Positions 1 to 64,000 of a DNA stretch of 64,000 nucleotides are shown piece by piece. This DNA is from Thioalkalivibrio sp. ALJ3. Its GTDB lineage: Bacteria; Pseudomonadota; Gammaproteobacteria; Ectothiorhodospirales; Ectothiorhodospiraceae. The stretch lies in contig NZ_KB897905.1 of NCBI RefSeq assembly GCF_000377205.1, positions 244,586 to 308,585 of the forward strand, read 5' to 3'. The position numbers and the translations under genes were made by a program. Each line of letters opens with the position of its first letter. The stretch's first letter is position 1. Below the pieces are notes generated by a model. It did no database searches, had not been told where the DNA came from, and worked only from the letters and a program-made list of their open reading frames with translations.

Positions 1-1476
<1,476 letters not shown>

Positions 1477-1486
1477 AAATACGCAC

Positions 1487-1515
1487 AAAAAAGGCCCGAC
1501 CGATACGGCCGGGCC
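1487..1515 (-). terminator. Rho-independent terminator of erpA
   Basis: An inverted repeat at 1493-1515 gives a nine-position stem with one mismatch (GGCCCGACC against GGCCGGGCC) and a GATAC loop. Read on the minus strand it is followed by six T (1487-1492), so it ends the erpA transcript. On the plus strand there is no T tract, so it is probably weak for anmK. Confidence 0.8.
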
Positions 1516-1542
1516 CTGACAGTAGTGTAACGACTCTGTACG

Positions 1543-1923
1543 TCAGACCGAGAAGCTGGACCCGCAACCGCAGGTGGTCGAGGCATTCGGATTGCGAATC
1601 ACGAACTGCGCACCTTCCAGACCTTCGGTGTAGTCAATTTCGGCACCGACGAGATACTGAAAACTCATCGGGTCGATCAGCAGGGTAACCCCGCCGTTCT
1701 CGACCACGGTATCGCCCTCGCCAATGGTTTCGTCAAAGGTAAAACCGTACTGGAAGCCGGAGCAGCCGCCACCGCTAACGAACACCCTCAGCTTGAGGTT
1801 GTCGTTGTTCTCCTCCTCGATCAGCCCCTTCACCTTGCTCGCGGCGGCATCAGAGAAGATCAGCGGGCTCGGGATCTCCATGTCCATATCCGCCTCGGTA
1901 TTGGATGTCATGGCTTCGGACAT
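1543..1923 (-). CDS. erpA: Iron-sulfur cluster A-type carrier ErpA
   Basis: ErpA delivers Fe-S clusters to apoproteins, among them isoprenoid-synthesis enzymes. The 126-residue protein has the HesB/IscA fold with the three cluster-ligand cysteines at 54 ([11 protein letters not shown]), 118 and 120 ([11 protein letters not shown]), and the [10 protein letters not shown] and [11 protein letters not shown] segments that are closer to ErpA than to IscA. About 12 residues at the N-terminus are extra compared with E. coli. The ATG at 1923 follows a perfect AGGAGG (1930-1935) at six-nucleotide spacing. It is the last gene of the argC–DUF6776–bactofilin–erpA series. A Fur-like palindrome lies just upstream. 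Confidence 0.95.
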
Positions 1924-1940
1924 TGGGTGCCTCCTGTAAG

Positions 1941-1953
1941 AATCATTTTCATT
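1941..1953 (-). promoter_or_regulatory. Possible Fur-box-like site before erpA
   Basis: On the minus strand AATGAAAATGATT matches 11 of 13 positions of the classic Fur core AATGATAATCATT and lies immediately upstream of the erpA ribosome-binding site. The position would suit iron control of an Fe-S carrier, but in a short AT-rich leader such a match can arise by chance. Low confidence. Confidence 0.3.
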
Positions 1954-2044
1954 TACGCTACGGAATACTGACCGTCAGCGTCAAGAATACCCCACGAATG
2001 ATGCTGGGCCACGTTCGGCAAAGTGCCGGTTGAATGGGTCTCCC

Positions 2045-2479
2045 TCAGGAAACCGCAGTCTGCGGCTCGGCCTCCTGCACAGGAGGCTCCTCCAGTTCGC
2101 CCTGCAGGGGCTCTTCCATGCGTTCGAGCTGGCCGTCGATACTCGCGCCCTCGGTGATCTGCAGACTCTTGTAATACAGGTGGCCATGCAAACGCGCGGT
2201 CGCACCGAGTTCGACGTACTCGCTCATGTGCATATCACCCCGCACTTCGCCATTCACAACCAGGTGCGGCACCATCACCTGCCCCTCGACAACCCCCTGA
2301 GGCGCCACCATCAGTACGGCTGAAGGATCGCTCGGCGCACGAATACTGCCCACCACGCGGCCCTCGACATAAAGCCCCCCGCTGAACTCCACTTCGCCAC
2401 GCACCACGGCGTTCTCTCCAATCATGGTGTCGACCCGACGTGCCCGCTTGCTACCACGCCCCCGCTTGCGTCCGATCAT
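2045..2479 (-). CDS. Bactofilin-family polymer-forming protein
   Basis: A 144-residue cytoskeletal protein of the bactofilin (DUF583) family, which polymerises as a right-handed beta-helix and often acts in cell shape or wall remodelling. Residues ~20-115 carry the repetitive glycine/valine pattern of the family (GENAVVRGEVEFSGGLYVEG, VEGQVMVPHLVVNGEVRGDM, ELGATARLHGHLYYKSLQI). The N-terminus is strongly basic and the C-terminal 35 residues are proline/glutamate-rich. I start it at ATG 2479, which overlaps the stop of the upstream gene as ATGA and follows GGAGAAGGGG; a longer frame to 2506 exists. Function in this organism is not shown by sequence. Confidence 0.88.
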   Translation of the reverse strand: MIGRKRGRGSKRARRVDTMIGENAVVRGEVEFSGGLYVEGRVVGSIRAPSDPSAVLMVAPQGVVEGQVMVPHLVVNGEVRGDMHMSEYVELGATARLHGHLYYKSLQITEGASIDGQLERMEEPLQGELEEPPVQEAEPQTAVS

Positions 2480-3237
2480 GCCCCTTCTCCCGTCATTCGA
2501 TCCCATTCCCCGCGCTTCATCGTCGGCTCGGGGCCATCCTCTTCGTCGGGCTCCACCCTAACGGTTACACCCTCCGGCGTGAAATCCTCCGGCAACACGA
2601 CCCGCGCACGCACGTTACGCAACAGTCGGAAGCCCTCAATGCTGCGCGATTGCTCCACGCCCAACTCGTCCTGATCGAGAGTCGTGTCCTCGTCGTCCCC
2701 CTCGAAACGCCCGGTTATCTCCAGCGACCAGCTCACATCCAGCGACCGGTTCAGGCCAGCCCGGTATATCTGGAACACCACATCCCACACCCCGGACTGT
2801 CCCGTCGCCTGCAGCGCCAGGTCTCGCAACCCCAGACTCGAGTCATTATTGTTCTCTGCCAGCCGCTCGTAGAACGCCACCTCATCCCGCAACCGTGCCA
2901 GTTCAGCCTCCTGGCGCTCGACATCCTCGCGATAGGCGTCTTTTTCGGCCTCCAGGAGTGACAGCTGCCGCCTCGCGCGTTGCTGCTCGGCCTCCGCCTG
3001 CTGTCGCGCTGCAACCTCGCGCTGCAGCTCGCCCGTCAGGGCATCGATACGCACCTGGGGATCGATCACGCCCTCGTCCGGCCAGTGCATCCACAGCCAG
3101 CCGCCGATTCCGGCCACCAACAAGAAAGGAGCCAGCAACAATACACCCAGGCCCCAGCGCCGCCGACGCTGTCGCACCGGCCGTGGCGGCGGGATCCGGG
3201 GGCGGCGCCGCGGCACCGGTGTCGGGAGCTTGGACAT
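2476..3237 (-). CDS. Membrane-anchored coiled-coil protein (DUF6776-like)
   Basis: 253 residues: a very basic proline/arginine N-terminus (about residues 1-27), one transmembrane helix (~28-50, WGLGVLLLAPFLLVAGIGGW), a coiled coil (~60-125, rich in QREVAARQQAEAEQQ-type heptads) and a beta-rich C-terminal domain. This architecture and the position between argC and a bactofilin gene fit the DUF6776 proteins of gammaproteobacteria, which have no assigned activity. Translational overlap (ATGA) with the bactofilin gene suggests the two products act together, perhaps as a membrane anchor for the filament; that is inference. Confidence 0.75.
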   Translation of the reverse strand: MSKLPTPVPRRRPRIPPPRPVRQRRRRWGLGVLLLAPFLLVAGIGGWLWMHWPDEGVIDPQVRIDALTGELQREVAARQQAEAEQQRARRQLSLLEAEKDAYREDVERQEAELARLRDEVAFYERLAENNNDSSLGLRDLALQATGQSGVWDVVFQIYRAGLNRSLDVSWSLEITGRFEGDDEDTTLDQDELGVEQSRSIEGFRLLRNVRARVVLPEDFTPEGVTVRVEPDEEDGPEPTMKRGEWDRMTGEGA

Positions 3238-3251
3238 TAACCAGTGTTCCC

Positions 3252-4307
3252 CTATGGGAAGACCGCCAAGTCGCGCAACCCCTCGTCCTCCGGGTAGCCG
3301 AACATGAGGTTCATGTTCTGCACGGCCTGCCCGGCCGCCCCCTTGACCAGGTTGTCAATCACCGACAGGACCACCAGACGATCGGAGTGCGGCGGCCGTG
3401 CCACCGCGATCCGGCAGTGATTGGTCCCCCGCACGCTGGCCGTCTCGGGATGCGACCCCGGGGGCAGGACATCGACGAACGGCTCATTGGCGTAACGCTG
3501 CTCGAAACAAACCTGCCAGTCGGTCTCGGCTTGTCGCGACCGCAGATAGAGGGTCGCATGGATACCGCGCGTCATTGGCACCAGATGCGGCTGAAAGATC
3601 AGCCCGACCTCGCCACCGACCACATCGCTCAGGGTCTGGTGAATCTCCGGCCAGTGGCGATGCCCGCCGGCCGCGTAGGCGCGGAAGTTCTCCTGCACCT
3701 CGGCGAACAGGCCACCAATCTGCGCCTTGCGCCCCGCCCCGCTGACCCCGCTCTTGGCATCCGCGATCACGTCGGCCGGGTCGATCAGGCCCTGTTCCAG
3801 CAGCGGCAGGACACCGAGCGTCACGGCCGTCGGGTAACAGCCCGGGACGGCGATCAGCCGCGCAGGACGGATCCGGTCACGGTGAATCTCCGGCAGACCG
3901 TATACCGCCTCGCCCAGATACTCCGGGGCCCCGTGCGCCTGGCCATACCAGCGCTCCCACAACGCCGGATCGCGTATGCGAAAGTCGGCCGACAGGTCAA
4001 TCACCCGCGTCCCGCGCTCCAGCAGCGCGCCGGCCATCGCGTGGGCCACTCCATGCGGCGTGGCAAAGAAAACCGCATCGCACTCACCCAGCACGCCGGC
4101 ATCCGGCTCGCGAAAGACCGCGTCCACGGCCCCGCGCAGACTGGGAAACAAATCGGCGACCGCCGTACCCGCCTCGCCGCGCGAGGTGACCACTGCCAGG
4201 TCTGCCGAAGGGTGTCGGGCCAGCAGGCGCAGCAGTTCCACGCCGGCGTACCCGGTCGCACCGACAACCCCGATGCGGATAGGTTTGCTATTGGTTGTTG
4301 CCATCAT
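3252..4307 (-). CDS. argC: N-acetyl-gamma-glutamyl-phosphate reductase
   Basis: ArgC reduces N-acetylglutamyl-phosphate to the semialdehyde with NADPH in arginine synthesis. The N-terminus after MMATTNSKP reads [20 protein letters not shown], a Rossmann nucleotide-binding motif; the catalytic cysteine is in VPGCYPTAV, and [11 protein letters not shown] and [13 protein letters not shown] are family signatures. With the ATG at 4307 the protein has 351 residues, the normal size; the open frame extends to 4388 but without homologous residues. It is divergent from the TlpA-like gene. argG, the later arginine gene, is 40 kb away, so the pathway is scattered. Confidence 0.95.
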
Positions 4308-4405
4308 GCTGCGGCATGATACCGCCTTACCACAAAGCACGGAACGAAGTCGCACTCGCGCCAGTCGAAACCGGCGATTTACAACCAACGGGAACCCCTG
4401 AACCC

Positions 4406-4921
4406 ATGAGCAGCTTTCGCATCGACCGCAAGACCATCATTGGCGGCATCTTCATCCTGACCCTGATCGGGGTTGCCCTGGCGATCTGGCTGGCCGATGA
4501 CGGCATGCGCCCGGCGCCGGAATTCACCGCCACGACGCTCGATGGCGAAGAGGTAGCACTGTCGGACTACGAGGGGCGCCCGGTGATGATCTCCTTCTGG
4601 GCCACCAACTGCCCGTCCTGCGTGCGCGAAATCCCGAAGCTGATCTACCTGCACGAGACCTATGCCGAGAAGGGCTTCGAACTGCTCGCGGTCGCCGTGT
4701 CCTACGACCCGATCAACCGGGTGGAGGCGATGCGCGAGGACCGCGAGATGCCGTACAGGGTGATCCACGACACCGAAGACGGCATGTCGCAAGCCTTCGG
4801 CGGCGTGCGTCTGACCCCGACCACATTCGTGATCTCGCCGAGCGGGCGCATCGTCTACCAGAAGCTGGGCGACCCGGACTTCGAACAGATCGAACGCCAC
4901 CTGCAACGCTGGCTGTCCTGA
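4406..4921 (+). CDS. Membrane-anchored TlpA/ResA-like thioredoxin
   Basis: 171 residues: a short cytoplasmic N-terminus, one transmembrane helix (~11-30), then a periplasmic AhpC/TSA-thioredoxin domain. The redox motif is C69-P-S-C72 ([13 protein letters not shown]) and the cis-proline loop is [10 protein letters not shown]. Such proteins reduce disulfides in the periplasm, for example during cytochrome c maturation, but the exact substrate cannot be read from the sequence. I used ATG 4406 ([10 protein letters not shown]) rather than the open-frame limit at 4295 because the latter would overlap argC and place extra residues before the anchor. hemJ follows 35 bp downstream. Confidence 0.85.
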
Positions 4922-4956
4922 ACGCACCACCCCCGCCCCGCTGGGAGACCTGAAGC

Positions 4957-5475
4957 ATGGAAGCCTATAACTGGCTGGTAAGCCTGCACGTGATCTTCAT
5001 GGTCACCTGGTTCGCCGGGCTGTTCTATCTGCCACGGCTGTTCGTCTATCATGCGATGACCGACGACGCCCTGGGCCACGAGCGCTTCAAGACCATGGAA
5101 CGCAAGCTGTTCTACGGGATCATGACACCCGGCGGGCTGCTGACGATCGCCTTTGGCGGAGTCATGCTGGCCCTGATCCCGGGGTATCTGAACGAGCCCT
5201 GGATGCACTTCAAGCTCACGCTGGTGGCCCTGCTGGTGATCTACCACATCTGGTGCGGCTGGATCGTGCGTGACTTCCGGGATGACCTGAACCGCCGCGA
5301 ACACACCTGGTTTCGCTGGTTCAACGAGTTTCCGGTGCCAATCCTGGTCGGCGTGGTGGTGCTGGTGATCAACCGCTCCATCGCGGATGCCCTGATCGCG
5401 ATCGGGGTCGTGCTGGCGATCTTTGTGCTGGCCGCGCTGATCGGCTGGTGGAGACGCCGGCGCGAGGCCGCCTGA
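4957..5475 (+). CDS. hemJ: Protoporphyrinogen oxidase HemJ (CopD/UPF0093 family)
   Basis: HemJ oxidises protoporphyrinogen IX to protoporphyrin IX in the inner membrane, in bacteria that lack HemG or HemY. The protein starts MEAYNWLVSLHVIFMVTWFA, holding the conserved histidine of helix 1, and continues with RKLFYGIMTPGG and HFKLTLVALLVIYHIW, both diagnostic. At 172 residues it is longer than the usual ~145: an additional hydrophobic helix (~144-163) ends in WWRRRREAA. Other heme genes in the window are hemL (11.5 kb) and hemA (60.2 kb). It converges on ptsP with only 11 bp between. Confidence 0.88.
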   Translation: MEAYNWLVSLHVIFMVTWFAGLFYLPRLFVYHAMTDDALGHERFKTMERKLFYGIMTPGGLLTIAFGGVMLALIPGYLNEPWMHFKLTLVALLVIYHIWCGWIVRDFRDDLNRREHTWFRWFNEFPVPILVGVVVLVINRSIADALIAIGVVLAIFVLAALIGWWRRRREAA

Positions 5476-5486
5476 CGCCGGCCGAA

Positions 5487-7754
5487 TCAGTTCTTGCCCG
5501 CGCGCACCAGGCCGCCGAGCCCGGCCTGTACCAGGGCATTGTTCAGCAGCGAGCGGATCTGTTCCGCGTTCTCCAGCATGCGGCACTGGGCCAGTAGCGC
5601 CTCGGCACGATCCGTGGAGAAGCTTCGGATCACCCATTTCACCCGCGGAATTGCGGAGACGCTGACACTGAGGCTGTCGATCCCCATACCCAGCAGCAGG
5701 ATCACCGCGGCCGGATCGGCCGCCATCTCGCCGCACACACTGACCGGCTTGCCCGCCCGGTGCGCCCCGTCGGTGATGATCTCCAATGCGCGAATGCAGG
5801 CCGGGTGCAGGGTGTCATAAAGGTTGGCCACCCGCGCGTTGTTGCGGTCCACCGCCAGCAGGTACTGAACGAGATCATTGGTCCCCACCGACAGGAAGTC
5901 CACGCGCCGGGCCAGCGTCTCCGACAGATACACCGCTGCCGGGACCTCGACCATCACCCCGACCTTGGGCATCGGGATCATGAACCCCTCGTCCAGCAGC
6001 TCCTCGCGCGCCCGGTTGAGCAGCGTCATCGCCCCCTTGAGCTCGTCCAGAGCCGAGATCATCGGGAACAGGATCTGCAGGTTGTCATGCGCGCAGCTGG
6101 CCTTGAGCATCGCGCGCAGCTGCGTCAGGAAAATCTCCGGGTGATCCAGCGAGATGCGGATGCCACGCCAGCCCAGGAACGGGTTGTCCTCCTTGACCGG
6201 AAAATACGGCAGCGCTTTGTCGCCGCCGATATCCAGCGTGCGCAACGTGACCGGCATCGGGTCAAAAGACGCCAGCACCTGCTCGTAGAGCTGGACCTGC
6301 TCCTCCTCCCCGGGGAAGCGGTCGCGGATCATGAACGGGACCTCGGTGCGATAAAGCCCCACACCCTCGGCCCCGGATTCCAGCGACGGCTTGATATCGG
6401 CCAGCAGCCCGGAATTCGCCAGTACCGGGACCGCCACACCATCGCGGGTGGCCGCCGGATCCTTGGCCAGGGAGCGCAGATCCTCGGCCAGCTCGCGCTC
6501 CTCGCGTACCAGGCGCTCGAACTCCGCGCGCAGTTCCGCGTTCGGGTTCACGAACAGGCGGCCGCGATAACCGTCGACCAGGATCTCGCGGTTTTCCAGA
6601 CGGCCTACCGGCAGCTCCGAGACCCCCATCACCGCCGGGATATTGAGCGCCCGCGCCAGGATCGCGATGTGCGAGGACCCGGTGCCCTTGGCCGAAACCA
6701 TCGCACCCAGGCGCTCGATCGGCACCTCGGCCAGGTGTGACGCGGTCAGGTCGTCACCGACCAGGATGCCCCCGTCCGGGAATTCCTCCTGGCTGCGCTC
6801 GGCCGGCAGCAGATGAGACAACACCCGCCGACCCAGGTCCCGCACATCGGCCGCGCGCTCGCGCAGATATGGATCTTCCATGTCCTCGAACACGCGAACG
6901 CTCTCGCGCACGGTGTCGCGCAGGGCAGCCGGAGCCCATTGACCGTTGCGAATGCGCGCCTCGGTCTTGTGCACCAGAGAGTCCGAGCCCAGCAACATCA
7001 GATAAGCGTCGAACAGGACCTGCTCGTCCGCGCCGAGCGCCTCGCCCATGCGCTGCTTGAGATCCTCGATCTCGGTGCGCGTCTCGGCCACCGCCTGTCC
7101 GAAACGCTCGAGCTCCTCGTCGACCCCTATGCCCTCGCGATCCGGGATGGAGTCGAGATCCGCCAGCCGGTAGGCCACCACGGCCCGGCCGATCGCGACC
7201 CCGGGGGAACCGGCGATCCCGGTCGCCTCGACATTGACGTGCCCGATCAGCGGGGTCTCGGAGGAGATCTCGTCGTTGAATTCCGCGTAGGCGATCGCAC
7301 CGGCCAGCTGCGCAGCCAGGGTAATCAGGAAGGAGACGTGCTCGTCATCGAACTTGCGCGCCTGATGCTGCTGCACGACCAACACCCCCAGCAGGCTGCG
7401 TTGGTGGATAATCGGCACACCGAGAAAGGCCAGGAAGTGTTCCTCGCCGGTCTCGGGGAAATAACGAAAGCGCGGGTGGTCCTGGGCACTGTCCAGGTTG
7501 ACCGGCTCGGCGCGCGAGGCGACCAGCCCCACTAGACCCTCGGAAGGGTCCATCTCCACATGCCCGATGGATTCCTCGCGCAGACCCTCCGACGCCATCA
7601 GCACCAGACGGCCCGACTGCGGTGACTTCAGGTAAATGGAGCAGACATCGATATCCAACGCGGCCTTCACGCGGGTCACGATGATATGCAGCGCCTCGAA
7701 AAAGTCGGCGGCGCCATTGACCTCCTGCACCACGCGGCGCAGGACCTCCAGCAT
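5487..7754 (-). CDS. ptsP: Phosphoenolpyruvate–protein phosphotransferase EI-Ntr with GAF domain
   Basis: PtsP takes phosphate from PEP and passes it to an HPr-type carrier. The first ~150 residues form a GAF sensor domain (LDIDVCSIYLKSP, GVLVVQQHQA), followed by the EI N-terminal region, the phosphohistidine loop GTGSSHIAILARALNIPAVMG (His362 with this start) and the PEP-binding barrel with SVGTNDLVQYLLAVDRNN and SVCGEMAADP. Length 755 matches E. coli PtsP (748). ATG 7754 is chosen by homology; a TTG at 7778 would overlap the rppH stop as TTGA and add eight residues. Partners HPr, HprK, PtsN and an EIIA-Man lie at 26–29 kb. Confidence 0.94.
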   Translation of the reverse strand: MLEVLRRVVQEVNGAADFFEALHIIVTRVKAALDIDVCSIYLKSPQSGRLVLMASEGLREESIGHVEMDPSEGLVGLVASRAEPVNLDSAQDHPRFRYFPETGEEHFLAFLGVPIIHQRSLLGVLVVQQHQARKFDDEHVSFLITLAAQLAGAIAYAEFNDEISSETPLIGHVNVEATGIAGSPGVAIGRAVVAYRLADLDSIPDREGIGVDEELERFGQAVAETRTEIEDLKQRMGEALGADEQVLFDAYLMLLGSDSLVHKTEARIRNGQWAPAALRDTVRESVRVFEDMEDPYLRERAADVRDLGRRVLSHLLPAERSQEEFPDGGILVGDDLTASHLAEVPIERLGAMVSAKGTGSSHIAILARALNIPAVMGVSELPVGRLENREILVDGYRGRLFVNPNAELRAEFERLVREERELAEDLRSLAKDPAATRDGVAVPVLANSGLLADIKPSLESGAEGVGLYRTEVPFMIRDRFPGEEEQVQLYEQVLASFDPMPVTLRTLDIGGDKALPYFPVKEDNPFLGWRGIRISLDHPEIFLTQLRAMLKASCAHDNLQILFPMISALDELKGAMTLLNRAREELLDEGFMIPMPKVGVMVEVPAAVYLSETLARRVDFLSVGTNDLVQYLLAVDRNNARVANLYDTLHPACIRALEIITDGAHRAGKPVSVCGEMAADPAAVILLLGMGIDSLSVSVSAIPRVKWVIRSFSTDRAEALLAQCRMLENAEQIRSLLNNALVQAGLGGLVRAGKN

Positions 7755-7774
7755 CGACGGGGGGTTCGGACTCG

Positions 7775-8341
7775 TCAACGTGGCGACACCGTCGAAGCGT
7801 GCGACGGGACCTGATCGCTGGCGTCACGCCCCGGCGCAGGACGCGAACGCTGGCCTTCCAGCTCCGGGAACATCAGCGGCACCAGCTCGCACAGCGCGCG
7901 GCGATAGACCTGGCGCTTGAAATGCACGACCTCGCGTGCCGGGCGCCAATAGTCGATCCAGCGCCAGTCGTCGAATTCGGGGGTACCCATCGCATCCAGG
8001 ATCACGTCGTTCTCGTTGCCCATCATCCGTAACAGGAACCAGCGCTGTTTCTGGCCGATGCAGACCGGGCGGCGGTGACGCCGCACCATGCGCTCCGGCA
8101 GGCGGTAGCGCAGCCAGTGCTGGGTATTGCCGAGCACCTCGACATGCTCGGGCAACAGGCCCGTTTCCTCCCGCAACTCGCGGTACATCGCCTGCTCCGG
8201 CGTCTCTTCCACGCGGATACCGCCCTGGGGAAACTGCCAGGCGTCCTGGCCCACGCGCTTGCCCCAGAAAAGCTGGCGCTCCCGATTGCACAGGATGATG
8301 CCTACGTTGGCTCTATACCCCTCACAATCAATCACTTGCAT
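7775..8341 (-). CDS. rppH: RNA pyrophosphohydrolase
   Basis: RppH removes pyrophosphate from the 5' end of triphosphorylated mRNA and so starts RNase E-dependent decay. The 188-residue product begins [20 protein letters not shown] and holds the complete Nudix box at ~40-62 ([11 protein letters not shown], then RELREETG). The C-terminal ~25 residues are low-complexity and not conserved. The open frame continues upstream to 8689, but that stretch is the non-coding repeat element described below. rppH precedes ptsP as in Pseudomonas and E. coli relatives. Confidence 0.94.
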
Positions 8342-8405
8342 CAACCAGACGCTTTCTTCACTGATTGCATTGTTCCACAGCCCGAGGCCCCGCGGCAAAG
8401 ACCTT

Positions 8406-8687
8406 GGGAAACGCTGATGAATGTACACGCTCGCGTTGGTACCCCAGGTTTTCCGAGGCAAGGCGCGCCGCGCAGCGGGTAGTGGTTCTACCCGCAAGTG
8501 GCACAACGCAGGATCGGGGAACCTGGGGTACCAACCCCAAGGGGCTCGGCCGCCCGTTGTTATCGAAAACGGGCGTCGGAACGGCGTTGCGGCTCCCTTG
8601 TGCAGAATGACTGCACGGCAGTCACCGCGCCTTGTTCGCACGCAAAAGCGACTCGAGCGCGAGCGTGTACATCCATCAGCGTTTCCC
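8406..8687. mobile_element. 282-bp MITE-like element with 30-bp terminal inverted repeats
   Basis: The ends 8406-8435 and 8658-8687 are inverted copies of one 30-bp sequence with one mismatch (GGGAAACGCTGATG... and its complement). Just inside the left end a 15-bp arm TTGGTACCCCAGGTT (8436-8450) has an exact inverted partner at 8520-8534. Three further hairpins follow: GCGGGTA/TACCCGC (8475-8495), CGCCCGTT/AACGGGCG (8551-8575) and TGACTGC/GCAGTCA (8608-8624). No open frame of interest lies inside and no target duplication is evident. It fills most of the 447-bp gap between the divergent rppH and HAD genes and so may carry or displace their promoters. Confidence 0.7.
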
Positions 8688-8788
8688 ACGCATCCCCCGT
8701 GGCAGGACAGGCAAAGCTGCGTGCGAAGTCATGCCCCGGTAAACTCCCGCCGTCTTCCCAGCGCGACCCCTAATCCGCGGAGCGATCC

Positions 8789-9475
8789 ATGAACCTGGCC
8801 CTGTTCGACCTCGACAATACCCTGCTCGCCGGCGACAGCGATCACGCCTGGAACCAGTTCCTGGCCGAGGTCGGTGCCGTACACCCGACCTGTCACGCCG
8901 AGACCAATGACCGCTTCTATCAGGAGTATGTCGCGGGGACCCTCGACATCCACGAGTTCTGCCGCTTCGCGTTCAGCCCGCTGGCCGAGCACCCGCGCGC
9001 GCAGCTGGAACAGTGGCGGGAGCAGTTCATCGAGACGCTGATACGCCCGATGATCGCCCCCGGCGCCCAGCGTCTGCTGGCCCGGCACCGGGAAGCCGGC
9101 GACGAGCTGGTAATCATCACCGCGACCAACCAGTTCGTGACCCAGCCGATCGCCGATATCCTCGGCGTGGATCACCTGATCGCCACCCTGGCGGAGGAGC
9201 GCGAGGACGGGGAGTTTACGGGCGAGCTAACGGGCGTACCCTGCTTTCAGGAGGGCAAGATCGAGCGCCTGCGCCAGCACCTCGCGGATCACCCGGACCC
9301 CGACAGCACGATCACGCGGGCCAGCTTCTACAGCGACTCGCGGAACGACATCCCACTACTGGAACAGGTCGGTCGCCCGGTGGCCGTGGATCCCGACCCG
9401 GCCTTGGCCGCACATGCCCGCGAACGGGGCTGGCCGGTGATTTCGCTGCGCGAGCCGGAAGGTTCGATCAGCTAA
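8789..9475 (+). CDS. HAD-IB family phosphatase (SerB-like, possible histidinol-phosphatase)
   Basis: 228 residues beginning MNLALFDLDNTLL, with the HAD nucleophile Asp7 and acid Asp9; motif II is VIITATN, the lysine of motif III is in QEGKIERL, and motif IV is FYSDSRNDIPLL. It belongs to the subfamily IB group annotated as SerB-like phosphatases. The homologue in the same neighbourhood in Pseudomonas (next to rppH–ptsP) has, as I recall, been reported to be a histidinol-phosphate phosphatase; that would suit a genome whose hisG, hisD and hisC lie nearby, but the substrate is inferred. Its last 8 bp overlap the convergent gene. Confidence 0.82.
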   Translation: MNLALFDLDNTLLAGDSDHAWNQFLAEVGAVHPTCHAETNDRFYQEYVAGTLDIHEFCRFAFSPLAEHPRAQLEQWREQFIETLIRPMIAPGAQRLLARHREAGDELVIITATNQFVTQPIADILGVDHLIATLAEEREDGEFTGELTGVPCFQEGKIERLRQHLADHPDPDSTITRASFYSDSRNDIPLLEQVGRPVAVDPDPALAAHARERGWPVISLREPEGSIS

Positions 9476-9914
9476 ACAGCCCGGCCATCTGGTTCAGACG
9501 CTGGCCGGCCTGGGTATCGCCCTTGCCGGCGGCCACGACCGCATCGCGGTAGCCCGTCACGAGCTCCGGCACCACGGCCGTCACCTGCTTGCGGCGCAGA
9601 CGGCCGGCGCCGGTGACCGGCCAGGTCGCGCGGAAGTCGCAGTTATCGAGCGCATCGCAAACCCACAGGCTCCATTCGTGCCGCGTCACGTCGATCTCGT
9701 GCTGGCGGATGACCAGGCGATAGACATGCTCGGCATTCATGTCCGCCATACCCACCCCGGGGCCCACGTGCTCCACCTGCAGCTCGGCGGCGATCCGGTT
9801 GATCTCCTGTTCCAGTGCGGCCAGGGCCTGGTCGACCTCCGCATTCAGCGTACCGCCGGCCTTCGCGGCGGCGACCAGGGGACGGATGGACTCGACTTCG
9901 AACTCGTGGCTCAT
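9468..9914 (-). CDS. Hypothetical protein
   Basis: 148 residues starting MSHEFEVESIRPLVAAAKAG. I do not recognise a family. The first half is helical and could form a short coiled coil (ALAALEQEINRIAAELQVEH); the second half holds WSLWVCDALDNCDF and LRRKQVTAVVPELV. No signal peptide or membrane segment is visible, so it is probably cytosolic. The ATG at 9914 follows GGGAGTG. It overlaps the end of the HAD gene by 8 bp on the opposite strand and is divergent from thiD. GC content and codon use resemble its neighbours. Confidence 0.6.
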   Translation of the reverse strand: MSHEFEVESIRPLVAAAKAGGTLNAEVDQALAALEQEINRIAAELQVEHVGPGVGMADMNAEHVYRLVIRQHEIDVTRHEWSLWVCDALDNCDFRATWPVTGAGRLRRKQVTAVVPELVTGYRDAVVAAGKGDTQAGQRLNQMAGLFS

Positions 9915-9997
9915 GCTGCGTACACTCCCGGGATTCGGAACAAGAACGCCCCGGGGGTGCCGGGGCGCGCGCAACCTTAGCACGGGAGCCCCCATTC

Positions 9998-10786
9998 ATG
10001 AATCATCCCCCGATCGCGCTGACCATTGCCGGCTCCGACCCCGGCGGCGGTGCGGGTCTGCAGGCCGACCTGACCACCTTCACCCGCCTCGGCGTACACG
10101 GGGCCACGGCCGTGACCGCGATCACCGTCCAGGACACCCGCAATGTGGTGGACTTCACCGTGCTCCCGCCGGAGCAGCTGCGCGCCCAGATCGAGGTCAC
10201 CCTCGCGGATCTCGAGGTCGCAGCGATCAAGATCGGCATGCTCGGCTCCGTGGAGAATGTCACCGTCGTCTCCGCGCTGCTGAGCGCTCACCCGCACATC
10301 CCGGTGGTGCTAGACCCGGTAATGGTCGCCGGCGGCGGCGGGGCACTGGCTACCGAGGCGGTGGTCGACGCCACGCGCGAGGCCCTGCTGCCGCGAGCCA
10401 CGCTGATCACCCCGAACGGGCCCGAGGCCGCCCGTCTGGCCCGCAGCGAAGACCCCGCGCAGTGGGGCCACCAGCTTCGCCAGCTGGGCGCGCGCAACGT
10501 GCTGGTCACCGGCGGGCACGAGGGCACCGAGAAGGACCCGATCATCAATCGTCTCTACCGCGAGGACGACCACGTGCGCCCGTTCGAGCTGCCACGCCAT
10601 CCGGCCGGCTTCCACGGCTCCGGCTGCACCCTGGCCGCAGCGATCGCCGCCTTCCTCGCCCGTGGCCGCGACATCGAACCGGCCGTGATCGAGGCCCAGG
10701 CCTTCATGAACGATGCCATCGCCCGCGGCTATGCGCCCGGCCACGGCCAGCACATCCCCAACCGCCTGTGCCCGCATGACGACTGA
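9998..10786 (+). CDS. thiD: Hydroxymethylpyrimidine/phosphomethylpyrimidine kinase
   Basis: ThiD phosphorylates HMP to HMP-P and then HMP-PP for thiamine synthesis. Residues 1-25 read MNHPPIALTIAGSDPGGGAG, the ribokinase-fold substrate loop; ITPNGPEA and HGSGCTLAAAIAAFLARG near the C-terminus form the ATP/anion-hole region. At 262 residues it is the normal size. ATG 9998 follows GGGAG; longer upstream frames overlap the divergent hypothetical gene and are rejected. It overlaps thiE by 11 bp, so the two are one transcript. No TPP riboswitch was seen in the 83-bp leader. Confidence 0.94.
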   Translation: MNHPPIALTIAGSDPGGGAGLQADLTTFTRLGVHGATAVTAITVQDTRNVVDFTVLPPEQLRAQIEVTLADLEVAAIKIGMLGSVENVTVVSALLSAHPHIPVVLDPVMVAGGGGALATEAVVDATREALLPRATLITPNGPEAARLARSEDPAQWGHQLRQLGARNVLVTGGHEGTEKDPIINRLYREDDHVRPFELPRHPAGFHGSGCTLAAAIAAFLARGRDIEPAVIEAQAFMNDAIARGYAPGHGQHIPNRLCPHDD

Positions 10787-11420
10787 CAGCCGAGCGCCCC
10801 TGCGCGGGCTCTACTTCATCACCCCCGCGGTGCCGGAGGGCGCGGACCCGCGCGCCACCCACCTCGCCCATACCACCGCCGCACTGCGTGGCGGCGCCAG
10901 CCTGATCCAGTTCCGCGACAAGGAGCTTCAAGGAGACGCTCGCGAGGCGATCGCCCGCGAGCTGGTCACCCTCGCCCATACGCACGGTGCGCGCTGCATC
11001 ATCAACGACGACACCGAGCTGGCCGCACGCGTCCAGGCCGATGGCCTGCATCTGGGCCGCGACGACCCGGACCCGGCCGCGGCCCGTGCGCTCCTGGGGC
11101 CCGACGCGGTCATCGGGGTCTCCTGCTACAACGAGCTGGCGCGCGCCGAGGCCGCCGCCCGGGCCGGCGCCAGCTATGTCGCCTTCGGCACCATGTTCGC
11201 CTCACCGACCAAGCCGCAGGCCGCCTATGCCGGGCCGGAACTGATCCGCCAGGCGCGCGCGGCCCTGGACCTGCCGATCTGCGGCATCGGCGGCATCACC
11301 CCGGACAACGCGGCGGAGGTGGTCGCGGCTGGGGCGGATCTGGTCGCCGTGATCCAGGGCATCAGCTCCGCGCCCGCCCCGGAGGCCGCCGCCCGGCGCA
11401 TCAGCACACTGTTCGACTGA
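10776..11420 (+). CDS. thiE: Thiamine-phosphate synthase
   Basis: ThiE joins HMP-PP with the thiazole phosphate to make thiamine phosphate, directly after ThiD. The TIM-barrel protein of 214 residues shows LIQFRDKEL (pyrophosphate-contacting region), CIINDDTELAARVQADGLHLG, GTMFASPTKP and CGIGGITPDNA, all in family order. The ATG at 10776 lies inside the end of thiD, indicating translational coupling. hemL follows after a 75-bp gap. Confidence 0.94.
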   Translation: MTTDSRAPLRGLYFITPAVPEGADPRATHLAHTTAALRGGASLIQFRDKELQGDAREAIARELVTLAHTHGARCIINDDTELAARVQADGLHLGRDDPDPAAARALLGPDAVIGVSCYNELARAEAAARAGASYVAFGTMFASPTKPQAAYAGPELIRQARAALDLPICGIGGITPDNAAEVVAAGADLVAVIQGISSAPAPEAAARRISTLFD

Positions 11421-11495
11421 CCACTTTGCACCGCCCGGCGGCCGCCGCTATGGTTGCCGGGCCTACCGATTCCATTGAACTACAGGGACACCGTC

Positions 11496-12773
11496 ATGCA
11501 GGAAACCGAGCGTCTGTTCGAGGCCGCCAAGCAGCACATCCCCGGGGGCGTGAACTCCCCAGTCCGCGCGTTCAAGGGCGTGGGCGGCACCCCGATCTTC
11601 ATGGACCGCGCCAACGGCGCCTACATGTGGGACGCCGACGGCCAGCGCTACATCGACTACATCGGCTCCTGGGGCCCGATGGTCGCCGGCCACGCCCACC
11701 CCGAGGTGATCGAGGCGGTGCGCGAGGCCTGCAACAACGGCCTGTCCTTCGGCTGCCCGACCCGGCTGGAGAACGACATGGCCGCGAAGGTCTGCGAACT
11801 GGTGCCATCGATGGACCTGGTGCGCATGACCAACTCGGGCTCCGAGGCCACCATGAGCGCGATCCGGCTCGCGCGCGGCTACACCGGCCGCGACCGCATC
11901 GTGAAGTTCGAGGGCAACTACCACGGCCATGGCGACTCTCTGCTGGTGAAGGCCGGCTCCGGTGCCCTGACCCTCGGCCAGCCGAGCTCCCCCGGCGTGC
12001 CGAAGGAGCTGGCCGCCCTGACCAGCACCCTCACCTACAACGATCCGGACGGCGTGCGCGCCTTCTTCGCCGAAAAGGGCGACGAGGTCGCCTGCATCAT
12101 CGTCGAGCCGATCGCCGGCAACATGAACTGCATCCCGCCGGAACCGGGCTTCCTGGAGACCCTGCGCGAGGTCTGTGACCAGCACGGCGCGGTACTGATC
12201 TTCGACGAGGTGATGACCGGCTTCCGCGTCTCGAAAAACTGCGCCCAGGGCTATCTCGGCGTCACCCCGGACCTGACCACGCTGGGCAAGATCATCGGCG
12301 GCGGCATGCCGGTGGGGGCCTTCGGCGGCAAGCGCGCGATCATGGAACACCTCTCGCCGCTGGGCCCGGTCTACCAGGCCGGCACCCTGTCCGGAAACCC
12401 GATCGCGATGACCGCCGGGCTCAAGACCCTGGAGATCCTGTCCCGCCCGGGCTTCCACGACGAACTGGAGCAGCGCACGCAGAAAGTCGTCGCGGGCTTC
12501 GAGGACGCCGCGCGCGAGGCCGGGGTCGCCCTGACCACCAACCAGGTGCCGGGCATGTTCGGCCTGTTCTTCTCGGACCAGAAGGTCACCGACTTCGCCG
12601 GCGCCACCGCCTGCGACACCGCCGCTTTCGGCCGCTTCTTCCACGCGATGCTGGGCGAGGGCATCTACCTGGCCCCCAGCGCCTTCGAGGCCGGCTTCAT
12701 GTCCAACGCCCACTCGGAGGCGGACCTCGACGCCACCATCGAGGCCGCCCGCAAGTGCTTCAAGGCGCTCTGA
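11496..12773 (+). CDS. hemL: Glutamate-1-semialdehyde 2,1-aminomutase
   Basis: HemL converts glutamate-1-semialdehyde to 5-aminolevulinate, the step after HemA (60.2 kb). The 425-residue class III aminotransferase shows [46 protein letters not shown], the cofactor aspartate in [10 protein letters not shown] and the PLP lysine in [21 protein letters not shown] 11496 ([13 protein letters not shown]) fits the family start; the open frame begins at 11454. The gene follows thiE at 75 bp, as in several gammaproteobacteria. Confidence 0.96.
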
Positions 12774-12795
12774 GCGCCTGCCCCGTCTCTCCGGA

Positions 12796-12824
12796 CCCGG
12801 CCGGCTCCATGCTTGCTGGCCGGG
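12796..12824 (+). terminator. Possible hairpin after hemL
   Basis: CCCGGCC (12796-12802) and GGCCGGG (12818-12824) form a seven-base-pair stem 23 bp after the hemL stop. There is no T tract, so it is at best a weak or Rho-assisted terminator. Confidence 0.3.
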
Positions 12825-12858
12825 CCCTACCTGACGACCTCACCCTTACGCCCCGAAC

Positions 12859-13677
12859 ATGCTTGAGGCCCTGACCCAGTCACCGCTGGCGCTGGGGCTG
12901 CTATTTGTGCTTCTGGGCCTGGTCGCCGGCATCCCGGCCGGGATGTTCGGCATCGGCGGCGGGCTGATCCTGGTGCCGGTGTTCGTCGCGATCTTCGGCC
13001 TGCTGGCCTTCGACTCGGCCAGCCTGGTGCAGCTCGCGGTCGGCTCCTCGCTGGGCGCGATCATCCCCACCGCGATCCTGTCCGCCCGCGCCCATCATCG
13101 CCGCGGCGGGGTGAACGGCACGGCCGTGCGCCGCCTGCTGCCGGGGATCATCGTCGGGGCCCTGCTCGGGGCCTGGCTGGCCACGCGCATCGACTCCGAC
13201 CACCTGGGGCGCATCTTCGGCGCCTTCGAGGTCGCAATCGGAATCTGGATGCTGTTGAACGTTCAGCCCCCAAAGGCGCCCGTACCCCGACGCAGCGTAT
13301 GGCTGGGCGGCGGCACCGTGATCGGGGCCGTCTCCTCGCTGATCGGCATCGGCGGCGGCACGCTGACCACCCCGTTCCTGGTCAGCCAGGGGCTGGAACT
13401 ACGCCGGGCGATCGGCTCGGGCGCGGCCCTCGGCGTGCCGATCTCCATCGGCGCGAGCCTGGTGTTCGCCCTGCCGCAGTGGACCGATCCGACCTATCAG
13501 GCGCCCGAGTGGGCACTGGGGTATCTCTACCTGCCCGCCATCCTCGGCGTGGTCATCGGCACGGCCATCAGCGTACGTGCGGGTGTCTGGCTGGCGCACT
13601 ATCTGCCCGTGGGCGTCCTCCGACGCGGCTTCGCCGGCGTGCTAATCCTCGCCGGCATCCTGATGCTCCTGCGCTAG
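12859..13677 (+). CDS. TSUP-family sulfite exporter/anion permease (TauE/SafE)
   Basis: 272 residues with eight predicted membrane helices arranged as two repeats. Each half begins with the family's glycine-rich signature: GIPAGMFGIGGGLILVPVF (~24-42) and SSLIGIGGGTLTTPFLV (~160-176). TSUP proteins move sulfite, sulfoacetate or other sulfur anions, among other substrates, through the inner membrane; which one cannot be told here. It stands alone in orientation after hemL, and a repeat-rich region follows it. Confidence 0.85.
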   Translation: MLEALTQSPLALGLLFVLLGLVAGIPAGMFGIGGGLILVPVFVAIFGLLAFDSASLVQLAVGSSLGAIIPTAILSARAHHRRGGVNGTAVRRLLPGIIVGALLGAWLATRIDSDHLGRIFGAFEVAIGIWMLLNVQPPKAPVPRRSVWLGGGTVIGAVSSLIGIGGGTLTTPFLVSQGLELRRAIGSGAALGVPISIGASLVFALPQWTDPTYQAPEWALGYLYLPAILGVVIGTAISVRAGVWLAHYLPVGVLRRGFAGVLILAGILMLLR

Positions 13678-13743
13678 TCCAGCGCATCGCAGCGCCCCCA
13701 TGCGCGACCACGCGGCCCTGTGCCTCCGCCTTGCCGGTTGGTG

Positions 13744-14534
13744 GCTAGGCCTGGTTCGTCATCCGGTGTTTACGGTGCCTTCGTCCGGCCGCCTGCCTGC
13801 GCTGTCTCGGCAGCGCGCCCCGAGGTACTTTCTTGCTTGCCCAAGAAAGTACCCAAAGAAGGGCACCCGGATTCCGCCCGAGGACCTTGCTCCAGGGCCC
13901 TCGGGCCGGCGGCGCTGAAACTCGCTGCGCCTTTGGCTTCGCTCAGACAGTCAGCGCCTCTTTTCCGTCCCGAGGCCCCTTCCGCAAGGGGCTTCATACG
14001 GGGGGATAAGGTCAAGACAACGGCCGCTCTGACGTTTGTGCCAATGGTTGGAGGCAAGGTATTCGGACATCTTGGCACGCGCGGCCTTCGGCCATGGCGT
14101 GCCGCGCCCGCCAGCGGGCGCCAGACCCCATGTAGGATGCGGATGAGCGCAGCGAATCGCATCAGCGATTAGCCCCGGCACCGGGATGGTGCGTTTCGCT
14201 GCGCTCAACGCACCCTACAGCTCAGGGCTTACCTCTGATGCTGGAATGCCGCCTGTCTTGACCTACCCTCCCGATATGAGCCCCTTGTGGAGGGCGTGAC
14301 AGGCCGGGAGAAGGCGCTGACTGTCTGAGCGAAGCGAGTTTCAGCGCCGCCGGCCTGGCGCGTCCGGAGCAAGGTTCCCGGGCGAATCCCGGGCGTGTTT
14401 CTTGGTTCCTTCTTTGCACGAGCAAAGAAGCCCGTTTTTGATTAACAACTGGCGGGGCGCGCTGCCGAAACAGCGCTTGGCAGGCGGCGGACCAAAGCCA
14501 CCGTAAACACCGGATGACGAACCAGGCCCAGCCT
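13744..14534. repeat. Long fold-back repeat element (~790 bp, two inverted ~280-bp arms)
   Basis: The left arm (13744-14020) and right arm (14253-14534) are diverged inverted copies of one non-coding sequence. Matching blocks in order from each outer end are GGCCTGGTTCGTCATCCGG, a perfect hairpin, CCTTGCTCC, GCCGGCGGCGCTGAAACTCG, TCGCTCAGACAGTCAGCGCC and GGTCAAGACA. The hairpins are TACTTTCTTG/CAAGAAAGTA at 13826-13851 and CTTCTTTGC/GCAAAGAAG at 14409-14430: different bases, same structure. The central 230 bp holds another small palindrome. No credible open frame exists. The element sits between the convergent TSUP and SDR genes; this and its centre account for the whole 870-bp gap. Confidence 0.75.
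14131..14219. repeat. TGTAGG-type palindromic repeat
   Basis: Left arm 14131-14161 (TGTAGGATGCGGATGAGCGC onwards) and right arm 14187-14219, whose complement begins TGTAGGGTGCGTTGAGCGC, form an imperfect hairpin. Sequences of this form are, from general experience, scattered between genes of many proteobacteria. It occupies the centre of the larger fold-back element, suggesting nested insertion. Confidence 0.6.
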
Positions 14535-14547
14535 GAAAACGACGGAG

Positions 14548-15468
14548 CTAGCGGCGCAGGCGCTCCAGGCACTCGGGGGTGGAGACCCGGGGTGTCCAGC
14601 CGAGCTGCTCGCGGGCGCTCGAGCAGTCCATGTGAAGGGCGCCGTCGAGGCCCTGGACCCAGCCGGGATCGCCGGCATGGCGGGTGAGTCGCCAGGCCAG
14701 CGGGTGCAGCGCACGGATCAGGCCCGGGGGCACCGGGATGCCCCAGCGGCGCCGGTGGAGCGCCATCCGGCGCATGGACCAGACAGGCTCGGCCCCGAGG
14801 TTGAAGATGCCCTCCGCCTGGCGCGTGACCGCTCGCACCACGGCGTCCGCGGCGTCGTCCTCCCACAGGATCTGCACCGGCACCTCGACGCCACCTGGAT
14901 ACACGCGACTGCGCGCGACCCGGCGCAGCAGCGGGTGGGCATGCGGCCCGACGATTGCCGGGGGGCGGAAGATGCAGGTGGTCAAATCGGGATACTGCTC
15001 GGCGACCGCCAGCAGGGCCTGCTCGGTGGCGACCTTGTCCTCGGCGTATGGAAAGCGCGGCCGCGCCGGGCTGCGCTCGGTCAGTGGGCGCGGCGAATCC
15101 GGCCATGGACCGTAGACCGCGGCGCTGGAGAGGAAGACGATCTGGCTCACACCGGCCGCGGCGGCTGCCTGAAAGACGTGGCGGCTCAGCTCGACATTCT
15201 GCGCACGCACCCAGTCGCGGTCGCGGCGCCGGCTCCCGCCCTGCCCGCCCATCAGCTGGAAGGCGAGGTGGATCAGGCTGTCATGCCCGGCCAGGTGTTC
15301 CGCACCGAGATCCGCGAGGTCGGATTGCAACGGGATTGTGCGCGCGGCGGCGGCAGCAACCGGGCGGCGGTCGATCGCGGTGACAGACTGGATATCCTCG
15401 GCGGCGGCCAGGGCCGGAACAAGCACCTGGCCCAGACGCCCGGCAGCGCCGGTCACGGCGACCCGCAT
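14548..15468 (-). CDS. NAD-dependent epimerase/dehydratase (extended SDR)
   Basis: 306 residues beginning MRVAVTGAAGRLGQVLVPAL, the GxxGxxG dinucleotide-binding motif; Ser/Tyr/Lys of the active site appear as FLSSAAVYG and YAEDK, and FRPPAIVGP follows. This is the nucleotide-sugar epimerase-like group of short-chain dehydrogenases; the substrate is unknown. It starts six bases after the stop of the LLM-type oxidoreductase and is probably cotranscribed with it. Downstream lies the fold-back element. The sugar or quinone substrate cannot be read from sequence. Confidence 0.82.
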   Translation of the reverse strand: MRVAVTGAAGRLGQVLVPALAAAEDIQSVTAIDRRPVAAAAARTIPLQSDLADLGAEHLAGHDSLIHLAFQLMGGQGGSRRRDRDWVRAQNVELSRHVFQAAAAAGVSQIVFLSSAAVYGPWPDSPRPLTERSPARPRFPYAEDKVATEQALLAVAEQYPDLTTCIFRPPAIVGPHAHPLLRRVARSRVYPGGVEVPVQILWEDDAADAVVRAVTRQAEGIFNLGAEPVWSMRRMALHRRRWGIPVPPGLIRALHPLAWRLTRHAGDPGWVQGLDGALHMDCSSAREQLGWTPRVSTPECLERLRR

Positions 15469-15474
15469 GGACAG

Positions 15475-16572
15475 CTATCCAGCCGTGCCGGTGGCGCCCG
15501 GGGCGCGTTCGGCAAAGGCCGGCATGACCTCCTCTGCAAAGCAGTCCATGGACTCCAGCGCGAGTTCGTGGGGTACGGCCCCGGCCCCGAAGGCCAGCAG
15601 GACCTGGTCGACCCCGGCCGCGCGCAGCCCCTCGATGCGCTCGCGACACTCGGCGGGCGTGCCAACCAGCGTCATGCCCAGCATGTCGAGGATCTTCAGA
15701 TTGATCCCGGCCTTGACCAGGTGGCGGAAGCGGCCGAGCGAACGATAGTAGTCGTAGCCCTCGATCAGCCGCTCCAGCACCGGCAGGGTCTGCTGGAACA
15801 TGTGGCGATAGAACCACTCGAACGCGGGCTTGGCCTCGCGCCGGGCGCGCTTGCCATCCGGCAGGCACAGCACCCCGAGGGTCATCCCGACGCGCGGCGG
15901 ATGGGCGATATCGGTGCGCGATGCGTCCCAGGCCTCGCGGTACAGGCGGATGTCTTCGCGGATCATCTGCCACGGCTTGAACGGACCTGCCAGCGCCCCG
16001 ATGCCCTGCTCGGCGGCCCAGGTGAACGATTCCGGGCTGACCGCAGCGGTCCAGATCGGCGGGTGCGGGTCCTGCACCGGGCGCGGCATCACGGGCACGT
16101 CGTCCAGATGATGGAACGGGCCGTGCTGGGTGATCCGGCCGGTGGCGAAGGCCTGGCGCAGCGCATCCAGTCCGGCATCGACCCGCGCGCGGGACTCGCT
16201 CATCTCGGCGCCGAATGTGGCATATTCGCGCGGCGAAAAGCCGCGCCCGATGCCCAGATCCAGGCGCCCGCCGGAGAGCTGGTCGAGCATGCCGACCCGC
16301 TGCGCGACCCGCAGGGGGTGGTGGTAGGGCAGCGGGACCACGCCGAGGCCCAGACGCAGGCGTTCGGTGCGCTGGCTGGCCGCGGCCAGTACCAGGTCCG
16401 GCGCGGTGCTGTGGGAGAATTCCGGCATCAGGTGGTGCTCCACCAGCCAGGCGGTGCCGTAGCCAAGACGATCGGCCTGCTCCCACAGGGCCAGGGTCCG
16501 GTCGATCACCTCGGTCTCGGAGGTCTGCAGAAACTCCGGCACCGAGAGTTCATGAAAGAGGTCGAAGCGCAT
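15475..16572 (-). CDS. LLM-class flavin-dependent oxidoreductase (luciferase-like)
   Basis: 365 residues starting MRFDLFHELSVPEFLQTSE. The TIM-barrel luciferase-like fold is indicated by GYGTAWLVEHHL, RLRLGLGVVPLPYHHPLRVAQ and LDLGIGRGFSPREYATFG, signatures of bacterial F420/FMN monooxygenases. Substrate unknown. The ATG at 16572 was taken because the upstream extension to 16779 would overlap the divergent gene and lacks homologous features. It forms a two-gene unit with the SDR epimerase. Confidence 0.85.
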   Translation of the reverse strand: MRFDLFHELSVPEFLQTSETEVIDRTLALWEQADRLGYGTAWLVEHHLMPEFSHSTAPDLVLAAASQRTERLRLGLGVVPLPYHHPLRVAQRVGMLDQLSGGRLDLGIGRGFSPREYATFGAEMSESRARVDAGLDALRQAFATGRITQHGPFHHLDDVPVMPRPVQDPHPPIWTAAVSPESFTWAAEQGIGALAGPFKPWQMIREDIRLYREAWDASRTDIAHPPRVGMTLGVLCLPDGKRARREAKPAFEWFYRHMFQQTLPVLERLIEGYDYYRSLGRFRHLVKAGINLKILDMLGMTLVGTPAECRERIEGLRAAGVDQVLLAFGAGAVPHELALESMDCFAEEVMPAFAERAPGATGTAG

Positions 16573-16647
16573 GGCGCCAACTGTGCCGCGCGCGCGGTGG
16601 CGATACAAGCAAGCCCGCCAGGCTGCGGTTGAACGAGGGAGACGCGG

Positions 16648-17289
16648 ATGTCGAAGGATCAACAAGCGCTGGAACTGCAGGCTGCCGGGGTCACGGGCCC
16701 CGGTGAGCCCTGGTGGGAGAGCTTTTTCCCGGATGACCTCCCGACCGACTGGCAGCTGGAGTACTACACCCACTATCACAGCCGTCTACTGCTGCCGGCC
16801 TCTGTCTGGTCGGCACAGGATGAAGGCCCGTTCGGGCCATGGGCCGAGGCGGTCCCCGCCAAGCTGCAGCTGACACTGGAGTGGCCACGGGATCTTCCGC
16901 CGGAGGCGGGTGCGGCCGCTCTGGCCCGAATCGAGAACGAACTGGGCGACACGCTGCACGGTGTGGCCCTCGGCGTCATGGGTGCCGAGGATGCCGCCGC
17001 CGTGGAGGCGGCACTCAAGGGCGGCAACGTGAAAACCGCCTTGCTGGCCGGACCCGCCGAGGCTCACAAACTGCCGGGCACCCGCGAGGCCCTGTGGTAT
17101 CCGGGCCAAGACGGCGCCGGCCTGTGGCAGATCGAACCGGAGACGGGTCTGGACCCGATGGGGTGGCGGGCCCTGGTGGAGGCCCTGATCGCGGCCGGCG
17201 GCCAGGGCCCGACGCCCGTGTTCCTGAGAGCGCGACCGGATCGACTTTCCGAGTTTCGCACCATCGCCCAGTTGCTGGGGGTGGGATGA
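16648..17289 (+). CDS. DUF72-like protein, shortened
   Basis: 213 residues. The N-terminal segment WWESFFPDDLPTDWQLEYYT followed by HSRLLLPASVW and WAEAVPAKLQLTLEW resembles the beginning of DUF72 barrel proteins (pattern FYP..LP...WL.YYA, then a W..AVP..F motif), but the characteristic glutamate-asparagine motif of that family is not present and the protein is about 40 residues shorter. Function unknown. It precedes mlaF by 81 bp on the same strand and could be in the same transcript. The start ATG 16648 follows GGGAGACG. Confidence 0.65.
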   Translation: MSKDQQALELQAAGVTGPGEPWWESFFPDDLPTDWQLEYYTHYHSRLLLPASVWSAQDEGPFGPWAEAVPAKLQLTLEWPRDLPPEAGAAALARIENELGDTLHGVALGVMGAEDAAAVEAALKGGNVKTALLAGPAEAHKLPGTREALWYPGQDGAGLWQIEPETGLDPMGWRALVEALIAAGGQGPTPVFLRARPDRLSEFRTIAQLLGVG

Positions 17290-17370
17290 ACTCCACCCAA
17301 ACCGGTTTGACCAGGCACCCGTCCCGCGCCAGACTCCCGAATCCCATTGGCCGTACGGCAAGAGGTGCCT

Positions 17371-18204
17371 GTGGCTGAGCCGGTCGCCGAAGACAGCCCA
17401 CATATCGTTATCGAGAACCTGCGCTTCCGGCGCGGGCGCAAGGTGGTCTTCGAGGACCTGTCCATGCGCATCCCGCGCGGTCAGGTAACCACGGTCATGG
17501 GCCCCAGTGGCAGCGGCAAGACGACCCTGCTGCGCCTGATCGGCGGCCAGCTGCGCCCGGACGGAGGCCGCATCTGGGTCGACGGCCAGGAGGTCGCACG
17601 ACTCTCGACCCGGCGCCTGTACGCCCTGCGCAAACGCATGGGCATGCTGTTCCAGAGCGGGGCCCTGCTGACCGATCTCTCGGTGTTCGAGAATGTCGCC
17701 TTTCCGCTGCGAGAGCACACGGACCTGCCCGAGGACGTGCTGCGCACCCTGGTCCTGCTGAAGCTCGAGGCGGTGGGCCTGCGTTCCGCGCGGGACCTTG
17801 ACCCGGCCTCGCTGTCCGGCGGCATGGCACGGCGCGTGGCGCTGGCGCGGGCGATCGCACTGGACCCGGACCTGATCATGTACGACGAACCCTTTACCGG
17901 GCTGGACCCGATCACCATGGGTCAGATCGTGACCCTGATCCGGCGCACCAACCAGAGCCTGGGCCTGACCAGCGTACTGGTGTCGCACGACGTAACCGAG
18001 GCCATGGCCATCTCCGATCACGTGGTGCTGATCGCCGATGGCCGGGCGGTGGATGCCGGGGCGCCGGACGACCTGCGTGCCCGCGCCTCGGACTGGAGTG
18101 CGCAGTTCCTCGAGGGCCGCCCCGATGGCCCGGTGCCGTTTCATTACCCCGGCGACGGCTACCGCGAGGACCTGCTCGGGGTGCGGGAACGACGCGATGA
18201 TTGA
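17371..18204 (+). CDS. mlaF: Phospholipid-trafficking ABC transporter ATPase MlaF
   Basis: ATP-binding subunit of the Mla complex that keeps outer-membrane lipid asymmetry. The 277-residue protein has Walker A GPSGSGKTT, the ABC signature LSGGMARRVALARA and Walker B LIMYDEPFTGLDP, in the MlaF style where the signature is LSGGM. GTG 17371 is preferred because AGAGG lies five bases before it; a TTG at 17347 would add eight residues. Its stop overlaps the mlaE start by 8 bp. Together mlaFEDCB form one operon. Confidence 0.94.
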   Translation: MAEPVAEDSPHIVIENLRFRRGRKVVFEDLSMRIPRGQVTTVMGPSGSGKTTLLRLIGGQLRPDGGRIWVDGQEVARLSTRRLYALRKRMGMLFQSGALLTDLSVFENVAFPLREHTDLPEDVLRTLVLLKLEAVGLRSARDLDPASLSGGMARRVALARAIALDPDLIMYDEPFTGLDPITMGQIVTLIRRTNQSLGLTSVLVSHDVTEAMAISDHVVLIADGRAVDAGAPDDLRARASDWSAQFLEGRPDGPVPFHYPGDGYREDLLGVRERRDD

Positions 18205-18979
18205 CGCGATTGCCTCGCTGGGCCGCAGCTCGCTGAATGCACTGGTGGTATTTGGCCGCGCATTCCTGTTTCTGCTCCAGGTGCTGGCCAGCCTCGATAT
18301 CGTGATCCGGCGGTTCGGGCTGACGGTGGTGCAGATCTACTCAGTGGGCGTGCGCTCGCTGCTGATCATCATCGTCTCCGGGCTGTTCGTCGGCATGGTG
18401 CTGGGCTACCAGGGGTATATCACCCTGGTGAACTTCGGTGCCGCAGAGGCCCTGGGCGGCGTGGTTGCCCTGTCGCTGGTGCGCGAACTGGGCCCGGTGG
18501 TGACCGCACTGTTGTTCGCCGGTCGCGCGGGCTCCGCTCTAACGGCCGAGCTGGGCCTGATGAAGACCACCGAGCAGCTCTCGGCGATGGAGATGATGGC
18601 GGTAAACCCCTATCGCCGTATCTTCGCCCCGCGCTTCGTCGCCGGGTTCCTCTCCATGCCGCTGCTGGCCGCGATCTTCAGCGCAGTGGGCGTAATGGGC
18701 GGTTATATCGTCGGTGTGGGCATGCTGGGCGTGGACAGCGGCGCGTACTTCTCGCAGATGCAGTCGGTGACCGACTGGAACGAGGATGTGCTCTCCGGGG
18801 TCATCAAGAGCATTGTGTTCGGGTTCGTGGTGACCTGGATCGCGGTATTCCAGGGCTTCAACGCGATGCCGACTTCCGAGGGCATCTCGCGCGCGACGAC
18901 CCAGACGGTGGTGGTCTCCTCGCTGGCGATACTGGGCCTCGATTTCATCCTGACCGGGCTGATGTTCGGCGCGGGCTGA
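18197..18979 (+). CDS. mlaE: Mla ABC transporter permease MlaE
   Basis: 260 residues, with five or six hydrophobic segments and the MlaE signatures YSVGVRSLLIIIVSGLFVGM, ALSLVRELGPVVTALLFAGR and SALTAELGLMKTTEQLSAME. It forms the membrane channel part of the inner-membrane MlaFEDB complex. ATG 18197 lies inside the end of mlaF. mlaD follows at 32 bp. Confidence 0.94.
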   Translation: MIDAIASLGRSSLNALVVFGRAFLFLLQVLASLDIVIRRFGLTVVQIYSVGVRSLLIIIVSGLFVGMVLGYQGYITLVNFGAAEALGGVVALSLVRELGPVVTALLFAGRAGSALTAELGLMKTTEQLSAMEMMAVNPYRRIFAPRFVAGFLSMPLLAAIFSAVGVMGGYIVGVGMLGVDSGAYFSQMQSVTDWNEDVLSGVIKSIVFGFVVTWIAVFQGFNAMPTSEGISRATTQTVVVSSLAILGLDFILTGLMFGAG

Positions 18980-19011
18980 CCAACCAGTGATTTCCTAGGC
19001 AGGTGGTTACA

Positions 19012-19470
19012 ATGAAGGTACGTTTCTTCGAACTGGCGGTCGGCGTGTTTGTGCTGCTGGGTGTGGCGGCCCTGTTCTACCTGGCGGTCCAGGTGAGCAA
19101 CGTGACCGACTACCACGACCGGGACACCTACACGGTGACGGCCTACTTCGACAACATTGGCGGGCTCAAGACGCGCGCGCCGGTCACAGTGTCGGGTGTG
19201 CGCATCGGGCGCGTCTCCGAGATTCGCTATGATCCGGAACAGTTCCGCGCCGAGGTCAAACTGGCGATCCGCTCCGAGCATGACTACCTGCCTATGGACA
19301 CGCAGGCCGCGATCCATACGGCGGGGCTCCTGGGCGAGCAGTACATCGCCCTGGAGCCCGGTGGCGACTATGACACCCTGCAGGATGGTGACGAGGTGAT
19401 GTTCACCCAATCCGCGCTGGTCCTGGAGAACCTGATTGGTCGTTTCTTGACCAATATGGGTAGCGACTGA
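19012..19470 (+). CDS. mlaD: Mla substrate-binding MCE protein MlaD
   Basis: 152 residues: one N-terminal membrane helix (~8-28, ELAVGVFVLLGVAALFYLAV) and a single periplasmic MCE domain (TVTAYFDNIGGLKTRAPVTV, GLLGEQYIALEPGG). MlaD hexamers hold phospholipid between MlaE and the shuttle MlaC. ATG 19012 follows AGGTGG; a GTG at 19003 would add three residues. E. coli MlaD has a longer C-terminal tail; here it ends at IGRFLTNMGSD. Confidence 0.93.
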   Translation: MKVRFFELAVGVFVLLGVAALFYLAVQVSNVTDYHDRDTYTVTAYFDNIGGLKTRAPVTVSGVRIGRVSEIRYDPEQFRAEVKLAIRSEHDYLPMDTQAAIHTAGLLGEQYIALEPGGDYDTLQDGDEVMFTQSALVLENLIGRFLTNMGSD

Positions 19471-19492
19471 CACCCACACCGGGGACGACACG

Positions 19493-20153
19493 ATGAAGAC
19501 ATTGCGATTTCTGGCGCTGCCGGCGCCGCTCTGGCTGCTTCTGCTGCTGGCCCTCCCGGGCGCCGCGCAGGCGGACAACCCCACCGAGATCATCAAGCAG
19601 TCCATCGACGAGGTCTACGAGAAGCTCCGGGCGAACGAGGACCGCGCCCAGGAGGACCCGGATTTCGTGATCGGTGTGATCGAAGACAAAATCCTGCCCG
19701 GCGTGGATGTCGAAGGCATGTCCCGGCTGGTGCTGGCGCGGCACTGGCGCGACGCCTCCAGCGAACAGCGTAAGCGCTTTACCGAGGCCTTCAAGAACAC
19801 GCTTCTGCAGGCCTACGGGGTGCAGCTGGCCGATCATCTGGACAAGGAAATCCGCGTGATCGAGCGCCGTTCGCGCCAGGACGACCGCATGGCCGTGGTG
19901 GCCACCGAAATCGTGATGGGTTCCGGCCAGTCGAACCTCCAGGTCAACTATCGCCTGCGCCCGGTGAACGGGGAGTGGAAGGTCTTCGACGTCGAAGCCG
20001 AAGGGCTCAGCTTTGTCGGCAACTTCCGCAACCGCTTCAACGAAGAGATCAACCGCAACGGCCTCGACGCCCTGATCGAGCGTCTCGAGGACGGCGACCG
20101 CGACCTCGTCGATGACGCGATGGACGGCATTGCCGACGAGGTCAACAACGGTA

Positions 20154-20161
<8 letters not shown>
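19493..20161 (+). CDS. mlaC: Periplasmic phospholipid shuttle MlaC
   Basis: 222 residues with a signal peptide (~1-27, ending GAAQA before DNPTE). The mature part shows the Tgt2/MlaC features FVIGVIEDKILPGVDVEGMS, LARHWRDAS and VNYRLRPVNGEWKVFDVEAEG. MlaC ferries phospholipid between MlaA in the outer membrane (gene at 40.3 kb) and MlaFEDB. The C-terminal tail is longer and more acidic than usual. It overlaps mlaB by 8 bp. Confidence 0.93.
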
Positions 20162-21841
<1,680 letters not shown>

Positions 21842-21868
21842 CCCGACACAGACGGACCGACACCCGAC

Positions 21869-22519
21869 ATGATGGACCCCAACGCCCTGACCATCGCCCT
21901 TTCCAAGGGCCGCATCCTCAAGGACACCCTGCCGCTGCTCGCCAGCGCCGGGATCGAGCTCCTGGAAGACCCGGACAAGACGCGCAAGTTGATCCTCGAC
22001 ACCAACCGCGAGGACGTGAAGATCGTGGTGGTGCGGGCAACCGACGTCCCCACCTACGTGCAGCATGGCGCGGCAGCAATCGGTGTCGCCGGCAAGGACG
22101 TGCTGATAGAGCACGGCGCGGCAGGACTCTACGAACCGCTGGACCTGCGCATCGCCGCATGCCGGCTGATGCTGGCCGGACGCCCGGGGCAGCAGCCGGA
22201 CCCGCAGCAGCGCCTGCGCATCGCCACGAAGTTCGTGAACATCACCCAGAACTACTTCGCCGAGCAGGGCCGCCAGGTGGAGATCATCAAGCTCTACGGC
22301 TCGATGGAACTGGCGCCGCTGGTCAACCTGGCCGACTACATCGTGGACCTGGTCGACACCGGCAACACCCTGAAGGCCAATGGCCTGGAACCACTGGAAC
22401 TGATTACCCCCATCAGTTCCCGGTTGATCGTGAACCAGGCAGCCATGAAGATGCGACATAGAACCATTCAAAATCTCATCGAGGGCCTGCGCGAGGCCGT
22501 CACGCCCGCGACGACGTAA
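21869..22519 (+). CDS. hisG: ATP phosphoribosyltransferase, short form
   Basis: HisG condenses ATP and PRPP, the first step of histidine synthesis. At 216 residues this is the short form (HisGs) lacking the C-terminal regulatory domain; [39 protein letters not shown] and the PRPP loop [14 protein letters not shown] are present. Short HisG needs the regulatory partner HisZ, which is not in this window. Either of two ATGs at 21869/21872 may start it. A DAHP synthase gene intervenes before hisD. Confidence 0.95.
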
Positions 22520-22529
22520 CGAGAGCATC

Positions 22530-23597
22530 ATGACCGCCGATACCGACGACCTGAGAATCCGCGATATCCAGGAGGTGTCCGCCCCGGACACCCTGCGCGA
22601 GGAACTGCCCATCACGGACGCGGCCTCCGAGACCGTATTCGAGGCACGCCAGGCCTGCCATCGCATCCTGCATAGCGAGGACGACCGCATGCAGATCATC
22701 GTGGGCCCCTGCTCGATCCACGATGTCGACGCAGCGCTGGATTACGCGGATCACCTGAAATCTCTGCGCGAGGAGCTGTCCGATGCTCTGCACATTGTGA
22801 TGCGCGTGTATTTCGAGAAACCGCGCACCACGGTCGGCTGGAAAGGGTTGATCAACGATCCCGACCTCGACGGCAGCTTCCACATCAACAAGGGCCTGCG
22901 CGTCGCACGCGGGCTGCTGCGTGATCTGGCGATCAAGGGCATGCCGGCCGCCACCGAATACCTTGACCTGATCAGCCCGCAGTACATCGCGGACCTGGTC
23001 GCCTGGGGGGCCATCGGCGCACGCACCACCGAGAGCCAGGTGCACCGCGAACTGGCCTCGGGCCTGTCGTGCCCGGTGGGCTTCAAGAACTCCACCGATG
23101 GCAGTTTGCGCGTGGCGATCGACGCGATCCGTTCCGCGTCGCGCCCGCACCACTTCCTGTCGGTGACCAAGGCCGGGCGCTCGGCAATCTTCTCCACCTC
23201 CGGCAACGACGACTGCCACATCATCCTGCGCGGCGGCAAGCAGCCGAACTACGATGCCGAGAGCATCGAACAGGCCTGCAAGGAGCTGCGCATGGCCGAG
23301 CTCCCGGAGCTGGTGATGGTCGACTGCAGTCATGCCAACAGCCGCAAGGATCCAAAGCGCCAGGTGGACGTGGCCCGCTCGCTGGCCGAGCAGGTCAGCG
23401 GCGGCGATCGCCGGATCATGGGCGCGATGCTGGAAAGCCACCTGGTCGGAGGCCGACAGGACATCCAGCCCGGCAAGCCGCTGACCTACGGGCAGAGCAT
23501 CACGGATGCCTGCATGGGGTGGGACGAGACCGAAACCAGCCTGCGCCTGCTGGCGGACGCCGTGCGCGCGCGCCGGAAAGTCGCCGTACCGGCCTAG
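22530..23597 (+). CDS. 3-deoxy-7-phosphoheptulonate synthase (DAHP synthase, type I)
   Basis: 355 residues; catalyses PEP plus erythrose-4-phosphate to DAHP, the entry to aromatic amino-acid synthesis. Signatures: [18 protein letters not shown] (with the metal-binding Cys), [38 protein letters not shown], the [12 protein letters not shown] segment and MVDCSHANS. It is of the AroF/AroG/AroH type; which feedback specificity it has cannot be stated. It starts 10 bp after hisG and ends 23 bp before hisD, so it is cotranscribed with histidine genes, which is unusual. Confidence 0.93.
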
Positions 23598-23620
23598 GGA
23601 AACACGAGAGGAAGCCAACC

Positions 23621-24925
23621 ATGCCCTCCATTGCCCGACTCGATACCCAGCAGCCCGACTTCGATCAGGCCCTGGAGCACCTGCTGTCCTGGGAGTCCGT
23701 TGCCGACACCGGCGTACGCGATGCGGTGGACGAGATCCTCGCCGCAGTGCGCACGGAGGGCGACGCCGCCGTGCTCCGCTACACCGCCAAGTTCGATCGC
23801 CTCGATCGCAGCGCGGTTGCCGACCTGGAGATCCCGCGGGAGCGCCTGCAGGCCGCGCTGGAGTCCATTCCAGCGGAACAGCGCAAGGCGCTGGAGACCG
23901 CCGCCGCACGCATCCGCCAGTACGCCGAACACCAGAAGATGCAGGACTGGGACTTCACCGATGCCGACGGCACGCTGCTCGGCCAGCGCGTGACCGCGCT
24001 GGATTCCGTCGGCCTGTACGTCCCCGGCGGTAAGGCCGCCTACCCGTCCTCGGTGCTGATGAATGCGGTGCCGGCGAAGGTCGCGGGCGTGGAACTGCTG
24101 GTCATGGTTGTGCCCGCCCCGGGCGGCGAACTGAACGATCTGGTGCTGGCCGCCGCCGCGGTGGCGGGTGTCGATCGCGTCTACACCATCGGGGGCGCCC
24201 AGGCGGTGGCCGCGCTGGCCTACGGCACCCAGACCATCCCGGCGGTGGACAAGATCGTCGGCCCGGGCAATATCTTTGTGGCCGCGGCCAAGCGCGAGGT
24301 ATTTGGCACGGTCGGCATCGACATGATCGCCGGCCCCTCGGAGATCCTGGTGGTCTGCGACGGCGAGACCGACCCGGACTGGATCGCGGCCGATTTGTTC
24401 TCGCAGGCCGAGCACGACGAACAGGCCCAGTCCATCCTGCTGTCCTGGGACGAGGCCTTCCTCGACCGCGTGGCCGAAGCCATGGACCGCCTGCTGATCG
24501 AAATGCCGCGCGCCGAGATCATCCGCACCAGCCTCGACAAGCGCGGCGCGCTGGTGAAGGTACGCGACTCCGCCGAGGCCGTTGTCGTCGCCAATCGCAT
24601 CGCCCCGGAACACCTCGAGCTGTCGGTGGCCGACCCGCAGGCGATGCTGGACGCCGGGCTGCGCCACGCCGGCGCGATCTTTATGGGCCGCTACACCTCC
24701 GAGGCCCTGGGCGACTACTGCGCCGGGCCCAACCACGTGCTGCCGACCTCGCGCACCGCGCGCTTCTCCTCGCCGCTGGGGGTCTACGACTTCCAGAAAC
24801 GCTCGAGCATCATCCACTGCTCGGCCGAGGGGGCGGCGAAGCTCGGCAAGACCGCCGCTGCCCTCGCGCACGGCGAGGGGCTGACCGCCCACGCCCGCTC
24901 CGCCGAACTGCGCGGCGGGCAATGA
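23621..24925 (+). CDS. hisD: Histidinol dehydrogenase
   Basis: HisD oxidises L-histidinol to histidine in two NAD-dependent, zinc-dependent steps. The 434-residue protein shows [53 protein letters not shown], zinc-binding [11 protein letters not shown] and catalytic RIAPEHLEL, then [13 protein letters not shown] 23621 follows GAGAGGA. The open frame runs further upstream through the DAHP synthase gene and is not coding there. Its stop overlaps hisC as ATGA. Confidence 0.96.
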
Positions 24926-26019
24926 GCCTGCCGCACGAAAGCCGCAGCCCGGATGCCCTGATGCGTCCGGAGGTCCTGGCGCAGCCGGCCTATCAGGTGG
25001 CCGATGCGACCGGCCTGATCAAGCTGGACGCAATGGAAAACCCGCACCCCTGGCCCGGCGCGCTGGAAGACGCCTGGCTGGAGGCCCTGCGTGACCCGCA
25101 ACTGAATCGCTACCCGGATGCTCAGGCCCGCGACCTGGCCGAGCAGGTGCGCGCCGCCCATGGCGTGCCCGAGGCGGCCGGGTTGATATTCGGCAACGGC
25201 TCCGACGAACTGATTCAGATCCTGATCATGGCGGTCGCCGCCTCCGGCCGCCCGATCCTGGCGCCAGAGCCGACCTTCGTAATGTACGGTGTCCTGGCCC
25301 GCGCAATGGGCGTGCCCTTCATCGGCGTCCCGCTGAACAACGATTTCACCCTGGACCTCGACGCGATGCATGCCGCCCTGGCCGAGCACGTGCCGGCGGT
25401 CGTCTTCCTGGCCTACCCGAACAATCCGACCGGAACACTGGACGACCCGGTCGCCGTGCAGGCGATCATCGAGGCCAACCCCGGCGTCACGGTGGTCGAC
25501 GAGGCCTATGCCCCGTTCGCCTCCCACAGCTTCCTGCCGGAGGTCGGCCAATACGACGGGCTGATGGTGATGCGTACGGTCTCGAAGCTGGGGCTGGCCG
25601 GTGCTCGCCTGGGCTATCTGGCCGCCTCCGCGGGCTGGATCGATGCCCTCGACCGGCTGCGCCTGCCCTACAACATCAATACCCTGACCCAGCGCTCGGT
25701 CGCCTTCGCCCTGGATCACCGTGAGGCCCTGGATGAGCAGGCGCACGGCATCATCGAAGAGCGCGGCCGGCTGTCCGACGCGCTTGCGGCGATCGACGGC
25801 GTCGACCACGTGTTCCCGAGTCAGGCGAACTTCATCCTCTTTCGGGTGCGCGAGGGGCAGGGGCATGCGAGCTTCGCGGCCCTGCGCGACGCCGGCATCC
25901 TCGTCAAGGATGTTGGCCGCGCGCACCCGCTACTGGCTGACTGCCTGCGCGTCACCGTCGGCCGCCCCGACGAGAACGACGCGTTTCTTGCGGCCCTGCG
26001 CAACGCCCTCGCCGGCTGA
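24922..26019 (+). CDS. hisC: Histidinol-phosphate aminotransferase
   Basis: PLP enzyme making histidinol phosphate from imidazole-acetol phosphate. 365 residues; [43 protein letters not shown] and the PLP-lysine segment [14 protein letters not shown] are in the expected order. The start overlaps the hisD stop. It is the last gene of the murA–hisG–(DAHP synthase)–hisD–hisC group and is followed at 12 bp by the 134-bp palindromic element at 26032-26165. Confidence 0.95.
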
Positions 26020-26031
26020 ACCCTGATTTCT

Positions 26032-26165
26032 GAGGCTGGGCCTGGTTCGCCATCCGGTGTTTACGGTGCTTTCGTCCGGCCGCCTACCTGCGCTGGCGAG
26101 ACAGCGCTTGGCAGTATGTGGACCGAAGGCACGTGAACACCGGATGGCGAACCAGGCCCAGCCTC
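26032..26165. repeat. 134-bp palindromic element between hisC and HPr gene
   Basis: Arms 26032-26077 and 26120-26165 are inverted copies; the outer 30 bp (GAGGCTGGGCCTGG... and its complement) match perfectly. The left half matches the left end of the 13744-14534 element up to CCTGCGCTG and the right half matches that element's right end from ACAGCGCTTGGCAG, so this looks like the same element with ~650 bp of interior removed. Lying between convergent genes, it could also act as a bidirectional terminator. Confidence 0.75.
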
Positions 26166-26193
26166 GAGAAGGCATGGAGGCAGAAGGGGAGGG

Positions 26194-26463
26194 TTAGGCG
26201 TCCTCGCCGAAGCGGTTGGCGACGAGTTCGGTGAGGGCGTCGAGGGCCTCTTCGGCGTCATCGCCGTCAGTGGTGATGGTGACCTCGGAGCCCTGCGCCG
26301 CCGCCAGCATCATCACCCCCATGATGCTCTTGCCGTTCACTTCCTGGGAATTCCGGGATACGGTCACATCGGACGCGTACTGGCTGGCCAGGCTCACAAA
26401 CTTGGCCGCCGCACGCGCATGCATCCCCAGGCGATTAACGATGGGGACTGCGCGCTGCGGCAT
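26194..26463 (-). CDS. HPr-family phosphocarrier protein
   Basis: 89 residues. His15 in NRLGMHARAAAKFV is the site phosphorylated by enzyme I (here PtsP) and Ser46 in NGKSIMGVMMLAA is the site for HPr kinase, which is encoded at 27.8 kb. So this is an HPr/NPr hybrid in a regulatory, not sugar-importing, PTS. ATG 26463 follows CAGGAGTG; the start lies inside the end of the intact EIIA-Man frame, suggesting translational coupling. It is the final gene of the long kdsD–lpt–rpoN–pts series. Confidence 0.92.
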   Translation of the reverse strand: MPQRAVPIVNRLGMHARAAAKFVSLASQYASDVTVSRNSQEVNGKSIMGVMMLAAAQGSEVTITTDGDDAEEALDALTELVANRFGEDA

Positions 26464-26861
26464 CCGAACACTCCTGGTCACAAAGAAGGATGCCATCGTG
26501 CCCGCCCGACAGGGCCTTGTTGACCAGCTCCGTCAGCGGCAGATGGCGGTAGTTCAGCACACGGATCAGCATCGGCAGGTTGATCCCGGCAATGACGCGG
26601 GCATTCGCCCCCCGCGCCACGCGCGCTGGCCACATTGGAGGGGGTAGAACCGAACATGTCGGTCAGGATCAGCACGCCGGAACCGGAATCCAGCTCGCCC
26701 AGACGCGCCCTCGCGCGGGCCAGCACCTCGTCGGGGTCGTCATTCTGCGACATCGCCATGGACTCGCAATCCTCTGGCAGGTCGCCCAGCATGCTGCGGG
26801 CCGTCTGCAGCAGGGTGTCGCCGAGGTTTTGATGCGTGATCAGGATCAGACCAACGCCCAT
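26435..26861 (-). pseudogene. PTS EIIA-Man-type protein, frameshifted
   Basis: The N-terminal half (from ATG 26861) reads MGVGLILITHQNLGDTLLQT with the phosphorylatable His10 and continues to LTDMFGSTPSNVA; then the frame is lost and closes at 26478. The C-terminal half continues in the next frame: ANARVIAGINLPMLIRVLNY, LTELVNKALSGGHDGILL, ending at 26435. Removing one base from the six-G run (plus-strand C 26608-26613) joins the halves exactly. EIIA-Man would accept phosphate from HPr. Either the gene is broken, the base is a sequencing error, or a +1 shift makes some full product. It lies between rapZ and the HPr gene. Confidence 0.85.
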
Positions 26862-26865
26862 GGAC

Positions 26866-27750
26866 TCACTCCGATTCGAGGGGCAGGGATAGCTCGCGGT
26901 GACGGGTGCTAACAGTAACATGTTCGCGCCCCCGCCACGCAGCCGCCAGCCGCTCCACGAGATAGACCGAACGGTGGCGCCCGCCGGTGCACCCGATCGA
27001 TACGGTCACATAGCTGCGGTGATCCTGCCGGATACGCGGCACCCACTGTTCCAGAAAGCCCTGTATCCCGTCATACATCTCCTCGACCTCGCCATGACGC
27101 GCAAGAAACTCGCAAACGGCGGCGTCGCGCCCGGTCAGTGGGGCCAGGTCGCGTTCGTAGTGCGGGTTGGGCAGGCAGCGGACGTCGAACACGAAGTCGG
27201 AGTCCAGCGGCGCCCCGTGCTTGAACCCGAATGACTGAAAGAGCAGGGACAGACGCTCTTCGCCCAGCAACCCAACGCGGTCGCGCAGGGTGCGTGCGAG
27301 ATCATGCATCGACAACCGGGAGGTGTCCACGGTCAGATCGGCCTCGGCCGCGACATGCCCGAGCCAGTCGCGTTCACGCTCGATAGCGTCGACCAGCGGG
27401 ACGCCGTCGCGCGCCAGCGGATGCCGGCGCCGCGTCAAGTGGTAACGCCGCAGCAGGACCTCGCTGGAGGCCTGCAGGAACATCACCTCGACCTGCAGCC
27501 CCTTGCCTCGAAGCTCGCGCAGCAGGTCGGCAAAACCCTCCAGCGCAGTCAGCCCGCTACGGACATCCACCCCGACCGCCAGATGACGGTCTTCGTCGGC
27601 ATCGTAGTCGCCGCTGCGGACCTGATCGATGAGCCCGGGAAGCAGCGGCAACGGCAGGTTGTCGACGCAAAAATATCCGGCGTCCTCCAGCGTGTGCAGG
27701 GCGACCGTCTTGCCGGAGCCCGAAAGGCCACTAACCAGCAGAAGTCGCAC
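26866..27750 (-). CDS. rapZ: RNase adapter protein RapZ
   Basis: 294 residues with Walker A GLSGSGKT at 8-15 (MRLLLVSGLSGSGKTVALH), Walker-B-like DVRSGLTALE, FDVRCLPNPHY and the C-terminal GCTGGRHRSVYLVERLA motif. In enterobacteria RapZ binds the small RNA GlmZ and guides RNase E to it, controlling glucosamine-6-phosphate synthase; in bacteria without those RNAs the role is unclear. It begins one base after hprK (stop 27751) and is followed at 4 bp by the EIIA-Man gene. Confidence 0.94.
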   Translation of the reverse strand: MRLLLVSGLSGSGKTVALHTLEDAGYFCVDNLPLPLLPGLIDQVRSGDYDADEDRHLAVGVDVRSGLTALEGFADLLRELRGKGLQVEVMFLQASSEVLLRRYHLTRRRHPLARDGVPLVDAIERERDWLGHVAAEADLTVDTSRLSMHDLARTLRDRVGLLGEERLSLLFQSFGFKHGAPLDSDFVFDVRCLPNPHYERDLAPLTGRDAAVCEFLARHGEVEEMYDGIQGFLEQWVPRIRQDHRSYVTVSIGCTGGRHRSVYLVERLAAAWRGREHVTVSTRHRELSLPLESE

Positions 27751-28782
27751 TCAGCCCTCCGGATCCGGGTTGGGAACGGTGGTCGCCGGGATCGCACGGT
27801 GGTAAGGCGGCTCCTCGGGCTCGCCGCTCATCTGCCGGCGCTGACGTGCGCGCAGGTCGTCACCGGCGACATAGCCCTGCATGTGCAGCATGTGGCTGCG
27901 CACCGCCGCCTCGATCATGACCGCGATGTTGCGCCCCGGAGCGACCGGCAGGCTGATCAGCGGGATGCGCAGCCCGAGGATATCGATCTCCCCACGGCGC
28001 CCGTTCAGGCGATCGTCCGGCACCGGCGAAGGCTCGCTGTGGTCGCGCAGGTCAATGATCAGCCGCAGATACTTGCCACCCTTGATTGCCGAATCCCCGT
28101 ACATGGCGCGGACGTTCAGCACCCCCAGCCCGCGGACCTCGAGCAGGTCCTGCAGCAGGGCCGGGCAATGTCCGCGCACGATATCCGGGGCGATGCGGGC
28201 GAACTCCGGCGCATCGTCGGCAATCAACCGGTGCCCGCGCGAGATGAGCTCCAGCGCCACCTCGCTCTTGCCCACGCTGGAGGCCCCGCTGATCAGCACG
28301 CCGATTCCGAGGATCTCCATGAACACGCCATGGCGCACCTCGAAATGGGCCAGCCGCTGCTGCAGGAAGTAGCGCAGCAGCGAGATGATCTCGTGGCTGC
28401 TGGTGGAGGAGCACAGGATCAGTGGCAGCTGCTCCTCGGGGACGTCCGGCATCTCCGAGAACGGGCAGGTGTCCTCGGCAAAGATCACCGCGGTCGTGCC
28501 GGTGCGGGCCATCTCCAGGATCAGCTGCTCGCGCTGCTCATCGCTCAGCCGCGCGATATAGCGCGCCTCGAAATCGCCGATCACCTGAATGCGATTTGGC
28601 CGGATCAGGTTGAGGTGCCCGGCCAGGGGCAGGTCGTCTCCGTCCCCGCCTACCAGATTGCGGTCGGGTGCGACCTGCTCGCCATGGACGTAGCGCAGGT
28701 CCAGGCGGTTGCCCATCGCCTGGATCAGGGCCTCGACGGTGATGTCGCGTGCGATGCCACCCTCCCCCAGTGCCTCGTTCAT
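27751..28782 (-). CDS. hprK: HPr kinase/phosphorylase
   Basis: Bifunctional enzyme that phosphorylates HPr on serine and removes it again. 343 residues: an N-terminal MurF-like domain (~11-140) and the kinase domain with Walker A GASSVGKS at 166-173, then IADDAPEF and VRGLGVLNVRAMYG, which contains the HprK signature. The C-terminal ~30 residues are an unconserved tail. HprK occurs in Xanthomonas, Neisseria and other proteobacteria with incomplete PTS but not in E. coli. Its substrate, HPr with Ser46, is encoded three genes downstream. Confidence 0.94.
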   Translation of the reverse strand: MNEALGEGGIARDITVEALIQAMGNRLDLRYVHGEQVAPDRNLVGGDGDDLPLAGHLNLIRPNRIQVIGDFEARYIARLSDEQREQLILEMARTGTTAVIFAEDTCPFSEMPDVPEEQLPLILCSSTSSHEIISLLRYFLQQRLAHFEVRHGVFMEILGIGVLISGASSVGKSEVALELISRGHRLIADDAPEFARIAPDIVRGHCPALLQDLLEVRGLGVLNVRAMYGDSAIKGGKYLRLIIDLRDHSEPSPVPDDRLNGRRGEIDILGLRIPLISLPVAPGRNIAVMIEAAVRSHMLHMQGYVAGDDLRARQRRQMSGEPEEPPYHRAIPATTVPNPDPEG

Positions 28783-28848
28783 CCACGCATCTCCGGAAGA
28801 GTCAGCGTTGAGTGTCGGAACATGGTGAACACTGCTGGGGCCCCATGA

Positions 28849-29319
28849 TCAGGCGTCGCCGAAGGCCCTGGTCAGTGCACGCTCCAGGGCGTCCGCGTCA
28901 CCGGCACGACGCAGCGAGGCGATATTGTCGGGCTGAGAAAGGCCACGAGCCAGCTGCGCCAGGAGATCCAGGTGTTCACTGGTAGCCGCCTCGGGGACCA
29001 GCAGCGCGATCAGGATATCCACCGGCTCGTGATCCATGGCGTCGAAGTCGACGCCCTGGTCCAGCCGCAGGACCGCGACCCGGGGGGCGTCGATCTCGGC
29101 CAGGCGCCCGTGCGGGATGGCCACACCATGACCGAGACCGGTGGAGCCAAGCTTCTCGCGGGCAGAGAGGGCCTCGAAGATGGCCCCGCTGGCCGGACCG
29201 GCGGACTCCTCGCCGCCGACGGCCAGCAATTCGGCCAGGGTCTCGAGCGACCGCTTCTGGCTGGAACACTCGGGTTCCAGTCGAATACGGTCGCGGGTGA
29301 TCAGCTCGGCAATGGTCAT
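28849..29319 (-). CDS. ptsN: PTS nitrogen-regulatory protein EIIA-Ntr
   Basis: 156 residues of EIIA-Fru fold; His70 in GLGHGVAIPHGRLAEID is the phosphorylation site. In E. coli PtsN controls potassium uptake and other systems through its phosphorylation state. ATG 29319 (MTIAELITRDRI) lies 4 bp after the hpf stop; the longer frame to 29355 would overlap hpf. hprK follows after 66 bp. Confidence 0.94.
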   Translation of the reverse strand: MTIAELITRDRIRLEPECSSQKRSLETLAELLAVGGEESAGPASGAIFEALSAREKLGSTGLGHGVAIPHGRLAEIDAPRVAVLRLDQGVDFDAMDHEPVDILIALLVPEAATSEHLDLLAQLARGLSQPDNIASLRRAGDADALERALTRAFGDA

Positions 29320-29323
29320 TGCG

Positions 29324-29662
29324 TTACAGGGCCTGTTCGCGGTTGCGCTGGGCACCCTCGGCGCGGTGATGGTCCTTGACCTTTTCCTTGTGCTTGATGA
29401 GCTGGCGATCCACCTTGTCGATCAGGCCATCGATCGCCGCATACATGTCCTCGTGACTGGCTTCTGCGTGGATGTGATTACCGCTGACCTGGAGATTGGC
29501 CTCTGCCTTGTTGTTCAGGTTCTGATTTTTCTCGTGGGTCAGCACCACATGCACGTCGATCACCTTGTCGAAGTGGCGCTCCAGCTTCGCGAACTTTTCG
29601 TTTACGTAGTCGCGCAGGGCGTCGGTGATATCGACGTGATGGCCGGTCAGGTTGATCTGCAT
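29324..29662 (-). CDS. hpf: Ribosome hibernation-promoting factor
   Basis: 112 residues, MQINLTGHHVDITDALRDYV to HHRAEGAQRNREQAL; the beta-alpha-beta S30AE fold is clear from KFAKLERHFDKVIDVHVVL, EANLQVSGNHIHAEA and HEDMYAAIDGLIDKVDRQL. The short form binds between the A and P sites of 100S ribosomes in stationary phase. It starts 2 bp after the rpoN stop, as in E. coli. Confidence 0.95.
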   Translation of the reverse strand: MQINLTGHHVDITDALRDYVNEKFAKLERHFDKVIDVHVVLTHEKNQNLNNKAEANLQVSGNHIHAEASHEDMYAAIDGLIDKVDRQLIKHKEKVKDHHRAEGAQRNREQAL

Positions 29663-29664
29663 GG

Positions 29665-31158
29665 TCAGGCTCCTTTTTGCTTGGTTCCGCTTGGCATGCT
29701 CGCCATCTGCCGGCGTTCACTGGAAGACGGTATGTGCATGGCCTCGCGGTACTTGGCCACGGTACGTCGGGCCACATTGATGCCCCGATCCGACAGGATC
29801 TGGGCCAGTTTGGCATCGCTCAGTGGCTTGTTCGCGGTCTCGCCACCAATCAGTTCTCGAATCATGGCACGGATCGCGGTCGCCGAGCATTCGCCACCGT
29901 CGGCCGTCCCGACATGACTGGAAAAGAAATACTTGAACTCGAATACCCCACGCGGGGTGTGCATGTATTTCTGTGTGGTCACTCGCGAGATGGTCGACTC
30001 GTGCATCTCCAGGGCCTCGGCGATGTCACGCAGGATCAGTGGCTGCATGGCGACTTCGCCATGCTCGAGAAACCCCTGCTGGCGCAGGACGATGGCCTGG
30101 GCGACCCGCAACAGGGTATCGTTGCGGCTGTGCAGGCTCTTCAGGAACCAGCGCGCCTCCTGCAGCTGATCGCGCATGAACGCGCTGTCACGCGCATCGG
30201 AGACCTGCCGCACCATGCCTGCATAGAGATCATTGATGCGAATGCGCGGAGCAATCTCCGGGTTCAGGTCCACACGCCAGCCATCGCGGTCATGGCGGAC
30301 ATAGACATCCGGCACGACGTATTCCGAAGTGGACTCGCTGATCTGGGCACCCGGACGCGGGTTCAGAGTACGGATCAGGTCCAGCGCCCGCGCCAGTTCG
30401 TCTGGATCGCGCACGCCTGACTGCCGCTGCAGGGCCCGGTAGTCCCGCTTGGCCAGGCTCTCCATGCCGTTTTCCAGGATGGCTCGAGCCGCGTCGCGCG
30501 CCGGGGCATCCGGCGCCAGATGGCGCAGCTGGATCTCCAGACACTCGCGCAGGTCCCGCGCACCGACGCCCAGCGGGTCGCACTGCTGAATCCAGTGCAG
30601 CACCGCCTCGACCTCGTCGACCCCCACGGGCTCGTCCTCGCCCTGGCTGATCATCTCCGCCAGCGCCTCGAGATCACCGTCCAGGTAGCCATCCGGGCTG
30701 ATCGCGTCGATCAGCGCCGCGCCGATCCGCTGGTCGCGCGGGGTCAGGTGGCTCAGATGCAGCTGCCAGAGCAGATGGTCCTGCAGGCCCTCGTCGTCGC
30801 CGTCGGAGGTATTCTCCAGCGGATCGCGATCATCCAGGCCGCGCGGGCTCGGAGCGGGCTCGTAGATGTCGTCCCAGCGGCTGTCGGTGCTCAGCTCCTC
30901 GGGGATCACGTCATCGCCGGCCGTATCGGCCTGCATGCGATCCCCGTCGACCCGCTCGCCCCCTTCCTCCGGGCGCTCGCCCAGAGCCTCCTCGCCCTCG
31001 TCCTCCACCTGCTCGAGCATGGGATTGCTTTCCAGCGCCTGCTGGATCTCCGCCTGCAACTCCAGCGTGGAAAGCTGCAACAGGCGAATGGCCTGTTGCA
31101 GCTGCGGGGTCATCGTCAGCGTCTGCCCCAGCTGCAGATTGAGCCCGGGTTTCAGCAT
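29665..31158 (-). CDS. rpoN: RNA polymerase sigma-54 factor
   Basis: 497 residues in the usual three regions: glutamine/leucine-rich region I (MLKPGLNLQLGQTLTMTPQL), an acidic region II (~55-115), then the core-binding domain and helix-turn-helix (ESTISRVTTQKYMHTPRGVF), ending with the RpoN box ARRTVAKYREAM about 20 residues from the C-terminus. It recognises GG–GC promoters activated by enhancer-binding proteins. 69 bp separate it from lptB. Confidence 0.96.
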   Translation of the reverse strand: MLKPGLNLQLGQTLTMTPQLQQAIRLLQLSTLELQAEIQQALESNPMLEQVEDEGEEALGERPEEGGERVDGDRMQADTAGDDVIPEELSTDSRWDDIYEPAPSPRGLDDRDPLENTSDGDDEGLQDHLLWQLHLSHLTPRDQRIGAALIDAISPDGYLDGDLEALAEMISQGEDEPVGVDEVEAVLHWIQQCDPLGVGARDLRECLEIQLRHLAPDAPARDAARAILENGMESLAKRDYRALQRQSGVRDPDELARALDLIRTLNPRPGAQISESTSEYVVPDVYVRHDRDGWRVDLNPEIAPRIRINDLYAGMVRQVSDARDSAFMRDQLQEARWFLKSLHSRNDTLLRVAQAIVLRQQGFLEHGEVAMQPLILRDIAEALEMHESTISRVTTQKYMHTPRGVFEFKYFFSSHVGTADGGECSATAIRAMIRELIGGETANKPLSDAKLAQILSDRGINVARRTVAKYREAMHIPSSSERRQMASMPSGTKQKGA

Positions 31159-31227
31159 CGCGGTTTCAGGTCCATCGTGACCATTAAGACCCTCTCAAGA
31201 AGACATTGATCCATCTGCACCGAGAGC

Positions 31228-32010
31228 TCACAGCCGAAAGTTTTCACCGAGGTACACCCGGCGTACCTGCGGGTCGTCCAGCAGTTCCTGCGGAGTCCCC
31301 GCGCTCAGGATGCGGCCCTCGCTAAGAATATAGGCCCTGTCGCAGATTCCGAGTGTCTCGCGCACATTGTGGTCGGAAATCAGTACCCCGATCCCGCGCT
31401 GGGCCAGGTGTCCAATCACGGCCTGGATATCACCCACGGAAATCGGATCCACGCCGGCGAACGGCTCGTCCAGGCAGATAAAGCGTGGATCACCAGCCAG
31501 CGCTCGCGCAATCTCCGCGCGACGGCGCTCGCCTCCGGACAAGGCAATCCCCGGACTGTGCCGCACCGTCTCCAACTGAAATTCCTCGATCAGGGCATCG
31601 CCGATCCGACGACGTTCGTGGCGATCGAGCTCCGGCCGGAGCTCCAGCACGGCCTGGAGATTGTCCCAAACACTCAGTCGCCGGAATATCGAGGCCTCCT
31701 GCGGCAGGTAGCCCAGCCCGGCGCGGGCCCGCGCATGAATTGGGGCATGGGTTATATCCCGGTCGCCCAGCGTGATACGGCCGCGATTGGGCCGTATCAG
31801 GCCGACCAGGCTGTAGAAACAGGTGGTCTTGCCCGCCCCGTTCGGGCCCAGCAGCCCCACCACCTCGCCGGGCGCCAGGTCGACATCGACGCGATCCAGT
31901 ACCGTACGCTTGCCATAGCGCTTGGTCAGCTCGCGTCCGGCCAGATAGCCGGCCACCGGAGGGGCTTCGCCATCCGTCCCTGCTGGTATGCTGGGGTCCA
32001 CCTCGGTCAT
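31228..32010 (-). CDS. lptB: LPS export ABC transporter ATPase
   Basis: 260 residues; ATPase of LptB2FG, which pulls lipopolysaccharide out of the inner membrane. Walker [10 protein letters not shown] at 55-63, Q-loop [12 protein letters not shown], signature [15 protein letters not shown] and Walker [14 protein letters not shown] are all present. The N-terminus is ~20 residues longer than E. coli LptB. The start overlaps the lptA stop (ATGA). Confidence 0.95.
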
Positions 32011-32531
32011 TCGCCGTCTTCGCGGGGCTGGATCCTGATGCGTACACGCTCGTCATCGGTCTCGCCACGCTCGGCTTCGATGATGTCGGTTTCCAGGTCG
32101 TAGACAATACGCTTGCCACGCGCCTCCTCGGCCGCCGTGACCACGTGTGCCTGGTCCGTCAGGATCACCCGGTCTTCGTTCAGCAGGTAGTCGATGCGCA
32201 GTGCGGTGGCGATGCGCATCTCCCCCGTCTCCGGATCCGGCGACTCCAGCCGCGCGGGCTCGCCGTGGGCCTCCATCTCGTAGGGACGCCGATCGCGGCT
32301 GCGCACATAGACCTTGTCCGCCTCCAGCGTCATATCCCCGCGGACCACAATCACATCACCGGTATAGGTACTCACGCCCCGGCGGTCGTCCATCTCCGCA
32401 TGATCCGCGGTAATCTCCACCGGCAGCGCCTGCTGCTGGGCCACAAGCGGCGAGGCCAGCAGCAGCAAGACGCCCCCCACCAGCACAGACCACCCGGCCC
32501 GGGCGAGCGACGACCCACCACGTTCAGTCAT
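32007..32531 (-). CDS. lptA: Periplasmic LPS bridge protein LptA
   Basis: 174 residues with a signal peptide ending near [10 protein letters not shown] (~32). The mature part is an OstA/LptA beta-jellyroll: [41 protein letters not shown]. It forms the bridge carrying LPS across the periplasm. ATG 32531 lies within the end of lptC (8-bp overlap); the longer frame to 32579 is not used. Confidence 0.92.
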
Positions 32532-33087
32532 TAGCGGCTTCCTCCTCGCCCGACTCGCTGTATAACGTGTACACATCATGGAACAGTTCTATGGTATCCC
32601 CTCGCGAGTCCACGCGCAGACCCACACCCCGCTGAAAGAGGCCAGGCTGATCCAGCGTCGACAGGGCCTCGGAGGTGGCGATCATGGTGTCGGTGGCCAC
32701 CGTCACGTCGGAGGACTCGATCACCGTGCGTACGCGCTCGCCACGCTCGGGCTGCACACCTCGCGTAGGGCCGATCAGGTCGAGGGTCTCATCCATCGGA
32801 CGGTGCAGCGCCTCGGGCGCGGTCCAGTGCCACTCGATACCGCCGGCATCGAAGATATCCAGGTCGGGGTCGTCGATCAGCTGGGGGCCGTCGCGGCCAA
32901 ATTCGCGCAGCCGCGTTCCGCGCAGGCGGTGGCTCAGCTCGCCATCGTCGCCGGTCGCATGCAGCGTGAAGCCCTCGATCTCCAGCGTCACCTCGCCCTC
33001 CGGCTCATGCTCGCTGGCCACAGCGCCGGCCACCAGCGCCGCCATTGGCACCAGGAGCAGCGCCGTCAGTCCGACCCCCCACCTCAT
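32524..33087 (-). CDS. lptC: LPS export protein LptC
   Basis: 187 residues: an N-terminal membrane anchor (~5-24) and a periplasmic jellyroll with GFTLHATGDDGELSHRLRG, YTLYSESGEEE at the end. LptC passes LPS from LptB2FG to LptA. Sequence similarity within this family is low, so the call leans on size, anchor and place between kdsC and lptA; its start overlaps the kdsC stop as ATGA. Confidence 0.9.
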   Translation of the reverse strand: MRWGVGLTALLLVPMAALVAGAVASEHEPEGEVTLEIEGFTLHATGDDGELSHRLRGTRLREFGRDGPQLIDDPDLDIFDAGGIEWHWTAPEALHRPMDETLDLIGPTRGVQPERGERVRTVIESSDVTVATDTMIATSEALSTLDQPGLFQRGVGLRVDSRGDTIELFHDVYTLYSESGEEEAAND

Positions 33088-33623
33088 CCGTCGACGTACT
33101 CCGCGAACAGGGCCTCCAGGCGCCCCTGGGCCGCCAGCAGGCCCTCGCAGACCTCGCGCACCGCGCCACGCCCTCCGGGGGCCTGTGTGACCCAGTCGGC
33201 ATGCTGCAATACCAGCGGATGGGAATCCGCCACCGCGATGCCGAGGCCCACACGACGCATCGCCGGCAGATCGACGATGTCGTCGCCCACAAAGGCGGCC
33301 TCCTCGGGCGCATGCCCGGTCTGTTCCAGCAGCTCGTGTAGTGCGGCCCCCTTGTCGCGCCGCCCCTGCAACAGATGCTGCACACCCAGATCCCGCATAC
33401 GGTGCTCGACCACTCCGGAGGTGCGCCCGGTCAGAATCGCGATTTCCAGCCCGCCATCCAGCGCCAGGCGGATACCGTGCCCGTCGCGCGAGTGAAAGGC
33501 CTTGTACTGCTCGCCGGCATCCCCCATGAACAGGCTGCCATCGGTCAGCACGCCATCGACATCCAGGATCAGCAGACGCACCGCCTCCTGGCGGCTGTGC
33601 AGGTATTCGTCGCGCCGGTCCAT
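33084..33623 (-). CDS. kdsC: 3-deoxy-D-manno-octulosonate 8-phosphate phosphatase
   Basis: KdsC removes phosphate from KDO-8-P in the lipid A/core pathway. 179 residues, HAD fold: nucleophile Asp21 and Asp23 in LILDVDGVLTDGSLF, motif II LTGRTS, motif IV GDDIVDLPAM. It lacks a large cap domain, as usual for this tetrameric C0-type enzyme. TGATG overlap with kdsD. Confidence 0.95.
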   Translation of the reverse strand: MDRRDEYLHSRQEAVRLLILDVDGVLTDGSLFMGDAGEQYKAFHSRDGHGIRLALDGGLEIAILTGRTSGVVEHRMRDLGVQHLLQGRRDKGAALHELLEQTGHAPEEAAFVGDDIVDLPAMRRVGLGIAVADSHPLVLQHADWVTQAPGGRGAVREVCEGLLAAQGRLEALFAEYVDG

Positions 33624-34600
33624 CAGGCCACTCCCGCGCGCAACAGGTCGTGCATGTTCAAGACACCAACCAGTCGCTGATCGTCATCCATCACCGGCAG
33701 GGCGTTGATGCGCTTGCTCTCCATGGTCTCCAGCGCCTCCACCGCCAGCCACTGCGGACGGGCGGCATGCCCACCCCGCGTCATCACTTGGCCGATGGTC
33801 AGCGCCTCCAGGCTTTCACCACGATCCAGCGTGCGCCGGAGGTCGCCATCGGTAAATACACCAAGCAGATGCGCATTGGGATCGGCCACGATCACCAGCC
33901 CCAATCCCTTGCGCGTAATCTCGAACAGCGCATCCTTCAGAGGGGCCTCAGGACCCACGCGCGGAATCGCGTCACCCGTGTGCATGATGTCCGCGACATG
34001 GACCAACAACCGCCGTCCCAACCGGCCACCGGGATGCGAACGGGCAAAATCGTCCGCGGTAAAGCCGCGTGCATCCAGCACCGCAATCGCCAGGGCATCG
34101 CTCATCGCCAGCGCGGCCGTGGTACTGGAGGTCGGGGCCAGGCCCAGCGGACAGGCCTCGCGCTCGACCGAGACATCCAAGTGCACGGTGGCATCCTGCC
34201 CCAGACGCGACCCCGAATTGCCGGTCAGCGCGATCAGCGGTACATCCAGCCGCCGGATCAGCGGCAGGATGGTCAGCAGCTCGTCGGTCTCGCCGGAATT
34301 GGACAGGGCGATCACTACGTCATCGCGGGTGATCATGCCGAGATCGCCGTGGCTGGCCTCGCCGGGGTGGACGAAAAATGCTGGCGTTCCGGTGGAAGCC
34401 AGCGTGGCCGCCAGCTTGGAACCGATATGGCCGGACTTGCCCATACCGGTCACCACGACCCGGCCGCGGCACTCAAGGATGTGCCGACAGGCCTCCAGGA
34501 ATGCATCGTCCACGCGGTCGGCCAGCCGACGCACGGCCTCGGCCTCGTTGTTGAGGACCGCTAGGGCCAGCTTGCGGGTGGTATCGGGATTGAAATTCAT
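33623..34600 (-). CDS. kdsD: Arabinose-5-phosphate isomerase
   Basis: Converts ribulose-5-phosphate to arabinose-5-phosphate, precursor of KDO. 325 residues: SIS domain (~40-175; VVTGMGKSGHIGSKLAATLASTGTPA has the active-site region, split here as GMGKSGHIG and STGTPAFFVHP) and two CBS domains (~205-320). Start overlaps the antiporter stop as ATGA; order antiporter–kdsD–kdsC–lptC matches yrbG–kdsD–kdsC–lptC of E. coli. Confidence 0.95.
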   Translation of the reverse strand: MNFNPDTTRKLALAVLNNEAEAVRRLADRVDDAFLEACRHILECRGRVVVTGMGKSGHIGSKLAATLASTGTPAFFVHPGEASHGDLGMITRDDVVIALSNSGETDELLTILPLIRRLDVPLIALTGNSGSRLGQDATVHLDVSVEREACPLGLAPTSSTTAALAMSDALAIAVLDARGFTADDFARSHPGGRLGRRLLVHVADIMHTGDAIPRVGPEAPLKDALFEITRKGLGLVIVADPNAHLLGVFTDGDLRRTLDRGESLEALTIGQVMTRGGHAARPQWLAVEALETMESKRINALPVMDDDQRLVGVLNMHDLLRAGVA

Positions 34601-35574
34601 GCGGTTGCCGTCATTCCGAGATGGACAAGGTAGCCCGCGAACACCGCGAGCAGAAGCCCCCCCTGCCAGCGCCGCAGCTGGCTGCCACGCGCCAGGGCAA
34701 AAACGAACAGCGCGACGGTCATGCCGAGCATCACCGGGTAGTCGCGTACCAGCACCTCGGGCTCGATCGCCAGCGGCGCGATCAGCGCGGGGACCGCCAG
34801 CACGGCCAGCAGGTTGAACAGATTGGAACCGATCACGTTGCCGATCGCCAATCCCGCCTCGCGGCGAAAGGCCGCCACCAGGGAGGTCGCCAGTTCCGGC
34901 AGGCTGGTCCCGATCGCCACGATGGTCAGGCCGATCACCAGATCACTGATGCCCAGCTGCTCCGCAATCCCCACCGCACCCCAGACGACCAACTGGCTGC
35001 TGGCAATCAGCAGCGCCAGGCCAAGGCCCAGCCAGGCCAGGGCGCGACCGGTAGAAGTGGCCGCCGGGATGGCCTCGACCATGCCGCGCACCTCTTCAGG
35101 CGCATCGGCCGGGTCCAGCGCCTGCGCACGCCGCGCGATGTGAATCACCCAGGCGGTCACCAGCAGCAACCCTGAAATCAGAAGCCCGCCCTCCAGGCGG
35201 CCCAGCTCGCCATCCAGCAGCAGAAACAGGACCGCCAGACTCACCACCATCAGGATCGGCAATTCGCGGCGCACCAGGCCGTGCCCGATCACCAGCGGTG
35301 CCACCAGCGCCGCCATCGCCAGCACCAGTCCGATGTTCGCGATATTCGAGCCGATCGCGTTACCCACCGCGAGTCCCGGGTTCCCCTGAAGCGTCGCCAG
35401 GACGGAGACGACGATCTCCGGCGCCGAGGTCCCGAAGGCGACAATGGTCAACCCGACCAGCAGGGCACTCACACCCACGCTGCGCGCGAACGCCGAGGCA
35501 CCAAACACGAAGCGGTCGGCACTCCAGGTCAGCAGTACCAGACCACCGATGACCGCAAGAACGGGCAGGACCAT
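34597..35574 (-). CDS. Calcium/sodium antiporter (YrbG-like)
   Basis: 325 residues with about ten membrane helices in two inverted halves. Each half has the alpha-repeat of the CaCA superfamily: VAFGTSAPEIVVSVLA with GNAIGSNIANIG, and VAIGTSLPELATSLVA with GNVIGSNLFNLL. ATG 35574 gives the same length as E. coli YrbG (325); a TTG at 35628 extends the frame by 18 residues. Physiological ion not established by sequence. First gene of the operon. Confidence 0.92.
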   Translation of the reverse strand: MVLPVLAVIGGLVLLTWSADRFVFGASAFARSVGVSALLVGLTIVAFGTSAPEIVVSVLATLQGNPGLAVGNAIGSNIANIGLVLAMAALVAPLVIGHGLVRRELPILMVVSLAVLFLLLDGELGRLEGGLLISGLLLVTAWVIHIARRAQALDPADAPEEVRGMVEAIPAATSTGRALAWLGLGLALLIASSQLVVWGAVGIAEQLGISDLVIGLTIVAIGTSLPELATSLVAAFRREAGLAIGNVIGSNLFNLLAVLAVPALIAPLAIEPEVLVRDYPVMLGMTVALFVFALARGSQLRRWQGGLLLAVFAGYLVHLGMTATA

Positions 35575-35677
35575 CAGCGGGTGCCGGGACCAAAGGTGGG
35601 TGGAGCGGGGTGTCTCTTCACCCGCCAATTGTAGCCGATCGCTGTAACCGATCGCCGGCGCCGGCCCGCCAACACGG

Positions 35678-36625
35678 TCACCCCCCAGGGACCAGATGTC
35701 CGGCGATGGCGAACCACAGCGGGAGGGTCAGCAGGGACAACGCCGTCGTCAGCGTGACCGCGACCGCATACAGGCCGGTATCGAGTCGGAAGCGATCGCA
35801 GAACACGAGCCCCAGGACCATCGCCGGCATCGCCGCCTCGAGCACCGAACCAACCCCGGGCACACCCTCCAGCCCGACCCACCAGACCAGACCCAGCGCG
35901 AACAACGGTGCAATCAGCAACTGGATGACGGAGACCATGACCAGGGGCCGCAGATCGCGGCCGCGGAAGCGGTCGAACACCAGCGCCAGCCCCAGCGAAA
36001 ACAGCATCAGGGGCGCTACCGAATCGGCCAGAAACCCGAGCCAGGTATCCAGCCAGGTGACCAGTGGCAGACCGGCCAGATTCAGGGCGACACCCAAAAC
36101 CGCCGCCCAGATCGACGGGACGGCCGCCAGCCCGCGAATGGCCCCGCCCCCGCCATACAGCCGAACCGCTTCCGGATCCCCATAGTGCCTGGCCAGCAGG
36201 ATCCCCAGTGTGAGCAACAGCGGTAGGCAGGCGAACAGGTCGTACTGGATCGCCACCGCGCGGCCGGCATCGCCGAACAGGCTGTCGAGGACAGGGAGTC
36301 CCAGGTAGGTGGCATTCGGCCAGGCCGCGGCCAGCAGCATCGCCCCGACCGCCCCGCGCTCGGCCAGACAAGCCCGGCAGGCAAGCAGGGTCACGCCCAC
36401 CATCGCCAGCACGGTCGTACCGGCCACCAGCGCAATGCGCAGCGAGTCGAGCCCCAGGGGCGCGGTCCACAGCACCTGCAGTACCAGCGCGGGCAGCAGC
36501 AGATAGTAAACCAGGGTGGTAAGCACCCGGCGGGCGGTGTCGGCGTCCAGCCCGCCAGGGCGCAGCAGGCGCCAGACGACACCCGCAACGATCAGCGCCC
36601 CCATCTGGGTCATGACCGTCAGCAT
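35678..36625 (-). CDS. AEC-family (auxin efflux carrier-like) transporter
   Basis: 315 residues with ten predicted helices. RVLTTLVYYLLLPALVLQVL, AAAWPNATYLGLPVLDSLFG and AVAVTLTTALSLLTLPLWF match the membrane transport protein family PF03547, in which the proline and asparagine of NATYLGLP are conserved. Members export or import organic acids such as malate; substrate unknown here. It lies downstream of the thioredoxin gene on the same strand and upstream of the antiporter. Confidence 0.83.
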   Translation of the reverse strand: MLTVMTQMGALIVAGVVWRLLRPGGLDADTARRVLTTLVYYLLLPALVLQVLWTAPLGLDSLRIALVAGTTVLAMVGVTLLACRACLAERGAVGAMLLAAAWPNATYLGLPVLDSLFGDAGRAVAIQYDLFACLPLLLTLGILLARHYGDPEAVRLYGGGGAIRGLAAVPSIWAAVLGVALNLAGLPLVTWLDTWLGFLADSVAPLMLFSLGLALVFDRFRGRDLRPLVMVSVIQLLIAPLFALGLVWWVGLEGVPGVGSVLEAAMPAMVLGLVFCDRFRLDTGLYAVAVTLTTALSLLTLPLWFAIAGHLVPGG

Positions 36626-36668
36626 GGGGGCGCTCGTTTAGGGCGACAGGTTTCGCGTCAGAGGGTAA

Positions 36669-37052
36669 TCAGGCCTGGCCGGCCTGCTGCTCCTGCTGCT
36701 GGCGTTCGACGTCGGCGCGCACCTGGTCCATATCCAGCTCGCGTACCTTGCCCAGCACCTCGTCCAGCTGCCCGGCGGACAGCACACCCGGCTGGGAGAA
36801 GACGATGATCTGTTCGCGGAAGATCATCAGCGTCGGGATGGAACGGATCTGGAACGCCCCGGCGATCCCCTGCTCCTCGTCGGTGTTCACCTTGGCGAAG
36901 ACCACATCGGGATGCTGATCGGAGGCCGCCTCGAAGGTCGGGGCGAACTGCTGGCAAGGCCCGCACCAGGGGGCCCAGAAATCCAGGATCACGATGTTGT
37001 TGCCGGTGATCGTGGATTCGAAAGTATCCTGCGTGAGTTCCTGAACGGCCAT
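36669..37052 (-). CDS. Thioredoxin-family protein
   Basis: 127 residues starting MAVQELTQDTFESTITGNNI; redox site W29-C30-G-P-C33 (FWAPWCGPCQQF) and cis-proline in IRSIPTLMIF. The C-terminal ~25 residues form an extra helix rich in glutamine and glutamate (VERQQQEQQAGQA). No signal peptide, so cytosolic. Similar to the thioredoxins listed as TrxA-like or TrxC-like, but it lacks the TrxC zinc-binding N-terminus. Confidence 0.88.
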   Translation of the reverse strand: MAVQELTQDTFESTITGNNIVILDFWAPWCGPCQQFAPTFEAASDQHPDVVFAKVNTDEEQGIAGAFQIRSIPTLMIFREQIIVFSQPGVLSAGQLDEVLGKVRELDMDQVRADVERQQQEQQAGQA

Positions 37053-37107
37053 TGGGCGGCTCCGGTTAAGAATGAACCGTCGACCTTACCAGCCCCGCCC
37101 GTCAGTG

Positions 37108-37716
37108 TCAGGATTTCGATGCCGCGAGCATGGCTGCGCGCAGGCGTTCCAGGCGCTCGATCGGGTCGTCCGCCTCCAGCAGCTGCTGCTTGACCTCGAG
37201 ATCAATCGGAAGGAGCTCTGCCAACCGTCCAACGATCCAGGACGAGTCATCGAAGCGCCGCTCCAGATGCGACCAGGGCGTACCGAGCTGGTCCAGAAGC
37301 CGTTCGAGCAGATCCGCCAGCGAGGCATAATCCACCGGCAAGCTCACATCGGGGCGCTCCTGCAGCGGCTCGACCTCCGCCAGCCAGAGACCGTCATCGG
37401 CCCGGCGCGGATTGTGTATGCGGTGGCGCCGCTCGCCCTTGACCAGGATACCGAGCAGGCCGTCCGGCCGCTGGTCCCAGTCGACGATCGCGACCTCGGT
37501 TCCGATCGGGTGGAAGCCGACCGACGGGTCCGTCTCGGCCTCCGGGCGGGGCGCACCGGACTCGGTATCCGGCTCGATCGCGACGATCACGAAGCGGCCA
37601 TCCTCGCGCAGGCAGCGGCGCACCATGTCGAGATAGCGCGTCTCGAAGATCCGCAGCGGCAGCAGCCCCTCCGGAAACAGCACGGTATTCAGCGGGAACA
37701 GCGGAAGCGTCGTCAT
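37108..37716 (-). CDS. LON peptidase substrate-binding domain protein
   Basis: 202 residues starting [25 protein letters not shown], the signature of the Lon N-terminal domain (PF02190), with [13 protein letters not shown] and a helical C-terminus; there is no ATPase or protease part. Such stand-alone proteins are common and of unknown role. Its start overlaps the ubiX stop as ATGA, so the two are translationally coupled. Confidence 0.88.
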
Positions 37717-38351
37717 GCCGGATCCTCCGGCGGCAACGACGCCTCGCCCCAGCGCGGACCCAGGGCATGCTCGACTTCCAGATGGTCCAGCACTCGCGCC
37801 ACCATGAAATCAACCAGCTCGTCGATGGATTGCGGCCGATGATAAAAGGCCGGGTTGGCCGGCATCACCACCGCACCCATGCGCGCCAGACGCAGCATGT
37901 TCTCCAGGTGGATCTCGGAGAACGGCGTCTCGCGCACCACCAGCACCAGCCTGCGCCGTTCCTTGAGCACCACATCCGCCGCACGTTCGATCAGCCCGCG
38001 CGATGCGCCGGTCGCGATCGCCGAGACAGTCGCCGTGGTGCAGGGGCAGACCACCATCGCCTCCGGCACGGCCGAGCCGCTGGCCACCGGTGCCGTCCAC
38101 TGCTCCGGGCCATAGCAGCGGATCTGTCCATCGGCGGCCCCATGTCGCTCGGCGAAAAAGCGTGCAATCTCGGCCGGACGCCCGGGCACGTCGAGATCGG
38201 TCTCCAGCCCCAGTACTACCTGTGCCGGTTTCGACAGCATCAGATGCACCTGAACCCCCGCCTGCACCAGGCACTCCAGCAAGCGCAGCCCGTAGGGTGC
38301 GCCGGAGGCACCGGTCAGGGCCAGGGCGATCGAGCGTGGCTGTCCACTCAT
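37713..38351 (-). CDS. ubiX: Flavin prenyltransferase UbiX
   Basis: Makes prenylated FMN, the cofactor of the ubiquinone decarboxylase UbiD. 212 residues: [19 protein letters not shown] (FMN-binding), [39 protein letters not shown] and [20 protein letters not shown]. All are family signatures. Start overlaps the mpl stop. ubiD is not in the window. Confidence 0.94.
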
Positions 38352-39751
38352 GCAGGAGTCCCCGCGGATTCACGTAACTGTAACGCGGCAATCAGGCGCT
38401 GGTGCAGGCCATCGAAGCCACCATTGCTCATGATGACCAGCGTATCGCCAGCACGCACGTTTGACAGAATACCGCCCATCAGGGCCTCGATCTCGCGCGT
38501 GACCGACAGGCGCTCGCCGAGGCGGCGCTCGAGGTCCGTGGTGGACCAGTCGATCTCCGGGGCATGATAAAGATGCACCACATCCGCGCACTCCAGGGCA
38601 GCGCCCAGAGCCTCGGCATGAACCCCCATGCGCATGGTGTTGGAGCGCGGCTCCAGCACCGCGATCAACCGCCCCCCGGGGGCGACGCGGCCCCGCAGGC
38701 CTTCCAGGGTCAGGCGGATCGCAGTCGGGTGATGGGCGAAGTCGTCGATCACCCGGATCCCGTCGATGTCGGCACGCAGTTCCTGACGACGCCGCACACC
38801 ACGGAAGCCCGGCAAGGCCGCGATCCCCGCGGCCAGTGGCACCCCGGCATGGCGTGCCGCTCCGAGCGCGGCCAGGGCATTGGAAAGATTGTGCTGCCCC
38901 GTCATTTCCCAGGCCACGCGGCCCTGGACCACCCCGTTGGCCAGCACCTCGAACTCCGACGCATCGGCATTCAAAGGCCGCGCCCCCAAGGCCACGGTAT
39001 CCCCGGTATCCGGGTCGGTCGTGATGCGTTCCACCGGCGTCCAGCAGCCCATTTCCAGCACGCGCTCCAGCGCGGCATCGCCCGAGGGCAGCAGGATCAG
39101 GCCCTGCCCGGGAATAGTCCGGACCAGGTGATGGAACTGGCGTTCGATCGCGGCCAGGTCCGGGTAGATGTCCGCGTGGTCGAATTCGAGATTGTTCAGC
39201 ACCAGGGTACGCGGCCGGTAGTGGACGAACTTCGCGCGCTTGTCGAAGAAGGCGGAGTCGTATTCGTCCGCCTCGATCACGAAGAATGGAGCCTCGCCCA
39301 GGCGGGCGCTGACACCGAAGTTGCCGGGCACGCCCCCGATCAGGAATCCCGGGCTCAGCCCGGCATGTTCCAGAATCCACGCCAGCAGGCTCGCGGTCGT
39401 GGTCTTGCCATGGGTCCCAGCCACTGCCAGCACCCAGCGGTCATGCAGCACATGCTCGGCCAGCCACTGTGGACCGGAAGTGTAGGACAGGCCGCGATCC
39501 AGCAGGGCCTCGATGACCGGCATGCCCCGGGTCATCACGTTGCCGACCACGACCGGCCCGGCATCCGGCAGGGTGGCCGGGTCATGGCCCTCGTGATACG
39601 GAATACCGGCCTGCTCCAGTTGCTCGCTCATTGGCGGGTACAGCTTCTGGTCGGAACCGGTGACCTCGTAGCCGCGCGCCCGGGCAAGCTGGGCCAGCCC
39701 GCCCATGAAGGTTCCGCCGATGCCAAGTATGTGCAGCTGACCCGTGCTCAC
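38348..39751 (-). CDS. mpl: UDP-MurNAc tripeptide ligase Mpl
   Basis: Mpl joins recovered L-Ala-D-Glu-mDAP tripeptide to UDP-MurNAc in wall recycling, thus a partner of AnmK (0.3 kb). 467 residues: [22 protein letters not shown] loop [38 protein letters not shown] and [10 protein letters not shown]. The start is GTG 39751, overlapping the stop of the preceding gene (TAGTG); the open frame extends far upstream through the Yip1-like gene. Confidence 0.93.
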
Positions 39752-40260
39752 TACAACGCTCCCAGGGCCACCTGGGTGATCACGCTGGAGACCACCACAT
39801 ACCCCAGCGCGATGAGCATGCCGACAAAGCGGCTGCCCAATTCCAGGGCCTGCTGCAGGATGTGCCCGAAGACCAGCAGCAACCAGCCCACCAGCGTCAA
39901 CAAAGCCAGAAGGGCCCCGGTGGAGACCTCTTCCGGATCGGTCGGGGCATCGATCAGCATCAACAGGGCCATCAGCAGGCCCAGCAGGGCCCCGGTGCCG
40001 GCCATTGCGGTAAAGGTCTGCAACCAGCGGTCCGGCACACCCCCCATGCGCAGCACCACGACGATAAACATGTACAGCACGACCAGGTCGAGCACATTCA
40101 GGACCAGGGCCTGGCCCGTGCCGTACATCGGAATGCCGACGGCCATACCCGTGACCAGGGCAATCCCGAGCCAGAAGATCAGCGTAGCGCTGTCGGGCGG
40201 CAGATCCTGCGGTCCACTGCGCAGGCGCAGGATGTCCAGCATCGTCCAGAGGCTGTTCAA
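39751..40260 (-). CDS. Yip1-family-like membrane protein
   Basis: 169 residues with five hydrophobic segments (about 27-45, 49-72, 84-101, 115-136, 143-165) and an acidic loop IDAPTDPEEVSTG. The pattern agrees with small YIP1/DUF1282-type inner membrane proteins; individual motifs are weak. It overlaps mlaA (ATGA) on one side and mpl on the other, so it belongs to the same transcript. Function unknown. Confidence 0.65.
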   Translation of the reverse strand: MNSLWTMLDILRLRSGPQDLPPDSATLIFWLGIALVTGMAVGIPMYGTGQALVLNVLDLVVLYMFIVVVLRMGGVPDRWLQTFTAMAGTGALLGLLMALLMLIDAPTDPEEVSTGALLALLTLVGWLLLVFGHILQQALELGSRFVGMLIALGYVVVSSVITQVALGAL

Positions 40261-41042
40261 TCCATGCCCTCCTCGGCTTCCATCGCCTCCAGGGCCTCGA
40301 GTTCGTCCAACTCGTCCAGCATCTCGGTCGCGCGCTCGTCCGAGGCCCCGCGCACCATGAAGTCACGGCGCTGCAGGTAGGCCTCGCGCATGGCGATGTA
40401 GCGATCGTCGGAGATCTGCTCCAGCATGCGCTCGGTCGGGATCAGCCCGGCGCGCATGTCGACCACGTCCAGCGCGATCAGACCCACCCACCAGCCGGTG
40501 TGATCGGTGCGCAGGTCCGTGTGATACATGGGGCTAGTGTAGCCGTCGACCAGGCGCGCCGGCGCGTCACGCGCGGTGCTCGGGCCCAGCAGCGGCAGCT
40601 GCAGGTACGGTCCCCGCGCCACACCCCAGGCACCCAACGTCTGGCCAAAGTCCTCGTTGTTCTTCTCGAGTCCCATCGGCGAGGCCACGTCGATCAGGCC
40701 GAGCAGCCCGAAGGTCGTATTGAACATGATGCGACCGGTATCCGAGGCGGCGTTCTCCAGGTTGCCCTGCAGCAGATTGTTGAACAGGACCGTAAAGTCA
40801 TTGAGGTTGGAGAAGAAATTGCCCACCCCGGTCTGGACCGGCTGCGGCAGGCGGCGGTACTGGACCGCTGCCGGGCGCAGGAGCGCCTGGTCGAAGTCGT
40901 CGTTGATTTCGAATACCACCCGGTTGTATGACTCCCAGGGGTCGTCCGGATGACGATCCTCGCTGGGAACGGTCGCGCAGCCGGAGAGTGCCAGCACCAT
41001 CAGGGCCGCCAGCCCCATGCGTATACGGGAAACAACCGACAT
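40257..41042 (-). CDS. mlaA: Outer-membrane phospholipid-removal lipoprotein MlaA (VacJ)
   Basis: 261 residues; lipoprotein signal with lipobox LALSGC and lipidated Cys22. Family motifs: DPWESYNRVVFEINDDFDQ, PVQTGVGNFFSNLNDFTVLFN, NTTFGLLGLIDVASPMGL, EDFGQTLGAWGVARGPYLQLPLLGPS (shown in parts) and DGYTSPMY. MlaA extracts phospholipid from the outer leaflet and hands it to MlaC; mlaFEDCB is 20 kb away. The acidic C-terminal tail (ELDELEALEAMEAEEG) is unusual. Confidence 0.94.
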   Translation of the reverse strand: MSVVSRIRMGLAALMVLALSGCATVPSEDRHPDDPWESYNRVVFEINDDFDQALLRPAAVQYRRLPQPVQTGVGNFFSNLNDFTVLFNNLLQGNLENAASDTGRIMFNTTFGLLGLIDVASPMGLEKNNEDFGQTLGAWGVARGPYLQLPLLGPSTARDAPARLVDGYTSPMYHTDLRTDHTGWWVGLIALDVVDMRAGLIPTERMLEQISDDRYIAMREAYLQRRDFMVRGASDERATEMLDELDELEALEAMEAEEGMD

Positions 41043-41077
41043 AACGATTCCTTTTTCGCCGCGCCCGACGCTGGGCG

Positions 41078-43084
41078 TCAGGAACCGGTAATGGGGTGAA
41101 CATCCGCCGGGCGGGCCACACCGACCTGGCCGCGCCCCTCGCTCTTGGCGGAATAGCAGGCCCGGTCAGCGGCCACGAAAGCCGCGTCCACGCCCGGCAG
41201 CCCCTCGATCAACTGCACCACACCGACCGAAGCACCAATGGTGACGTCCCGAGCCTCGACCTGCAACGGCCGATCCCCCAGGGCACTGCAGATTCGCTGG
41301 CCGAGGACCTGGGCCTGTTCGGCGTCGGTGTCGTACGCGATCACCGCGAACTCGTCGCCACCGATGCGGGCCACGGCATCGCGCGAGCGCGTCAGTTGGC
41401 GCAGGATGGTCGCCACCCGCCGCAGCAGTTCATCACCTACCTGATGGCCGTGGCGATCATTGACCGCCTTGAAGTAGTCCAGATCCACCAGCAGCAGGCT
41501 CGCCGCCACCGACGAGTATTCCCCTGCACTGTCCATTGCGCGCTGCATCTCGCGTTCGAATGCGCGCCGGTTCAACAACCCGGTGAGCGGATCGTGACTC
41601 GCTTCATGAACCAGGCGGTCGACCAGCTCGCGCTCCTCGGAAATATCGGTCAGCACCAGCAGGGTCCGCACCGAACTGCCCGCCACCGGGTCCAGCGCTG
41701 TGCGGTCGATCCGCACGATTCGCTCCTGACCGTCCGGGGTCACCAGCCTGGCCTCGGTATGCTCGCCCAGTTGGGGGGCGAGCGGCCCTGGATGGTCCGC
41801 GCCCAGCGGCCGATCTGTCCCCATCTCGCGCAGATCCAGGACCTGCTCCAGGGCGCAACCCAACGCCTGCAAACGAACCAGTCCCGCCATCTGCTCGGCG
41901 GCGGGATTCATGTACGAGACCCCGCCACGGTGGTCCAGGGTAATCACCGCATTCGGGATCGCGCCCATCGCCCTGCGCAAGTTGTCCCCGGCCGTGCGCA
42001 TGCGGGCATGCACCTGCAGTACATACAGAAGGACCAGCGCAATACCGGCCGCGAGCACGGCAAACAATACCCCCAGGTTGTCGCGAGCCCATCGCATCAC
42101 GGCGAACGGCTCCGGCGCATAGAGCCCGACGCCCAGTTCGTGCATCAGACCGTGCACGTCCTCGTAGGAGCGCGGCGCGGCCCAGCCCGCTATCCCGGCC
42201 GCCTCGCTCACCGGGTGCTCGGCGTCCAGCTCCAGGATGGCGCGGAGCACGGTTTGCGCGATATCGACATCGAGATCGCCGCGCATGGCCAGAGGCCACT
42301 CCGGATACAGACGGGTGGACGTCCGATACGAGAAACCGGGAATAGCCCGTTCGCCGACCAGGCGCAACTGGTCCACGCGTGGGTCGCCCTGCTCGCGCAG
42401 GTCCTCGAGAATTCCCGTGCGAAAGGTCGCGGCATCCACCTCGCCCGACAGCACTAGGTCCAGCCCACTGGAGACCGGAAAACCCGTGAAGACCACGTCT
42501 TCCAGGTCACCCTCGATATCCAGCCCTGCCGCCTGCAATTCGCGCCAGGCCATCCACCAGCCACCAAAGGCATCCGGATGAACCGCAGAAACTCGCTGCC
42601 CGGCCAGATCCCGCAGCTCGACCAGATCCGAACGATCCGCACGGGCAACGATCACGGCCCCAAAGCGGTCTTCCTCGCGCCCGACCTCGGCCGGGAGCAT
42701 GGTCGCGATACGGGAGATACCATGGCGATGCTCAAGCATCACGTAGGAGCCGGAATTGGTCAGCACCAGGTCGAAGCGGTCCTCGGCGGCACCCGCCTGC
42801 AGGGTATCGTTATCGACCGGCACCAGACGCACATGAATGCCGCCCAGCGCCTGCTCCAGATACTCGGCGAACGGTGTCCACTGCTCGCGCGCCACGTCCT
42901 CGCCGCGGTGCGCGAGCACCCCGAGCACCAGTTCGTGCTCGGCCGATTCGACCTCCGCCCCGGCCGGGCCCGCCACAAGCGCACCAGGCACCAGGCACCA
43001 CACCAGAAGCGCACCCCCGAGGCTGGTCCTGCTCACCTGCGACAGCCAGCCAAGTGATCGGCGGACAACCGCACACCAGTTCAT
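41078..43084 (-). CDS. Sensor diguanylate cyclase with phosphonate-type binding domain
   Basis: 668 residues. Signal/anchor helix ~22-42; periplasmic PhnD-like solute-binding domain ~50-330 (LAHRGEDVAREQWTPFAEYL, FDLVLTNSGSYVML); membrane helix ~338-358; PAS domain ~368-485; GGDEF domain ~490-655 with an intact GGDEF at 575-579 and the product-inhibition site RSRD at 566-569. So it should make cyclic-di-GMP in response to a periplasmic ligand. The binding domain resembles those of TtrS-like kinases. It begins one base after argG. Confidence 0.9.
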   Translation of the reverse strand: MNWCAVVRRSLGWLSQVSRTSLGGALLVWCLVPGALVAGPAGAEVESAEHELVLGVLAHRGEDVAREQWTPFAEYLEQALGGIHVRLVPVDNDTLQAGAAEDRFDLVLTNSGSYVMLEHRHGISRIATMLPAEVGREEDRFGAVIVARADRSDLVELRDLAGQRVSAVHPDAFGGWWMAWRELQAAGLDIEGDLEDVVFTGFPVSSGLDLVLSGEVDAATFRTGILEDLREQGDPRVDQLRLVGERAIPGFSYRTSTRLYPEWPLAMRGDLDVDIAQTVLRAILELDAEHPVSEAAGIAGWAAPRSYEDVHGLMHELGVGLYAPEPFAVMRWARDNLGVLFAVLAAGIALVLLYVLQVHARMRTAGDNLRRAMGAIPNAVITLDHRGGVSYMNPAAEQMAGLVRLQALGCALEQVLDLREMGTDRPLGADHPGPLAPQLGEHTEARLVTPDGQERIVRIDRTALDPVAGSSVRTLLVLTDISEERELVDRLVHEASHDPLTGLLNRRAFEREMQRAMDSAGEYSSVAASLLLVDLDYFKAVNDRHGHQVGDELLRRVATILRQLTRSRDAVARIGGDEFAVIAYDTDAEQAQVLGQRICSALGDRPLQVEARDVTIGASVGVVQLIEGLPGVDAAFVAADRACYSAKSEGRGQVGVARPADVHPITGS

Positions 43085-43085
43085 C

Positions 43086-44309
<1,224 letters not shown>

Positions 44310-44367
44310 GGGAATACCAATCCTTCTTTCATCTTGAGAGTTATAGTCGGTTTTGTGACGGGCTTCA

Positions 44368-45333
44368 CTACCAGCCCGCGGAGTCCGGCACGCCAGGCGC
44401 CGACTCCGGCTCCGCCAGTGGCTCGGCCGGAGGCAACTCGTGGCGCGTCTCGGTAGCGGCTTCAGAACCGGAGGACGGCTCGGCGGCGGCATCCGCCCCA
44501 CCCAGCCACCAGATATCCACCCGGCGCGATCCCTCGCGCTCGCCTTCCGCCTCCGGATCGACGCCACCGGCCTCCACCGCCAACCCGTCGGCCGGCACAC
44601 CGGCCTCGATCAGCGCTGCACGCACCGCCTCCGCGCGCTGTCGGCTCAGGCGCTCGTTCAGTTCGCGCGGGCCCTCAGCGTCGGTCAGCCCGACCAGACG
44701 CACCTGCGGGCGTTCCACCGTACGTAGAGTCTCGGCCGCGCGAGCGACCGTCTCGCGCCCTCTGGAATCCAGATCCCGGCTGCCGGTTGCGAAGTACACC
44801 GACCAGCGATCCAGCGCCCCGACATCCGGGCCCTCGGCCCCTGTGTAGCAGGCCTTGAAACCCTCGGCGCGCTGGGCAAAACGAATGCCGCGAAAATGCA
44901 CCGCGTCCTCGGCACCGGGGAAATCGATACGCACGTCATGGCCCACTAGAAGGCGGGCCTTGAGTGCCTGAACCTGCGCGTCCGGCACCCGGAAGCGATC
45001 CGGCCGTTCGGCACGCAAGTCGAGATCCAGGGGCGATTTCGGACTCGCCCCAAGCCATTCCGGGGCCCCGGTGCGCAGTCGCGCCGTGGCGCCCTCGGGC
45101 ATTGCGTAAGGGGCGAGCCAGAAAGCGCGAAGGGCCAGACCTGGCTGGGTCTCGAAGCGCAGCGTACCGCCGTGGCGAACGCCTTGTTCGATGCGGCAGG
45201 CGTCGTCCAGCTCGATCACCTGCCAGTCGCTGCGCTCCAGCGATTCGCGGTGGGGGACCACCCCCGCCTGGGCAACGTGCGCCAGCCACAGCCCGCCGAA
45301 AAACAGGATCAAAAGTGGGCGCAGCTCAGGCAT
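44368..45333 (-). CDS. MotY-like OmpA-domain protein
   Basis: 321 residues: signal peptide (~1-23, ending AQA); an N-terminal domain with [18 protein letters not shown] and [14 protein letters not shown] resembling the MotY N-domain; a C-terminal OmpA/MotB peptidoglycan-binding domain ([40 protein letters not shown]); then a ~45-residue acidic, proline-rich tail. MotY forms the T-ring around sodium-driven flagellar motors, but no flagellar genes are near, so a stator role is only inferred. It sits between lpdA and argG, 12 bp after lpdA. Confidence 0.75.
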
Positions 45334-45345
45334 GCAACCCGTGTG

Positions 45346-47127
45346 CTAGCGCTTCTTGGGTGGCAGGATATCGGTGATGGAGCCGTGCGCGACCTCGGCG
45401 GCAAAAGCCACCGTCTCGCTAAGGGTCGGGTGCGGATGCACGGTCAGACCAATGTCTTCCATCTCCGCACCCATCTCCAGCGCCAGCATCGCCTCGCCAA
45501 TCAGATCACCGGCGGAGGGCCCAACAAGACCCGCGCCGATCACCCGACCATCGGCGTCGAACAGCAGCTTGGTCATGCCGTCCTCGGCACCCAGCGCGAT
45601 CGCGCGGCCGGAGGCAGCCCAGGGAAACACACCCTTGGTGTACTCGATGCCGTCGGCCTTGGCCTGCTCCTCGGTCACGCCCATCCAGGCGACCTCGGGA
45701 TGGGTATAGGCCACCGACGGGATCGCGCGGGCGTCGAAGTGCACCTTGTGCCCGGCGATCACCTCGGCCGCGACCTTGCCCTCGTGGGTGGCCTTGTGTG
45801 CCAGCATCGGCTGGCCGACCACGTCGCCGATGGCGAAGATGTGCTCGACATTGGTGCGCTGCTGGCTGTCGACCTCGATGAAGCCACGCTCGGTGACCTG
45901 CACGCCCGCCGCCTCGGCCTTGATCTTCGCGCCGTTCGGGCTACGTCCCACCGCGACCAGCACGCGGTCGAAGGTGTCCTCTTCCGGCAGGCCCTTGGCC
46001 TCGCCGTCGAACTGGCAGACGATGCCGGCCTTGGTGGCCTTGGCCTCGGCGACCTTGCTCTTGAGGAAGATATTCTCGAAGCGCTTCTTCGCGCGCTTCT
46101 CGAACGGGCGCACGATGTCGCGATCCGCACCCGGCATCAGGGTATCGGACAACTCGACCACCGTGACCTTCGTGCCCAGCGACTCGTACACGCAGGCCAT
46201 TTCCAGGCCGATGATGCCGCCGCCGACCACCAGCATGCGCTTGGGGATCTCCGCGAGATCGAGGGCGTCGGTCGAGTCCATCACCCGCTCGTCGTCCCAG
46301 GGGAAGCCGGGCAGCTTGATCGCCTGCGAACCGACCGCGATGATCGCATGCTCGAAGCCGATCACTTCGCGGCCGTCATCGCCCTCCACTGCGATGCTGT
46401 TGGCGCCGACGAACTCGCCCGTGCCCTGCACCACGCGCACGTTGCGCTGCTTGCACAGCTGCTTGAGCCCGCCGGTCAGCTTCTTGACCGCATTGCCCTT
46501 ATAGCCACGCAGGCCGTCGAGATCGATCTCCGGCTCGCCGAACTTGATGCCCAAGGCGGCAAAGCGCTCGGCCTCGTGCAGAACCTCGCCGGCGTGCAGC
46601 AGCGCCTTGGACGGGATACAGCCGACGTTCAGGCAGACCCCGCCGATCTGCGGGTAGCGCTCGACCATCACCACATCCAGCCCCAGGTCCGCCGCGCGGA
46701 AGGCGGCGGTGTAACCGCCGGGGCCGGAGCCCAGCACCAGCACCTGGCACTGGCTGTCTGTGTTCGGGTCGGCGGCCGCTTTGGGCGCGGCCTTCTGCGA
46801 CTCACTCCCGGCCGAGGATTCCGCTTTGTCGGACTCGGTCTTGTCACCGCCGGACGCGGGGGCGTCATCGCTGCCCGCGGCCTCGCCGCTGGCCTCGAGG
46901 TCCAGGAGCTTGCTGCCCTGGGAGACCTTGTCGCCGACCTTCACATGCAGCTTCTTCACCGTACCGGCCTCAGGGGCGGGCACGTCGATGGTCGCCTTGT
47001 CGGACTCCAGCGTGATCAGCGGGTCTTCCGGCGCAATCTCGCTGCCCGGCTGTACCAGGACCTCGATGATCTCGACGTCCTTGAAATCCCCGATGTCCGG
47101 GACTTCGATGGTCTTCGTCTGGCTCAT
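45346..47127 (-). CDS. lpdA: Dihydrolipoamide dehydrogenase with N-terminal lipoyl domain
   Basis: E3 of pyruvate dehydrogenase, which reoxidises dihydrolipoyl groups with NAD. 593 residues: lipoyl domain (~3-78, lipoyl lysine 44 in ESDKATIDVP), an alanine/serine/glutamate linker, then the FAD enzyme with redox cysteines in GGVCLNVGCIPSKALL, NAD site VVGGGIIGLEMACVY and the C-terminal His-Glu in TVHPHPTLSETV. The extra lipoyl domain is found in some proteobacterial E3 proteins. It starts 19 bp after aceF. Confidence 0.95.
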   Translation of the reverse strand: MSQTKTIEVPDIGDFKDVEIIEVLVQPGSEIAPEDPLITLESDKATIDVPAPEAGTVKKLHVKVGDKVSQGSKLLDLEASGEAAGSDDAPASGGDKTESDKAESSAGSESQKAAPKAAADPNTDSQCQVLVLGSGPGGYTAAFRAADLGLDVVMVERYPQIGGVCLNVGCIPSKALLHAGEVLHEAERFAALGIKFGEPEIDLDGLRGYKGNAVKKLTGGLKQLCKQRNVRVVQGTGEFVGANSIAVEGDDGREVIGFEHAIIAVGSQAIKLPGFPWDDERVMDSTDALDLAEIPKRMLVVGGGIIGLEMACVYESLGTKVTVVELSDTLMPGADRDIVRPFEKRAKKRFENIFLKSKVAEAKATKAGIVCQFDGEAKGLPEEDTFDRVLVAVGRSPNGAKIKAEAAGVQVTERGFIEVDSQQRTNVEHIFAIGDVVGQPMLAHKATHEGKVAAEVIAGHKVHFDARAIPSVAYTHPEVAWMGVTEEQAKADGIEYTKGVFPWAASGRAIALGAEDGMTKLLFDADGRVIGAGLVGPSAGDLIGEAMLALEMGAEMEDIGLTVHPHPTLSETVAFAAEVAHGSITDILPPKKR

Positions 47128-47146
47128 CCAGTCACTCCGGTTGCAA

Positions 47147-48469
47147 TTACAGAAGCATGCGGCGCATGTCGGACAGCAGCGCGCTCAGCGTGGTGGCGAA
47201 GCGGGCGCCCAGGGCGCCGTCGATCACCCGGTGATCGTACGACAGTGCCAGCGGCAGGATCAGGCGCGGCTCGAACTCTTCACCGTTCCAGACCGGCTTC
47301 ATGCTGGAGCGCGACACACCCAGGATCGCCACCTCGGGGGCATTCACGATCGGGGTGAACTGCGTACCACCGATCCCGCCGAGGCTGGAGATGGTCATGC
47401 AGCCGCCCTGCATGTCCGCGGGCTTGAGCTTCTTGTCGCGGGCGCGCTGGGAGATGTCCATCAGCTCGGCGGCGATATCAACCAGGCTCTTGCGATCCAC
47501 ATCGCGCACCACCGGGACGACCAGGCCGTCCGGCGTGTCCACCGCGATGCCGAGGTTGTAGTACTGCTTCAGGATCAGGTTCTCGCCGGTCGCATCCAGC
47601 GAGGCGTTGAAGCGCGGGTACTGCTTGAGCGCGGAGACCACCGCCTTCATCAGGAACGGCAGGAAGGTGACCTTCACGCCCTTCTTCTCGTACTCCGCCT
47701 TCAGCGACTTGCGGAAGTCCTCGAGCTCGGTGATATCGGCCTCGTCGAACTGGGTCACATGCGGGACGGTGACCCAGTTGCGATGCAGGTTCTTGCCGGT
47801 GAGCTTGTTGATCTTCGACAGCGGTTGGGTCTCGATCGGGCCGAACTCGGAGAAGTCGATCTCCGGCATCGGCTCGACCCCCAGACCGCCACCGGCGCCC
47901 TGGCTCAGCGCGCGCTTGACGAATCCCTGGACGTCCTCGCGCAGGATGCGCCCCTTGCGCCCGGAACCATCGACCTTGCTCAGGTCCACGCCCAGCTCGC
48001 GTGCGAACTTGCGCACCACCGGCGAGGCGTGGGCCTTGCGGAAGGCCGATTCGTCGCGGATGTGCTCGGTCGGCGACGGGCGCGGATCGGCCCGGTCAGC
48101 CGCTTTTGGCGCCTCGGACGGCGGCGGCTGCTCGGCCTGCGCGTCCGAGGAAGGCGGTGCTTCCTCCTTCGGCGCTTCTTCCTTCGGCACCTCGTCCTTG
48201 GCGGAGGTGTCCTCGGCCGCGCCCTCGTCGGAGGGCTCCAGTTCCAGGATCGGGTCGCCCTCGTTGACGCGGTCGCCAGCCTTCACCTTCAGCGCCTTCA
48301 CCGTCCCGCCCTGCGGGGCCGGAATCTCGATGGAGGCCTTGTCGGACTCCAGCGTGATCAGCGGATCCTCGGGAGCCACAGTGTCACCGGGGCTGACGAT
48401 GACCTCGATGATCTCGACGTCCTTGAAGTCGCCGATATCCGGGACGTGCACAGTAGTCGTGTTGCTCAT
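47147..48469 (-). CDS. aceF: Dihydrolipoamide acetyltransferase (PDH E2)
   Basis: 440 residues: one lipoyl domain (~4-78, lysine 44 in ESDKASIEIP), a long acidic linker (EEAPKEEAPPSSDAQ), peripheral subunit-binding domain (ASPVVRKFARELGVDLSKV), and the catalytic domain ending with the active-site histidine in LSYDHRVIDGALGARF. E. coli AceF has three lipoyl domains. ATG 48469 follows CAGGAGCAGAC. The lipoyl domain is nearly identical to that of LpdA next door. Confidence 0.95.
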   Translation of the reverse strand: MSNTTTVHVPDIGDFKDVEIIEVIVSPGDTVAPEDPLITLESDKASIEIPAPQGGTVKALKVKAGDRVNEGDPILELEPSDEGAAEDTSAKDEVPKEEAPKEEAPPSSDAQAEQPPPSEAPKAADRADPRPSPTEHIRDESAFRKAHASPVVRKFARELGVDLSKVDGSGRKGRILREDVQGFVKRALSQGAGGGLGVEPMPEIDFSEFGPIETQPLSKINKLTGKNLHRNWVTVPHVTQFDEADITELEDFRKSLKAEYEKKGVKVTFLPFLMKAVVSALKQYPRFNASLDATGENLILKQYYNLGIAVDTPDGLVVPVVRDVDRKSLVDIAAELMDISQRARDKKLKPADMQGGCMTISSLGGIGGTQFTPIVNAPEVAILGVSRSSMKPVWNGEEFEPRLILPLALSYDHRVIDGALGARFATTLSALLSDMRRMLL

Positions 48470-48497
48470 GTCTGCTCCTGCCTCGGGTCCGGCGGCC

Positions 48498-51161
48498 TCA
48501 GGCCTGCAAGGGGTTGGGCCGTTCGACGTCGATCTTGTACTTCTTGATCGCATCACTCACGGTCTTGACCTCGACGGTCCCGGCATCGGCCAGGGCCTTC
48601 AGGGCCGCGACCGCGATGTGGTAACGATCGACCTCGAAGTGCCGGCGCAGCGCGGCGCGGGTATCCGAACGACCAAAGCCGTCGGTGCCCAGCACGCGAT
48701 AGTCGGCCGGCACGAAGGCACGGATCTGGTCGGCATAGGCCTGCACATAATCGGTCGCGGCGACCACCGGCGCATCCGAGCCACCCAGGCATTCCTCCAC
48801 CCAGGATTTGCGCGGTTTGGCCTCCGGGTGCAGACGCGCGTGGCGCTCGACATCGCGACCGTCGCGGGCCAGCTCGTTGAAGCTGGTGGCACTCCAGACC
48901 TCGGCAGCCACGCCAAAGTCCTTGTCCAGCAGATCGGAGGCCGCGATGGCCTCGCGCAGGATGGTGCCGGAGCCCAGCAGGCGCACCTTCTTTTTCTTGC
49001 GCCCGCCCGCCTGCAGCCGGTACAGGCCGCGGCGGATGCCTTCCTCGGCGCCCTTCGGCATGGCCGGCTGCGGGTAGTTCTCGTTCATTACAGTGATGTA
49101 GTAGAAGATGCTCTCCTGCTCCGCGTACATGCGGCGCATGCCGTCCTGCACGATCACCGCCAGTTCAAAGGCGAAGGTCGGATCGTAGGCGATGCAGTTG
49201 GGCACGTTGGCGGCCATCATCAGGCTGTGGCCGTCGTCATGCTGCAGGCCCTCGCCGGCCAGCGTGGTGCGCCCGGCGGTCGCCCCCATCAGGAAGCCAC
49301 GGGCACGCATGTCGCCGGCGGCCCAGATCAGGTCGCCGACGCGCTGGAAGCCGAACATCGAGTAGAAGATGTAGAACGGCACCATCGCCACGCCATGGGT
49401 GGAATAGGACGTCGCGGCGGCGATCCAGGAGGACATTGAGCCGGCCTCGTTGATGCCCTCTTCGAGGATCTGGCCCTTCTTGTCCTCCTTGTAATACATC
49501 ACCTGTTCCTTGTCCTGCGGCTCGTAGAGCTGGCCGACCGAGGAGTAGATCCCCAGCTGGCGGAACAGCCCTTCCATGCCGAAGGTACGCGCCTCGTCGG
49601 GCACGATCGGGACGATGTTCTGGCCGATCTTCTTGTCACGCGCGAGCAGGGTCAGCATGCGCACGAAGGCCATGGTGGTGGACATCTCGCGCTCGCCGGA
49701 GGACTCCAGCAGACCATTGAAGGCGTCCAGCCCCGGCACCTCCAGCGGCGTGGCCAGCGGGCGGCGCACCGGCAGATACCCGCCGAGATCCTTGCGCCGC
49801 TCGTGCATGTACTTCATTTCGTCGGAGTCCGGATCCGGCTTGATGTATTCGGCCTTCTCCACCTGCTCGTCGGACAGCGGGATGTTGAAGCGGTCGCGGA
49901 ACTGCTTCATGTCGTCCGCGTCCATCTTCTTCTGGCTGTGAGTGCGGTTCTGGGCCTCGCCCGCCGCACCCATGCCGTAACCCTTCACCGTATGCGCGAG
50001 GATCACGGTCGGCTGGCCCTTGTGCTCGGCCGCCGCCTTGTAGGCCGCATAGACCTTGACCGGGTCGTGGCCGCCACGATTCAGGCGCCAGATGTCCTCG
50101 TCGGACATGTTGGCCACCATGCGCTTGAGCTCGGGGTATTTGCCGAAGAAATGCTCGCGCACGTAGGCACCGTCGCGCGACTTGTAGTTCTGATAGTCGC
50201 CGTCGACCGCCTCCATCATGCGTTTCTGCAACAGGCCGTCCGTGTCCTTCGCCAGCAGCGGGTCCCAGTAACGGCCCCACAGCACCTTGACCACGTTCCA
50301 GCCGGCGCCACGGAAGATCGCCTCCAGCTCCTGAACGATCTTGCCGTTGCCGCGGACCGGGCCGTCCAGGCGCTGCAGGTTGCAGTTCACCACCCAGGTC
50401 AGGTTGTCCAGCTTCTCGCGCGAGGCCAGGGTAATCGCCCCCAGGGTCTCCGGCTCGTCCACCTCGCCGTCGCCGACAAAGCTCCAGACACGACGATTCT
50501 CGGTCTGCGCCAGGCCGCGATCCTGCAGATAGCGCATAAAACGCGCCTGGTAGATGCTCATGATCGGTCCCAGACCCATGGACACGGTCGGGAATTGCCA
50601 GAAGTCCGGCATCAGCCACGGGTGCGGGTAGGAGGACAGGCCCTTGCCGTCGACCTCGCGGCGGAAGTGGTCCAGCTGCTCCTCGGTCAGGCGGCCTTCC
50701 ATGAACGCGCGGGCATAAATGCCCGGCGAGGAGTGCCCCTGGGCAAACAGCAAATCACCACCATGGTCATGCGACGGGGCGTGCCAGAAGTGGTTGAAGC
50801 CGACGTCATAGAGCGTCGCGGCGGAGGCGAAGGTCGCGATATGCCCGCCCAGCTCGGCCGAGACACGGTTGGCCTTGACCACCATGGCCATCGCGTTCCA
50901 GCGGACATAGGAACGAATGCGATGCTCCACCGCGCCGTCGCCCGGATACTCGGGCTCCAGGTGGGTGGGGATGGTATTCACATAGGCAGTGTTGGCCGAA
51001 TACGGGAGGTAGGCCCCGCTGCGGCGCGCCTTGTCGACCAGACGTTCCAGCAGGGCGTGCGCCCGTTCGGGGCCGTCGGTCTCCAGCACGGAGGCCAGGG
51101 CGTCAATCCACTCCTGGGTCTCCTGCGGGTCGATATCGTGTTCGGTCGCGTTCGGGTCCAT
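48498..51161 (-). CDS. aceE: Pyruvate dehydrogenase E1 component, homodimeric
   Basis: 887 residues, the E. coli-type single-chain E1. It decarboxylates pyruvate and acetylates E2. Family segments: [35 protein letters not shown], thiamine-diphosphate site [20 protein letters not shown] plus [22 protein letters not shown], and [20 protein letters not shown]. It heads the aceE–aceF–lpdA operon and is divergent from rnt. Confidence 0.96.
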
Positions 51162-51435
51162 GCGTCTACCCCTGAAAACGGGTTGGGAATCAGGATGCCA
51201 TCACGGCTCCAGGCCACCGGGCGGGCGGGCATTTGCTACCATGCGCCGGTGTTGGGCGGGCATAAAAGGCGCAAGTATCCCGACTGAGCCGCCAGCAGGT
51301 CAAGCGAAAGCCGCCTATGGCGCCGATCTTCGGGGAAATCTGCGGGAAAAGCCGCAAACATCACGAAAGCGCACGCTCTCGCCGCCAACACCCTCGAATA
51401 GCGCCCGCCGACCCCATTCAGGACCGAGTACACCG

Positions 51436-52122
51436 ATGGCCGAACCCGTCCAGCTGGACCCGCAGCACCGCCCCATGGCAAACCGATTTCGCGGCTTTCT
51501 GCCCGTCGTCGTGGATGTCGAGACCGGAGGCTTCGACTGCCGCCGCCATGCCCTTTTGCAGGTCGCGGCGGTATTCCTGCGCCGCGACGAAAACGATCAC
51601 CTGGTGCGCGACCGTACCGTGAGCCTGCACGTGCGCCCCTATGAAGGGTCGGAGATGGACCCGAAGTCGCTGGAGGTGAACGGGATCGACCCCTACCACC
51701 CGTTGCGTGCGGCCTACCCCGAGGATCAGGCCATGGGCCGGCTGTTCAGCGAGGTCCGGCGGGAGGTGAAGATCAATCACTGCAAACGGGCGATCCTGGT
51801 CGGACACAACGCCCACTTCGATCTCGGCTTCGTGCATACCGCCGCCGAACGCTGCGGGATCAAGCGCAACCCGTTCCACCCGTTTTCCAGTCTGGATACC
51901 GTGTCCCTGGCCGCACTGGCATTCGGCCAGACGGTACTGGCACGGGCAGCCGATGCCGCAGGGCTCGGCTGGGATACGGAGGCCGCCCACAGCGCGGCAT
52001 TCGATGCGGAAAAGACGGCAGACATCTTCTGCCAGATCGCGAACCGCTGGCAGGACGGGGTCGGGGTCCCACAAAACGCGCTGCGCCTGCCCGACCCGGA
52101 AGAACTCCCGCCGGGGAACTGA
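51436..52122 (+). CDS. rnt: Ribonuclease T
   Basis: 3'-5' exoribonuclease that trims tRNA ends and matures 5S and 23S rRNA. 228 residues; DEDDh residues Asp27 and Glu29 in [26 protein letters not shown], and [14 protein letters not shown] with the final His/Asp. RNA-binding basic segment [15 protein letters not shown] 51436; the open frame extends into aceE on the other strand but that part is not coding. Confidence 0.95.
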
Positions 52123-52194
52123 CCGCGACTCGGGACAACATCACGCAGATCGCCACGGCCCCGGACGGGGCCTCGTGACGACGGTTCCGGGGTA

Positions 52195-52219
52195 TGCGGC
52201 AGCCCCACGGGCTGCCGCA
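52195..52219. terminator. Hairpin between convergent rnt and grxD
   Basis: A perfect 11-bp stem (TGCGGCAGCCC/GGGCTGCCGCA) with a CAC loop sits between the two converging genes. T tracts are short on both sides, so bidirectional termination is likely but not certain. A second smaller stem GGCCCC-GGAC-GGGGCC lies at about 52158-52173. Confidence 0.5.
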
Positions 52220-52228
52220 GCACAAGTC

Positions 52229-52558
52229 TTAACTTGCGGCGCGCTTGGCGTGAGCCTCGTCGACCGCCTTCTTCAGTTCGCCGTTCTCGAACATCTCGAG
52301 GGTGATGTCGCAGCCACCGATCAACTCACCATCCACATAGACCTGCGGGAAGGTCGGCCAGTCGGCGAAGCGCGGCAGGTTCTGCATAACCTCCTGGTCG
52401 GCGATCACGTTGACGTAGGCAAACTCCTGCTCACAGCGCTTGAGCGCCTCGACCGCGCGACTGGAGAAGCCGCACATCGGGAACTGCGGGGTGCCCTTCA
52501 TGAAGATCACCACCGGATTGTCTTCCACCTGCTGGCGGATGCGGTCCATTACGTCCAT
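52229..52558 (-). CDS. grxD: Monothiol glutaredoxin
   Basis: 109 residues; monothiol active site C29-G-F-S in KGTPQFPMCGFSSRAVEAL, glutathione-binding WPTFPQVYVDGELIGGCDI. Such Grx4/5 proteins carry [2Fe-2S] clusters with glutathione and BolA proteins. ATG 52558 follows GGGAG. It lies 82 bp downstream of ychF. No BolA/IbaG gene is in the window. Confidence 0.95.
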   Translation of the reverse strand: MDVMDRIRQQVEDNPVVIFMKGTPQFPMCGFSSRAVEALKRCEQEFAYVNVIADQEVMQNLPRFADWPTFPQVYVDGELIGGCDITLEMFENGELKKAVDEAHAKRAAS

Positions 52559-52640
52559 CGAAGTACTCCCAAAGATTCGGTGCAAAACAGGGCGAGGCAC
52601 CCGCGGCGCCACGCCCGATAATCAATTCGCAGTGTAACGC

Positions 52641-53735
52641 TCAGACATTGAAGCGGAAATGTACCACGTCGCCTTCGTGCATTAGGTATTCCTTGCCCTC
52701 AAGGCGCCATTTCCCGGCGTCCTTCGCACCCTGCTCGCCATTGTTCGCGACGAAGTCGTCATAGCCCACTACTTCGGCACGGATGAAGCCGCGCTCGAAA
52801 TCGGTGTGGATGACGCCCGCGGCCTGCGGCGCGGTGGAACCCCGACGCACAGTCCAGGCGCGGACCTCCTTTTCGCCGGCGGTAAAAAACGTCTGCAGGT
52901 CCAGCAGCCGATAGGCGGTACGAATCACCCGGTCCAGCCCCGGCTCCTCGAGCCCGAGATCGGCCAGGAACTCGGCCCGCTCCTCCGGGTCCAGCACGGC
53001 AATCTCGGCCTCGATCGCCGCACAGACGCTGACCACCTCGGCACCCTCCTCGGCCGCCCGGGCCTGCACGGCCTCGACCATTGCATTGCCACCGGCCAGC
53101 GAGGCCTCGTCGACGTTGGCGATGTACATCAGCGGCTTGATCGTCAACAGGTGCAGATCATAGAGCAGCCGGCGTTCGTCCTCGTCCAGGTCCTGGGCTC
53201 GCGCCGGGACCCCCTGATCCAGGCCGTCCGCGACCTTCTCGGCCGCCTTCAGCTGCGCAATCGCGGTCTTGTCCTGCGACTTCGCCGCGCGCGTCAGGCG
53301 GGTCAGCGCCTTGTTGGTGGTCTCGAGATCCGCCAGCATCAGCTCGGTGCTGATGGTCTCGATATCGGCCAGCGGGTCGACCTTGCCGGCCACGTGCACG
53401 ATGTCGTCATCCTCGAAACAGCGCACGACCTGCGCGATCGCGTCGGTCTCGCGGATGTGGGCCAAGAACTGGTTGCCCAGCCCCTCACCTTGCGCGGCAC
53501 CGGCCACCAGGCCCGCAATATCAACAAACTCCACCGTGGTGGCCAGCGTACGCTCGGGCTTCACGATCCCGGTCAGCCGCGCCAGGCGCGGATCCGGCAC
53601 CTCCACCACGCCCACATTCGGGTCGATGGTGCAGAACGGATAGTTTTCCGCGGCGATTTCCGCGCGGGTCAGGGCATTGAACAGGGTGGACTTGCCGACG
53701 TTCGGCAGGCCCACGATCCCGCATTTCAGGCTCAT
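52641..53735 (-). CDS. ychF: Redox-responsive ATPase/GTPase YchF (OBG family)
   Basis: 364 residues: P-loop [14 protein letters not shown], switch region [20 protein letters not shown], the modified G4 motif NVDE in [10 protein letters not shown] (ATP preferred over GTP), coiled coil and TGS domain with [19 protein letters not shown]. It binds ribosomes and modulates oxidative-stress responses. The start overlaps the pth stop as ATGA, a conserved pair. Confidence 0.96.
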
Positions 53736-54352
53736 CGGGCTTCCTCGTCCTCGGATTTCTTGCGACCGGGTGACTTCGACCCGCCGCCATGCAGATTACG
53801 TACGGCTTCATCCCAGCGCCCGGCAATCAGCGCCGGCACCTGGTCCAGCGCGGCATCGATGGCATCCTCGATCGCACGCGCATCGTCCCGGCCGGGACGG
53901 TCCAGCACGAACGGAACCACCTCGTCGCGGTGCCCGGGATGGCCGATACCCACGCGCAGACGCGCATAATTCGGCCCACCCATGTGGCGATGCAGATCGC
54001 GCAGCCCATTATGGCCGCCGTGCCCACCGCCCATCTTCAGACGCGCCACACCCGGGTCCAGGTCGAGCTCGTCATGCACCGCCAGGATTTCCTCCGGCGG
54101 TATACGGTAAAAATCCGCACACTTGCGCACCGGGAGACCGCTCTTGTTCATGAAACTCATGGGCTTGAGCAGCCAGCAGTCGCCCTCGGGCAAGGTCAGC
54201 CGCGCCGCCTCACCGTCGAAGCGACTCTCGCTGCGGAACTCGACGGAATGACGACGGGCCAGGGCATCCACAAACCAGAAGCCCGCGTTATGCCGGGTCT
54301 CGGCATAACGCGGGCCCGGATTGCCCAGCCCGACGATCAAACGAATCGCCAT
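53732..54352 (-). CDS. pth: Peptidyl-tRNA hydrolase
   Basis: Releases peptides from tRNAs that drop off the ribosome. 206 residues: [20 protein letters not shown] with catalytic His21, [19 protein letters not shown] and [13 protein letters not shown] basic/acidic tail of about 20 residues ([18 protein letters not shown]) goes beyond the E. coli protein. 32 bp after rplY. Confidence 0.95.
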
Positions 54353-54384
54353 AGGTCAGAAGGGTACAGGAACGGCCGTAAGGC

Positions 54385-55086
54385 TTATTCCTTGCCCTCG
54401 GACTCGCCTTCGTCGCCGGAGGCGGCTTCTTCGCCACCCTCGTCTTCGGCGCCCTCGGCCTCGGCGGCTTCGACTTCCTCGCCCTCTTCGTCCTCGGCCT
54501 TCGCGGCGCGCGGGAGCAGGACACTGACCACGGCGTAGTCGTAATCCTCACCATGCATAAGGGCCACGCTCTCCACACCCTTCGGCAGGGTCAGCTCGGA
54601 GATGTGGATGGTGTCACCGACGTCCATCTCGGCCACATCGATGTCGATGGACTCGGGCAGATCGCCCGGCAGGCACTCGACTTCGATGTCGTTCAGACTG
54701 CGGCTGACCATGCCGCCACCCAGCTTCACGCCCTTGCACTCTTCCTCGTTGTGGAAGTGCAGTGGCACGTGCACGCGGATCGGCTGGTTCGCGGAGACTC
54801 GCAGCAGGTCGACGTGATAGATGGTCGGCTTGAACGGGTGGCGCTGCACATCGCGCAGGATCGCCTTCTCGGTCTTGCCGCCGAGCTTGACGCTCAGAAT
54901 GTGCGAGTAGAAGGCATCATGCTTCAGGTTGTGCACCATCGCGTTGTGATCGAGGGTGATTGCCTGGGCGTCTTTGTCGCCCCCGTACAGGATGGCGGGC
55001 AGCCTGCCGGCGCGACGCAGGCGGCGGCTCGCACTCGATCCCTGCTCGTCCCGCTTCTCGGCTTCAATGGTAAAACTCATGCTCAT
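54385..55086 (-). CDS. rplY: 50S ribosomal protein L25, CTC (long) form
   Basis: 233 residues: L25 domain ([29 protein letters not shown]) that binds 5S rRNA, then the TL5/CTC beta domain ([19 protein letters not shown]), then a ~40-residue tail almost only of Glu, Asp, Ala and Gly. GGAGA eight bases before the ATG at 55086 supports this start over the frame limit at 55116 and over ATG 55080. Sits between prs and pth as usual. Confidence 0.93.
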
Positions 55087-55215
55087 CGTTGCTTTCTCCA
55101 AATGAACACGCCTCATCCGCGACCAGATGAGGCGTGAGGTTGGGGGTCAAGCCCCCGAAATCGTGACGCCGGAACGCCCTGCGCGTCAGTCCACAACGCG
55201 TCAATCTACGACGCG

Positions 55216-56172
55216 TCAATCTACAAACAGCGAACTGACCGACTCCTCGCGGTTGATCCGGCGAATAGTCTCGGCCAGCATCTCCGCCACCGACAACTGT
55301 CGGATCTTCGCACAGGCCTGGGCATTCGGCTGCAGTGCCAGGGTATCGGTCACCACCAGCTCGTCCAGCGCCGAACCGTTTATGTTATCAATTGCCGCAC
55401 CAGAAAGCACGGGGTGCGTGGCATAAGCGCTCACGGACGCCGCTCCATGTTCCTTCAGGGCCCTGGCCGCCTGGCACAACGTGCCCGCCGTATCCACCAG
55501 GTCGTCGATAATGATGCAGGACTTGTCGCGTACGTCGCCGATAATGTGCATCACTTCGGATTCGTTCGCACGCGGGCGCCGCTTGTCGATAATCGCCAGA
55601 TCGGCATCGTCCAGACGCTTGGCAATCGCACGGGCCCGCACCACGCCACCAACATCCGGCGAAACCACGGTCAGATTGCCGGAGACATGCCGCCAGACAT
55701 CGCCCAGCAGTACCGGCGAGGCATAGATGTTGTCCACCGGGACGTTGAAAAAGCCCTGCACCTGATCCGCGTGCACGTCTATCGTGAGCACGCGATCGGC
55801 ACCGACTGCCTCGATCATGTTCGCGACCACCTTGGCCGAGATCGGCACCCGCGCCGAGCGCACCCGGCGGTCCTGGCGGGCATAGCCAAAATACGGGATC
55901 ACCGTGGTAATGCGGCCGGCCGAGGCGCGACGCAGCGCGTCCACCATGATCACCAGCTCCATGATGTTCTCGTTGGTCGGCTGCCCGGTCGGCTGGATCA
56001 GGAAGACGTCGCGCCCACGCACGTTCTCCAGAATCTCGACCTGCACCTCGCCATCGCTGAAGCGCCCTACAATCGCCTTGCCCATCGGCAGGCCCAGGTG
56101 CTCGGCGACGCTCTGCGCCAGGCGGGGATTCGCGTTCCCCGCGAAGACCATCATTCGGCTCTTGTCGACCAC
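55216..56172 (-). CDS. prs: Ribose-phosphate pyrophosphokinase
   Basis: Makes PRPP for nucleotide, histidine (see hisG) and tryptophan synthesis. 318 residues: [57 protein letters not shown] (ATP-binding flexible loop), the PRPP loop [14 protein letters not shown]. The start could be GTG 56172 or ATG 56154 (MMVFAGNAN); neither has a strong ribosome-binding site, and GTG gives the length used here. tRNA-Gln lies just upstream. Confidence 0.95.
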
Positions 56173-56296
56173 GGTTTCGTCCGGTCTGAGTGGTGCGGAG
56201 CGGGTGAACGGGTCACCTGGCTCCAGATATAGACACCGGCGTGGCGCCGGGGTCTGTGGTGTATGGCGCGGTGGCGATATCCAGCATCACCACCCG

Positions 56297-56400
56297 CGTT
56301 GTATGGCTGGGCCGGCAGGATTACGGCGCTGCGCGCCGCCCTTCGGGCCGCCGCCAGTGGCGGCGTTCTCTCGCGGCTACACCGCTCGAGTCGAACCCGG
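56297..56400 (-). repeat. tRNA-Gln 3' fragment followed by a 69-nt triple-hairpin insert
   Basis: Positions 56297-56322 repeat exactly the 26 bp that contain the tRNA-Gln 3' end and trailer at 56455-56480. At the point within the T-loop where TCGAAC should continue, a 69-nt block (56322-56390) intervenes, then TCGAACC resumes (56391) before similarity is lost. The block can fold into three hairpins (GGCGC/GCGCC, CGCCGCC/GGCGGCG, GCGG/CCGC) and is homologous to the insert at 56628-56695. Confidence 0.7.
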
Positions 56401-56461
56401 TTCTCATCCTGCCGGCCCTTTGGCCGGTGCCGCGGCGGCAAGCGCCGCGGGTCTCGTTGTA

Positions 56462-56536
56462 TGGCTGGGCCGGCAGGATTCGAACCTGCGCATGACGGGA
56501 TCAAAACCCGTTGCCTTACCGCTTGGCTACGGCCCA
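56462..56536 (-). tRNA. tRNA-Gln (anticodon UUG), CCA encoded
   Basis: 75 nt on the minus strand. The acceptor stem TGGGCCG pairs with CGGCCCA; the anticodon arm is ACGGG-TTTTGAT-CCCGT, with TTG at positions 34-36; the T arm GCAGG-TTCGAAT-CCTGC is intact; discriminator G and encoded CCA (56462-56464). The location prs–tRNA-Gln–ispE is conserved in gammaproteobacteria. It reads CAA codons, and CAG by wobble. Confidence 0.95.
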
Positions 56537-56614
56537 ATTACTCGTTACTGCCTGCCTCGCCCCTGCCCGGGTTCCACTTCCGGAACCTGATGGCGGATCG
56601 GCTGCCGCCGATCC

Positions 56615-56752
56615 GGGCCGGCAGGATGATGGCGCTACGCGCCACCCTTCGGGCGCCACCTGCGGTGGCGTGCTCTCGCGGCTACGCCGCTCGGGTCGAA
56701 CCTGCGCATGACGGGATCAAAACCCGTTGCCTTACCGCTTGGCTACGGCCCA
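56615..56752 (-). pseudogene. Second tRNA-Gln copy split in the T-loop by a 68-nt insert
   Basis: From 56752 to 56696 the sequence equals the intact tRNA-Gln from its 5' end through GGTTCGA. Then 68 nt (56628-56695) are inserted, after which ATCCTGCCGGCCC (56615-56627) completes the T arm and 3' acceptor; the last acceptor base is changed and no CCA follows. The insert forms three hairpins: GGCGC/GCGCC, CGCCACC/GGTGGCG (56654-56670) and GCGGC/GCCGC. Right after the acceptor comes a perfect 9-bp hairpin CGGATCGGC/GCCGATCCG (56594-56615). The gene cannot give a normal tRNA. Confidence 0.8.
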
Positions 56753-57636
56753 ATTGCTTCTTGTTCGGCACCTTCGCCCCCGGCCGCGCCACGCGGAAGC
56801 CACTGCCGCAAGGGCGACACATTGGTCAGCGGCGTCACCCAGCTTTGCCAGGACACGGGCTGTGCGGACTGCGCCTGGCGCGCGGCCGACTCGCTCGGGA
56901 ACATCCCGAAAATGCAGCCCCCGGTACCACTCAAACGCGCACGCTTCGTCTGCCCGCCCATCCAGTCCAGTGCCTCGCCAATGGAGGGATACTGCCGGCG
57001 AACCAGCGGCTCGAAGACATTACGAAAGCGCGCGGCGTCGATTTCGGGCGAAATTGTCTCGGCGGGACAGTCGCGTGTCAATTCCGCTGCGCCAAACATG
57101 GCGGCTGTCGCCACCGAAACGCCGGGGTCCACCAGCAACAGCCAGGCCAGATCCGGCTCCACGGAAACCAGGCGATCGCCGACACCCTCGGCCCAGGCCG
57201 CCCGGCCGCGCACAAACACTGGAACGTCGGCTCCCAGATCAAGCCCGAGGGTCGCCAGATCGTCTTCCGACAAGCCGAGACCAAAGAGATGGTTCAATGC
57301 GACCAGCGTGGTCGCGGCATCGGAGCTCCCGCCACCCAGGCCGCCTCCGATCGGGATGCGCTTGTCGAGGTGTACCCGCACTCCGAGGGGCGCCCCGCTG
57401 GCGTCCGCCAGCGCCCGTGCCGCCCGCAGGCACAAGTTGTCAGCCCCGTCGACGGCACCAGCCGCCATCTCGATCCGCCCCCGCTCGAGCGGTTCAAAGC
57501 GCAGCGAATCCGCCAGTCCGACAAACTGAAAAACGGTCTGCAGTTCGTGATAGCCATCTGCGCGGCGACCCGTGACATGCAGGAACCGGTTGATCTTGGC
57601 TGGCGCGGGAAAGGCCGCATCGAAAGGGCCGCTCAT
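56743..57636 (-). CDS. ispE: 4-diphosphocytidyl-2-C-methyl-D-erythritol kinase
   Basis: GHMP kinase of the MEP isoprenoid pathway. 297 residues: PAPAKINRFLHVTGRRADGYH, the ATP loop PIGGGLGGGSSDAATTL, DLGADVPVFVRG and RLSGTGGCIFGMF. The last three codons and the TAG stop fall within the 5' end of the broken tRNA-Gln copy (ATT GGG CCG TAG), so its C-terminus was reset by that duplication. ATGA overlap with lolB. Confidence 0.94.
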   Translation of the reverse strand: MSGPFDAAFPAPAKINRFLHVTGRRADGYHELQTVFQFVGLADSLRFEPLERGRIEMAAGAVDGADNLCLRAARALADASGAPLGVRVHLDKRIPIGGGLGGGSSDAATTLVALNHLFGLGLSEDDLATLGLDLGADVPVFVRGRAAWAEGVGDRLVSVEPDLAWLLLVDPGVSVATAAMFGAAELTRDCPAETISPEIDAARFRNVFEPLVRRQYPSIGEALDWMGGQTKRARLSGTGGCIFGMFPSESAARQAQSAQPVSWQSWVTPLTNVSPLRQWLPRGAAGGEGAEQEAIGP

Positions 57637-58286
57637 GGCGTTGCCAAATGCCAGTTCGCGATGCGCACACGCAACTCCACACCCTCGCGCTCCAGATCCA
57701 TGCGCACCGGCAACGCCACGCCGTCAACTTCGTCGAACTCGCCGAATTCGATCACCCAGCCGGACTGTTCGATACGACGAGGCAAGCCGTCCTCGTCCGT
57801 CGCCAGTTCGTAATCGGCGTCCGGGGCGAGCAATCCCCGCACCCAGTAGCGCATGCCGGAAACCGGGATCGACTCGTTCGTCAGGTAGGCGACCAGGGCA
57901 TCCGGATCCTCGGCCTGGTAGTGCTCGCCAGAACGCGTGACCAGCACGGCTGACTGGTTCGGAGCCAGTGTCAGACGCCCACCCCCGCGTCCCATCGGGC
58001 CGGACAGGTCGAGGACATGGCGGCCCTGCTGCACCCGCCAGTTCAGCTGGGCGGACCAGTATTCGGTCTCGGTGGAAAGTCCCAGACGTGCCGCGAGACG
58101 CCACTCGTCGAAGGCCTTCACGATCTCGGCACGCTCGTCGAATGCCTGACGCGTGTCCGGGTCGGGCTCGGTGCGAGGCATAGGGGCCGTACAACCGACC
58201 AGCACCAGTGTCACGACGATACCCGACGCCCAGCGGGTCATTCCCGCCCACGAGGGTGCGCGGGACTTTCGGGATCCAGGCAACAT
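57633..58286 (-). CDS. lolB: Outer-membrane lipoprotein insertion protein LolB
   Basis: Receives lipoproteins from LolA and inserts them in the outer membrane. 217 residues with lipobox LVLVGC (Cys ~32 from this start) and LolB features: WRLAARLGLSTETEYWSAQL, GPMGRGGGRLTL, MRYWVRGLLAPDADYEL. ATG 58286 overlaps the upstream stop as TGATG; ATG 58241 (MTRWASGIVV) would give a more usual signal peptide. Order TPR–lolB–ispE is conserved opposite hemA. Confidence 0.9.
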   Translation of the reverse strand: MLPGSRKSRAPSWAGMTRWASGIVVTLVLVGCTAPMPRTEPDPDTRQAFDERAEIVKAFDEWRLAARLGLSTETEYWSAQLNWRVQQGRHVLDLSGPMGRGGGRLTLAPNQSAVLVTRSGEHYQAEDPDALVAYLTNESIPVSGMRYWVRGLLAPDADYELATDEDGLPRRIEQSGWVIEFGEFDEVDGVALPVRMDLEREGVELRVRIANWHLATP

Positions 58287-60004
58287 CACTTGAGGAGTTC
58301 GTCGCGCACCCGCAGCAGGCGCTCGTGATCCGGTTCACGTTCCAGCGCCGCCTCCAGAATGGCGCGCGCTTCATCCCGTTCACCCCGCTCCCAGAGCACC
58401 ACGGCGAGGTTGCTCGCGATCTCGCCATCATCGGAAAGATCGTAGGCACGACGCAGGAAATCCTCGGCCTCGTCGAGCCGCCCGAGACGGTAGAGGACCC
58501 AGCCATAGCTGTCGATGATCGCCGCATCGTCGGGCTCCTTCGCGTAGGCCCGCTCGATCAGGTCCAGCGCTTCCTCGTAGCGCTCGGTACGATCAGCCAG
58601 GGTGTACCCCAATGCATTCAGAGCCGCGACGTTCTCCGGATCGTTGTCCAGTATCGTGCGAAAGTCCGCTTCTGCGGCCTCGATATCATCCTTGCGCTCG
58701 TGAACCAGACCGCGCATGTACAACAAGCGGGTATCGCCCGGGAACTGGACCAGCCCCCGATTCAGACGCTCGCGTGCGGCCGCGTACTCGCCCTTTTCGC
58801 GCAACAGGTTCGCTTCGCCGAGATAGGCGCGTCGTGCCAGCTCCGTATCCGGGCCCTGCTGCATTTGCTGGAAACGCTCGCGTGCAGCCGGCTCGCCTTC
58901 GATCTCGAACGTCATGCGTGCCGCACGCAGACGTGCATCGTCCGCGTGACTCCCGCCATCGACCCGCTCGTAGGCCAGGCGCGCACCCTCCGGATCCTCT
59001 TCCATCTCATGCAGCCGGCCCAAGTAGTACGCGATGTCGTCCTCGCGCTCGCCCAGGGCATCCAGTCGCTCCAGATAGGTCCGGGCCGGCCCCAGTTGCT
59101 CGGCCTCCAGATTCATCAGTGCCAGTGCCAGCAGTAGCTGCACATCCTCCGGATCCTGCTCGACCAGGCGATCCATCTCCTCGCGCGCCATTTCGCGATC
59201 ATCATGCTCGGCCAGCATACGGGCATAGCCAAAACGGGCCTCGCGACTCTCCGGGTGATCGGACACTGTCGCACGCAGGACTTCCAGGGCCTCGTCCGAC
59301 TCCCCCGCCTCGTCCAGTGCGCGGGCATGGAGCAACCGCAACGGTACGGACTCCGGAAACCGCTCCACACCCCGCGTGGCCGCTTCCAGTGCCGGCTCGC
59401 CCGGAGCGAACCGCAGCGCCGCCTCGGCATACACACGGTGTACACCGACATCGTCCTGGCGTTGATCCGTCAACTTCTCCAGGGCTTCGAGCGCCGCCTC
59501 GCGGTTACGCGTCTGGCCCACAACAGCTCCGAGCGCCGCATAGGGATCACCCCCCTGCACGGCCTGCAGGTCGATGACCTCGCCCATCTGCTCGGCCGCC
59601 GGACCCGGTTGGCCCAGGTCCAGCCGCAGCACTGTGGACAGTTGCAGGGCATCCAGACTCTCCGGTGCCAACTGGCGCCAGCGCTCGGACGACTGCAGGG
59701 CCTGGTTGCGGTCCTGGGCAAACAGCGCGATGCGGGTGGCGCGTTCGGCGATCGCCGGATCGTCACTGATCAGGGCCGCGGCACCGTAATAGCGCGCCGC
59801 CTCCTGATATTCCCCGGAACGCACGGCGATCTCGCCCACCAGCACGCCGAGCATCAGAGCTGCCTCCGGGTCCTGCGCCGGCATGATCGGGAGGATGACG
59901 GGGCGATCCGTCTCCGGGGCCTCGCCCTCCGAGGCGCCCAGAGGCATGTGGGCACAGCCCACCAGCACTAGCACGGCCAGCGCCGCAAAAAGGGGTCGAA
60001 TCAT
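58286..60004 (-). CDS. TPR-repeat lipoprotein
   Basis: 572 residues starting MIRPLFAALAVLVLVGCAHM, a lipoprotein signal with Cys17, followed by at least ten tetratricopeptide repeats through to the C-terminus, for example NVAALNALGYTLADRTERYE and AIIDSYGWVLYRLGRLDEAE. Homologues next to lolB and hemA are found widely in gammaproteobacteria; function unknown, probably scaffolding in the periplasm. The frame is open to 60088; ATG 60004 was chosen for the signal peptide. Confidence 0.85.
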   Translation of the reverse strand: MIRPLFAALAVLVLVGCAHMPLGASEGEAPETDRPVILPIMPAQDPEAALMLGVLVGEIAVRSGEYQEAARYYGAAALISDDPAIAERATRIALFAQDRNQALQSSERWRQLAPESLDALQLSTVLRLDLGQPGPAAEQMGEVIDLQAVQGGDPYAALGAVVGQTRNREAALEALEKLTDQRQDDVGVHRVYAEAALRFAPGEPALEAATRGVERFPESVPLRLLHARALDEAGESDEALEVLRATVSDHPESREARFGYARMLAEHDDREMAREEMDRLVEQDPEDVQLLLALALMNLEAEQLGPARTYLERLDALGEREDDIAYYLGRLHEMEEDPEGARLAYERVDGGSHADDARLRAARMTFEIEGEPAARERFQQMQQGPDTELARRAYLGEANLLREKGEYAAARERLNRGLVQFPGDTRLLYMRGLVHERKDDIEAAEADFRTILDNDPENVAALNALGYTLADRTERYEEALDLIERAYAKEPDDAAIIDSYGWVLYRLGRLDEAEDFLRRAYDLSDDGEIASNLAVVLWERGERDEARAILEAALEREPDHERLLRVRDELLK

Positions 60005-60248
60005 TTCGGGTCTGATCGGACTGCTCCATTTCATGAACGGTGAGACTCGAATGCGTGCATCATTATTGGGACGCCCGCCGCGCGCCACGGTTCCGGACCA
60101 CTAACCGTGTGGTGCACCAATTGGACACTGTAACGGACGGCACGGGTCAGTACACTAGGGACGTCTCCCCTCGGGAAGCACAAGCACCCCGGGTGACTTG
60201 TATGTTTTGGGGGCCTTTTCCGGGCATTTGCGGCACAATAGCGTCAGC

Positions 60249-61547
60249 ATGCTGTTCACTCTTGGCATTAATCACAAGACCGCCCCGGTCGCGATCCGCG
60301 AACGGCTGTCGGTGAACGAAAGCCAGCTCGGCGAGGCCCTGCACTCGCTGCGCTCGGGTGTCCTGTTGCCGGAAACCGCGATCCTGTCGACCTGCAACCG
60401 CACCGAGGTGTACTTCCGCGAGGGCGGCAATCAGTCGGAACACCGTGTGCTGGACTGGCTGGGCGGCTACCACGGCATCGACCGCGACGAACTCAGGCCC
60501 TACCTCTACCTGCACCACGACGGCTCCGCGGTGCGCCACACCCTGCGTGTGGCGAGCGGACTGGACTCGCTGGTCCTCGGGGAGCCCCAGATCCTCGGGC
60601 AGATGAAGACGGCCTACCAGCATGCCCACGACGCCGGCACGCTGGGCCGTTCGCTGGAGCGCCTGTTCCAGCATGCCTTTGCCACCGCCAAGGACGTGCG
60701 CACCCAGACCGCGATCGGCCAGAGCGCCGTCTCCGTGGCCTTTGCCGCGGTCTCGCTGGCGCGCCAGATCTTTGGCGACCTGAAGCCGCTGACCGCACTG
60801 GTGATCGGCGCCGGGGAAACGATCGAACTGGCGCTGCAGCACCTGTCCGGCCACGGGATCGGCCAGGTGATCGTCGCCAACCGTACCGAGGAGCGCGCGC
60901 AGGCCGTGGCCGAGCGCTTCGATGCCCACGCGATCAGCCTGAACCAGTTGCCGGATCGCCTGGCCGAGGCCGACATCGTGATCTCCTCCACCGCCGCGCC
61001 GCTGCCGATCCTCGGCAAGGGGGCGGTGGAACGTGCCCTGCGCAAGCGCCGGCACAAGCCGATCTTCATGGTCGACATCGCCGTCCCGCGCGACATCGAG
61101 CCCGAGGTCGGCCAGCTCGAGGACGTCTACCTCTACACGGTGGATGACCTCCAGGAAGTGATCGACGAGAACATGGCCTCGCGCCAGGCCGCCGCCGCGC
61201 AGGCCGAGGAGATCATCACCCAGCGCGCCAGCGAATTCATGCGCTGGCTGCGCGCCCGCGACTCCGTCGACAGCATCCGCCAGCTGCGTCAGCGCGCCGA
61301 GGCCGTCAAGGCGGAATCCCTGTCCAAGGCCGAGGCGATGCTGCGCGCCGGCAAGTCGCCGGAAGAGGCCATGCAGCTGCTGGCCCACAGCCTGACCAAC
61401 AAGCTGATGCACGCCCCCTGCAAGTCGCTGAACACCGCCGCGCACGAGGGCGACGCGCGCCTGCTTGATGCCGCCCACCGGCTGTTCCAGCTGCCCAGCC
61501 CGGAAGACGACCCCGGCCACGACCCTGAATCCGGCCCCCGTTCGTGA
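60249..61547 (+). CDS. hemA: Glutamyl-tRNA reductase
   Basis: First step of the C5 route to heme: reduces glutamyl-tRNA to glutamate-1-semialdehyde, which HemL uses. 432 residues: [20 protein letters not shown], catalytic Cys49 in [34 protein letters not shown] domain [15 protein letters not shown] 60249; an upstream extension to 60198 is open but not conserved. Its stop overlaps the prfA GTG start. HemJ at 5 kb completes the same pathway. Confidence 0.96.
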
Positions 61548-62629
61548 AGGCCTCGTTCCGCACCAAGCTCGAGGGCCTGGCGGAGCGCCATGCCGAGATC
61601 GCGCAGCTGCTGGCCACGCCGGACGCCGCCGAGGACGCCGACCAGCTGCGCCGTTTGTCGCAGGAATACAGCCAGCTCGAACCGGTCGCCGAGGCCTGGC
61701 GGGCCTGGCACGACAACCAGGCCGCGCTGGAAGAGGCCCGCGCGATGCTCGCGGAGGACGACCCCGAGCTGCGCGCAATGGCCGAGGCCGAGATCGAGAC
61801 CCTGACGGAACAGACCGAGGCGCTGGAGGCCGAGCTCCATCGCCATCTGATCCCGAAGGACCCACACGACAACGCCAACGTGTTCCTCGAGATCCGTGCC
61901 GGCACCGGCGGCGACGAGGCCGCAATCTTCGCCGGCGACCTGCTGCGCATGTACACCCGCTACGCCGAACAACAGGGCTGGAAGCTGGAAATCCTCAGCG
62001 CCAGCGAGGGCGAGCACGGCGGCTACCGCGAAGTGATCGGACGCCTGGCCGGCCAGGGCGCCTTCTCGCGACTCAAGTTCGAATCCGGCGCCCACCGCGT
62101 TCAGCGCGTCCCGGAGACCGAATCCCAGGGCCGCATCCACACCTCCGCGGCCACGGTCGCCATCCTGCCGGAGCTGGACGAGGTCGAGATGCCGGAGATC
62201 AACCCGGCCGACCTGCGCGTGGACACCTTCCGCGCCTCCGGGGCCGGCGGCCAGCACGTCAACAAGACCGACTCGGCGATCCGCCTGACCCACCTGCCCA
62301 CCGGCATCGTGGTCGAGTGCCAGGAAGAACGCTCGCAGCACAAGAACCGCGCCAAGGCCATGACCTACCTCGCCGCCCGCCTGTTCGAGGCCGAGCGCGA
62401 GGCCCAGGACGCCGCGCAGAGCGCCGAGCGCAAGAGCCTGGTCGGAAGCGGCGACCGCTCCGAACGCATCCGCACCTACAACTTCCCGCAGGGCCGCGTC
62501 ACCGACCACCGCATCAACCTGACCCTGTACAAGCTGGAACAGGTGATGGCCGGCGACCTCGACCCGGTGATCGACCCACTGATCCACGAATACCAGGCCG
62601 AACAGCTCGCGACTCTCGCGGACGCGTAA
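61544..62629 (+). CDS. prfA: Peptide chain release factor 1
   Basis: Recognises UAA and UAG stop codons. 361 residues: [20 protein letters not shown], the catalytic GGQ in [19 protein letters not shown], and [18 protein letters not shown]. Start is GTG 61544 overlapping the hemA stop (GTGA). The stop overlaps prmC (TAATG), so hemA–prfA–prmC is one coupled unit. Confidence 0.96.
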
Positions 62630-63486
62630 TGGAAACGCCTGCCACGCTGGATGCCCTGCTGCGGGAGCTGCGCGACCGTCTGCAGGCGGCCGGATCGGAC
62701 GAGCCGGGTCTCGAGGCCCGGCTGCTGCTCGGCGCGGCGACCGGGCTCGACACCAGCGCCCTGATCGCCCGCGGGCTCGATGTCGCCTCCGCGTCGCAGC
62801 GCGAACGTGCCGACACCCTGTGCCGGCGTCGCGAGGCGGGTGAGCCGATCGCCCACATCCTCGGCCGGCGCGCCTTCTGGACCCTCGATCTCGGGGTCTC
62901 CCCCGCCTGTCTGATCCCGCGCCCGGAGACCGAACTCCTGGTGGAACAGGCAATCGCGACCATCGACGCCTGCGAGCGCGCGCATCCCCGGGTGCTGGAC
63001 CTGGGCACCGGCAGCGGCGCAATCATCCTCGCGCTGAAGGCGGAACGCCCGGCCATAGAGGCCGTCGCCACCGACCGCAGCGCGGACGCCCTGCGCCAGG
63101 CCCGTGCGAACGCAGACACCCTGGGGCTGGACGTGACCTTCCTGCAGGGGACGTGGCTCGCCGCGCTCAAGCCCGGGGACACCTTCGACGTGATCGTCAG
63201 CAACCCGCCCTACATTGACCCCGACGACCCCCACCTGACCCGAGGCGACCTGCGCTTCGAGCCACGGGAGGCACTGGCCGCGCCGGAAGCCGGGCTCGGC
63301 GACCTGTACACCATCATCGACACCGCATTCCTCCACCTGCTCCCGGGCGCGCCTCTGCTCCTGGAGCACGGGTTTGATCAGGCCCGCGACGTTCGGGCCC
63401 GCATGGAGCGGGCAGGCTATCGCGAGGTGCGGAGTTTGCGTGACCCCGCCGAACTCGAGCGCGTCACAATCGGAAGCCGCCCATAA
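62629..63486 (+). CDS. prmC: Release factor glutamine methyltransferase
   Basis: Methylates the glutamine of the GGQ motif in release factors, including PrfA encoded next to it. 285 residues: helical N-domain, SAM site VLDLGTGSGAIILALK, substrate motif VSNPPYIDPDDPHL and LIPRPETELLVEQA. ATG 62629 overlaps the prfA stop. The frame is open much further upstream on account of high GC, but that part lies within prfA. Confidence 0.96.
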   Translation: METPATLDALLRELRDRLQAAGSDEPGLEARLLLGAATGLDTSALIARGLDVASASQRERADTLCRRREAGEPIAHILGRRAFWTLDLGVSPACLIPRPETELLVEQAIATIDACERAHPRVLDLGTGSGAIILALKAERPAIEAVATDRSADALRQARANADTLGLDVTFLQGTWLAALKPGDTFDVIVSNPPYIDPDDPHLTRGDLRFEPREALAAPEAGLGDLYTIIDTAFLHLLPGAPLLLEHGFDQARDVRARMERAGYREVRSLRDPAELERVTIGSRP

Positions 63487-63513
63487 AAAAAGCCCCGGCG
63501 CGAACGCCGGGGC
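63485..63513 (-). terminator. Rho-independent terminator of the histidine-rich gene
   Basis: Perfect 9-bp stem GCCCCGGCG/CGCCGGGGC with a four-base loop (63492-63513); on the minus strand it is followed by seven T (63485-63491). It starts inside the prmC stop codon region and ends the transcript of the minus-strand gene at 63537. Confidence 0.85.
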
Positions 63514-63536
63514 CAACCGTGTGATGCGGGTATAGC

Positions 63537-63896
63537 CTAGAACGGCAGATGCAGATGCAGGTTCATCGAGCCACTCGGCGAGCGGTGTCGCGGGCGGCTG
63601 TGGTAGTGGTAATGATGGTGCTGCTGGTAGCTGTGATAGTGCCGGTGATGATGACCACGCCCGCGTTTGTGCGAGCGCTTGGAATGCTTGTAGCCACGAT
63701 AGCCGGGATGGCTGCGGGCATGCGGCGGGCCGCCATAATGGCCCGGGCGATGATGCACATGCTGCAGGGCATCGGGGTCGAAGGCCGCGGCACCGGTGTG
63801 CACAAAGCCGGAGACCGGCTGGGCCGCATGCGCCGGGGCCGCCAGGGCAAACACCAGCAACGCCGCCGGCGCCAGGGCGATCATCATGCGTTTCAT
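63537..63896 (-). CDS. Histidine-rich secreted protein
   Basis: 119 residues with a signal peptide (~1-25, MKRMMIALAPAALLVFALAA, then AHA|AQP). 23 of 119 residues are histidine, in runs such as GHHHRHYHSYQQHHHYHYH, with arginine, lysine and tyrosine between them; the end is SMNLHLHLPF. No known fold. A role in binding Ni, Zn, Cu or Co in the periplasm or outside is likely from composition only. A perfect AAGGAGG (63903-63909) six bases before the ATG suggests strong translation, and it has its own terminator. Confidence 0.78.
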   Translation of the reverse strand: MKRMMIALAPAALLVFALAAPAHAAQPVSGFVHTGAAAFDPDALQHVHHRPGHYGGPPHARSHPGYRGYKHSKRSHKRGRGHHHRHYHSYQQHHHYHYHSRPRHRSPSGSMNLHLHLPF

Positions 63897-64000
63897 CGTG
63901 TACCTCCTTGGACTGCGCAACTGGCAGAATTGCCAAGGTCCAAATTACGGGGTCTTCCTGAACGGTTCCTAACCGAGCCGCCCCAGGAGCGTGACGCCGG

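Follow-up and report, generated by a model that had tools for sequence, protein, structure and literature searches.

RtT units behind an intact tRNA-Gln gene and inside the T-loop of a chimeric tRNA-Gln in Thioalkalivibrio sp. ALJ3: possible miniature insertions into loops of RNA genes

For the repeats linked to tRNA genes, known since 1978, no origin has been accepted, and those found in tRNA operons have had no known function (PMC8144298). In Escherichia coli these elements, the RtT RNAs or tRNA-linked repeats (TLRs), are described solely in tRNA and rRNA operons. Some members of the family, the RrA/B/F repeats that follow 5S rRNA, yield transcripts, which have Hfq and CsrA as binding partners in vitro (PMC8144298). 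The copies described here share with the E. coli elements their sequence and fold, their place behind a tRNA on the same strand, the occurrence of tandem copies, and a 3' end of which 18-19 nt are identical to that tRNA. Beyond what is described for the E. coli TLRs, the units are also encountered in the T-loops of pseudo-tRNAs upstream of the gene, as well as in D loops, anticodon loops and dispersed repeats.

Small palindromic insertions in RNA genes or other genes include the Rickettsia palindromic elements and the intervening sequences of 23S rRNA, the hosts and targets of which are other than those of RtT; to our knowledge RtT has no sequence kinship to either. Miniature elements of the IS200/IS605 type and REPINs, which are moved by Y1/HUH transposases, resemble the RtT unit in being small and non-coding, with hairpins near their ends, and apparently also in inserting in one orientation after a short motif without target duplication. 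Unlike these elements, the RtT unit has a four-hairpin, RNA-like fold under selection, and neither its ends nor its target (after GA or CA in loops) could be matched to a known transposase.

The window, i.e., the whole stretch of DNA that was analysed, comprises 64,000 nucleotides of the 2.63 Mb genome of Thioalkalivibrio sp. ALJ3, and the locus lies in a gene order that we take, from reading of the proteins, to be prs - tRNA-Gln - ispE - lolB. The closest named IspE, with 65% identity, comes from a Thioalkalivibrio metagenome-assembled genome. An earlier note on this DNA had described two related inserts of 69 nt (56322-56390) and 68 nt (56628-56695), both flanked on the plus strand by GGCAGGAT and TCGAAC and separated by one intact tRNA-Gln, and this description was confirmed; ARAGORN placed the intact tRNA-Gln(UUG) gene at 56536-56462 and also called the tRNA body of the 56628-56695 copy as a tRNA. 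The active strand at the locus is the minus strand, on which the inserts start at the C after GGTTCGA and end before ATCC (56390-56322 and 56695-56628), and the order of transcription is therefore chimera (56752-56595), intact tRNA, and ordinary repeat (56428-56304). The features are collected in Table 1.

Table 1. Parts of the tRNA-Gln locus, in coordinates of the window
Feature	Coordinates	Strand	Evidence
RtT unit, 69 nt with four hairpins, in the ordinary tRNA-linked repeat	56322..56390	-	R1 match 63 bits
Complete tRNA-linked repeat of the ordinary kind (RtT RNA), behind the intact tRNA-Gln	56304..56428	-	RF00391 62.3 bits; z = -5.2
5' arm GGGCCGGCAGGATGAGAACC, inverted tRNA-Gln 3' end with two differences, pairs with the tail	56399..56418	-	
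Distal copy of the 26-bp direct repeat AATCCTGCCGGCCCAGCCATACAACG (tRNA 3' end and trailer)	56297..56322	-	
Proximal copy of the 26-bp AATCCTGCCGGCCCAGCCATACAACG, the 3' end and trailer of the intact tRNA-Gln	56455..56480	-	
Intact tRNA-Gln(UUG)	56462..56536	-	ARAGORN
5' body of the chimeric tRNA-Gln, from the acceptor 5' strand through TTCGA, without differences from the intact gene	56696..56752	-	
RtT unit in the T-loop of the chimeric tRNA-Gln, 68 nt	56628..56695	-	RF00391 40.2 bits; R1 46.9 bits (unit in R1 training set)
3' side of the chimera ATCCTGCCGGCCC, without discriminator and CCA	56615..56627	-	
Hairpin GGATCGGC-GGCA-GCCGATCC directly after the chimera acceptor stem, replacing CCA	56595..56614	-	

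The earlier note found no named family that fits, and here it has to be corrected: both inserts are copies of the RtT unit (Rfam RF00391; PMC8144298). Against the RF00391 covariance model, with a gathering score of 45 bits, the ordinary copy (56304-56428) scored 62.3 bits, i.e., above threshold, and the chimera copy (56610-56743) 40.2 bits, i.e., below it. With R1, a covariance model of the RtT unit built in this analysis from a training set that included the chimera unit, that unit scored 46.9 bits (E about 1e-7). The same tool matched the E. coli tyrT repeats to RF00391, R1 recovered the E. coli repeats at about 60 bits, and the layout of the ordinary repeat at 56.30-56.43 kb is shared by the tyrV repeat of E. 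coli. Since the RF00391 scores go together with a fit of both inserts to the structure common to 17 units, the inserts are not chance resemblances. A self-splicing intron was rejected, as no group I or II Rfam match was obtained in 54-60 kb.

The two copies in the window differ in kind. Both had been placed in a tRNA T-loop, which holds for 56628-56695 and not for 56322-56390, where one side is a tRNA 3' end and the other an inverted 3' end (GGGCCGGCAGGATGAGAACC) instead of tRNA 5' sequence. The ordinary repeat lies behind the intact tRNA on the same strand, and its last 26 bases are identical to the 3' end of that tRNA including the trailer. Since it opens with the inverted tRNA 3' end, its two ends pair in the manner of an acceptor/T-stem helix whose loop contains the unit, and the whole repeat folds as one structure with a z-score of -5.2 relative to shuffled sequence. 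In the chimera at 56.60-56.75 kb, which is situated just upstream of the intact tRNA-Gln gene, the unit lies in the T-loop, between the tRNA-Gln 5' body and what remains of the T-stem and acceptor stem (their 3' half); the terminal hairpin follows, of which the copies in relatives keep the stem and have a changed loop. As a whole, the chimera folds barely better than shuffled sequence (z = -1.5). In many tRNA-linked repeats, among them the one in the window (56399-56418, minus strand), the 5' part is almost exactly the reverse complement of the neighbouring tRNA T-arm (GGATTCGAACC, often GGATGAGAACC), so that the repeat RNA carries an antisense T-arm.

The fold of the RtT unit is conserved. 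The unit is about 72 nt long and reads C-hairpin A-GAAC-hairpin B-GGCCCGNAGGGC-GAG-hairpin D-GA(R)TA, and 146 units could be parsed into four hairpins with very different arms. In an alignment of 17 units, both window copies among them, 91.7% of the cells of the named structure were paired, compared to 31-41% in slid controls, part of this excess being built in because the structure was derived from the same 17 sequences. The compensated pairs are the stronger argument: the alignment contains 76 double changes, against 26.6 +/- 4.4 after shuffling, none of 500 shuffles reached its covariation score, and 16 of the 28 pairs have changes on both sides. The pair that the earlier note had seen to change together in one hairpin (CGCCGCC/GGCGGCG against CGCCACC/GGTGGCG) is indeed compensated, and its suggestion of selection on the folded form is borne out by the paired cells and the covariation over the 17 units.

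Further copies, the search for which had been proposed as a check, occur both in this genome and in many relatives. Eight RF00391 matches were obtained in this genome, at tRNA-Ser (GCU, GGA, CGA) and tRNA-Gln (UUG, CUG), and searches with RF00391 and R1 detected no unit away from tRNAs. RF00391 is present in 26 of the 40 genomes searched as relatives and in 66 of 369 genomes across the class; R1 at E <= 0.01 matched 168 of the 369, which is an upper bound, since one such match in Azotobacter (26.9 bits, in surroundings without tRNA or repeat-like sequence) looks like chance and was rejected. RtT matches were also seen in 24 genomes of one family belonging to another class of the phylum.

Of the 197 RF00391 matches that were read, 159 follow a tRNA on their own strand at a distance of up to 500 nt; by isotype these tRNAs are Gln (71), Ser (68), Tyr (10), Arg (6), Glu (3), and Val (1). 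The exact run shared by tRNA tail and repeat tail has a median length of 21 nt, compared to 5 nt with random tails of other isotypes, and it measures at least 14 nt in 84% of the 159 repeats and in 0% when these are paired with tails of other isotypes. When R1 was run over the retrieved loci, 260 distinct matches were obtained: 157 behind a tRNA, 26 in T-loop chimeras, 3 called as D-loop, 33 with repeat-like ends and no tRNA in the stretch examined, and 41 in no class of the script.

The T-loop chimera recurs. The 26 cases come from several families and represent the isoacceptors Gln(UUG), Ser(UGA), Ser(GCU), and Ser(GGA); each of them is located upstream of an intact tRNA of the same isoacceptor, at a distance of 43-98 nt unless more chimeras lie in between, and none carries CCA. 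At the prs-ispE locus 1 to 3 chimeras, in tandem, are present in the genus. Six different perfect stems of 6-15 bp were found directly after the acceptor stem in different chimera groups, and no such stem in other groups. Literature searches for tRNA T-loop insertions returned nothing relevant. Two unusual arrangements were observed besides these. One genome contains the 3' part of tRNA-Arg(ACG) three times, at spacings of about 1.2-1.3 kb, each time with a unit in the T-loop; in contrast to the other chimeras, these keep CCA. In another locus (L072, 3724-3954) a pseudo-copy of tRNA-Gln carries two additional inserts, one in the variable loop and one within hairpin A of its T-loop unit.

The recurrence of CCA-less chimeras beside the intact gene for four isoacceptors and in several families would suit a functional RNA, i.e., an expressed chimera with a decoy or regulatory role close to the tRNA gene, with the ordinary RtT RNAs as processing by-products or sponges. 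The strong selection on the fold, the clean stems, 6 bp or longer, that follow the acceptor stem in several groups, and the behaviour of RrA/B/F in E. coli (transcription, and Hfq and CsrA binding in vitro; PMC8144298) point in the same direction. We nevertheless regard this explanation as improbable: although the tRNA parts of the chimera are identical to the intact gene in many cases, they have decayed in some lineages (the D-arm in L071, several sites in L202), a simple scan of the locus for sigma-70 promoters and terminators gave no match near the chimera, and the repeats are stated to have had no known function (PMC8144298).

Between related genomes that have the ordinary repeat and those that lack it, the difference amounts to precisely one direct repeat, 26 bp long for G020 against G393 and 49 bp long for G012 against G006; in G393, which has no downstream repeat, the 26-bp sequence AATCCTGCCGGCCCAGCCATACAACG is single-copy. 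Such a difference fits deletion and insertion equally well. The duplicated tRNA 3' end of 19-26 bp resembles attL/attR, as expected of an integrative element that targets tRNA genes through att sites in the T-loop by means of a tyrosine integrase. That identity was rejected and appears highly implausible, as only about 150 bp, with no gene, cargo or integrase reading frame, separate the direct repeats, and the insertions, which cause no duplication, affect many different loops as well as non-tRNA repeats.

The variable length of these direct repeats, together with the 0 to 3 tandem chimeras, is in agreement with a second reading, in which ordinary tRNA-linked repeats undergo slippage or unequal crossing-over at short repeats (GGTTCGA, or the 26-49 bp of tRNA 3' end and trailer), the unit never moves alone at the locus, and the chimera is a by-product. 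The units in the window are alike and GGTTCGA is common to tRNA and repeat, and recombination between the two at this sequence could therefore have made the chimera without transposition; the window locus fits T-loop insertion and such recombination alike and does not separate them. As a general explanation, recombination alone seems to us unlikely, albeit the most serious competitor. The unit of a chimera may differ strongly from that of the local repeat, as in the tRNA-Ser(UGA) chimera of G001, and units in D-loops, in anticodon loops, within another unit, and in dispersed repeats with precise empty sites are left unexplained.

In 5' copies of tRNA-Ser at four loci the unit is present in the D-loop, where host CTGA or CTTA is followed by the unit and then by the remaining arm without AG, i.e., two host bases are replaced. 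In copies of tRNA-Ser(CGA) it occupies the anticodon loop, after CTCGA; elsewhere it is nested in hairpin A of another unit, or arranged in tandem. At two of these loci the tRNA-Ser region coincides in part with weak matches to the proteobacterial sRNA family sX4.

Two unrelated dispersed repeats give a clearer picture of empty and filled sites. In genome G146 a repeat of about 40 copies, without Rfam match at E <= 0.1, is host of the unit in some of its copies. More than 30 copies cross the junction without unit when searched with the joined flanks, and filled copies, six of which were read, match this query in two pieces that meet at the same base. Empty sites read CCTGA-N-ATCG (N = G, A or C) and filled sites CCTGA-unit-AATCG, so that one base at the junction differs in most empty copies. 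Over their 72 nt, five of the six units show no difference from one another and the sixth shows 1; the host flanks vary among the filled copies. In a comparison limited to DNA inside the host repeat, the closest left flank for four of the six filled hosts is that of an empty copy, not that of another filled one, and the left flank of L338 has 0 differences over 75 positions from the empty copy L358 and at least 3 from any filled copy. The second repeat, in G170, has 8 empty and at least 3 filled copies; its host sequence contains a long inverted repeat, in copies with and without unit. Both repeats thus offer precise empty sites without target duplication and with insertion after an A, and the coexistence of filled and empty host copies implies that the unit is separable from its host. 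Three histories would give the pattern in G146: several entries at the same point, copying of the unit to that point in very short conversion tracts, or its exact removal from part of the copies. Gene conversion between host repeats could likewise spread a unit, and exact loss from part of them is possible.

We regard membership of both inserts in the family and conservation of the fold as shown. Unit mobility is the best account of the loop contexts and the empty sites taken together; several of the loci that support it come from metagenome-assembled genomes. Our preferred explanation, which we hold to be probable without great assurance, is that both inserts are RtT units and that this unit behaves as a miniature non-coding insertion into loops and junctions, with additional recombination between tRNA ends. 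On entering a loop or junction the unit would keep to one orientation; it would come to lie directly behind an A, mostly that of GA, and the target would not be duplicated. Entry into a T-loop would give a pseudo-tRNA carrying the unit, as in the chimera, and entry into a fold-back copy of a tRNA 3' end would give an ordinary tRNA-linked repeat, as in the copy at 56.30-56.43 kb. Local recombination between repeated tRNA 3' ends would change the copy number and keep the tails identical to the neighbouring tRNA. The unit as such would be what moves, by a single-strand HUH/Y1-type transposase acting in trans or by an RNA-based route. A Y1/HUH mover is a guess by analogy with the style of insertion, i.e., no duplication, fixed orientation, and a short motif. 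Y1 transposase (PF01797) was found above cut-off in 15 of 16 unit-rich and 6 of 16 unit-poor genomes, a trend confounded by the mostly small size of the unit-poor genomes.

The very small non-coding mobile or tRNA-associated element that the earlier note had proposed is thereby retained in modified form, as the comparisons support a miniature mobile insertion that is restricted neither to T-loops nor to tRNAs. A finding of the inserts only at this locus, or at random sites without tRNA sequence, was to count against tRNA targeting; neither is seen in this genome, but in other genomes the second is seen in part, with units present in non-tRNA repeats, at one fixed point.

In its widest form, to which we would give even chances, the proposal is that RtT units constitute a miniature element that is class-wide, remains active, and inserts after GA where structured RNA genes expose a loop (the T, D and anticodon loops of tRNAs, hairpins of the unit itself, and other repeats), as single-stranded DNA or via RNA. 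The tRNA-linked repeats would then be the form trapped by tRNAs, and the CCA-less pseudo-tRNAs would arise recurrently beside the genes they copy. A mobile element that targets loops would account for the presence of repeats at many tRNAs as well as for the recurring pseudo-tRNAs that bear a unit, and its target choice, the hairpin loops of RNA genes, would be unusual. Moreover, the question of the origin of these repeats would become testable in strains that contain filled and empty copies of one repeat.
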